Assembly: GCA_019429225.1 (NCBI GenBank)
Contig: JAHYJK010000013.1
Coordinates: forward strand, 1 to 38,759
Length of the DNA: 38,759 nucleotides
From: Anaerolineaceae bacterium
Lineage (GTDB): Bacteria; Chloroflexota; Anaerolineae; Anaerolineales; Anaerolineaceae
Reading direction: 5' to 3'
The notes below the pieces were generated by a model. The model was not told the DNA's origin. It was given only the letters and a program-made list of their open reading frames with translations, and did not search any database. The stretch's first letter is position 1. The number at the start of each line of letters is the position of its first letter. Shown here in pieces: positions 1-38,759 of the stretch. The translations under genes were made by a program, and so were the position numbers.

Positions 1-2558
1 GTGTTTTGGTGGGTGGGGCGCTGAATATTTCCAAATTGTATTTCATAGGTCGCATAGGTCGATCGGATGCTCACCGGAAAAGCAGCCTTGAGAAGCATTT
101 GATGTTGATGCCAATCTATGCTGGTGCGAAAATCAATGCGTGGATTATTCCTGTACAGAGTCACCCGTTGTGTGATGGTGGAATTCGAATATTGCCACTG
201 GAAGCGAATGGCCGCTCGAATTGGGCCAACCTCCTCGACTTCCCGGGATGCCAAATTCTCAATGACGGTCAACTTATCCTGATAATAGGGATCAATCACC
301 CAGGCTTCTCCATCAAAGGGACGATCCTCAAATATCTGTAAAACATTGCCAGCCTGATGGGGAGGTAAAATTTCACGTTCCTGTCGTTTATCGAATAATG
401 AAGTGAGCTGGCCTAGCGCGTTAAATTGCAGGTGATAATACTGGTTTTCCATCCAATCTACTGTTGCTTGAATTTCACTTACTGAAGTATTCATGTTTCG
501 TGGAATGCAGTGAAACGTTTGATATCCCCACCCTGGAAGATGGTTGCATTCCACCAATAATTTCTTTTCGCCATCCTCATAGCTCTCCTGGGTCAGAAGG
601 GATGCACCTTCCGAATTTGAGATTGTTTTCCCAGCTAGTTGCGCCGTCCATGGTATGGTAACCACATCACTCCGTTGCCAGGGGATGGTGTTGAAAATGA
701 CAAGTGCTTCTTCTTCCGATCGGATCGACTTGGCAAGCGCATTTTCAGCATTGTCTCTCAATTCTGTTCCAGACTGCATAATTTCAGCGTAATCCCATAA
801 CGAATCTTCCACCACCGCATGAATGGAAGTTCCTGGTAAAACATCATGGAATTGAAGATGGAGAATTTTCTCCCAATTTTCGTTAATCTTTTTTTGTGGA
901 TAGATTATACCGGGGATTAATGCCGAGGATAGCGCATTAAACCATTCCGTATCATGAAACAGAATCTCAGCTAGGCGGTTGGCACGTTTATTTCTCGCCT
1001 GTGACGTATACACACCCTGTAAATTTTCATGAAAGATTTCACCATCCCAAACCTTAACATCTTCTTTTTCAAGACGATCTGCCAATCGTTCGAAATACGG
1101 TTCCACCTTGCCAATTTGCACGGATGGATGTCCTGGAAGATTCGCTTGCGCCCGGATCGACTCCAACATCTCACGCGTGGGTCCGCCACCACCATCCCCC
1201 CAACCAAATGGCATTAATAATTCTTCATTCTGCCGTTTCTCGCGATAATGTTCCCAGGCTACCTGCACATCATACGGGGCAATCAGGCCGTTATAGTTGT
1301 AATGATTGCGGATGGTCTCGCCGGGCGCGGTAAAAAATGTAACCAGCACCTCCGAACCATCCAGTCCACGCCAGTAGAAGGTATCGTGCGGAAAACGATT
1401 GTATTTACTCCAATGAATGCAAGAACAGGCAAAGTATGACATGCCGCTTTTTTTCATTATCTGGGGAATTGCCCATGAAAAACCAAAAGTATCCGGCAGC
1501 CACAGCACTTTGCTGTCGATGCCAAATTCCTGCTTAAAAAATCGTTTGCCATAAAGAAACTGTCTTACCAGGGACTCTCCCATGGGGATATTGGTGTCAC
1601 TTTCCACCCACACGCCACCATTGGGTTCCCAGCGCCCTTCGGCCACTTTCTCTTTGATGCGTTCATATAGCTCCGGATCATCCTGCTTCACAAACTTATA
1701 TAATTGCGGAGAAGTATGAATATATTGATATTCCGGATATTGGCGCATAAGATGCAGCACCGTGGAAAATGTTCGCCGCGCTTTTTCCCGTGTATGCTGG
1801 CTACGCCACATCCAGGCCATGTCGATGTGCGAGTGCCCGATGGCATTCACTTTTGGCTTCAATTCATTGATCTGTAATTCAGCTAACCCCTGTTGTAAAA
1901 TATCCAGAGCTACTCGGATCGAATAATAAAATTCAGGGGATTTTAGCTCAAAAAAATCCACCTGTTGGAGTGCTTTATCCAGACAATTGGTTAATAAAGC
2001 CCGTTTGAAATCGTGTTCATTCAAAACCAGAATTAATTTCAGGATAGTGTCTGCCAGATAATAAAGGGTTTCCGCATTTTCATCAATTCGGATCAGTCTG
2101 GCTTCCGCCATTCGCCTTTGGGGTGGGATCTGGTACATGCCACTCCAGCTGCGCAACGCTATCTGCAATTCTTTTAGACTGGCGTATTCCGGAGGGAGCC
2201 ATGCCTCCTCATGCCAAACATCCAGAGCCTGTAAGGGAAAACCATTCACATACAATTGTGATTCGGTGGCTGAACCATAACCATCTCTGGGACCGGCCAG
2301 GATTCTGATAACCAGTTTCTGATCGCGCCAATCTTCAGGAATTGGAATACAAGCGCGAAACCAGGCAATCTGGTCATATCCACCCCAACGCTCGCCCACC
2401 TGGAATAAATCCCACTGACTGTCATCAAAATCTTCTTTTTCCGCTCCAGGGCAGTCACCATTAAAAATTTTAAATTCAGAAATTTCCTGGTTTTGTTTAT
2501 GAATCGCCGAGCGAATAACTGCAATTTGTTTTTTTAATTTTTCTTCCGTAAAAAACAT
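1..2558 (-). CDS. GH38 alpha-mannosidase (C-terminus beyond window)
   Basis: Cytoplasmic alpha-mannosidase expected to release alpha-linked mannose from oligosaccharides. The frame is open from the ATG at 2558 to the left edge (852 codons), so the C-terminus is missing. An N-terminal region of about 230 residues with a beta-sandwich look comes first. The GH38 catalytic signature follows: H242-S-H244-I-D246 (zinc-site HxD, then MAWMW) and the nucleophile Asp356 in LPDTFGFSW. A GWGDGGGGPT segment further on is also typical of the family. There is no signal peptide. The start is supported by AAGGA overlapping the stop of the preceding gmhA-like gene, 8 nt upstream. This is the last gene visible in the eleven-gene operon. 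It differs in architecture from the other GH38 in the operon, which lacks the N-terminal extension, so the two probably act on different mannose linkages (inference). Confidence 0.93.
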   Translation of the reverse strand, partial: MFFTEEKLKKQIAVIRSAIHKQNQEISEFKIFNGDCPGAEKEDFDDSQWDLFQVGERWGGYDQIAWFRACIPIPEDWRDQKLVIRILAGPRDGYGSATESQLYVNGFPLQALDVWHEEAWLPPEYASLKELQIALRSWSGMYQIPPQRRMAEARLIRIDENAETLYYLADTILKLILVLNEHDFKRALLTNCLDKALQQVDFFELKSPEFYYSIRVALDILQQGLAELQINELKPKVNAIGHSHIDMAWMWRSQHTREKARRTFSTVLHLMRQYPEYQYIHTSPQLYKFVKQDDPELYERIKEKVAEGRWEPNGGVWVESDTNIPMGESLVRQFLYGKRFFKQEFGIDSKVLWLPDTFGFSWAIPQIMKKSGMSYFACSCIHWSKYNRFPHDTFYWRGLDGSEVLVTFFTAPGETIRNHYNYNGLIAPYDVQVAWEHYREKRQNEELLMPFGWGDGGGGPTREMLESIRAQANLPGHPSVQIGKVEPYFERLADRLEKEDVKVWDGEIFHENLQGVYTSQARNKRANRLAEILFHDTEWFNALSSALIPGIIYPQKKINENWEKILHLQFHDVLPGTSIHAVVEDSLWDYAEIMQSGTELRDNAENALAKSIRSEEEALVIFNTIPWQRSDVVTIPWTAQLAGKTISNSEGASLLTQESYEDGEKKLLVECNHLPGWGYQTFHCIPRNMNTSVSEIQATVDWMENQYYHLQFNALGQLTSLFDKRQEREILPPHQAGNVLQIFEDRPFDGEAWVIDPYYQDKLTVIENLASREVEEVGPIRAAIRFQWQYSNSTITQRVTLYRNNPRIDFRTSIDWHQHQMLLKAAFPVSIRSTYATYEIQFGNIQRPTHQN

Positions 2559-2566
2559 GCACATCC

Positions 2567-3202
2567 TTAAGATTCAAAGAATTCCTGTTCCAGCACAGCA
2601 CAAATGGTGTGGTAAACCGGTAAATGCCTTTCCTGGATAGCTGGGGTGGATTCTCCGGGCACAAGGATGATGACATCCGAATAATCCTTCATTTTTCCAC
2701 CATCAGGACCACCCAGACCAATTGTTTTCATGCCGATTGCCCGGGCTGTCTGCAGGGCATAATTCACATTTTTTGCATTCCCGGACGTGCTGATACCCAG
2801 GAGCACATCACCGGGCTGCCCGTAACCATACACCTGTTGCGCAAATACCAGGTCAGCGGAGACATCGTTGGCAAAGGCTGAGATCAGCGAGGACTGACTG
2901 ACCAATGAAATCGCTGGCAAGGCCCCCTGCAAATGATCGGCTAAGAATAACCCCTCCTGGTCGTTTGCGGTAAGAAACTTTTGACGGATTGTTTCAGTTA
3001 AAAGACGTTTGCTCATATAGCCCTTCATTAATTCACCCACAATGTGTTCCGAATCAGCAGCAGAACCCCCATTTCCACAAACCAACAATTTACCGCCTGT
3101 CTTGAAACACTGTGAGAGTAATAGAATCGCATTTTGAATATCCTTTTCGCAATCAGCCAATTCCGGGTATACATCCTTCAATCGTTTAATCCAATCCATC
3201 AT
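2567..3202 (-). CDS. SIS-domain sugar-phosphate isomerase, GmhA-like
   Basis: Resembles D-sedoheptulose 7-phosphate isomerase, which interconverts an aldose and a ketose phosphate. The phosphate-binding loop CGNGGSAADSEH is intact. The zinc ligands known from GmhA are visible: His and Glu in SEHIVGE, then Gln and His in IQERHLPVYH. The full-length SIS fold is about 211 residues. An ATG lies at 3208, but it directly abuts the AAAGG ribosome site; the ATG at 3202 has AAGG six bases upstream and is preferred. It sits between otnK-like and GH38 genes in the sugar operon. It may therefore serve sugar-phosphate catabolism rather than heptose synthesis (inference); the substrate cannot be read from sequence. 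Confidence 0.85.
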   Translation of the reverse strand: MMDWIKRLKDVYPELADCEKDIQNAILLLSQCFKTGGKLLVCGNGGSAADSEHIVGELMKGYMSKRLLTETIRQKFLTANDQEGLFLADHLQGALPAISLVSQSSLISAFANDVSADLVFAQQVYGYGQPGDVLLGISTSGNAKNVNYALQTARAIGMKTIGLGGPDGGKMKDYSDVIILVPGESTPAIQERHLPVYHTICAVLEQEFFES

Positions 3203-3260
3203 TTCCATCCTTTTTCAATTTGAAGTGCTTTTTAACACGGGAAATAACCATCCATTTTTT

Positions 3261-4553
3261 TTACAATTCCCGTAAATGTATTAATGATTTTTCAAAAAAT
3301 TCCGCTGACCCAAAACTTCCGGATTTCAAGATTAATGCATAATATGGTTGTTCCAAAGATACACAGGAAGGTAAACCTGGTTCAATCTCTTTTAACACAC
3401 GCATACCTGAAACACCCAGATGCTGACATACTGCTGCAGAAGTCTCCCCTCCAGCGACAATCAGGCAATTCTGTCCGGTCTTTTCTACGACCCTGGAAGC
3501 AATTTCAGCGATTGAATCAGTAATTAAGCGGGAGATTTCCAGCAACGTTAAACCAGCCTGGAAACCTTCCGCGCGGGTATTTTCTACCAATGAGGATTGA
3601 GTTCCGGAATGAAGAATCACATCTCTACCTGCAAGCAACAATTGTGATAGCTCTTTGACCAATTCTAGAATATAAGCAACTCGCTTCTGGTCAGAGAATA
3701 ATTCAATGGTGTTAAGCTGGAAAATATCGACTTCTTGATTCTTCATAAATTCGATCTGTCTGGCTGTTTGCGGTGTCAGACTGGCAGCAATGGTCAGGAT
3801 GCCCACATCCTTTTTGATCCTTGGGATGATCTCGATTTGATCAATAGTCTCAAAATCCCAAGCTGCAGGTAACACTTCTCCCAAGGCTGAACTACCACAT
3901 AGCACTGGTTCCTCACAAACTGCTTCAGCGATTGTTCTCAGGGCTTCCTGATCCATCACATCGATAATCAGATAATTGCATTCCGTTCGCATTTCATCGA
4001 TTTTTTTCTGAATGGCTAATTTTCCCTGAGACACAACATCGTGTTTTAATAGAGCTACTTTTCGTTTTGTTTGCGACTGTAAAATCTCCACAAGATTCGA
4101 ATTTCGCATGGGATGAATGGGATCATTACGAAATTCTGAATCCTCTAATTTTTTACCATGCACATAATGGATACCATCGATGGTTATCCTGCCATTCTTA
4201 GGAAAACCCAGCACGATTACGGCAAATTCGAGGTCGAGTGCATCGAGCATGGCATCGAATTCTGCTCCGATATTGCCGCGAAAAACCGAACAGGTCTTAT
4301 TAAAATACTTTTGACAACCGGCATTTTTTAACAATTGGGTGGCTTCATACACTTTCTGATAAGCAAGCCGGGCAGAATCGAGTCGGGAGTTGGTATCCAA
4401 TACCACCACATCCGCCGGAAAGCGAGAAAAATCCGGAAAGGATAAATGATTTGGTTGAATTGAAAACACATTGGTGTGACAACCACCATTCGAGAACATG
4501 ATCCCAATATCATTGGCACCGGTTACATCATCAGCCACAACACCGATTAACAT
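3261..4553 (-). CDS. Four-carbon acid sugar kinase family (DUF1537, OtnK-like)
   Basis: ATP-dependent kinase of the family that phosphorylates 3-oxo-tetronates and related acid sugars. The N-terminal substrate domain opens with GVVADDVTGANDIG, the family signature. The C-terminal nucleotide-binding domain carries SGTQSS, LIVAGGETSAAV and the terminal LKSGSFGSAEFF segment. At 430 residues it has the normal length. The ATG follows the stop of the aldolase gene by one base, with GGAAG upstream, so translation is probably coupled. OtnK kinases are usually encoded beside a class II aldolase-like decarboxylase (OtnC), and that is the neighbour here. The pair probably handles a phosphorylated acid sugar or aldose. 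The exact substrate is unknown. Confidence 0.88.
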   Translation of the reverse strand: MLIGVVADDVTGANDIGIMFSNGGCHTNVFSIQPNHLSFPDFSRFPADVVVLDTNSRLDSARLAYQKVYEATQLLKNAGCQKYFNKTCSVFRGNIGAEFDAMLDALDLEFAVIVLGFPKNGRITIDGIHYVHGKKLEDSEFRNDPIHPMRNSNLVEILQSQTKRKVALLKHDVVSQGKLAIQKKIDEMRTECNYLIIDVMDQEALRTIAEAVCEEPVLCGSSALGEVLPAAWDFETIDQIEIIPRIKKDVGILTIAASLTPQTARQIEFMKNQEVDIFQLNTIELFSDQKRVAYILELVKELSQLLLAGRDVILHSGTQSSLVENTRAEGFQAGLTLLEISRLITDSIAEIASRVVEKTGQNCLIVAGGETSAAVCQHLGVSGMRVLKEIEPGLPSCVSLEQPYYALILKSGSFGSAEFFEKSLIHLREL

Positions 4554-4554
4554 A

Positions 4555-5229
4555 TTATTGCTTCCATTGTCTTCGTTTTCGGTAGCCGGAATTTTCTAAG
4601 AAGTCCTGAACATTTTCATTGGATAAAGGATCTATTTCGATGCCTGCTTGCCTGGAAACAATTACCATTTTGCAAACCATTTCAAGTGTTAACATCGCCA
4701 TCAAAGCTTCCTTGATGGATGTATCATATACGAGCACACCATGATTTTTCATTAATATTATATTGCTCTCATAAGCCTTTTCTTCAACTGCATTCCCCAA
4801 TGTTTTTGATCCGGGATGAAAATAGCCAATTTTTGCTACCCGTTCCAAATAATACATATCTTCAACAAACCAATTCGCAGGGATAGAAAGGGTAGAACAG
4901 ACAATCATGGTGCTGTAAAAAGGCGATGCATGCAAAACAGCATTTATTTCAGGGCGTTTTTTATAGATGGCAGCATGCATTGGCGTTTCTTTCGATGGCT
5001 TTAAATTTCCAATCACATCAGCACTATCTATGCTGCAGATCATAAAATCATCCGCAGCCAATTCACCCAGGTGGGTCCCGCTGGCTGTGATGAGGTAATG
5101 TGTCTCATCAATTCTGGCACTTAAATTGCCAGCATTTCCCAATGTGAGTTCGTTTTCAAGCATCGCACGCCCGGTGGATTGTAGCTGATGAATTAATTCC
5201 GTTATTTGTGGGTCATCTAAACGCAACAT
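4555..5229 (-). CDS. Class II aldolase/adducin family protein (FucA/OtnC-like)
   Basis: Zinc-dependent aldolase or decarboxylase fold of 224 residues. The family N-terminus (LGNAGNLSARI, then TASGTHLGEL) and the conserved acidic residue before the metal site (SKETPMHAAIY) are present. The metal motif normally reads H-x-H; here it is VLHASPFYS, so the second histidine is Ser. The later metal histidine in KNHGVLV is present. The start ATG has AGGAG eight bases upstream. It lies directly before the OtnK-like kinase, the usual arrangement for OtnC/YgbL partners. Because one expected metal ligand is missing, activity may be altered; OtnC-type decarboxylation or FucA-type aldol cleavage are both possible. 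Confidence 0.85.
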   Translation of the reverse strand: MLRLDDPQITELIHQLQSTGRAMLENELTLGNAGNLSARIDETHYLITASGTHLGELAADDFMICSIDSADVIGNLKPSKETPMHAAIYKKRPEINAVLHASPFYSTMIVCSTLSIPANWFVEDMYYLERVAKIGYFHPGSKTLGNAVEEKAYESNIILMKNHGVLVYDTSIKEALMAMLTLEMVCKMVIVSRQAGIEIDPLSNENVQDFLENSGYRKRRQWKQ

Positions 5230-5311
5230 TTCTACTGCTCCTACAATAATTGGTGTCCGGGATCAACCATCCAGGTTGTTTTGCAGTGATCATAAATATT
5301 TATCCGGTAAA

Positions 5312-7888
5312 TTAAGCATTTGTAATACCATTCTCTTTGAGAATAAGTGAATTGGTATTCCATCCTTTGATTTCTAGTCTTCGCTCTCCTGCGGGGATAT
5401 CCTTCCAATTCACCTGAACCATCCTGGATTCTTCCGGAAACAGGCAAAAATAGTTTTGATCAAAATAAACAAAACCAGGTGCCATGCGCCCGCGCGCATC
5501 CTCCAGCCAGATGTACATCGCGGTATGTTTTCCAATATTCTCGATGCGCAGATTCCATTGATCAACACTGTTTTCAACCTGTACAGTGATCCGGGCAGGT
5601 TCAACATGCAGCATCGGCGTTAATTGTTTATCGCAAGTGAAAAGGTAGCGGTTATCAGCCATTATCTCGCCTGCTGAATCCTTCAAAACCAGATCAAGAA
5701 AAAATATTTTCTCTATTTCCAATAATTGGAATTGCAAATCTGTAATGTGGGTCGACAGATTACCTGCAAATTGCACCTCGATCGTTTGGTCGTAAAGCAC
5801 CCTCCCGCTTTCAGCAAGAATTCGTGATTCAATAACGGCACTGGTCGAACCATTCAGGTTCGAATTTGAAACCCAGATCTCACATGCGAATGCTTCCTGC
5901 TCATTCCAGGTGATTTTTTCAAAACGCGCTGTTACGGTGATGGGATTGTAAGCTTTTTTCACAGCATAGTAGACGGGTTTTGGTTGTGCATAATAGTCTA
6001 CCGCTGAAGTGCAGGCTGCCATCGGATAGGGTTCATTGAACTGCCACGGTAATGTGCCGCTATTCTGGAACATCCTGCGCCGGTCTGCTTCCAATGCATA
6101 GCGCAACCCATCAAATTGGATAAATTGCGTGGCTTTGATATAGCTATCCACATCCGGAAGTTCACCAAAAATCGCATCCCAAACATCTCTTTTCACCCAC
6201 CAGGCTCCGAGGTGAAACCAAAGTGGATTCTTCTCCAAGGATACCGGCCATTGATTATCCGGGTGAATGACGGTATCCAGCGTTTTCGCGTTGGTAATTC
6301 CTTCGACGCCGAATTCACTGTGCAACAACGAAGACCCGCGATTGTAAAGCTCATATTGTTTCTCCGTGCCCTGATATTCCCAGGGACCGTGTACATCATG
6401 CAGTGCTGTGGGATCGTGCTGAATATTTTCGAGGGTGTTACCAAACACACGACCGGTGGGAGAAGTAGCCAGCCAATGCCGATCCGGGTCCAGCTGGTTC
6501 ACGGTTTGTTTTAATGCCGACAATAAGGGATGGTGATCATCCAGAGGTTTTTCATCCAGACTTTGCAATTCATTGCCCCCGCACCAGATTGCCAGCGCGG
6601 GATGATTGCGTTTGGTAGGGATGATTTGGCGGGCTTCGTTCGTCATCAATTCGATAAACGCTGGTGAATCCGATGGATAATTTTCAATCCCGGAACTGGA
6701 TTGGATGAATTCCTGCCAGATGAGAATACCATAGCGATCGCAAAGATCGTAGAATACATCTTTTTCGATCAGACCGCCCCCCCAGACGCGCAGCATATTG
6801 ACGTTTGCCTGGCGCGCCAATGTCAACAATCGCTCTAATTTCTCTGGTCTGGGTACCCCATACAATGCATCCATGGGAACCCAGTTCCAACCCTTGATGT
6901 AAATTTTCCTGCCATTGACCATCAAGGTGTAAGGCAACGCCTCTGGTTCAGCCAATTCATTTCCGACAAACTCAATTTGCCGAATCCCGAATGAAACGGT
7001 TTTGTGGTCCGATAAACCAGATTCGTCCATAACTTCCAGGGAAGCTTGATACAAATTCTGTTCTCCAGCCCCATTCGGCCACCATAAAGCTGGATGTTCG
7101 ATCTCCATTGATAATTGATGTGTGGTTCTTCCTACATCGCATTGAATGGTTTGCTGGCAGGATGCAATGATCTTGCCCTGGAATTGAATGTCTCCGGTTA
7201 GCTCCACATTCGCTGCAATAGTCGATTCCAGCTCCACACTCAGATTGATGCGGGCTTTATTATGTGAAGGTTCGAGTATGGGTCGTACAAAAACATCTGC
7301 TACACGCAAATTTTCACTGATTTCCAGATAAACATCGTCCCAAATACCAAGGTGTACCATGCGTGGATTAAAATCCCACCAATATCCCATGCGGCTTTTG
7401 TGCGTTTTTACCTTACTCGTATATCCTACCTGGGGTTGTTCATATGGAGCTGGCATCAGCACGACTGCTATTAAATTTTTTTCGTCAGATTTGATCAGAT
7501 TGGTTACATCAAAGTGTACCTGGGTGAACATGCCTTCGTGATAACCGAGATATTCATCGTTCAGATAAAAATGGGCGGCATAATCCACACCTTTAAAGCA
7601 TAAGTGGAAGCGTTTGCCAGCTAATTCTGCATGTACCTGAAATTCTTTTTTATAAACCCAGGTTCTTTGCGGTACCCATTCACAGAGCATGGTGTTTCGC
7701 TCGAAATAGGGATTTGCGATTTCACCAGATTTCCAGAGATCATGCTGAACACTTCCCGGAACAGATCCGGTGCCCCAGAAATAACGGTCGTTTGTCTTCC
7801 TCAGATGGGATTTCCGCCAGCGCCAATCCTCTCCAGTAAACTCCTTGAAGCACCAATCATCTCCGTTAAGGTAAATTTTTGGATCCAT
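5312..7888 (-). CDS. GH2 beta-mannosidase
   Basis: Intracellular exo-beta-mannosidase, expected to remove the beta-1,4-linked mannose of an N-glycan core or mannan. The N-terminal sugar-binding domain (PGSVQHDLWKSGEI, then ERNTMLCEWVPQRTW) and the immunoglobulin-like domains lead to the TIM barrel (WGGGLIEKDVFYDLCDRYG). The acid/base is Glu440 in WCGGNEL and the nucleophile is Glu525 in LHSEFGVEG. At 858 residues it has normal length, and there is no signal peptide. The open frame extends to a TTG at 7906. The ATG at 7888 is chosen because it has GGAG five bases upstream and begins at the conserved MDPKIYLNGDDW. It starts 12 nt after the stop of the GH38 gene upstream in the operon. Confidence 0.93.
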   Translation of the reverse strand: MDPKIYLNGDDWCFKEFTGEDWRWRKSHLRKTNDRYFWGTGSVPGSVQHDLWKSGEIANPYFERNTMLCEWVPQRTWVYKKEFQVHAELAGKRFHLCFKGVDYAAHFYLNDEYLGYHEGMFTQVHFDVTNLIKSDEKNLIAVVLMPAPYEQPQVGYTSKVKTHKSRMGYWWDFNPRMVHLGIWDDVYLEISENLRVADVFVRPILEPSHNKARINLSVELESTIAANVELTGDIQFQGKIIASCQQTIQCDVGRTTHQLSMEIEHPALWWPNGAGEQNLYQASLEVMDESGLSDHKTVSFGIRQIEFVGNELAEPEALPYTLMVNGRKIYIKGWNWVPMDALYGVPRPEKLERLLTLARQANVNMLRVWGGGLIEKDVFYDLCDRYGILIWQEFIQSSSGIENYPSDSPAFIELMTNEARQIIPTKRNHPALAIWCGGNELQSLDEKPLDDHHPLLSALKQTVNQLDPDRHWLATSPTGRVFGNTLENIQHDPTALHDVHGPWEYQGTEKQYELYNRGSSLLHSEFGVEGITNAKTLDTVIHPDNQWPVSLEKNPLWFHLGAWWVKRDVWDAIFGELPDVDSYIKATQFIQFDGLRYALEADRRRMFQNSGTLPWQFNEPYPMAACTSAVDYYAQPKPVYYAVKKAYNPITVTARFEKITWNEQEAFACEIWVSNSNLNGSTSAVIESRILAESGRVLYDQTIEVQFAGNLSTHITDLQFQLLEIEKIFFLDLVLKDSAGEIMADNRYLFTCDKQLTPMLHVEPARITVQVENSVDQWNLRIENIGKHTAMYIWLEDARGRMAPGFVYFDQNYFCLFPEESRMVQVNWKDIPAGERRLEIKGWNTNSLILKENGITNA

Positions 7889-7899
7889 TAAAACTCCAA

Positions 7900-10338
7900 T
7901 CAGCAATCTTCTTCCAGTAGATTGGTTTCGCGAACTGGCAAATTCATATCTTTTGGAATTCGGAAAGTTTTAATCTCACAAGGATTAAATTTCGCCTCGA
8001 TCACTTTTCCTAAATGTGGAATCTCTATGATGGCTTGCGTGACTGCCTGTTTGGTTTCTACGGCCCGAAGGATCAAATCATCACAATCTTCCCCCTGTTT
8101 CAGAACCGTGACCATCACGTTGTCTGGTGAAACTTGAATGAAGGAGTCCGATTGTGGCAATTTTCCTTCCGGATGAAATGTTGTAAATAAAGCCATTGGT
8201 TTCTGGTTTAATTCAACAGCCCTTCGCACAGTTCCACTCGATTCCCAGATCCCTTTATGGGGATACATGCTGTAATAGAATGTCTGCAGTCCCTGATCCA
8301 TGTATTGATAGTCCTCATCCGGTTTAATTTCTGCCGGGATGTGGTGCGCATACGCCGGACTACGCAGAATTGTCATTCCAATGTCACGATTATTAACATC
8401 CAGACTGTATTTGGCATCATTCAGCAAACTGAAACCATAGCTCATTTCCTTTTCACGGGCAGTGCCGGATATATCCACCCACTGCTGGAATGGAAATTCT
8501 TCCCCATTCGCGAAAGTTTCGATGTGCCCGTAGGCGATATCGCGGGTAACTTTCATAAATTTCACATTAACCGGGAAACGTAGTTTGAGCATTTTGTAAT
8601 GTTCCCGCCAATCGACGGTCACCTTCACATCAATCTGGTCTTTATCAGGATACATACAGAATTCCTGCATCAATTTTGAGGATTCATAATGACTGATCAC
8701 GCGGATCACCGCTTTCACCGGACCATACTCCACCAATCGCACACCGGATGGCTGAAATTCACCAATCACCTGATTCCAGACATAATAATTGTGTCCCCAG
8801 GTGTCACTCGGATCATCCAACACAACTGCTCTGGCAGCTTTATCCGAAAAGACTTCCAGATCCAGCCGCAAATCACGTAAACTGGCGATACTACCTGTGG
8901 CTTTATCAATTTCAAGTCGGAAAAATTGATTTTCGATGGTGGTATCGGTCGCTTCCAATTTCGGTAATGCAATTTCATTTTTGCGGTGCTCGCCATTCTC
9001 TATCAATCGATAGGTCCGATACCCCAATGCAGGTAAATCTGCGTTAAAACTCAACCGCACCCGGTCCGTCACGCTGGATGAATGCACTTTTTGGTGCGGG
9101 ATGGTTTGATCATGATCATCCACCAATACGGCTGTTTCTGGCAAGTTGCGTGACTCAATTTCGATATTTGAACTGACCGGCCAGGTATGCGGATTGAAAA
9201 CCACCAGTGGACGGACTCCATTTTCCTGCTGAACACCAATTTTCCAAGCAAATGATTGCAGTGCCAGATTCAAATTACGATCTGCAATGGCGAGGGCTTC
9301 GCCAAAACTATTGCGGCTGTCTTCGTAAGCTTCCTTTAAAGAGGTTCCAGCCAGAATATCATGAAATTGATTGAATAATATCTGTCTCCAGGCATGCTCG
9401 AAGTCGTTGGGATAAGGTTGCCCCAAAAAACTGGTTGCCAAATAAGACCACTTTTCAGCTGCCTGTAGTATGTTCTCAGCCTTGCGATTCCATTGTTTGA
9501 TGCCAGAATGAACCGAATAGCATCCTTTAGCGTGGTTTTGAAGCTCATCCCGCACGACGGGAATCGGCCATTTTTTTTCTACAGCTGTTTTGAAATAATT
9601 TTCCGGGGTTGAACAAATCAGCGCAGACGGGAAATTTTCATCCCGATCCAGGTGGTGGATACTTTCAATATTTTCTATTGTTGGTCCCCCACCATGATTA
9701 CCAACACCATAAAAACACATAAATTCGTCTATCGGATCTTTCATTTCCTCAACACAACGCATGGCATGGGTGGAAATTTCTTTGCCCCAGGATAGATATT
9801 CAAATGCAATTCGAAAGGTTAATACCTGCGAGCCATCACTCGACTCCCACCAGAACAATCTGGCTGGCAGGTTCTTTTCATGTGGCGTGGGTCTCAAGAA
9901 AACATATTGGTCGATGCCGCTTTTTTTCAAAATTTGAGGGATGGTGGCAGCATGTCCAAAACTATCGACATTAAAACCGGTTTTCGCGATGGTACCAAAT
10001 CTGGATTTGAAAAATCTTTGCGCATAAAGGCCATGGCGAACAAAAGACTCACCGGAGGGTATGTTGCAATCCGGTTCTACCCACCAACCTCCAACAATTC
10101 CCCAACGACCTTCTTTCACCCGCTCTTGAATCTCTGCGAACATGTCCGGGTCCGATTGTTCAACCCATTCATAGAAAGCCGCTGAACTGGAAACAAAGAT
10201 GAAGTCATCATATTCTTTCATCCGATCTAAAGCCGATCGAAAGGAAGCTTTTACTTCATGAAACCCTTCCTGCCATTGCCACAACCAAACCGGATCTATG
10301 TGGGCATTTCCAATCATGTGTAGTTTCTTGTTCTTCAT
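7900..10338 (-). CDS. GH38 alpha-mannosidase (MngB-like)
   Basis: Alpha-mannosidase of 812 residues, the complete GH38 of this operon. The catalytic domain begins at once: GNAHIDPVWLW holds the metal-binding H13-x-D15, and GFNVDSFGHA holds the nucleophile Asp125. The C-terminal half has the beta-sandwich domains usual for the family and ends at 7900. No signal peptide is seen. The ribosome site is weak (GAAAGCGAG region), and a 94-nt gap separates it from the GH84 gene upstream. It belongs to the short bacterial branch that includes 2-O-mannosyl-glycerate hydrolase (MngB). In this context an alpha-mannosyl oligosaccharide is a more likely substrate (inference). Confidence 0.93.
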   Translation of the reverse strand: MKNKKLHMIGNAHIDPVWLWQWQEGFHEVKASFRSALDRMKEYDDFIFVSSSAAFYEWVEQSDPDMFAEIQERVKEGRWGIVGGWWVEPDCNIPSGESFVRHGLYAQRFFKSRFGTIAKTGFNVDSFGHAATIPQILKKSGIDQYVFLRPTPHEKNLPARLFWWESSDGSQVLTFRIAFEYLSWGKEISTHAMRCVEEMKDPIDEFMCFYGVGNHGGGPTIENIESIHHLDRDENFPSALICSTPENYFKTAVEKKWPIPVVRDELQNHAKGCYSVHSGIKQWNRKAENILQAAEKWSYLATSFLGQPYPNDFEHAWRQILFNQFHDILAGTSLKEAYEDSRNSFGEALAIADRNLNLALQSFAWKIGVQQENGVRPLVVFNPHTWPVSSNIEIESRNLPETAVLVDDHDQTIPHQKVHSSSVTDRVRLSFNADLPALGYRTYRLIENGEHRKNEIALPKLEATDTTIENQFFRLEIDKATGSIASLRDLRLDLEVFSDKAARAVVLDDPSDTWGHNYYVWNQVIGEFQPSGVRLVEYGPVKAVIRVISHYESSKLMQEFCMYPDKDQIDVKVTVDWREHYKMLKLRFPVNVKFMKVTRDIAYGHIETFANGEEFPFQQWVDISGTAREKEMSYGFSLLNDAKYSLDVNNRDIGMTILRSPAYAHHIPAEIKPDEDYQYMDQGLQTFYYSMYPHKGIWESSGTVRRAVELNQKPMALFTTFHPEGKLPQSDSFIQVSPDNVMVTVLKQGEDCDDLILRAVETKQAVTQAIIEIPHLGKVIEAKFNPCEIKTFRIPKDMNLPVRETNLLEEDC

Positions 10339-10432
10339 TTTTATTTGCTCGCTTTCTATATATGCATGGCTTCTGTTAATTTTTCATGGTAGTTTTTATT
10401 CATATTATAGATTTTTTGGTGAGATTCTCACT

Positions 10433-11785
10433 TCATCTCGTTTCATATTTATCCAATACAAGCTCGGAAAATGGCAATAGCGACTCACCCATGATTCGCT
10501 TGGAATTTTTATGTATTGCTTTCAGTGTATAGTGAATTTCCGGCAGAATTTTCTGATGATCGCTACCATTTTCTTCTACACGCAATGCGAGTATCGTGTT
10601 TTTACCAATGGAAACCCAATTCTCCAGTTTTTCCAGCCAGGGAAGTAATTCATTGCGCAAGGCTGTGTTCGGACAATCGTTTACGATCCTATAGGAGGCA
10701 TCCGCGATCCGATCTAAATACTGTTCCAGAGCAATTACATCCGGATCTGTTAGAGCAGACGAACCATTTTGGATGGACAAAATTGCATTTTTTGTCAATT
10801 GTTCCAGTTTTTTAGCTTCAGGTGTACCCAGACAGGATCGCAAAGCATTCTCAGCGATCAACTGGAGATCTTCTGCGAAATCTGTACCGGCGACATCCAT
10901 CAGTGCAGATTGCCATGCAACATCAGGATCATACTCCATTGGATTGACAAAATAGTTGCCATATGTAGCCAGCGCAACTTTGGAGGATTCCGCTTGATTC
11001 ATCGGGTTGACCAGAATGCCTGCTACGTGCCGGTACAAATCGTCGGAGCGGCCACGAATGGGTCCAATGTGGATTTCCACATCCATTCCCCCATCATTGA
11101 CTGGATAGTTATCCCAGATCAATGGCTTGCGAGCGATTGCTTCGCCAAATCTTCGGGCATCCACAGCGGAAATCTCTTTTGAACAAACCTGCGTGCCGGT
11201 GTACATGATCATGATGTCCAGATGTAATTTCTGACCCAATTCAAAAATATATGGGCTGAAGGGTTCTGAACCTGCATAATCGGTCGGGCACATACTCAAC
11301 TGAACCTCATTGTCTAATTTTTTAAGCCAGGTGAATACCCGATTACACAAATCAGCATGGGCATCGGCATAGGATGGGTAGCGGAGATAATCTTCTTCGA
11401 AAGAAAATTCCGGGGTGATATCATCCAACAACAGAGAGAAATCGCGAACCCCCAGCTTATAAAAAGCTAGAAATTTTTCAGCTATGAACTCGAAATCGCG
11501 CTCCGAGGAATAACAAATCGATGTTCCCGGGCTGATGCAATAACAAAATTTGATACGGTTCTGTTTTGCAACCAGGATTGTCTTTTCGAAGATTTCTATA
11601 TCCTTAATCGGATAGGGTTCACGCCACCTGATACGATGGTAGCGATCATTCTTAGGCGCATAGAAATAGGCATTGTAACCAGTTTTGCCCAAAAATTGGA
11701 TCAGGTTCATTCGCTCCATAGGGGTGTAGAAGAATCCATAAAAACCTTCTACCACGCCACGGATATCAAAATAATTATTTCCCAT
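10433..11785 (-). CDS. GH84 beta-N-acetylglucosaminidase
   Basis: Catalytic domain of family GH84 (bacterial O-GlcNAcase/hyaluronidase-like enzymes), cleaving terminal beta-GlcNAc by substrate-assisted catalysis. The signature GVVEGFYG at the N-terminus, YAPKNDRYHRIRW and the Asp121-Asp122 pair in LLLDDI, which polarises the acetamido group and donates the proton, are all present. It has 450 residues, no signal peptide and no dockerin or CBM, unlike secreted clostridial homologues, so it should act in the cytoplasm on imported oligosaccharide. Its start follows the aldolase stop by 9 nt, with AGGA near the start. Alongside mannosidases it points to a GlcNAc- and mannose-containing glycan. Confidence 0.93.
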   Translation of the reverse strand: MGNNYFDIRGVVEGFYGFFYTPMERMNLIQFLGKTGYNAYFYAPKNDRYHRIRWREPYPIKDIEIFEKTILVAKQNRIKFCYCISPGTSICYSSERDFEFIAEKFLAFYKLGVRDFSLLLDDITPEFSFEEDYLRYPSYADAHADLCNRVFTWLKKLDNEVQLSMCPTDYAGSEPFSPYIFELGQKLHLDIMIMYTGTQVCSKEISAVDARRFGEAIARKPLIWDNYPVNDGGMDVEIHIGPIRGRSDDLYRHVAGILVNPMNQAESSKVALATYGNYFVNPMEYDPDVAWQSALMDVAGTDFAEDLQLIAENALRSCLGTPEAKKLEQLTKNAILSIQNGSSALTDPDVIALEQYLDRIADASYRIVNDCPNTALRNELLPWLEKLENWVSIGKNTILALRVEENGSDHQKILPEIHYTLKAIHKNSKRIMGESLLPFSELVLDKYETR

Positions 11786-11794
11786 AAAAATTCC

Positions 11795-12700
11795 TCAACG
11801 AATTTCCGCTTTGCCTGCACTGTCAACAAAATGGGTAATTTTTTCGATCACAACCTCAAACACAGCATCCTGAGCTACTTTAATTTTTTGTGAAGATAAT
11901 GCGTTCATTTCTGAATTCAATAAACGCTCACCACGCCCAAGCGCTTTAAGGGCAGCCATTTCCAAATCCGTGGCGATATTCACCTTGCTGATTCCACCAC
12001 CGGGTAGTCGAATGGCTTCCTTAATCATCGCAGCCGGCACGCCTGATCCGCCATGTAAAACCAGATGAACCGGTGTTTTCGCTCGTATTTTTTGTAATCT
12101 TTCCAGATCAATTCTTGGTTTTCGAACCGTATAAACACCATGGGCGGTACCAACTGAGACAGCCAATGCATCTACTTTAGTTTCAGTGACAAACCACCTG
12201 GCCTCTTCCGGTTTGGTAAATAATTCTTCATCCGTATCTGTTTCGATAAAGTCAGCCGATCCGATGCGTCCCAATTCCGCTTCAACCGACACAAATTTCG
12301 GATGAGCATATTCAACAACGGTTTTTGAATATTCCACATTGTCAGCAATAGGTTTACTGGAAGCATCCATCATTACCGAACTGAACCCGGCTTCAATCGC
12401 TTTTTGGATGGTTATATGATGGCGTGTATGGTCCAGGTGTAAAACAACAGGTACTGTTATCGCTTCTTCCTGTAAAACTGCAAAAAAGGTTTCTGCAAAC
12501 TCCTGCGGGGTCAGCCGATACCAGCCAAACTCATTTTCTGAAATTTGAACAATGATGGGCGACTTTGATGCCTGTGCGGCTCTCAAAACTGGTCTGATCA
12601 TCGCGGTATAGCGGGGAGAGAAAGAGCCAACCGCATAACCACCCAGTTCAGCCATGGGCAAAACTTCGTTCAAGGTACATAGATTTTTTTTACGTGTCAT
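11795..12700 (-). CDS. Class II ketose-bisphosphate aldolase (Fba/GatY/KbaY type)
   Basis: Zinc-dependent aldolase that splits a ketose 1,6-bisphosphate (fructose, tagatose or similar) into two trioses. Visible motifs are HLDHTRHH (catalytic Asp and zinc His), EAELGRIG, SVGTAHGVY and LHGGSGVP (zinc histidines), and KVNIATD (phosphate site). The length of 301 residues is normal for the family. The ATG overlaps the end of the FGGY kinase gene by 11 nt and has AGGAG close upstream, indicating translational coupling. Kinase plus aldolase as an adjacent pair suggests one ketose-phosphate pathway; which epimer is used cannot be told from sequence. Confidence 0.92.
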   Translation of the reverse strand: MTRKKNLCTLNEVLPMAELGGYAVGSFSPRYTAMIRPVLRAAQASKSPIIVQISENEFGWYRLTPQEFAETFFAVLQEEAITVPVVLHLDHTRHHITIQKAIEAGFSSVMMDASSKPIADNVEYSKTVVEYAHPKFVSVEAELGRIGSADFIETDTDEELFTKPEEARWFVTETKVDALAVSVGTAHGVYTVRKPRIDLERLQKIRAKTPVHLVLHGGSGVPAAMIKEAIRLPGGGISKVNIATDLEMAALKALGRGERLLNSEMNALSSQKIKVAQDAVFEVVIEKITHFVDSAGKAEIR

Positions 12701-14204
12701 TAAATCTCCTATTTAGTTCTACCCAGTGTCCATATTTCCTGATGGGCTCCTGAAATGCCAGATATCCATGTTCGAAAATATCCTGGTAGGTTTGATGTTT
12801 TTCAGAATTTGGTGTGTAATTAATGATTGATTGATGGGGATGAATATTTGCATAGGCATCATTTAAATCAAGGTAAATCCCATTGCCTATTCCAGTCAAT
12901 ATGGCTGCTCCCAACAATGTGGCTTCCGGTTGCGCTGCAACCCGGATGTCACATCCAGTTACATCCGCTTTGATTTGCATCCAGGTCTGGTTGCGTGAAC
13001 CACCACCAGCGCTCATCAAAGTGGTAATCTTTTCCCCACTCATTTTCTCACCAGCCCTGCGAATCACTTCCAATTCATAAGCTGTTCCTTCCAGGATGGC
13101 TTTGTATACGTCTGCAGATGTGTGCCTGGCGGTCAAACCAATGATTGCAGCTTTCGCAGAAGTTTGCGTATGCGGTGAACTGCTGCCCAGTAAATAAGGG
13201 AAATACAACAATTTTGTCGGTTCATCCGGAGCTGATAATATCAATTTCTCCAGATCTTTATAGTCCTGACGAGGTAAGTTGAATAATTTTCGAAACCACT
13301 CAATGGAACCACCAGAAGACGAGATACCGCCCAACCAGTAACCCATATCCGGAATGGTATGGCAACCGCACAACAGCCCATTCGAAAAATCCCTCTCGGA
13401 CAATGGTCGTTCAGGCATGGCTCCAATTAATATTTCTGCGGTTCCTATAGAATCAAATACGCTTCCAGGATTCACCGCCCCCATCGATATTGCAGCGCAG
13501 ACATGATCATGCCCGCAGATGGATACAGGCGTACCAACTTGCAGGTTGAGATCGGTACGTTTGATTCCGCCCATTCGTCTTCCGGATTCAAACGCAGGTG
13601 GAAATAGATCCTCAGGCAATCCCCAGCTTTTCAACCATTCCCGATCCCACTGACGCTGATCCAACCGGAAAGCGAGGGTTCTGCACGCCAGGGAAACGTC
13701 TGTCTGAAAATTTCCAGTCAACCACCAACCCACAAAATCAGCCACCGATAACCAGACCTTATCCTGCAGGGAGAGATTGAATATTTCCTTTATCCTCAGA
13801 ATTTTTGTCAGGCTGGCTTTATACGTTACCTTCAATCCAAATTTTGTGTAAGATTCCAGGGGATCGCATTCTGATGTTATTTTTTCGGCCACCGGTTGTG
13901 AGTCAGTATCAAACCAGGGGAGAATTTTTGAAACTGCCGTTCCCGATTTTTTATCAACTAATATGCCTGATTCTGCCATACTGGTGATGCCAACAGCGTC
14001 AACCTTATCTGAATTTTCAGCCAGAACTTCTAGGAAAAGAGTAGTAATTGACCTGATCAACTCATCCGGATCAAAATATGAACCCCCATCGACAGAGTGA
14101 TGCGTATGCATGGGTCGATAGACAATTTTTATTGGTAAACCATTGCTGTTAAATAAACCAACTTTGCAATGGGTCGTTCCAATATCGATTGCCATGAGGC
14201 TCAT
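12690..14204 (-). CDS. FGGY-family carbohydrate kinase
   Basis: ATP-dependent sugar kinase of the xylulokinase/gluconokinase/fuculokinase family, 504 residues. Family motifs seen are AIDIGTTHCKVGL at the N-terminus, PWFDTDSQ, CGHDHVCAAISMG, and the C-terminal ATP motif SAGGGSRNQTW with ATLLGAAILTG. It overlaps the aldolase gene by 11 nt, so its product probably feeds that aldolase. Two in-frame ATGs lie close together (14204 and 14195). GGAG is 12 nt before the first and farther from the second, so the first is kept. The substrate sugar is not determinable by eye. Confidence 0.92.
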   Translation of the reverse strand: MSLMAIDIGTTHCKVGLFNSNGLPIKIVYRPMHTHHSVDGGSYFDPDELIRSITTLFLEVLAENSDKVDAVGITSMAESGILVDKKSGTAVSKILPWFDTDSQPVAEKITSECDPLESYTKFGLKVTYKASLTKILRIKEIFNLSLQDKVWLSVADFVGWWLTGNFQTDVSLACRTLAFRLDQRQWDREWLKSWGLPEDLFPPAFESGRRMGGIKRTDLNLQVGTPVSICGHDHVCAAISMGAVNPGSVFDSIGTAEILIGAMPERPLSERDFSNGLLCGCHTIPDMGYWLGGISSSGGSIEWFRKLFNLPRQDYKDLEKLILSAPDEPTKLLYFPYLLGSSSPHTQTSAKAAIIGLTARHTSADVYKAILEGTAYELEVIRRAGEKMSGEKITTLMSAGGGSRNQTWMQIKADVTGCDIRVAAQPEATLLGAAILTGIGNGIYLDLNDAYANIHPHQSIINYTPNSEKHQTYQDIFEHGYLAFQEPIRKYGHWVELNRRFNDT

Positions 14205-14245
14205 AGGTCTGGTTTACTCCTTTCGTAAACTCAATAAAACTTTTC

Positions 14246-14902
14246 TTACTGCAGTAAAAGTGTCTTCACCTGATTCATAGCTAATGATGGACTGCTATAA
14301 AACCTGGCGCGAGTTTCTTCTGGCATTTTATCAGCCACGCCAGCCATGGATGCCTGTGCCAGAACAATCACATCGACTTCCTGCAAGAGGGAAGAAAATG
14401 CATCCATCAGCAGTTTGTCATGTCCTGCCTGATCGCCATTCAATATCCGCTGATAAGCGCCTTCAATCAAGCACGGTGTGAGGTGCACTTGTTTTCCCAG
14501 AAGATCTGCTTTTTCTTGCAGTAATTTCATCGTAGGTTTCAGGGTAGTGGCCAGCGTGGCAGCAACGCCAATCTTTTTTTCCTGCATCACCACCGATTCT
14601 GCCATTGCTTCATCGATTCGAACAACCGGGATCTTGACAACCATGCGCATTTTTTTGGTGATTTCTCCAACCGAAGAGCAAGCTTCCAAAATGATGTCTG
14701 CTCCAACCTGCTCTGCAAAGCGGGCATACGCGATTAAACGTTCCTCGACATCAGCCAGATTCGCTTGATTATTCGCCAGTTGTGGCAAAATGGAATCATC
14801 CATGAAGTTGATGACAGTCAGATCAGGAATTGTTTCTATCGCCAATTTCTTTAAATTAACCACTGTGGCAGGTGTTGTGTGAATGATTGCAAGGGTTGGC
14901 AT
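14246..14902 (-). CDS. Asp/Glu/hydantoin racemase superfamily protein
   Basis: Two-domain racemase-like fold of 218 residues. Classical members use two cysteines, one in each half. Here the first is present in LEACSSVGE, but the second half reads VLAQASMAG where the family usually has a Cys-Thr or Cys-Ser pair, so Ala replaces that cysteine. This makes two-base racemisation unlikely. Single-cysteine members exist in this superfamily and may be isomerases, decarboxylases or lyases. The start has GGAG overlapping the end of the GH35 gene, two bases apart. It is placed second in the sugar operon, so a sugar-acid or lactone substrate is plausible, but the function is unknown. Confidence 0.8.
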   Translation of the reverse strand: MPTLAIIHTTPATVVNLKKLAIETIPDLTVINFMDDSILPQLANNQANLADVEERLIAYARFAEQVGADIILEACSSVGEITKKMRMVVKIPVVRIDEAMAESVVMQEKKIGVAATLATTLKPTMKLLQEKADLLGKQVHLTPCLIEGAYQRILNGDQAGHDKLLMDAFSSLLQEVDVIVLAQASMAGVADKMPEETRARFYSSPSLAMNQVKTLLLQ

Positions 14903-14904
14903 GC

Positions 14905-16938
14905 TCAGTCTCCTTTAAGGGAAATCACTGTTCCGTTCTTAGCAGGGACAAAAAAAGTCAGGGGTTGATTCTGAGGGATTGATTTCCTGTTTAGCAAATC
15001 TTTTATGGTTATTGTACCCTCAGGTAACAAAGTCTGGTCGATTTCAACAACTACATGTTTATCCTCGTTAGATGGATTAACAACTGTCAGGAAAAGTTCG
15101 TTTTGACGTTTAAAACAAGCTACCTGGATTCCAGGTGTCAGTGAACGGGCCGGAATGTTAACAGACAGATGCTGGTGGATTTGCAGGATCAATTCTTTGG
15201 AAGGGTTAACGCCCAATTGGATAATTTTCCCCTTGCCCAAATTTTGGTTATAGCCAACAATATATTGCTCCTCATTCTGCAGGTTCCATTGCAAAGAATT
15301 TTCTTCCGCAACAATCGACTTTGGAGCCAGGCGTTTCGCATAAATCGGTGTGCCTGGAACATCCCGATAATTGTAGAACCACTCAGCACTGCATGCAGCA
15401 CCGATGGAAAGTGCCAGATCAATTTTTGGCAGCCCTTTCAGGATCCCATCCGGTTCCACAATCTCCAACAGGTTACAGGGTTGAAGATTCTCATCCAGAT
15501 ATGGATATGTTCCAAAAAATACCAGATTTCCACCTTCTAAAACATAATTTTTTAGTTTTTCCTGAACAGCGCGTGCCATCCAATGCGCGCAGGCATAAAA
15601 CAAAACTTTTTGTTTACATTCGCCGCGTACGGTATCAAAGAAAACATAATCCACACCGGCATCGTAAACTGCCTGGAACAGCGGTTGCGCTGGGCGAACC
15701 GAGGCGCGCTGTTGAGGATTATATGTTAATGCAGTGTTGGTCTGTTTTTCCCAGGTGTACGGTTGAACCTCATCGTAGAGTGAGACCATCTGCTGAAAAG
15801 CAGCGAATAAATCCGGGCGAGTTCTACCCCATTCATTGATGGGACTCTGGTACCAGTTATCGCGGTTTACCAGCATATACCAGTTCCAGCCAGCGACACC
15901 ACCACTCAAGGCTGAAATGCCAGCCATCAAATAGTGATTAGTGGAAAGCATACCGACATCACCTAACCAATCATGCCAGGTACCAGCTTCAAACTCTGCG
16001 ATGTATGGTAATTTGGACATGGCAGCAGTATAGCGGATTGAGTCCAGAAAATTTCGGTGTTCGTTTGGCCAATGGCTGAATTCATTGGTTGGATATGTAT
16101 CCGTTCCAACCAGATCTGCTATCATTTCCATTTCTGACCAGGATTGCGTCCCTACACCACTATAGGCATTCAGATAAATTGGAACGTCGACACCCAATTC
16201 CCGATATGCCTTAACCCCCCATTCAGATACCTGATTGACATACCAATGTTGAAAATCGACAAAGTCGATATAACGACGTAATTTTATGGGTTCATCGGAA
16301 AACAAAGCGATCACTGCTCGCGCTTGCTCGATAGATGCATAATTAGTTTGCCAGGCTGCATTTAATTCGTTTACATTCTGATAGCGCGTTTTTAAATAAT
16401 CCTGAAATGGTCCGGATTGCTTGCCCAAGCCCAATTGTTCGGTGTACCAGTGCGGCCAGGGATCAATTTCATTATCAGATTGCCAGAGGAGTATCCTGCC
16501 ACCGTTCGTCGCCAGGTATGGTTTGGCTACTTCAGTCACCGCCTGCATGTATTGCAAGGCGCGTTCCTGGAAGGCTGGATCCATCCTGTGATATCTGGCT
16601 GCATCATCCGGAACGCCACCATTTTTCCACTCACTATAGATATAAGGTCCTGGACGAAAAATGATCCAGAAGCCAAGGTCTGTTAACAACTCCAAAAAGC
16701 CTGTGAGATTTCTGCGTGGATTTGTTTTCCCTTTGAAATCATAAACCCCAGGTGAAATTTCATGATAATCCCAACAGACATAGGTAGCGATCACTTTTAT
16801 GCCCATCTCGGAAACAGTTTTTAATACTGGTTTCCAATTATCCGGATCAAGCCTCCAATAGTGAACCTCACCGCTGAGCAACGGTACGTCCAGCTCTCCC
16901 ACCTTAATTACTTTATTTTGAATTGAAACATGAGACAT
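14905..16938 (-). CDS. GH35 beta-galactosidase-like glycosidase (first gene of operon)
   Basis: Retaining exo-glycosidase of 677 residues. The N-terminal TIM barrel has SGEVHYWR, the acid/base Glu157 in QSDNEID (family motif NE) and the likely nucleophile Glu315 in AEFEAGTW. The C-terminal region from about residue 440 adds domains with a glutamine-amidotransferase-like look and beta-sandwiches. The frame extends to a TTG at 16956; the ATG at 16938 is preferred, with AAAGG ten bases upstream. No signal peptide. A paralogue lies at 22968-25028 in the second operon. It is the first gene behind the minus-strand promoter at 17116-17144. The usual GH35 substrate is terminal beta-galactose, but the motifs are divergent, so other beta-glycosides are possible. 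Confidence 0.88.
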   Translation of the reverse strand: MSHVSIQNKVIKVGELDVPLLSGEVHYWRLDPDNWKPVLKTVSEMGIKVIATYVCWDYHEISPGVYDFKGKTNPRRNLTGFLELLTDLGFWIIFRPGPYIYSEWKNGGVPDDAARYHRMDPAFQERALQYMQAVTEVAKPYLATNGGRILLWQSDNEIDPWPHWYTEQLGLGKQSGPFQDYLKTRYQNVNELNAAWQTNYASIEQARAVIALFSDEPIKLRRYIDFVDFQHWYVNQVSEWGVKAYRELGVDVPIYLNAYSGVGTQSWSEMEMIADLVGTDTYPTNEFSHWPNEHRNFLDSIRYTAAMSKLPYIAEFEAGTWHDWLGDVGMLSTNHYLMAGISALSGGVAGWNWYMLVNRDNWYQSPINEWGRTRPDLFAAFQQMVSLYDEVQPYTWEKQTNTALTYNPQQRASVRPAQPLFQAVYDAGVDYVFFDTVRGECKQKVLFYACAHWMARAVQEKLKNYVLEGGNLVFFGTYPYLDENLQPCNLLEIVEPDGILKGLPKIDLALSIGAACSAEWFYNYRDVPGTPIYAKRLAPKSIVAEENSLQWNLQNEEQYIVGYNQNLGKGKIIQLGVNPSKELILQIHQHLSVNIPARSLTPGIQVACFKRQNELFLTVVNPSNEDKHVVVEIDQTLLPEGTITIKDLLNRKSIPQNQPLTFFVPAKNGTVISLKGD

Positions 16939-17052
16939 AAGTCTGATACCTTTCAATTAGATGGTCTTATATAATGATCATTTTAATTTTGATATATTTA
17001 TTTAATGATGAAATCATGTTTTCAAATTCATTTTACAAAATATAAAAATTGA

Positions 17053-17082
17053 TTGCGCAGATTGTGAAATTTGTTATATAAT
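17053..17082 (+). promoter_or_regulatory. Promoter of ROK kinase gene
   Basis: Sigma-70-like elements TTGCGC (17053-17058) and TATAAT (17077-17082) with an 18-bp spacer, directed to the kinase gene at 17301. The -10 box ends five bases before the 23-bp operator core, so a bound repressor would cover the start point. The -35 box is weak. Confidence 0.55.
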
Positions 17083-17085
17083 AAA

Positions 17086-17112
17086 GTTAGTTTATTGCTT
17101 CAAACAACTAAC
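17086..17112. promoter_or_regulatory. ROK-repressor operator O1 between face-to-face promoters
   Basis: Imperfect inverted repeat whose core at 17088-17110 has half-sites TAGTTTATTGC and, on the other strand, TAGTTGTTTGA (8 of 11 positions agree), flanked by GT and AC. The same sequence recurs upstream of the ABC importer (26945-26967) and, with altered spacing, upstream of the second operon (26757-26783). The local candidate regulator is the ROK repressor at 30657-31907; this assignment is inferred. The remaining sequence between the two genes (16939-17300) is AT-rich, and no gene was seen in it. Confidence 0.7.
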
Positions 17113-17115
17113 TAC

Positions 17116-17144
17116 ATCTTACATTTATATTACCCAATTGTCAA
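17116..17144 (-). promoter_or_regulatory. Promoter of the eleven-gene catabolic operon
   Basis: On the minus strand, a perfect -35 TTGACA (17139-17144), a 17-bp spacer and -10 TAAGAT (17116-17121). The -10 ends five bases before the operator core. The predicted start near 17109 leaves a leader of about 170 nt before the GH35 ATG at 16938. Confidence 0.72.
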
Positions 17145-17300
17145 TGAAACTGTTAACAAAGTTTCAAAAGCATTCTAATAATGTTAATCCTAAAATTACT
17201 TCTTGAACTTTACTATTCATCTTATTAACATTAGATCAGGTAAATTTATCCCCTGCCCTGTCTAATTATCTAGCAAATATTTTATCCACAGAGGTTTTAT

Positions 17301-18158
17301 ATGTCTTTATTCGTCGGCCTTGATATCGGCGGTACAAAATTTATGGTCGCAAGCGCAGACCAGAACGGGAATATTATCGAGCGTACCCGCGCCGATAATA
17401 CCTTCAATCTCAAATCAGATTTAGCCTTATTGAACCAAATGATCACCGATGTCAGCCACGGTGAAGAAATCCTGGGTATTGGCGCAGCGATTGGTGGTCC
17501 TTTGGTTTGGGAACAGGGTATTGTATCTCCGCTTCACCAACCAACCTGGAATAATATCCCCCTCAAACATATAATGGAGGATCAATGGAAATGTCCATTC
17601 TTTGTGGATGTTGATACAAATGTCGCCGTGCTTGGTGAGTATTACTCCTCAAAAATTACAGCTTCCAAACTTCTTTACATCACGCTCAGTACCGGCATGG
17701 GAGGTGGCTTTTTAATTGATGGAAAAGTTTATCGAGGTTTAAATGGAACCCATCCGGAAATTGGACACCAGTCAATTCCTTACCACTGTGTGAATCCGGA
17801 TGCCATTCAATGCGAATGTGGGGCAAAAGATTGCCTGGAAGCGTTGATATCTGGAAATGGTATCCGCCGCATCTATGGTAAACCTGCCGAAGAATTATCC
17901 AGCGCAGAATGGGAAGAAGTGGCCTATAACTTCGGTCAGGGGTTGCGCAATCTGGCCGCCATTCTCACTCCCGACATTATTCGCATTGGAGGTGGTATTG
18001 CCATTGGCGGAGGTGAAACTTTCGTTCAGAATGCTGCCAGCGTCATGCGCGAGAACTTAAAAATTGTGCCACCTCCGGAAGTGAGCTTGAGTCATCTGGG
18101 GTATGATACCGCCTTATATGGAGCCATAGGAATTGCTATTCATGGACTGAATGACTGA
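17301..18158 (+). CDS. ROK-family sugar kinase
   Basis: ATP-dependent hexose or N-acetylhexosamine kinase of 285 residues without a DNA-binding domain. LDIGGTKF at the N-terminus binds phosphate, LSTGMGGGFLIDG and PEIGH form the sugar site, and CECGAKDCLEAL is the ROK zinc motif. IRIGGGIAIGG closes the ATP site. AGAGG lies a few bases before the ATG. It is transcribed away from the eleven-gene operon from a shared operator. It could phosphorylate mannose, GlcNAc, ManNAc or glucose released by the glycosidases; the sequence alone does not decide which. It ends 6 bp from the oppositely oriented FAD oxidoreductase gene, with no obvious hairpin between them. Confidence 0.92.
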   Translation: MSLFVGLDIGGTKFMVASADQNGNIIERTRADNTFNLKSDLALLNQMITDVSHGEEILGIGAAIGGPLVWEQGIVSPLHQPTWNNIPLKHIMEDQWKCPFFVDVDTNVAVLGEYYSSKITASKLLYITLSTGMGGGFLIDGKVYRGLNGTHPEIGHQSIPYHCVNPDAIQCECGAKDCLEALISGNGIRRIYGKPAEELSSAEWEEVAYNFGQGLRNLAAILTPDIIRIGGGIAIGGGETFVQNAASVMRENLKIVPPPEVSLSHLGYDTALYGAIGIAIHGLND

Positions 18159-18164
18159 AGCGAA

Positions 18165-21104
18165 TCACCATTGTTTTTGGGCATCATTCAAGCTTGTATC
18201 GGGCACCGGTGTCAAGTTAATTTCGCTTTGTTCATACCAGCGGGTCCATTCCTCCACGTCGAGCTTAAAATCCACACCTGTGTAAGTCACCAGCAATTCG
18301 TAGGCGTGTTCTCTCAAGGAAGCACGCACATCTTCAAGATACTTTATCAAGATGGGGATACCTTCCTTTAAACCACAACGAATCATCGCGCGTGCTATTG
18401 TTAGTTCCAGGAAAGCCAGGCGGTCCTTCACAAAATCTTCCTGAATCACATCCGTCAAAACCTGATTTTGGAAATAAGGAAGTTCCTGGAGTTGGTTTAA
18501 AACCGCTGAACAGCGTTGATCCCCCAGACGTTCCATGCCATAACAGATTGCATCAATATAATAAAATATTCCTCTGGTTTGTGAGTAAAAATCCTCGACA
18601 GAGGTACTGGATATAGCATTGGCAACTTCTTTATACATTAAAATCGCCCGTGGATCCCGAACCATGCCAAGCGAGTACAACCAGTAAACGACATCCGGCA
18701 TAGCGCCCTGATCAGGTGGAAGTTGTGTATTTCGGATCGATTGTGATCTGGAGGGTAACTGACCGGATGCCAATTGTTCCATGATTTCATCCATCAAAAC
18801 TTCTATCCCCCCTGCATCTCCCATCATTGCCAGTACCTGCGCCAGTAGCATCTGGCGCTTTCCATCTGCTCTCAAAAAGGCATCCCGAATCTTTGGCAAC
18901 GCAGCTTCTGCCAGGCAACATATCTCCACAAAAGGAATGATGCCACGGTAAATCTCATCCATTTCCATATCAGAATAGGCGAATAAGGGTTTTTCCGCGG
19001 ATAATTGACCCAACAATTTGTCTACATCATAAATCGGTGGTGAAATTGAGCGAGTCAGGACGGATATTGGCAATATTCCTTCATTGACCAGTTTCTTTTG
19101 AATATCTCGTATCGGTAGCGCTCGAAGTGAACTATCCTGCCTGACAGCCATTGCGGCAATGATGCCAACTACCCCACCCAGGTTCTCCAGATCTCTTTGC
19201 ATGCGAATGGATGGCAGTGCATCGTGTGTAGCCGAAATAGCTTTTCCAGTGACCAGCAGTCCTTCCAGTCCTTCCGGAATTACCACGCCCAACGGTATTT
19301 CAATCTCCAGATTTGGGGGAATCAACCCGGCTCTTAACCAATCAGAATCACTGTGACCCTTAACATCATGATTACTGAAGGCAATCTGGATGACATCCGG
19401 ATATTTCCGCTGTCTTAATTGATCGGTCAGCGTAATCTGCGTTTCCCCACGTATCTGCCGGCTTTCTCGGGTGGCAAGATAGACTCCATGATCCGTACAT
19501 TCTCCGCCCCAGCGTCTGGCAGCTATGATTGCCCGGGTATAATCTTCAATATTGCCAATATCCACCATGCTGGTGAAATTATTTTTCGTTTTACCTGGTT
19601 CAACGTATTGCGCCAGTGAATACCACATCGTCGATCGGTTTCGAGGTGAACCATAGGTAAACGTTGCACCTGCAAATGCAGCCAGATCGCCATCTCCGGT
19701 CGCATCGATGACCACCCTGGCTTCGATCGCGACCAGACCAGTCGGGGTAGCAAACACAGCACCCATTACCCTTTGACCATCCGTGAGGGTTCCAATCGCA
19801 AGCCAATTAAAAACTACCTGAACATTACATTCCCGGGCAAATGTCAGCAAGGCTGACGCTTTTGTTTCAATATTCCATTTGGGAATCTTTCCTTCCGGGA
19901 TTACCTGATGCAATTCAAGGTGCCGGTCTTCGATTTCTTTCCTCAATCGGGAGCTGAACCCTGTTTCCCGTCCATACCAATAACTATGCACACCACCGAT
20001 GGTTCCTGTGCCACCCAGACGTGGATTCGTCTCCGCCAACATGGTTTGCATGCCGTTTTCGGCTGCGGTAATAGCAGCGACTGTCCCACTGGTCCCGCCA
20101 CCCACCACCAAAACATCCACTGTTTGGACAAATTGTACCTCTCTGCCAGGTACACCTACGTGATGGCTTGCTGTGCGCGAAAACACATCCATTTCACTGA
20201 CACAGATGACAGTCTCATCAGTCATAGGTGAAGGATTGGTTTCTTTCCAATCCTCATTGACTGGTTCAGACCTTAAAATATTCTCAAGCAATCCAGTTGC
20301 CCACGGATATGAATCATAGGATGCTCCAGCCCAATAAGCGCCTTTAAATGCAGGCTGCGTCCTTAATAAATATCGAGTAGTTTGATACACCAGGTCCTGT
20401 AAAAATAATTCATGGTTGTGCAAATTTTTACGACTTTGAAGTTTATTGATGACGATAGGAAATTCAACCAACCAATGTCGCTCATTAAAAAATCCTCTAT
20501 GGAATTTAAAAACTCCTGCTTCCACGCCTAAAAATTCAGGTAAAGGGATGTTTTGACATGCTGAAAGTTCGAGATCGGTAAACTCCAGCGTTTTCCAAAC
20601 AATATCCGGACTATTTGAAAGAGATGATTCCCAGCCAGACATGGAGAAATCCAAATACTCATCACATTGAATCACCTGGCGGCAGGATTTGTTACCAATC
20701 ACTACTCCCCGAAACGATCCTGGGACAATAATTGGGTCAATCACCCTTGAAGCATACAGAATTTTGATGCCTGCTGCCAGAAGGACACTTTCGAGGTTGA
20801 CTTTGATCTTATCGACGCTGAAAATAAGTTCATCGCCGACCAGTTTATAGCAATCTGGTTTTATGATGGATTTAATGATTGGTGGCAGGATGTGGAAGGT
20901 TTCCAGCTCACTTTTGTGAATCCATGGACGCAGACATGCAGTCATTTCCCATCCCAGATAGGTGCGTGATTCAATCACAGTGACTCGTTTTCCCTGCGCA
21001 ACGACCTCCAAAGCCGTGGAAAGTGCGGAAAATGTACCGCCCTGAATGACAAGATCACATGCATGCAGGACAGGTAAGGATTTTGTCTCGTACTGAATGA
21101 TCAT
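18165..21104 (-). CDS. FAD-dependent oxidoreductase (FAD_oxidored type) with extra N-terminal half-domain
   Basis: Large flavoprotein of 979 residues. The canonical dinucleotide-binding motif VDVLVVGGGTSG is at about 330-340, with LAETNPRLGGTGTIGG and VVIDATGDGDLAAF further on, typical of FAD-dependent oxidoreductases found beside polysaccharide-degradation genes. Before it, residues 1-300 form a second, degenerate FAD-like module (VIQGGTFSALS, then VIESRTYLGWEM). After residue 680 comes a helical region with HEAT-like character. Translation starts 8 nt after the metallo-beta-lactamase-like gene, with no clear Shine-Dalgarno sequence. It is the last gene of the second operon. The substrate is unknown; a sugar or glycoside is plausible from context. 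Confidence 0.85.
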   Translation of the reverse strand: MIIQYETKSLPVLHACDLVIQGGTFSALSTALEVVAQGKRVTVIESRTYLGWEMTACLRPWIHKSELETFHILPPIIKSIIKPDCYKLVGDELIFSVDKIKVNLESVLLAAGIKILYASRVIDPIIVPGSFRGVVIGNKSCRQVIQCDEYLDFSMSGWESSLSNSPDIVWKTLEFTDLELSACQNIPLPEFLGVEAGVFKFHRGFFNERHWLVEFPIVINKLQSRKNLHNHELFLQDLVYQTTRYLLRTQPAFKGAYWAGASYDSYPWATGLLENILRSEPVNEDWKETNPSPMTDETVICVSEMDVFSRTASHHVGVPGREVQFVQTVDVLVVGGGTSGTVAAITAAENGMQTMLAETNPRLGGTGTIGGVHSYWYGRETGFSSRLRKEIEDRHLELHQVIPEGKIPKWNIETKASALLTFARECNVQVVFNWLAIGTLTDGQRVMGAVFATPTGLVAIEARVVIDATGDGDLAAFAGATFTYGSPRNRSTMWYSLAQYVEPGKTKNNFTSMVDIGNIEDYTRAIIAARRWGGECTDHGVYLATRESRQIRGETQITLTDQLRQRKYPDVIQIAFSNHDVKGHSDSDWLRAGLIPPNLEIEIPLGVVIPEGLEGLLVTGKAISATHDALPSIRMQRDLENLGGVVGIIAAMAVRQDSSLRALPIRDIQKKLVNEGILPISVLTRSISPPIYDVDKLLGQLSAEKPLFAYSDMEMDEIYRGIIPFVEICCLAEAALPKIRDAFLRADGKRQMLLAQVLAMMGDAGGIEVLMDEIMEQLASGQLPSRSQSIRNTQLPPDQGAMPDVVYWLYSLGMVRDPRAILMYKEVANAISSTSVEDFYSQTRGIFYYIDAICYGMERLGDQRCSAVLNQLQELPYFQNQVLTDVIQEDFVKDRLAFLELTIARAMIRCGLKEGIPILIKYLEDVRASLREHAYELLVTYTGVDFKLDVEEWTRWYEQSEINLTPVPDTSLNDAQKQW

Positions 21105-21112
21105 AACTTTTA

Positions 21113-22942
21113 TTAAGCAATGGTGATTAATGCTTCGGCTTGCTGACCAAATAACCGGGTACCGACAGTTACCTCCAAAGCGATCCGAATTCGTCTGGAT
21201 GGTTCCTGTCCGTCTGGAATCTGTACATGGAAATCCAAGGTAACTTTCTGATGAGCCTTAACAATTTTTTCAATCCGTGCTGGAATGGCTTCCCATCCTT
21301 CCGGTAAAACCAGACTGGTCTTTATGAGCTGCCCACTATCCATTGGATTCATAATCTCACACTGATAATGAACCGATTCACCAGGTTTCTTCTGGACCTG
21401 GTAAGGTGATATACGAGCAATAAAACCTTCGATGCCAGGATTCTCCGATTCAAGCATTAATATATTCCTGTGATGTTCAACAAGTTTTTCAGCTCGTTCT
21501 TTGATCTTCTGAAAATATCCTTCCTTGACGTTTAATGCAGACCAATGACCCGAGAGAATGATATCCGGGTTTATCTTTTGATATAAATCCGCTGTTTCCA
21601 AATAATCATAAAGATCATAGCGGTTCTGATATACATAATTCCAAATCAGACCTTCTTCCCCCTGGTAATGATCTCCACTGAATAAGATACGTTTGTCATC
21701 TGCTGCCAATAAAATCGCTACGGCGTAGCGGGTATGGCCTGGAAGAGGATAACAGGTAATCTTGAATTCTTCCCATTGGATCGTTTTTTCCAGTGGAAGA
21801 ATCTCATCAGGCTCAATTGGGTCATACCATAAGCACGGCAAATTATAGTCATGTGGGTGTTTGAGAATATCCGCAAAATTTTCTGGTGCCCAAACACTTG
21901 CCCCTTCGACTCTTTGTAATAGATTAATCCCGGCTACGTGGTCATCATGATAATGTGTAGGTAAAACCACATCAATAGTTTGCACACCATAATTTTCCTT
22001 CAAAATTGAGATGGTATACAACCAGGGTCTTCTCGAAGCACGGTCAGTGCCAGCAGCCATGCCACCTACAAAATCATAGCCATAATCGATAATCATAGCC
22101 TTGCCTGAGTCCGAGATGATCACATAAGAATTGGCTTCGCTGGTAACGTTTCGATACACATGTGGTGTGATTTGAAGGAAGGGATTTTCAGTCTTCTTCA
22201 GTAAGTTCTTGAATTCTCCACGATCAAGTAATAACGAATACAGTCGCGCTATCAGAAGATCAATCGCTGCTTCGGTATTTTCGATGATTTCTCCATGTGA
22301 TGGTAAAAGAAGCTCCACACCTTCTCTCTTGAGTTTCAATAAGGATAATATCGAATAAACCACTCCTTCCGCGCCATTATAAGTCCATTGGGTGGCTGCT
22401 AATGACCACAGCTTACCTGGTCCGGCAATTAAATCGCCAACAAAGCAGGTTTGCTTGCCATCAATTCGGGCAATCAGTGAAATGGATCCCGGTGTATGAC
22501 CCGGTGTGGGAACAACTTCAATATTAATGCCAGAAAAATCATAGTGCTCATAATCACGCAATAACCCACTAACCAGGACCGAATGCAGCAACGAAAACCG
22601 ATCTTCGCGAACATTATAATTATTAAGAATATTCCGAGCTTGCCAATGCCAATCGACCTGTGAGAATAAATCCTGTTCAATCTCCGGAACCCAGATCGGG
22701 ATACCAGCATCCACAGCCTTTTGCAAACCCTGTGCCTGATCCCTGTGATGGTGGGTCATCAATACAGCTGTCACCTCTTTTATCCCCAAATCCTCCAGAA
22801 ATTCCAAAACAGAACCATCTCCAAAGTCGATCAAAACTGCTGATTCTCCCTGGCAAATGATATACACATGACAGGTGTTTTTATACAGGTACAAATTTGA
22901 AGATATCTTTACCACTGCATGATAGATGGAATTGTTATTCAT
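21113..22942 (-). CDS. Tandem metallo-beta-lactamase-fold protein
   Basis: 609 residues with two MBL-fold modules and a C-terminal beta-sandwich. Module 1 has H64-x-H66-x-D68-Q69 (Gln where the family usually has His), PGHTPGS with His149, GD at 169-170 and PSHGE. Module 2 has the complete H330-x-H332-x-D334-H335, then PGHTRYAV, FSGDHYQGE and LSGHWS. The last 100 residues resemble an Ig-like or NEW3 domain (KKPGESVHYQCEIMNP, then VLPEGWE). No signal peptide is evident. It is encoded between a GH35 gene and the FAD oxidoreductase. Probable hydrolase of an ester, lactone or thioester; the real substrate is not known. Confidence 0.82.
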   Translation of the reverse strand: MNNNSIYHAVVKISSNLYLYKNTCHVYIICQGESAVLIDFGDGSVLEFLEDLGIKEVTAVLMTHHHRDQAQGLQKAVDAGIPIWVPEIEQDLFSQVDWHWQARNILNNYNVREDRFSLLHSVLVSGLLRDYEHYDFSGINIEVVPTPGHTPGSISLIARIDGKQTCFVGDLIAGPGKLWSLAATQWTYNGAEGVVYSILSLLKLKREGVELLLPSHGEIIENTEAAIDLLIARLYSLLLDRGEFKNLLKKTENPFLQITPHVYRNVTSEANSYVIISDSGKAMIIDYGYDFVGGMAAGTDRASRRPWLYTISILKENYGVQTIDVVLPTHYHDDHVAGINLLQRVEGASVWAPENFADILKHPHDYNLPCLWYDPIEPDEILPLEKTIQWEEFKITCYPLPGHTRYAVAILLAADDKRILFSGDHYQGEEGLIWNYVYQNRYDLYDYLETADLYQKINPDIILSGHWSALNVKEGYFQKIKERAEKLVEHHRNILMLESENPGIEGFIARISPYQVQKKPGESVHYQCEIMNPMDSGQLIKTSLVLPEGWEAIPARIEKIVKAHQKVTLDFHVQIPDGQEPSRRIRIALEVTVGTRLFGQQAEALITIA

Positions 22943-22967
22943 TGCTCACACTCATTTCTATCCGAAT

Positions 22968-25028
22968 TTACAAATCCTGTCGCAGAATCTGCAGAACAGT
23001 CGCGTCCTTTGCTGGCAAGGAACATATAAGTGATAATTTCCCATTCATCGCGGGTACATTCCAGGTGTAATCTGTCATCAAATCATGAATCATGTAAATA
23101 CCATCAGGCATGCGGTCATTCAGTCTGATTTCACAGCTACCAGCCATCTGATTAGGATTTATCACCGTGATGAATTTTGATTCTGCGCGTTCGTATAAAG
23201 CCACCGTCCAGGAAGCGATACTGCACTCGATCGGCTGAACGATCTCGATCCCGATCAGGATGTTTTTCAACAAACCAGGATTAACATCCAATCCCAGGTA
23301 GGTGATCATGCCCTGGCCTTCCTGAACGGTAAATCCAATCTTGTACTCCTGGCCTTGTTCAAGCGAGTGTTGATACACCAGCTCTTCACTGGAAAGATTG
23401 TCCGTTGAAACCCTGGTTGCGATGATCGTCTTACCGGGTACCGTTTCGAACCATTCTGCACGATTGCTATGGTAAACAAACTCGTGATCATTCAACCTAA
23501 CTTTGATGGCTCCATTTATTGGGATAACCCCGTCTCCCCGGTTAACCGGTAATGATTTGTGTTTCAATAAGAATTCGTCATACTCAGGCAACAAACCCAT
23601 CAATACCAGATGACCACCGGACCGTACATACGCTAATAACCGCTCCTGCCCACTACGACTCAACCATGAGCCACCTGCATAGAATACAACCGGTGCGTCC
23701 CAGGTCCCTGCCCACAAATCAAAGAATTCATAATCAAGTCCGGCAGCATGAATGGCTTTTAAAACAGGCTCACCAGGTCTCACCAAACTTCTTTGCAAAG
23801 GATCAATCGTTACGCCGATCTTACATGGGTGCGATAAAGTTGCCGGTTCCAAAACCTGGTATACATCTACAATCTTTTTAAAGGTGGAAAATAACTCAGG
23901 TCGGGTTCGACCCCATTCATTGATTGGGGACATATACCAGTTATCGCGGTTCACCAGCATATACCAGTTCCATCCGACAATACCACCCGCCCATGCGCCA
24001 ATCGCAGCCATGCGATAATGGTTAGCGGTTAACGCACCGGTCAGATAATGCCAGCCATGCCAGACACCAGCTTCAAATTCGCCAATGTAAGGAAGGCGCG
24101 AGATTGCCCGCGCAAATCTTGCTTTCTCGAGCAAGAAACGAAATTCATCGGGCCATTTAGCAAATTCGTTGGATGGGTAAATATCCTGACCATACACATC
24201 CGCCACATGCTCCATTTCGCCCCAATGTTGCGTGCCCGTTCCATCATAACCATTCAGGATAATTGGCACATCTACCCCTGCCTGGCGATACACAGATACC
24301 GCCCACTCAGCCGCTCTCCTGACAAACCAATGTTTGAAGCGTACAAAATCGAGATACCGAACCAATTTTTCCGTTTGGTCACCCGGTAGTACACAGACCG
24401 CATGCGCCTGTTCAAAATTTGAATAGTCAGAAATCCAGATTTTGTTTAATGCTTCAATACTCTCATATTGTTCTTTTAAAAACTGCTGAAACAATCCAGG
24501 ATTTTTCCCCAATCCTAATGGTTCCGTAAAGAGCGCTGGCCAGGGATCGATTTCATTTTCAGCCTGTAACAACACAATTCTGCCACCATTTGATGCCAAA
24601 AATGGTTTGATGACCTTCACCACTGCTTGAATATAATCATCAGCTTCGGATAAAAACAATGGATCCAGACGGTGATACTTTGTCATGCGATCTGGAATAC
24701 CGTTATTTTTCCATTCGCTATAAATATAAGGACCAGGACGGACGATGATATCAAAATCCATCTCTTGAAGGAGAGATAAAAAGGCAACCAGATCACGTCT
24801 CGGATCGGTAACACCGTTGAAATCCAACTCACCCGGCGTCACCTCATGAAATTCCCAACAAACATAGGTTGCAACCATTTGAATCCCCATTTCTTTAACC
24901 CGCTCGAGCACGGTTCTCCATTCCTGAGGATTGATCCGCCAATAGTGTACTTCCCCGCTAAGCATCGGGATGGTTCTACCATTAAAATGCAGTTGTTTGC
25001 CTTTAATGAAAGGAGTAGATTTAATCAT
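22968..25028 (-). CDS. GH35 beta-galactosidase-like glycosidase (second paralogue)
   Basis: 686 residues, clearly paralogous to the protein at 14905-16938 along its whole length (shared SGEVHYWR, RPGPYIYSEWKN, NEIDPWP and INEWGRTRP). The acid/base is Glu159 in QAENEID, closer to the canonical family motif than in the paralogue. The likely nucleophile is the first Glu of GEFEAGVW. No signal peptide is seen. The start codon overlaps the end of the upstream glycosidase gene by 8 nt, so translation is coupled. Having two copies in two operons under the same type of operator suggests they act on different beta-linkages of the same glycan (inference). Confidence 0.88.
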   Translation of the reverse strand: MIKSTPFIKGKQLHFNGRTIPMLSGEVHYWRINPQEWRTVLERVKEMGIQMVATYVCWEFHEVTPGELDFNGVTDPRRDLVAFLSLLQEMDFDIIVRPGPYIYSEWKNNGIPDRMTKYHRLDPLFLSEADDYIQAVVKVIKPFLASNGGRIVLLQAENEIDPWPALFTEPLGLGKNPGLFQQFLKEQYESIEALNKIWISDYSNFEQAHAVCVLPGDQTEKLVRYLDFVRFKHWFVRRAAEWAVSVYRQAGVDVPIILNGYDGTGTQHWGEMEHVADVYGQDIYPSNEFAKWPDEFRFLLEKARFARAISRLPYIGEFEAGVWHGWHYLTGALTANHYRMAAIGAWAGGIVGWNWYMLVNRDNWYMSPINEWGRTRPELFSTFKKIVDVYQVLEPATLSHPCKIGVTIDPLQRSLVRPGEPVLKAIHAAGLDYEFFDLWAGTWDAPVVFYAGGSWLSRSGQERLLAYVRSGGHLVLMGLLPEYDEFLLKHKSLPVNRGDGVIPINGAIKVRLNDHEFVYHSNRAEWFETVPGKTIIATRVSTDNLSSEELVYQHSLEQGQEYKIGFTVQEGQGMITYLGLDVNPGLLKNILIGIEIVQPIECSIASWTVALYERAESKFITVINPNQMAGSCEIRLNDRMPDGIYMIHDLMTDYTWNVPAMNGKLSLICSLPAKDATVLQILRQDL

Positions 25029-26736
25029 GGTTTCTCACTTTTAGCTGATATTTCTCCCATATTTCATGCAACAAATCAATATCTTCCGCCGTCAATGGTT
25101 CCTGAGTACGATCAATGTGTGAACTATAATACAAGGCTGGTACACCTAATTCAGGTTGTACTTTTAGATAATCCAACCAGTCCGATTTGTTTGCCATCTG
25201 CCAATTATCGGTATCAATTAAGATATCCTTCATGGCTATTGTAGCCACTTTTTGACGATGGCGCATGGAAGAAAGCAGATCTTTTCCGGGGTTGATATCG
25301 TTCAATCGGATCATGTCGATATAATCTATCAGATATGGGTTGGGAGCATGGGCTATGATGAGTGCATCCACTTTTACTTTTTTTGACTCGTCATGCAAAA
25401 TCAAGAAATATTGCTTCATTAATTCCAATCCCCAGAAATCACCATGTGTTTTAATACCTGGTCCGCTGGGGATTCTGGCACTGAAATCTATCTTAAATCC
25501 ATCAGCGTTCAATCCTTCTTCTGAAAGCATATATCGTATTTGTTCCCGAAAACGCTTTTCATATTCGGGGTTAGATGGATCCACTGACAGCGATTTGCCG
25601 GCCTTATTTGTAATACACTCTGATAACGGCAAACCTTCAGGATCCCAGAATTTCAACCAGAGCAACACTTTTTGACCATTTTCATGTCGATTTCGGATAA
25701 AGCCAGCGAGATCAGGCCATTTATCTTCATCCACCGAATTCAAACCATACGCCTTCTGCCATTTATCGTCAATTACCAGTGTGCCAACCTTTATTTTTCG
25801 ATCCTGTAACTCACGCATGAACCTGTTGTAATTTTCCTGGGTGGCATAATCGGGAGCATAGGCGTTATCAACCGCAGCAAGATAACATTGAGAACCCCAA
25901 CCGCAAAACATTGGCTGATACCACCAGGTATGTTTTTCATTATGGTGTCCAGCAGGAACCAGTTCTCTTTCCTGAATATCCTGAATATAACCTTTCAGTC
26001 CCTCATAGGGGTCATTTGAAAAATAAAAGCCAATTTCGGGCAATTTATATTTCCCGTTAACCAGTGTGTGCCCTTCATAAGTTAACTCCAGTGAAAATTT
26101 TTGGTCTCCTCCCTGGTAACGGTACTCGACGAACCGGTTTTCTCCTGGTTCACAACAGACCCCCAACCCCAACCATTGATCTTTGCCTTCGAAAGAATAG
26201 TAAAAAGGAGGTGGAGTGAAGAACCAACCATCCCGACCGGGAATGGGTACTCCGTTCAAATCGATGCTTTCAGATCCTTCTGGCGAGAAATAGATCCTTT
26301 CACGCGTGTTGGGTTCTGGTGTCCAACCCTGCTTAAAATTCTGGCCAGAAATAAAATACCCACTGCCCCAGCGCTCCACACCTGAACAATATCCTCCAAA
26401 ATACACTGTATCGGTTATCAAACCTTTGCCTTCAATTTCAATTCCATAATAGAATCGATCCGTCAGACAACGCAGCCAATATTTTTTCTGGGTCCATATT
26501 GAGCTGTAAACGCTGCAGGAAGCTGTAATGTCATCTTCGCTTTTCTCATATTCCCAATCGCCAATTTGAGTCGTATCATCCATGCCTGAGCTCGAATGGA
26601 TACTTGAGAACAAAAAGAGTTGGGCAAGAACTTCATCGGATTTATTCTTGACGTAAACAAATAAACCATCCTTAGAGAATTCCAGGTTATAAGATTCGGC
26701 TTCAATTATGTTTTTCTTTTCGTTAATGATGGGCAT
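25021..26736 (-). CDS. GH36/GH31-like alpha-glycosidase
   Basis: 571 residues with an N-terminal beta-sandwich and a TIM barrel in the style of the alpha-galactosidase/alpha-glucosidase superfamily. VIDDKWQ with WPDLAGFI and GQKVLLWLKFW is the usual barrel start. The likely nucleophile is Asp417 in DGFKIDFS and the likely acid/base is Asp480 in IRLNDINPG. No signal peptide. The frame extends to a TTG at 26742; the ATG at 26736 is preferred, with AGGA six bases upstream. It is the first gene of the second operon, behind the promoter and operator at 26757-26794. Family membership is by motif; the exact GH number needs a profile search. Confidence 0.75.
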   Translation of the reverse strand: MPIINEKKNIIEAESYNLEFSKDGLFVYVKNKSDEVLAQLFLFSSIHSSSGMDDTTQIGDWEYEKSEDDITASCSVYSSIWTQKKYWLRCLTDRFYYGIEIEGKGLITDTVYFGGYCSGVERWGSGYFISGQNFKQGWTPEPNTRERIYFSPEGSESIDLNGVPIPGRDGWFFTPPPFYYSFEGKDQWLGLGVCCEPGENRFVEYRYQGGDQKFSLELTYEGHTLVNGKYKLPEIGFYFSNDPYEGLKGYIQDIQERELVPAGHHNEKHTWWYQPMFCGWGSQCYLAAVDNAYAPDYATQENYNRFMRELQDRKIKVGTLVIDDKWQKAYGLNSVDEDKWPDLAGFIRNRHENGQKVLLWLKFWDPEGLPLSECITNKAGKSLSVDPSNPEYEKRFREQIRYMLSEEGLNADGFKIDFSARIPSGPGIKTHGDFWGLELMKQYFLILHDESKKVKVDALIIAHAPNPYLIDYIDMIRLNDINPGKDLLSSMRHRQKVATIAMKDILIDTDNWQMANKSDWLDYLKVQPELGVPALYYSSHIDRTQEPLTAEDIDLLHEIWEKYQLKVRNHD

Positions 26737-26756
26737 ATTCAATCCTGTATGATATC

Positions 26757-26783
26757 TTCTTTATTGATCAATTCAACAAACTA
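26757..26783. promoter_or_regulatory. Variant ROK-repressor operator O3
   Basis: One half-site, TAGTTTGTTGA on the minus strand (26773-26783), is identical to the left half of O2. The other, TTCTTTATTGA (26757-26767), matches the best half-site at 9 of 11 positions. The halves are 5 bp apart here instead of 1 bp, so binding strength is uncertain. Confidence 0.5.
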
Positions 26784-26788
26784 TTACG

Positions 26789-26817
26789 AGTATACATGAT
26801 TTGTCCATACTTAACCA
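26789..26817 (-). promoter_or_regulatory. Promoter of second glycosidase operon
   Basis: Minus-strand -10 TATACT (26789-26794) lies five bases upstream of operator O3, the same offset as both promoters at O1. Seventeen bases upstream is TGGTTA (26812-26817), a poor -35. The leader to the ATG at 26736 would be about 45 nt. Confidence 0.5.
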
Positions 26818-26903
26818 GTTTTATTCAAATTGTTTTTTGATTTACCAGGTTGCACAATTTCAATTATGGCTGATTGTTGAACGAAGTCGAAACCAAATTT
26901 GTA

Positions 26904-26932
26904 TTGACAAACAATTTTATAAGTGCTAAAAT
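26904..26932 (+). promoter_or_regulatory. Promoter of the ABC importer operon
   Basis: TTGACA (26904-26909), a 17-bp spacer and TAAAAT (26927-26932): a near-consensus sigma-70 promoter. The predicted start is near 26939, just before operator O2, giving a leader of about 360 nt before the lipoprotein gene. Confidence 0.75.
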
Positions 26933-26944
26933 ATTTTTATTAGA

Positions 26945-26967
26945 TAGTTTGTTGATTCAATAAACTA
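26945..26967. promoter_or_regulatory. ROK-repressor operator O2
   Basis: A 23-bp inverted repeat with halves TAGTTTGTTGA and TCAATAAACTA around a central T; 10 of 11 base pairs are symmetrical, the best site in the window. It begins 12 bp after the -10 box, where a bound repressor would block initiation or early elongation. Confidence 0.75.
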
Positions 26968-27302
26968 ACCCACCATTTTCAAAACTTCCTTATTCATTAG
27001 AATCAAATATTTTACTTCTGTACATTTCCAACTTCAATCAATATCTGACCATTCCCATCATGAGGATAGATTCTTTCAGTTGGAGCTTTTTGCTTTTTCA
27101 GGTTTACCCAGAAAGCTCAAATAGAAGGGATTTTAAAGAATTAATTCTTTCTTTTCCTGAAATACAAATTGTCTAAAGGAGGTATTACCCAAACTAACGC
27201 TAAACACTTCCAGGTTCGTTCTTAAGACAACCCTTAATCTGTAATGACCCAAAAATTACAAGCAAGGGAAATATTATTATTAGATCTCGATAAGGAGGAA
27301 AA
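26968..27302 (+). other. Long untranslated leader of the importer operon
   Basis: About 335 nt without a convincing gene. It contains a possible stem (GAGCTTT at 27083-27089 with AAAGCTC at 27112-27118), a perfect 16-bp palindrome AAAGAATTAATTCTTT (27135-27150) and an isolated strong Shine-Dalgarno sequence AAAGGAGGT (27175-27183) with no ATG, GTG or TTG at a suitable distance. The functional ribosome site AAGGAGG is at 27292-27298. No known riboswitch class was recognised. Confidence 0.4.
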
Positions 27303-28748
27303 ATGTTAGAAGGAAAGAAATTTAATTTGTTTTTGAAGGTTGGAATCCTTCTCATGCTCACATCCATCATTTTTACTGCTTGTGCCCCCACTACCGTTGT
27401 TGAAACAGTAGAAAAAGTAGTAGAAAAAGAAGTTATTCAAACTCAAATAATTGAGCAAATTGTTGAGCAGGAAGTTGTCATTACAGCTACCCCCTCACCC
27501 GTCACCGGCACCCTCAATGTGTTAGGATTCACCCAGGGTGATGAAATTGCCAAAGTGCGTGTGGATACTTTCATCGAAAAATTTCCCCAGGTTGAACTCG
27601 TTATGACTGAAGGTAGTTTAGACGCTCAGCAGTTTCTCACTGCAGTAGCGAGTGGTAATGTACCCGATTTAATCTACACCAATCGTGACGTTTTAAGCAC
27701 CTACGCAACTCGTGGAGCACTTCTTCCATTAGATGATTGTGTTGCCCGACAGGATATCGATATGACCCAATACCGTGAATCAGCAGTTAAACAGGTCACT
27801 GTAGCTGGTTCTCTATATGGCATCCCGGAATTCTTCAATATCATCACCGTCCTGGTCAACGATAAAGCGCTTGCTGATGCTGGTGTAGCCATCGAGGATA
27901 TCGATACCAGTGACTGGGATAAGATTAAAGAAGTTAATGAAAAATTAACCCGTATGACCGATGGTAAAGTAACCCGCATCGGCTTTGATCCAAAACTGCC
28001 TGAATTTCTGCCCCTCTGGGTTGCAGCCAATGGTGGCGCTATGCTCTCAGATGATGGTCGTACTGCTCTGTTAGATGATCCAATAGTTGTTGAAGCGTTA
28101 GAATTTGCAGTTGCGTTACATGAACCCGCTGGTGGACGCCAGGATTTCATGGCATTTCGTGACACATGGGATTTCTTTGGATCACAAAATCAGTTCATGA
28201 GTGACCAATTAGGCGCATTCCCAATGGAACAATGGTATGTAAACGTCCTGGTTGGGTCTTCACCTGATGTTGAACTCGCTGTTCTCCCATTCTTAACCCG
28301 CGAAGGTGAAATCATCACCTACGCCACCGGAAACACCTGGGCGATTCCGCGTGGTTCCAAAAACCTGGACGCTGCCTGTGCATTCATGAAGACAGTCACA
28401 TCCCCAGAAGCCTGGACTGCTGCTGCACAAACTCGTGCCGACATGCGCGCTGAAGAAGGAACAACCTTCACCGGTGTTTACACAGCCAACAAGTTAGCAG
28501 ACCAGATTATCTTTGGTGAGATTATGCAACCGAGTGGTAGCGAAGTCTTTGACGCAGCTGTCAAAGTCCTCGTTGAAGTCCAGGACTATGCATTCTCAAT
28601 GCCCGCCAGCCCTGCTGGTTCCGAATTCAAACAAGCCTGGCAGGATGCAGTCAACCGCGTACTGGCTGGTGAACAAACAGCCGCTGAAGCCTTAGCTCAA
28701 GCCCAACAAGAAGCCCAAGACGCTCTTGATAAAGCTTGGAGCCGGTAA
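27303..28748 (+). CDS. Sugar ABC transporter substrate-binding lipoprotein (CUT1)
   Basis: Extracellular solute receptor of 481 residues, anchored by a lipid on Cys27 after a hydrophobic signal (FTAC lipobox). A Glu/Val/Lys-rich spacer with ETVEKVVEKEV-type repeats, common in Anaerolineae, runs to about residue 65. It is followed by an extracellular-solute-binding family 1 fold (FTQGDEIAKVRVDTF, then ASGNVPDLIY, and the NTWAIPRGSKN segment). AAGGAGG lies before the ATG. It is the first gene of a three-gene importer unit with both permeases immediately downstream. Together with the cytoplasmic glycosidases it probably delivers an oligosaccharide; the ligand is unknown. Confidence 0.93.
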   Translation: MLEGKKFNLFLKVGILLMLTSIIFTACAPTTVVETVEKVVEKEVIQTQIIEQIVEQEVVITATPSPVTGTLNVLGFTQGDEIAKVRVDTFIEKFPQVELVMTEGSLDAQQFLTAVASGNVPDLIYTNRDVLSTYATRGALLPLDDCVARQDIDMTQYRESAVKQVTVAGSLYGIPEFFNIITVLVNDKALADAGVAIEDIDTSDWDKIKEVNEKLTRMTDGKVTRIGFDPKLPEFLPLWVAANGGAMLSDDGRTALLDDPIVVEALEFAVALHEPAGGRQDFMAFRDTWDFFGSQNQFMSDQLGAFPMEQWYVNVLVGSSPDVELAVLPFLTREGEIITYATGNTWAIPRGSKNLDAACAFMKTVTSPEAWTAAAQTRADMRAEEGTTFTGVYTANKLADQIIFGEIMQPSGSEVFDAAVKVLVEVQDYAFSMPASPAGSEFKQAWQDAVNRVLAGEQTAAEALAQAQQEAQDALDKAWSR

Positions 28749-28751
28749 CCA

Positions 28752-29690
28752 ATGAGTGTATTACAAAACGAGATCCGCCCTAAAAAGCGGATCTCGAATC
28801 TTCAAAAGAAAGAAACTTTAGCCGCGTTGGGTTTTATTTCCCCGTGGATAATTGGCTTTATCGTATTCACCTTCGGTCCAATGATCGCAAGCCTATATTT
28901 ATCATTGACTGAATACGACATTCTACGGCCACCTTTATATGTTGGTCTTGATAATTATGCCCAATTATTAAAAGATCCAAAGATTGCCAAAAGCTTATAT
29001 AATTCTTTCTTTTATGCCATCCTACACGTTCCCCTGGCCACAATCGTCGCATTAGCCATGGCGGTGGTGTTGAATAATGTGCCAAGGCGAGCTGCCGGGT
29101 TCTTTCGGACTGCTTTCTATCTGCCTTCCATTACGCCATCCGTGGCAATTGGAACTTTATGGCTCTGGCTCTTGAACCCCCGTATCGGCTTGATCAATCG
29201 TGGTTTGGAGTTTATTGGCATAAACGGCCCCAACTGGATCGCAGATCCTAACTGGGTAAAACCTGGAATCGTGCTGATGAGCCTGTGGAGTGTTGGTGGA
29301 ACAATTATTATTTACTTAGCCGCTTTACGTGAAGTACCCAAAGAATTATATGAAGCTTCAAGAATAGATGGCGCCAGCAATTGGAAACAGTTCACAAAAA
29401 TCACTTTACCGATGATCAGTGGATCGATATTTTTTACGCTCATCGTAAACACAATTGGCTCATTACAGATTTTTTCGGAAGTCTATACGATGTATTTTGG
29501 GCAAATGAACGCATCGACAGGAACAGACTCAGCTCTGTTCTTTGTGATTTACCTGTTCCGTCAAGCCTTTGAATTTCTAAACATGGGATACGCTTCAGCG
29601 ATGGCCTGGGTGCTTTTCGTTATCGTTATGGTCCTGACGGTGATTCAGATGGCATTCAGCAAACGCTGGGTTTACTACGAAGGAGAATAA
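28752..29690 (+). CDS. Sugar ABC transporter permease (MalF-type)
   Basis: 312-residue inner-membrane subunit with about six transmembrane helices, beginning LGFISPWIIGFIVFTFGP. The EAA loop that contacts the ATPase is present (EASRIDGASNW followed by KITLPM). The ATG lies 3 nt after the lipoprotein stop, with GGAG upstream. It pairs with the MalG-type subunit that follows. No ATPase gene is seen in the window, so a shared MsmX/UgpC-like ATPase elsewhere is expected (inference). Confidence 0.94.
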   Translation: MSVLQNEIRPKKRISNLQKKETLAALGFISPWIIGFIVFTFGPMIASLYLSLTEYDILRPPLYVGLDNYAQLLKDPKIAKSLYNSFFYAILHVPLATIVALAMAVVLNNVPRRAAGFFRTAFYLPSITPSVAIGTLWLWLLNPRIGLINRGLEFIGINGPNWIADPNWVKPGIVLMSLWSVGGTIIIYLAALREVPKELYEASRIDGASNWKQFTKITLPMISGSIFFTLIVNTIGSLQIFSEVYTMYFGQMNASTGTDSALFFVIYLFRQAFEFLNMGYASAMAWVLFVIVMVLTVIQMAFSKRWVYYEGE

Positions 29691-29693
29691 GAC

Positions 29694-30590
29694 GTGAACA
29701 TTGAATCTGGTAAAACTGTAATCCCAACCACCTTTTGGAATAAGATATACAACAACAATACAAAATCGATAGCCAGTAAGACCATATATATTCTTGTTCT
29801 CCTGTTTGTTACTGCTCTTTTTATCCTGCCGTTTTTGTGGTTGATTAGCGCTTCTTTAAAAATTCGTTCAGAAGTTTTTAATTTTGAATGGATTCCAGAT
29901 CCGGTAGCGTGGATAAACTATGCGAAAGTCTGGGAAGCTGTCCCATTATTAACATGGGCAAAAAACAGTGTTTTGGTAGGATTCCTGGCTGCCATCGCCG
30001 TCGTTGTGAGTTGTTCACTGGTTGCCTTCGGATTTTCTTACTTCCGTTTTCCGGGCAGAGATTTTCTTTTTGGTTTGGTTTTGGGAACCATGATGTTACC
30101 AGGCGCGGTCACCTTAATTCCCGTCTATATGGTTTGGGATAAATTAGGCCAGATCAACTCCCTTACTCCCCTCTGGGCTCAAAATCTATTTGGGTCTGCA
30201 TTTTATATATTCTTGATGAGGCAATTTTTTCTGTCTCTCCCCAGAGAGTTATTTGAAGCCGCCAGGGTTGATGGCGCATCCTATTTACAAATGTGGTACA
30301 AAATTGCCCTGCCCCTCACCCAGACAGCAATGATTGTAGTATTCATCTTTGAATTCAAAGCCAGCTGGGCCGAACTTCAAAAATCACTCATTTACCTGCA
30401 AAATAATATGTTATTTACCCTTCCACGAGGATTAAAAGCAATTCTGGATCGTTTTGGACAGGGTGGTGAAATGCAATGGGAAATCGTGTTAGCAGCCAGT
30501 GTAATTGTCACAATACCAATGGTGATTCTGTTCTTTATGGGTCAAAGGTATTTTATGGAAGGTATTTCAACAACCGGCCGCAAAGGCTGA
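29694..30590 (+). CDS. Sugar ABC transporter permease (MalG-type)
   Basis: 298-residue inner-membrane subunit with about six helices, after a cytoplasmic N-terminus of 30 residues. The EAA motif EAARVDGASYLQMW with KIALPL is clear. It starts with GTG at 29694, supported by AGGAG eight bases upstream and a 3-nt gap after the preceding permease. It is the last gene of the importer operon and is followed by the hairpin at 30618-30649. Confidence 0.94.
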   Translation: MNIESGKTVIPTTFWNKIYNNNTKSIASKTIYILVLLFVTALFILPFLWLISASLKIRSEVFNFEWIPDPVAWINYAKVWEAVPLLTWAKNSVLVGFLAAIAVVVSCSLVAFGFSYFRFPGRDFLFGLVLGTMMLPGAVTLIPVYMVWDKLGQINSLTPLWAQNLFGSAFYIFLMRQFFLSLPRELFEAARVDGASYLQMWYKIALPLTQTAMIVVFIFEFKASWAELQKSLIYLQNNMLFTLPRGLKAILDRFGQGGEMQWEIVLAASVIVTIPMVILFFMGQRYFMEGISTTGRKG

Positions 30591-30617
30591 TCGCTTTCTT
30601 AGTTCATTCTTTTCTCA

Positions 30618-30649
30618 AAAAGCGTGGATGGTCTACCATCCACGCTTTT
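30618..30649. terminator. Bidirectional rho-independent terminator
   Basis: A perfect 11-bp inverted repeat, GCGTGGATGGT with ACCATCCACGC, flanked by AAAA on the left and TTTT on the right. It works in both directions, ending the importer operon (plus, stop at 30590) and the ROK repressor gene (minus, stop at 30657). Confidence 0.93.
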
Positions 30650-30656
30650 GTATTCG

Positions 30657-31907
30657 TCACTTCCGCAACATACTCGGATTTTGGAAAAGTTCTCTCAAAA
30701 CCAGCGAAAATGCGCCAATAATTTGCACATCCTGTCCCATCTCAGAAAAATAAAGCTGAACTGGTTTTTTATAACCTGACAATGTTCGAGTTTTAATCGC
30801 GTTAACCAGATGGTCATATAGTAATTTTTCTGCAAATTCAATTTCTCCACCCACAACAATCGCTTCGGGATCAAAAATATTCACCAGGTTGGTAATTCCT
30901 GCAGCCAGTGCATTTCGCATACGTTCGATACCTTCCAAGCACAACGGATCATTTGCTTCCGCAGCTTCAACGATTGTCTTGAATGACACCTGCTTTGAAT
31001 CCCCCTTCACGATCATCATGAGTGTTTCTGCCTGTCTGCCTTGTTCCATTTGATCCAGCACATATCTTCTGACAGAACGGGGTGATGCATATAATTCCAG
31101 GCAGCCATAATTTCCACAACTACATTGCGGACCATTCATGTCCACTGTGGTGTGACCAATTTCCCCAGCGGTGCACTCTTCGCCATGGTAAATTTCACCA
31201 CCAATCATTACACCTCCGCCCAGTCCACCATCCGCCAATAAAAAGATAAAATTATCTGCTTCACGCATCTGACCAAATAGTTTTTCTGCGGTAGCACTGG
31301 CGTTGGCATCCTGTTCCAAAAAAGTAGGCAAATGGAAACGGTCTTCAATAATTTTTCTGATCGGAGTGCTTGGCCATCCTGGAAAATTAGGAGGTGACAA
31401 CAAAACACCTTCTTTTACGTTGAGCGGTCCTGGAGCGCAGATCCCAATGCCCACAAGTTCTCGCTCGTTGACTTTGGATTTCTGGACTAATTCATCGATG
31501 ATATTGAGTAAATTTTCAATATTAATCTGGCTGGTTTTATCCGTCTGGGTTGCGTAAATCTCCGAAAAAATTCGTTCTTCTAAATTCAAGTCGGTGATCA
31601 TGGCGCGCATAAAATACCGATCAAGATGAACAGCGATAATATAACCAGCTTGTGAGCGGATTTTTAGCAAAGTTGAGGGTCTACCACCTTTTGATTCCGT
31701 GATGCCAGCTTCCTCAATCAACCCCAAACTCGTCAATTCCCGTGCGATGTGTGTTACAGTGGCTGGATTTAATCCGGAAACCTTTGCCAGTTCTGATCTC
31801 GAGATAGCACCAGCTTCTCTGATCGTTCGAAAAATTACCGCTCGATTAATGAGTTTTATATCCCCCAAATTACGCCCGGAACCGTCATTAAAAAATGGAT
31901 TTTGCAT
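30657..31907 (-). CDS. ROK-family transcriptional repressor
   Basis: 416 residues: an N-terminal winged helix-turn-helix (about 20-80; GAISRSELAKVSGLNPATVT with KGGRPSTLL at the wing) joined to a ROK sugar-binding domain. That domain keeps GGLGGGVMIGG, TAGEIGH and the zinc motif CSCGNYGCLE, so it probably senses a sugar or sugar phosphate. It is convergent with the importer operon. It is the best local candidate for binding the TAGTTTRTTG half-sites in front of the two glycosidase operons, the ROK kinase and the importer. GGGGA lies nine bases before the ATG, and a minus-strand TATAAT box is at 31978-31983. Confidence 0.92.
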   Translation of the reverse strand: MQNPFFNDGSGRNLGDIKLINRAVIFRTIREAGAISRSELAKVSGLNPATVTHIARELTSLGLIEEAGITESKGGRPSTLLKIRSQAGYIIAVHLDRYFMRAMITDLNLEERIFSEIYATQTDKTSQINIENLLNIIDELVQKSKVNERELVGIGICAPGPLNVKEGVLLSPPNFPGWPSTPIRKIIEDRFHLPTFLEQDANASATAEKLFGQMREADNFIFLLADGGLGGGVMIGGEIYHGEECTAGEIGHTTVDMNGPQCSCGNYGCLELYASPRSVRRYVLDQMEQGRQAETLMMIVKGDSKQVSFKTIVEAAEANDPLCLEGIERMRNALAAGITNLVNIFDPEAIVVGGEIEFAEKLLYDHLVNAIKTRTLSGYKKPVQLYFSEMGQDVQIIGAFSLVLRELFQNPSMLRK

Positions 31908-31977
31908 ATTTACATATCCCCATTTCGATGGAGTTTAATTATTTTTGATTCAAGAATTGACTTTATTTAACAATTAA

Positions 31978-31983
31978 ATTATA
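31978..31983 (-). promoter_or_regulatory. -10 box of the ROK repressor gene
   Basis: TATAAT on the minus strand, about 70 nt before the ATG. No good -35 is seen at the right spacing, so this is tentative. The rest of 31908-32037 is AT-rich, with no full operator copy. Confidence 0.4.
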
Positions 31984-32037
31984 CCAATAAAACCAATTAT
32001 TGATCAGTTGCAAGCCGAATCCCCCTCAGGACAAATT

Positions 32038-33766
32038 CTAGTTCACCGGTAAACCCATGCAATTCCCACTCTCAAGAATAATCGAATGGTTGGCGTTGGC
32101 AACCAGGGCACACATCTGGGTGGCATCTTTTGTCATTTTATAGACACTATACCCGGTGAAAGGTCGTGGTTCACCGTATAACATCCAGGGGCCCGTGCCA
32201 GGCTTGCCAGCATTCTCCGGTTTTACTGTATCAAAGAAGAAGTGAATATGCTGACCCGGCAAAACTTCGGTATATCCAAAAGTTTCATAAGCCACCGAAT
32301 ATTGGTTGGATGAGGTGAATGTGATTTCATTGATCTTCACATACAGTGCTGGGTATGTCGGTGTGGGTGTACTGGGTACCTCGGTAGGAGCCAGCGTGGC
32401 GGAGGGTTGAAAGGTTGCCGTTGGTAGATTCTGTGTTGGAGCGAGCGTATTGGTGGCTTCCACCAGGCTGGCTGAGGAGACATTGGCATTCTCGGTCTGG
32501 ATTACTGGCGCCACACTATCCGTCGCGGTACCATCAGCAGTCTGCCTCTCCCTCAATTGTGAGAGAAGAAAACCACCCACCACCAGCACACCGACAATTA
32601 ATAAAAATGCACCCCCCCAATCCCGGCAATCCACATCCAGCGTTTCGATTTCTGCTTTTGTGGTTTTGAATTCATATTGGGCACAGAATGGATAGGAAAG
32701 GCCGGATTAGATCCGGAAACTGATGTCCGCATGGGAGAATCGTAAACAGTTTGATGATCCCCCATTGGAACTGGTATGGGGTTCGGTCTGATGGGTGGGT
32801 TGTTTTGACCGGATTGTGAGAAAACGTTTGCCGGTGTTGCAACCGGTTGCGATGAAACTGGCATGGAAGCTGGAAAAACTGTGGGTTGACCTTCATCTGC
32901 TATTCCAGTTTTGTTCTCAAAACCCTGCAGAATTCTTTTAAGAGCAGTGGAAAATTCATCCGTGGAAGCATATCGCTGATTACGATCCTTCGCCAAAGCT
33001 TTCATCAATACCGGGACTAATTGTGGATCCAGATCGGCCCGCAATGGTCGAATGTCCGGTACCGGGTCATTTAAGTGCATCATCATCACAGTCATCACCG
33101 AATTGGCTTCGAACGGTGGTTTTCCACTCAGCATTTCATACAGGGTGATTCCCAACGCATAAATATCCGAACGCTGGTCAGCTGGTTCGGATCTTACCAC
33201 TTCAGGCGGCATGTATCGGGCTGTTCCCATAACGGCTCCCGTTACCGTGTGCATCTGACCGCCAATGATTTTGACGATCCCAAAATCCATGAGGATAGCT
33301 TGATTGTTAACATCCAGCATGATATTGGCAGGCTTGATATCGCGGTGCACCATACCGCGTTTATGCGCATAACTCAATGCATTGCAGATATCGATCGTGA
33401 TTTTCAGAGCTTCTTCCAGGGACATCCGACGGTTACTGTCATTCAGTCGCTTGAGACGTTCCTGTAAAGTCTCACCCGGAACAAATTCCATGACCATGTA
33501 ATTAATACCCTGATCGGTATTGAAGTCAAAAACCTGGACGATATTGGGGTGTCGCAGGGATGCCACCACCGAAGCTTCTTCCTCGAAACGGTTGACAAAT
33601 TCCTGGTCTGAGCTGAGATGCGAGTGCACCAGCTTCACTGCCACCACTCGTTCAAGTTGAGATCGAAGGCTTTGTACACCGCTGACATACCGCCCTGACC
33701 CAATAACGCTTCGATTTTATAGCGGCCACCTAATGTCTGTCCAATCCAGGATGGTTGATTCATCAT
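32038..33766 (-). pseudogene. Ser/Thr receptor kinase (PknB type), disrupted by two frameshifts
   Basis: Begins with ATG at 33766 (AAGGA eight bases upstream): WIGQTLGGRYKIEALLGQGG and YKAF, then the frame breaks near 33650-33655. One missing base separates NL from RVVAVK-type sequence; the sister kinase reads NLRRVVAIK there. The kinase continues in another frame with VHRDIKPANIML and DFGIVKI, a Pro-rich linker and a cluster of basic residues. It breaks again in a run of seven G (C7 at 32612-32618 on plus). One extra G would restore a membrane helix (AFLLIVGVLVVGGFLL) and a 150-residue extracellular domain after a Thr/Pro linker. Adding one base at each place gives exactly 577 codons including the stop. 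It is either a pseudogene or two sequencing errors. Confidence 0.85.
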
Positions 33767-33807
33767 TTTATAATTCCTTCAATTCAATATGAATTATAGT
33801 TAATAGA

Positions 33808-33856
33808 CCTGATTACTATAATTTGACTTTCTAGATCAAATTATACAGTAATCAGG
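33808..33856. other. Long inverted repeat between the two kinase genes
   Basis: CCTGATTACT followed by ATAATTTGA pairs with TCAAATTATA and AGTAATCAGG: about 19 pairs with a 2-nt bulge and a 9-nt loop. It lies about 65 nt after the stop of the BMP-fusion kinase and 40 nt before the next start. There is no T-run, so it is not a standard terminator. It may be a regulatory RNA structure or an operator. Confidence 0.5.
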
Positions 33857-33921
33857 ACTGAATACAATTTATTACATAACTTTTTTGAAGAATTTTAGTA
33901 AATGAAAGCCTACATTCCAGT

Positions 33922-36282
33922 TTATTTGATTTTATAAATAGGACTTAACTCAATCTCCCCTACGATTATCTTTTCACGAATTTCCTGAATTTCAATTCTA
34001 ATTTGTTCAGGAATTATTTGTTCCATTTCATAAAAAGGTGCTAACCCAACCCCATCATTTTCCAGTCTTCCAACATACTTGCCCCCCTCAAACGCTCCCT
34101 CCACACTTCTCTGAATAATTTCATATGTTGTCACATCGGTATTTTTTAATACAGATGTCAGAATAACCGCTGCAAATTCAGGGTTTTCAATCACCCAATC
34201 ACTATCCACGCCAATAATATAGCCCGCATCTCGCTCCTTTATCACCATTGCAGTGCCCAAACCGACCTGCCCTGCCACTGGAAAGATGATATCTACATTC
34301 TGGTTGATTAATTCATTACCAATCTCCACACCTAAATCCATATTATCAAATGAATTAACAAACATACCACCATCCGGGTTATTGATATTCCAACCTATTA
34401 CCTGAACATTGACGCCTTTGACCCGATTGTAATAGCTGACACCACGGGTAAATCCATCCATAAATAACTTTACGGGTTGGAGCGGCATACCGCCATAAGT
34501 CGCAACAAATCCAGTTTCGGTCATTCTTGCTGCCAGATAACCAGCCAGGAACGCAGCCTCGTCAATCTGATAGATCTGACAGGATAGGTTCGGGAGATCG
34601 GTATCGACATCAACATCAATAACGCTGAAGTTAATCTCTGGATTGGCTTGAGCGAAAGCGATGGTGATATCTCCCAGCATGTATCCAGCAGAAACAATCA
34701 AGTCACAGCGTCTTTCAACAAAAGTTGTTAAATGCTTCTCATAATCCCCTTCTTCGAAAGATTGTAAGACCTCAACCTTGATACCCAGTGTTTTTTCTGC
34801 ATTCATGATCCCTTTATTTACGGTTTGTTGAAATGTACTCTCGAATACACTTCCCAGATCGGTTAACTGACAAACATTAAATTCTTGTTCCTGCAAGAGA
34901 ATTGCTGTTTCAGTCTTTTTTGTCGACTCTGCCCTGGCAGCATTCATCACTTCCATTGCCGATAAGGTTAATTGACTGCTGTGTAGACTATCCGTATTCG
35001 CTGGCTTTTGTGTTGGTTGGGTTAGCTCTGCAATTGGTTTCTCCCCTGTAAAGCCAAACCAGGAGGTTGCCATGCCAATAAAAATGACAACCAATACAAA
35101 GGTAACCAAAATCAATCCAATAAATAGAATTTTCGGTTTCTTTTTGGGCTTATCAGATGCTCCTAACTTTGCTGGCTTTTCAATCACAGTGGCAGTAATC
35201 AATTCTGAAGCAAGAGGCTCATTTGAACGTTCTACGACAGTAACATCCTGTTCTCTTTGAACGTTGGAGTGATCTATGCGGGTAACTTCTTGCTCAATTT
35301 TTTTAGAGGAAAGGTCAACCATGGTTACATCTTCTTTGTGAAGTTGTTCAGGTGGAATAACATGTGTCAATTGTTCTTCATTATCTTTTAATTCTGCAGA
35401 AACTGAGGCGGTTGGCCATTTAATTTCGTTTGTTTCCATCTGGTGGTGTAAGTTGCGTAATGCTTTCACCAAATCATCCGCTGTTTGAAAGCGGTTATTT
35501 CGATCTTTTTCTAAAGTTTTTTTTATGATTTGCGTTAATTCTTCGGGTAAATCATCTCTAATCGTCATGATATCTGGAATGGGATCATTTAAATGCATCA
35601 ACATAATCGTCATCGCAGAATCAGCCTCAAAAGGAGGTCTGCCGCTCAACATTTCAAACAAAGTGATACCCAATGAATAAATATCAGAGCGTTGATCTGC
35701 GGGTTCAGACCTGATAACTTCCGGAGCCATATAATTCGCTGTTCCTATCACTGTGCCTGTTAAGGTATGCGCAGAGCTGCCAACGATTTTTACAATCCCA
35801 AAATCCATCAGAACCGCTTGATTGTTTATATCCAGCATAATATTGCCGGGTTTCACATCGCGATGCACCATTCCTCGTTTGTGAGCGTAACTTAATCCAT
35901 CACACACATTGGTGGTAATCTGAATTGCATCTTCGATGGCCATTTTTCTCTGATTTTTGTTCAAACGTTGTAATCTTGCCTGTAGTGTTTCTCCAGGAAC
36001 GTACTCCATCACCATATAATTCACATCCTCATCCGTATTAAAATCGAAAACCTGAACAATATTCGGATGGCGCAGGGAAGCAATCGCCGCTGCTTCCTCC
36101 TCAAATCTTCTCAAGAATGATGGGTCAGAACTCAAATGAGGGTGGACTATTTTAATGGCGACCACCCGCCTGAGATTAGGGTCTATTGCCTTATAAACAG
36201 CTGACATCCCCCCCTGCCCTAAAAGCTCTTCAATTTTATAGCGCCCATTTAACGTCTGACCGATCCATCTGGATTGTTTCAT
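33922..36282 (-). CDS. Receptor Ser/Thr kinase fused to a BMP/PnrA-type solute-binding domain
   Basis: 786 residues from the ATG at 36282 (AAAGGA nine bases upstream; the frame extends to a TTG at 36300). The cytoplasmic PknB-type kinase has the glycine loop GQGGMSAVYKA, Lys44 in VAIK, the catalytic Asp142 in HRDVKPGN, Asp160 of DFG, and APE. Residues 280-380 form an acidic linker with three 14-residue repeats. A single membrane helix (ILFIGLILVTFVLVVIFIG) lies near 385-405. From about 468 to the end is a BMP-family periplasmic-binding fold (CQLTDLGSVFES, LIVSAGYMLGD, and the VDSDWV segment), related to nucleoside receptors such as PnrA/Med. The fusion implies a one-protein sensor: extracellular ligand binding drives intracellular phosphorylation (inference). 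Confidence 0.92.
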   Translation of the reverse strand: MKQSRWIGQTLNGRYKIEELLGQGGMSAVYKAIDPNLRRVVAIKIVHPHLSSDPSFLRRFEEEAAAIASLRHPNIVQVFDFNTDEDVNYMVMEYVPGETLQARLQRLNKNQRKMAIEDAIQITTNVCDGLSYAHKRGMVHRDVKPGNIMLDINNQAVLMDFGIVKIVGSSAHTLTGTVIGTANYMAPEVIRSEPADQRSDIYSLGITLFEMLSGRPPFEADSAMTIMLMHLNDPIPDIMTIRDDLPEELTQIIKKTLEKDRNNRFQTADDLVKALRNLHHQMETNEIKWPTASVSAELKDNEEQLTHVIPPEQLHKEDVTMVDLSSKKIEQEVTRIDHSNVQREQDVTVVERSNEPLASELITATVIEKPAKLGASDKPKKKPKILFIGLILVTFVLVVIFIGMATSWFGFTGEKPIAELTQPTQKPANTDSLHSSQLTLSAMEVMNAARAESTKKTETAILLQEQEFNVCQLTDLGSVFESTFQQTVNKGIMNAEKTLGIKVEVLQSFEEGDYEKHLTTFVERRCDLIVSAGYMLGDITIAFAQANPEINFSVIDVDVDTDLPNLSCQIYQIDEAAFLAGYLAARMTETGFVATYGGMPLQPVKLFMDGFTRGVSYYNRVKGVNVQVIGWNINNPDGGMFVNSFDNMDLGVEIGNELINQNVDIIFPVAGQVGLGTAMVIKERDAGYIIGVDSDWVIENPEFAAVILTSVLKNTDVTTYEIIQRSVEGAFEGGKYVGRLENDGVGLAPFYEMEQIIPEQIRIEIQEIREKIIVGEIELSPIYKIK

Positions 36283-36643
36283 TTTGATTGTTCCTTTCAA
36301 GCTAAAGGACCCATCAGAGAGTTGATTTGTGGTGTAGGTAAAGATGGGATGATTGACTGTTACTATACAGTATACAAATTAATTTTCATCAATTCAATTA
36401 TGAAATTATTATAAAAATTGTCATATTAATTTTTATTTTGCGTAACTCTTTTTTTTTATAGGTGTTTTTGCAAGGTAGACAATCACCTGTTTTGTTGTCT
36501 TAACATTGATTAATTGTGTTGGATTCGTCCAACACCAGGAAAACCAATCTCTTCCCAGCCTGAAACTAGATTATTTTGCAGGTTTATTCAATGCACCTAT
36601 TTACTTTGCAGGTGATTGACTCTCATTATTGGAGGTAATTCGT
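36283..36643. promoter_or_regulatory. Divergent intergenic region with repeats, upstream of kinase and synthase
   Basis: 361 nt without a gene. It holds a 20-nt hairpin GTGTTGGA-TTCG-TCCAACAC (36516-36535), TTTGCAGGT repeated 30 bp apart (36575-36583 and 36605-36613), and CAATCACCTG (36480-36489) facing its exact complement CAGGTGATTG (36609-36618). The last copies end just before the GGAGG ribosome site at 36631-36635. No strong sigma-70 promoter was identified by eye. Confidence 0.45.
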
Positions 36644-38759
36644 ATGTCAGAACAAAAACCAGTAGCAATCGTGGGGATCGGAGCCATCATGCCAGATGCT
36701 CCCAATGCAAAACTCTTTTGGGATAATATCCTCAAAGGGCATTATTCCATCAAAGATGTTCCAGCTGATCGATGGGATACCAATCTTTATTACCATATTG
36801 ATCCCAAAATTCCGGATAAGACCTATAGCAAAATCGGTTCCTGGGTAACAAATTTTGAACTCAACCCGATGAAAATGCGGATTCCCATTCCACCTACCGT
36901 TTTAGCTCAAATGGATTTTACTCAACAATGGGGTATCGCAGCCAGCCACCAGGCGCTCAGCGATTATGGTTATCCAGAGCGGACGCTAGACCCGGAAAGG
37001 ATGGCTGTGATTATCGGGAATTCGAACGCAGGTGAACGTCATTATCGTTCCACCATGCGAATTCTACTGCCTGAATATGTTCAGGCATTGGAGCAATCCG
37101 ATACTTTTAGAAACCTGCCTGCTGCAATTCAACAGCAGTTGATTGATGGTTTTCAGAATAATATTCGCCACCAGATTCCGGATATCACCGAAGACACCAT
37201 GTCCGGTGAATTATCCAACATTATTGCTGGCAGAATAGCCAACGTTTTCAATTTCAGTGGCCCTAATTTCGTCACGGATGCAGCCTGTGCGTCTTCACTG
37301 GCTGCATTGCAAGCTGCCATTCAGGGGTTGAATGATTATCAATATGATACTGTCTTAGTAGGTGGTGTAGATCGCAATATGGGTCCAGAATCCTTCGTCA
37401 AATTCTCAAAAATTGGTGCTCTCAGCGCAGATGGATCACGTCCTTACGCGGATGGTGCAAATGGCTTTGTGATGGGTGAAGGTACAGCCATTTTTATGCT
37501 CAAACGGCTTACAGATGCTGAACGCGAAAGTGATAAGATTTATGCGGTCATCTGCGGGATCGGTTCCAGTGCGGATGGTAAAGGCAAAGGGATTACTGCT
37601 CCTAATCCATTGGGTCAACTGAGAGCCATTGAGAGAGCCTGGAAAAATGCCGGTGTCACACCTGCCAGTGCAGGGTTAATTGAAGGCCATGGTACCTCAA
37701 CCCGCGTAGGAGATGTGGTGGAAGTTAACAGCCTGAATGAAGTTTTCGGGAAGTTTGGAATTCCTCTACACACCATCGCGCTAGGTTCAGTAAAATCCAA
37801 CATTGGCCATCTCAAGAGTGCTGCCGGTGCTGCCGGTATGGCCAAAGTAGCTTTTGCTTTGGATCAGAAAATACTACCTCCTTCGGTTAATTTTCATAAA
37901 CCCAATCCAAATATCGACTTTGAAAATATGCCTTTCTTTGTAAATACCCAGACGCAACCCTGGAATAAACCAGTCGGTGAAATTCGTCGGGCAGGTGTGA
38001 GTGCTTTTGGATTTGGTGGCACTAATTTTCATGTGGTAATGGAAGAATATGTACCGGGTTTACATGAAGAGCGCCAACCGGTCTACAGTATCCCGGCTGT
38101 TGTTGCCAAACCTGTCGATCAGGTAGTCACCTCAAAGCCCACAAATGGCAACTCAACCCAGTGGGTTGAAAATCAAGCTGTAAAAGAATTCGTCCTGGCG
38201 GCTGTGAGTGAAAAAACAGGGTATCCAGCAGAAATGCTGGATGTGGAGTTGGATCTGGAAGCCGATCTGGGCGTTGATACCGTTAAACAGGCTGAGCTTT
38301 TCCAGTCCATTCGCGAGCATTTTGGTATTCCTCGGCGCGAAGATTTACGTTTGTCCGACTACAATACCCTCGAGAAAGTGATCGGGTTTGTGATGGATAA
38401 TGCTTCCGGTTCGGAAGCCTCAGCATCAAAATCATCGATTCAGAGTGAAATTTCCCCGCAACCAGCAGCATCTGTACAGACATCACCAAGCGATGCAGCC
38501 AATGAAACGGGTGGAAAGGCATCCGATCAGGAGATCACCCAATTTGTGATCCAGCAGGTGGCAGAAAAAACTGGTTATCCCGCTGAGATGCTTGATTTAG
38601 AACTTGATCTGGAAGCTGACCTGGGTGTCGATACTGTCAAGCAAGCTGAATTATTTGCTGCCATCCGCACACATTATAATGTCCCCCGCCGCGAGGATCT
38701 GCGCTTATCGGATTACAACACACTCGCAAAAGTCATCAACTTCTTCAAAGAGATAGGAA
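36644..38759 (+). CDS. Type I polyketide/fatty-acid synthase: ketosynthase and tandem ACPs (partial)
   Basis: The first 705 codons of a multidomain synthase, open at the right edge. The ketosynthase occupies residues 1-470: nucleophile Cys215 in DAACASSL, His349 in EGHGTSTRVGD and His389 in NIGHLKSAAG are all intact, and the GVSAFGFGGTNFH end motif is present. Two acyl-carrier-like domains follow (about 515-585 and 630-705), nearly identical around LDLEADLGVDTVKQAELF and joined by a Ser/Ala/Gln-rich linker. In both, the residue that normally carries phosphopantetheine (Ser) is Thr: 546 and 664. GGAGG lies eight bases before the ATG. The arrangement recalls PUFA-synthase-like multi-ACP proteins; the product is unknown. 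Confidence 0.92.
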   Translation, partial: MSEQKPVAIVGIGAIMPDAPNAKLFWDNILKGHYSIKDVPADRWDTNLYYHIDPKIPDKTYSKIGSWVTNFELNPMKMRIPIPPTVLAQMDFTQQWGIAASHQALSDYGYPERTLDPERMAVIIGNSNAGERHYRSTMRILLPEYVQALEQSDTFRNLPAAIQQQLIDGFQNNIRHQIPDITEDTMSGELSNIIAGRIANVFNFSGPNFVTDAACASSLAALQAAIQGLNDYQYDTVLVGGVDRNMGPESFVKFSKIGALSADGSRPYADGANGFVMGEGTAIFMLKRLTDAERESDKIYAVICGIGSSADGKGKGITAPNPLGQLRAIERAWKNAGVTPASAGLIEGHGTSTRVGDVVEVNSLNEVFGKFGIPLHTIALGSVKSNIGHLKSAAGAAGMAKVAFALDQKILPPSVNFHKPNPNIDFENMPFFVNTQTQPWNKPVGEIRRAGVSAFGFGGTNFHVVMEEYVPGLHEERQPVYSIPAVVAKPVDQVVTSKPTNGNSTQWVENQAVKEFVLAAVSEKTGYPAEMLDVELDLEADLGVDTVKQAELFQSIREHFGIPRREDLRLSDYNTLEKVIGFVMDNASGSEASASKSSIQSEISPQPAASVQTSPSDAANETGGKASDQEITQFVIQQVAEKTGYPAEMLDLELDLEADLGVDTVKQAELFAAIRTHYNVPRREDLRLSDYNTLAKVINFFKEIG
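38187..38757 (+). repeat. Tandem carrier-domain coding repeats
   Basis: Two in-frame copies of a segment of about 215 nt, about 38187-38403 and 38535-38757, encoding near-identical ACP-like domains, separated by a linker of about 130 nt. More copies may follow beyond the right edge. Confidence 0.75.

Follow-up and report, generated by a model that had tools for sequence, protein, structure and literature searches.

Does one bacterial gene encode a receptor kinase with an extracellular BMP/PnrA-like domain, and would that domain bind a nucleoside? The gene lies in the window, the whole 38,759-nucleotide stretch of Anaerolineaceae DNA analyzed here, which corresponds to contig C277 in a draft genome of 4.2 Mb (G000; 368 contigs, 97.9% complete, 4.2% contamination). 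The first-pass annotation had claimed that a single frame joins a complete kinase, a single membrane helix, and a full BMP domain, and Pfam, hydropathy, and motif analysis confirmed this organization (Table 1). The frame can start at a TTG (frame 33922-36300) or at the ATG at 36282, and its stop codon is at 33922-33924. The kinase motifs are complete, with a Gly loop at 22, AIK with Lys44, HRD at 140, DFG at 160, and APE at 186, all of which we take to be Hanks-type kinase motifs, and the activation-loop sequence TLTGTVIGT is at 173. The domain scores 201.7 bits with PF00069 compared to 138.1 bits with PF07714. The best NCBIfam model is the PASTA kinase NF033483 at 383.7 bits, which is below the cut-off of 450, so the protein is not a member of that family, and no PASTA repeats were found in it by Pfam at E 0.001. 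The membrane helix is the sole strong hydrophobic helix (mean hydropathy 3.23), and the one other hydropathy peak, at residues 663-681 (1.68), falls within the BMP domain. The helix is preceded by the basic stretch KPKKKPK, which agrees with a topology that has the kinase inside and the BMP domain outside. A profile search without a BMP match had been named as evidence that would count against the proposal; PF02608 was found at 162 bits compared to a cut-off of 24.1 (E 2.1e-47), covering profile positions 5-297 of 301. The BMP part scores 49.9 bits with NF047927, a putative B6 transporter BMP protein model with a cut-off of 400, and is not assigned to it. Unlike a separate secreted solute-binding protein of an ABC transporter, this domain is fused behind a kinase and a membrane helix.

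Table 1. Features of the receptor kinase locus. Coordinates are positions in the window; residue numbers refer to the 786-residue protein.
Feature	Coordinates	Strand	Basis or remark
BMP-domain receptor kinase, stop included	33922..36282	-	786 aa, one open frame
Hanks-type Ser/Thr kinase domain, aa 15-267	35482..36240	-	Pfam PF00069, E 1.9e-59
Single transmembrane helix, aa 385-403, with KPKKKPK on its inner side	35074..35130	-	Hydropathy scan
BMP/PnrA-like domain, aa 472-779	33946..34869	-	Pfam PF02608, pocket mapping, AlphaFold2, fold matches
Rewritten ligand-entrance loop, aa 478-485, SVFESTFQ	34828..34851	-	Nearest relatives' consensus G.DDKSFN
Tandem twin kinase with another ectodomain	32038..33765	-	Broken near 33650 and near 32620 into three frames
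Ketoacyl synthase with two acyl-carrier domains, divergent neighbor	36629..38759	+	Cut by the window end

This anatomy fits and supports the earlier idea of a one-protein receptor, for which we infer ligand binding, coupling, and kinase output. On binding a nucleoside or a similar ligand, the extracellular BMP (Venus-flytrap) domain would close; the lone membrane helix would transmit this movement to the kinase inside, which would alter its autophosphorylation and phosphorylate Ser/Thr targets. Through this protein the cell probably senses a nucleoside-type molecule directly. The gene would have arisen by tandem duplication of a kinase that had a different ectodomain, which was replaced in one of the copies by a transporter-type BMP domain. 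We assign a probability of roughly 0.6 to a one-protein extracellular nucleoside-type receptor kinase with this mechanism and origin. To our knowledge, few ligands have been established for bacterial Ser/Thr receptor kinases other than the cell-wall-sensing PASTA kinases. The ectodomain family has solved ligand-bound structures, which makes both the ligand and the response directly testable.

The receptor kinase gene is flanked directly by the twin kinase and the ketoacyl synthase gene, and transporter genes do not adjoin it. Promoter and terminator scans returned no more than in shuffles. The same domain architecture is encoded by a syntenic gene on contig C17 of G146, another genome from this genus. 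Both Pfam domains were found at locus L009 (JAURZL010000009.1, taken as G146 C17), through which the G146 fusion is Pfam-confirmed. The sister gene adjoins the same ketoacyl synthase gene (83% identical over about 590 residues) and an intact twin kinase, which is a single 578-residue frame. The break in the window twin at about 32620 lies near a run of seven G, and the frame breaks may be a sequencing error or mark a pseudogene. The ectodomain of the twin had no Pfam match at E 1 and only weak matches in the PDB, the best being superoxide dismutase (E 0.029). Between the window and sister proteins, identity is 77% for the kinase and 57% for the BMP domain. A contig scan with short exact peptide patterns returned two loci, the sister gene and, in a Gallionellales genome, a match to the kinase alone; among the matches listed for the six remaining genomes of the genus there was no kinase-BMP frame. 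The window genome has further Ser/Thr signaling parts, which favors the receptor reading: 13 kinase places (12 over the cut-off), 2 PP2C, and 10 FHA; against it, no PP2C gene was found on the window contig. Another contig of this genome (L162, G000:C166; 9.65 kb) has three kinase genes, two of which carry ectodomains that resemble formylglycine enzymes by eye. Elsewhere in the window (7900-11785, minus strand), a GH38 alpha-mannosidase gene adjoins a PF07555 beta-N-acetylglucosaminidase gene within a glycan-degradation cluster.

The origin of the fusion in this genus was addressed with a tree built by a quick method with SH-aLRT support; its 37 kinase domains were taken from the genus and from the remaining fusions. 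The two BMP kinases pair with each other (99) and stand beside the two twins (94), and all four group together at 86. They belong to a group of seven kinases (94) that is completed by single kinases of G143, G144, and G140. The five non-BMP kinases of the group carry an unrelated ectodomain of roughly 120-150 residues that shares 58-74% identity with the ectodomain of the G146 twin; the kinase and ectodomain of the window twin are in different frames. Genomes G141, G142, and G145 gave no kinase of this group (best identities 44%, 37-40%, and 43%, respectively). Because the twins and the G140, G143, and G144 kinases carry the other ectodomain, the BMP domain is placed as a replacement on one duplicated copy; most simply, the other ectodomain would be the older state and the BMP domain the later arrival. 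The G140, G143, G144, and G146 kinases all have a beta-N-acetylhexosaminidase-like gene (named by eye) within a few kb, which fits their descent from one locus. The fused BMP domains of the window and G146 group with BMP proteins of the Anaerolineaceae family, and the exact place of the pair among them has weak support (22/72). In the 11 loci viewed, such BMP genes adjoin a gene for an ABC-ATPase-like protein of ~520 residues, usually followed by permease-like genes (by eye). Other kinases of the genus have WD40-like and formylglycine-enzyme-like ectodomains (by eye), and this variety suggests that ectodomain exchange may be frequent in the genus.

The spread of the architecture, for which a search for co-occurring PF00069 and PF02608 had been proposed along with the original claim, was examined in genomes of four taxonomic ranks. 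The genomes searched were 147 from the family, 151 from the order, 151 from the phylum, and 150 from the class, in overlapping sets numbered to G555, and frames longer than 560 residues were then inspected for a kinase. Pfam-confirmed kinase-BMP fusions occur in at least five genomes of the same family (G000, G146, G060, and G112) and order (G267); G060, G112, and G267 belong to genera other than that of the window. Four of the eight family frames above this length, among the matches listed, have a kinase, as does one (G267) of the 11 order frames inspected out of 12 further ones. No kinase was found in the three phylum frames inspected out of six new ones, the other three holding two BMP matches each, or in the 40 class stretches inspected among the matches listed, from which some frames with two BMP matches were excluded. 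In the stretches inspected around ten BMP loci in viral contigs, no kinase lay beside the BMP frame. Predicted kinase-BMP fusions are rare, and five is a lower bound. A single clade of the five fused BMP domains was rejected in a tree of 33 domains (248 log-likelihood units worse, p-AU 0.00027), which means that the combination arose at least twice. The G060 BMP domain is 62% and 60% identical to BMP domains in frames of 353-355 residues in G261 and G235, compared to 31% to that of the window. Among the kinases sampled, the G112 kinase groups with four non-BMP kinases of the window genome (94), and the G267 kinase groups with its own tandem neighbor (94). Related bacteria thus seem to have made the kinase-BMP combination more than once, and three or four origins look likely from these groupings.

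The long BMP frames that have no kinase were set aside; they are BMP-BMP, BMP-solute-binding, BMP-permease, and nSTAND1-WD40-BMP proteins and a 3323-residue repeat protein. Two BMP domains per chain are found at 12 loci (L079, L080, L081, L120, L170, and L205-L211). A 728-residue protein (L196:1338-3524) has a BMP domain from almost residue 1 followed by a BPD_transp_2 permease domain (Pfam, L196), and L197, L198, and L199 have starts similar to it. The BMP domain is combined with Peripla_BP_4 in L073:2364-4523, with SBP_bac_3 plus Phosphonate-bd in L115:2989-5646, with SBP_bac_3 in L124:1947-3719, and with Peripla_BP_6 in L201:2363-4570. The 3323-residue repeat-rich protein (L121:4606-14577, G259) contains BMP and SBP_bac_5. 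In a 1598-residue protein of G240 (L169:4956-9752), an nSTAND1 NTPase is combined with a hydrophobic helix (593-611), WD40 propellers, and, at the C terminus, a BMP domain; by these predicted domains the protein is another signaling-type protein with an acquired BMP domain.

The BMP domain was modeled alone with AlphaFold2 from a nine-row alignment at a mean pLDDT of 85.6; a whole-chain model from a two-row alignment had a pLDDT of 29.8 and was not used. The best fold matches are Lbp with guanosine (Z 33.0), BmpD with adenosine (32.3), and Treponema pallidum PnrA with inosine (31.8), then an Aeropyrum protein (31.3) and the Streptococcus pneumoniae PnrA entries (31.2 to 30.8), followed by RfuA with riboflavin (29.5) and Med (28.9), with sugar binders from 21.4 down. 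The nine best matches align 281-305 residues with an rmsd of 2.9-4.2. By sequence as well as by fold, Foldseek included, the closest solved structures belong to nucleoside binders: Lbp, BmpA or BmpD, and PnrA of T. pallidum and of S. pneumoniae. According to the available part of PMC9601137, no ligand had been added in the case of Lbp, and guanosine was modeled into the observed density. The text available from PMC13325309 lists F27, D98, F151, F176, V224, D225, and K242 of BmpA as conserved across nucleoside-bound members, and 12 BmpA/BmpD positions from this source were mapped through the alignment, to which a numbering offset of 6 fits. All seven core residues are identical in the window protein, as F484, D556, F607, F645, V692, D693, and K713, respectively. 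None of the seven, which include both stacking Phe and three ribose-side polar residues, varies among the five kinase-fused BMP domains, and each of them is present in 101 to 106 of 117 other BMP domains. A ligand pocket without conserved residues across homologs was the second outcome named as counting against the proposal, and the core was found to be kept. Four of the mapped positions differ in the window protein (D24 to Glu, N28 to Gln, I147 to Pro, and A200 to Val). BmpA D19 was outside the first alignment; Asp475 is at its likely place in a larger alignment, and the G146 sister has Ser at 475.

These four positions, together with the base-recognition loop, make a nucleoside likely yet not secure, and the pocket of the receptor kinase may have been retuned after fusion to a riboflavin-like molecule, a sugar, or a signal molecule. 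The loop, which tunes specificity according to the portion of PMC13325309 consulted, is rewritten in the window protein: 6 of 8 near-invariant columns at residues 476-486 are changed compared to 16 of 94 elsewhere (Fisher p 0.0011), a conserved column being one at 90% or more in the 49 nearest non-kinase BMP domains. Across the domain as a whole, 22 of 102 conserved columns differ in the window protein and 16 do so in its sister, the two sets sharing 10 columns, whereas omitting the 49 near relatives one at a time gave a median of 2 and at most 12. The nearness in fold of riboflavin-bound RfuA was also counted against a nucleoside, as was the statement in the accessible part of PMC9602780 that almost all Bmp-family proteins of model bacteria are predicted sugar binders. 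However, the Phe pair and ribose-side residues are kept in every fused domain, and the loop is nearly unchanged in the sister species, with 1 of its 8 conserved columns altered. A non-nucleoside ligand seems unlikely to us, though it deserves serious consideration. We read the pocket as a nucleoside-type core that appears to be kept, with an uncertain base preference in the window species.

The many changed columns would also suit a BMP domain that binds no ligand and acts as a rigid ectodomain, a dimer contact, or a docking site for a transporter or lipoprotein. The end branches of both fused BMP domains are long (0.54 and 0.61 compared to a median of 0.11, with one stand-alone BMP domain longer at 0.78) and could mean relaxed constraint. 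This explanation is improbable given the retention of the seven core residues in domains fused at least twice and the substitution pattern between the window and G146. By the Nei-Gojobori method, pS is saturated (0.81 in the kinase and 0.80 in the BMP domain), and pN is far lower in both (0.14 and 0.28, respectively, with 0.46 in the linker plus helix), which indicates that both domains are under selection. The last alternative is an artefact in which two adjacent genes were merged by an assembly or sequencing error. Base errors are possible in a draft genome whose neighboring twin kinase is in three frames, but the same fused gene is on a 131-kb contig of the second genome and further fused cases are in three other genomes. 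The artefact is rejected on the strength of the second genome, and its probability is negligible.

A nucleoside-type receptor kinase remains our preferred reading, and the combined data identify kinase-BMP as a real, conserved, and recurrent putative receptor architecture with a nucleoside as the likeliest ligand. A broader and more tentative proposal, which we hold to be somewhat doubtful, is that Anaerolineales repeatedly build extracellular nucleoside receptor kinases by joining transporter-type BMP domains to existing membrane kinases and that the two sister species sense different nucleosides. The latter would follow from the divergence of the base-recognition loop between the two sister proteins. 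If true, these proteins would be a bacterial counterpart of purine receptors, and the event in this genus would be recent enough to be read from the tandem pair. The twin with the other ectodomain would be a natural control and would illustrate how such receptors gain new senses.

Novelty is limited to the BMP version because kinases with other solute-binding domains are in print, in a paper whose authors we take to be Krupa and Srinivasan. As far as the part consulted goes, that paper (PMC1262709, 2005) describes Ser/Thr kinases with solute-binding domains of the Glu/Gln type in Streptomyces coelicolor and of the ANF-receptor type in Nostoc. These resemble the window protein in joining both parts in one chain and differ in their solute-binding families, which are not BMP/PnrA, and in their phyla. 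Searches of the open-access literature returned nothing with a BMP-kinase fusion in its title or abstract, and most matches were off topic. The BMP version looks new, and the architecture may well be recorded in family databases. The PnrA/BMP proteins (TmpC/PnrA, S. pneumoniae PnrA, BmpA, BmpD, and Lbp) have the fold and core pocket in common with the window protein; they are solute-binding proteins of (putative) ABC transporters, whereas the window BMP domain is a kinase ectodomain with a changed loop. Ser/Thr kinases are among the receptors stimulated by solute-binding proteins in the text available from PMC9602780. In the GlnH-GlnX-PknG system a solute-binding protein is likewise proposed to control a Ser/Thr kinase, but through three separate proteins and with an amino-acid ligand (PMC8546545, in part). 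The BMP domain is a signaling-receptor ectodomain in most Dictyostelium Grl receptors according to the available portion of PMC1885808; these are eukaryotic seven-helix receptors that have no kinase. The nearest working analogues in animals are the Venus kinase receptors of invertebrates, which combine a Venus-flytrap ectodomain, one membrane helix, and an inner kinase and are activated by a small molecule, L-arginine (PMC2680970, in the part available). By their description there they are set apart by an insulin-receptor-like tyrosine kinase and a GABA-B-like ectodomain, whereas the window protein has an N-terminal Ser/Thr-type kinase and a C-terminal BMP ectodomain.
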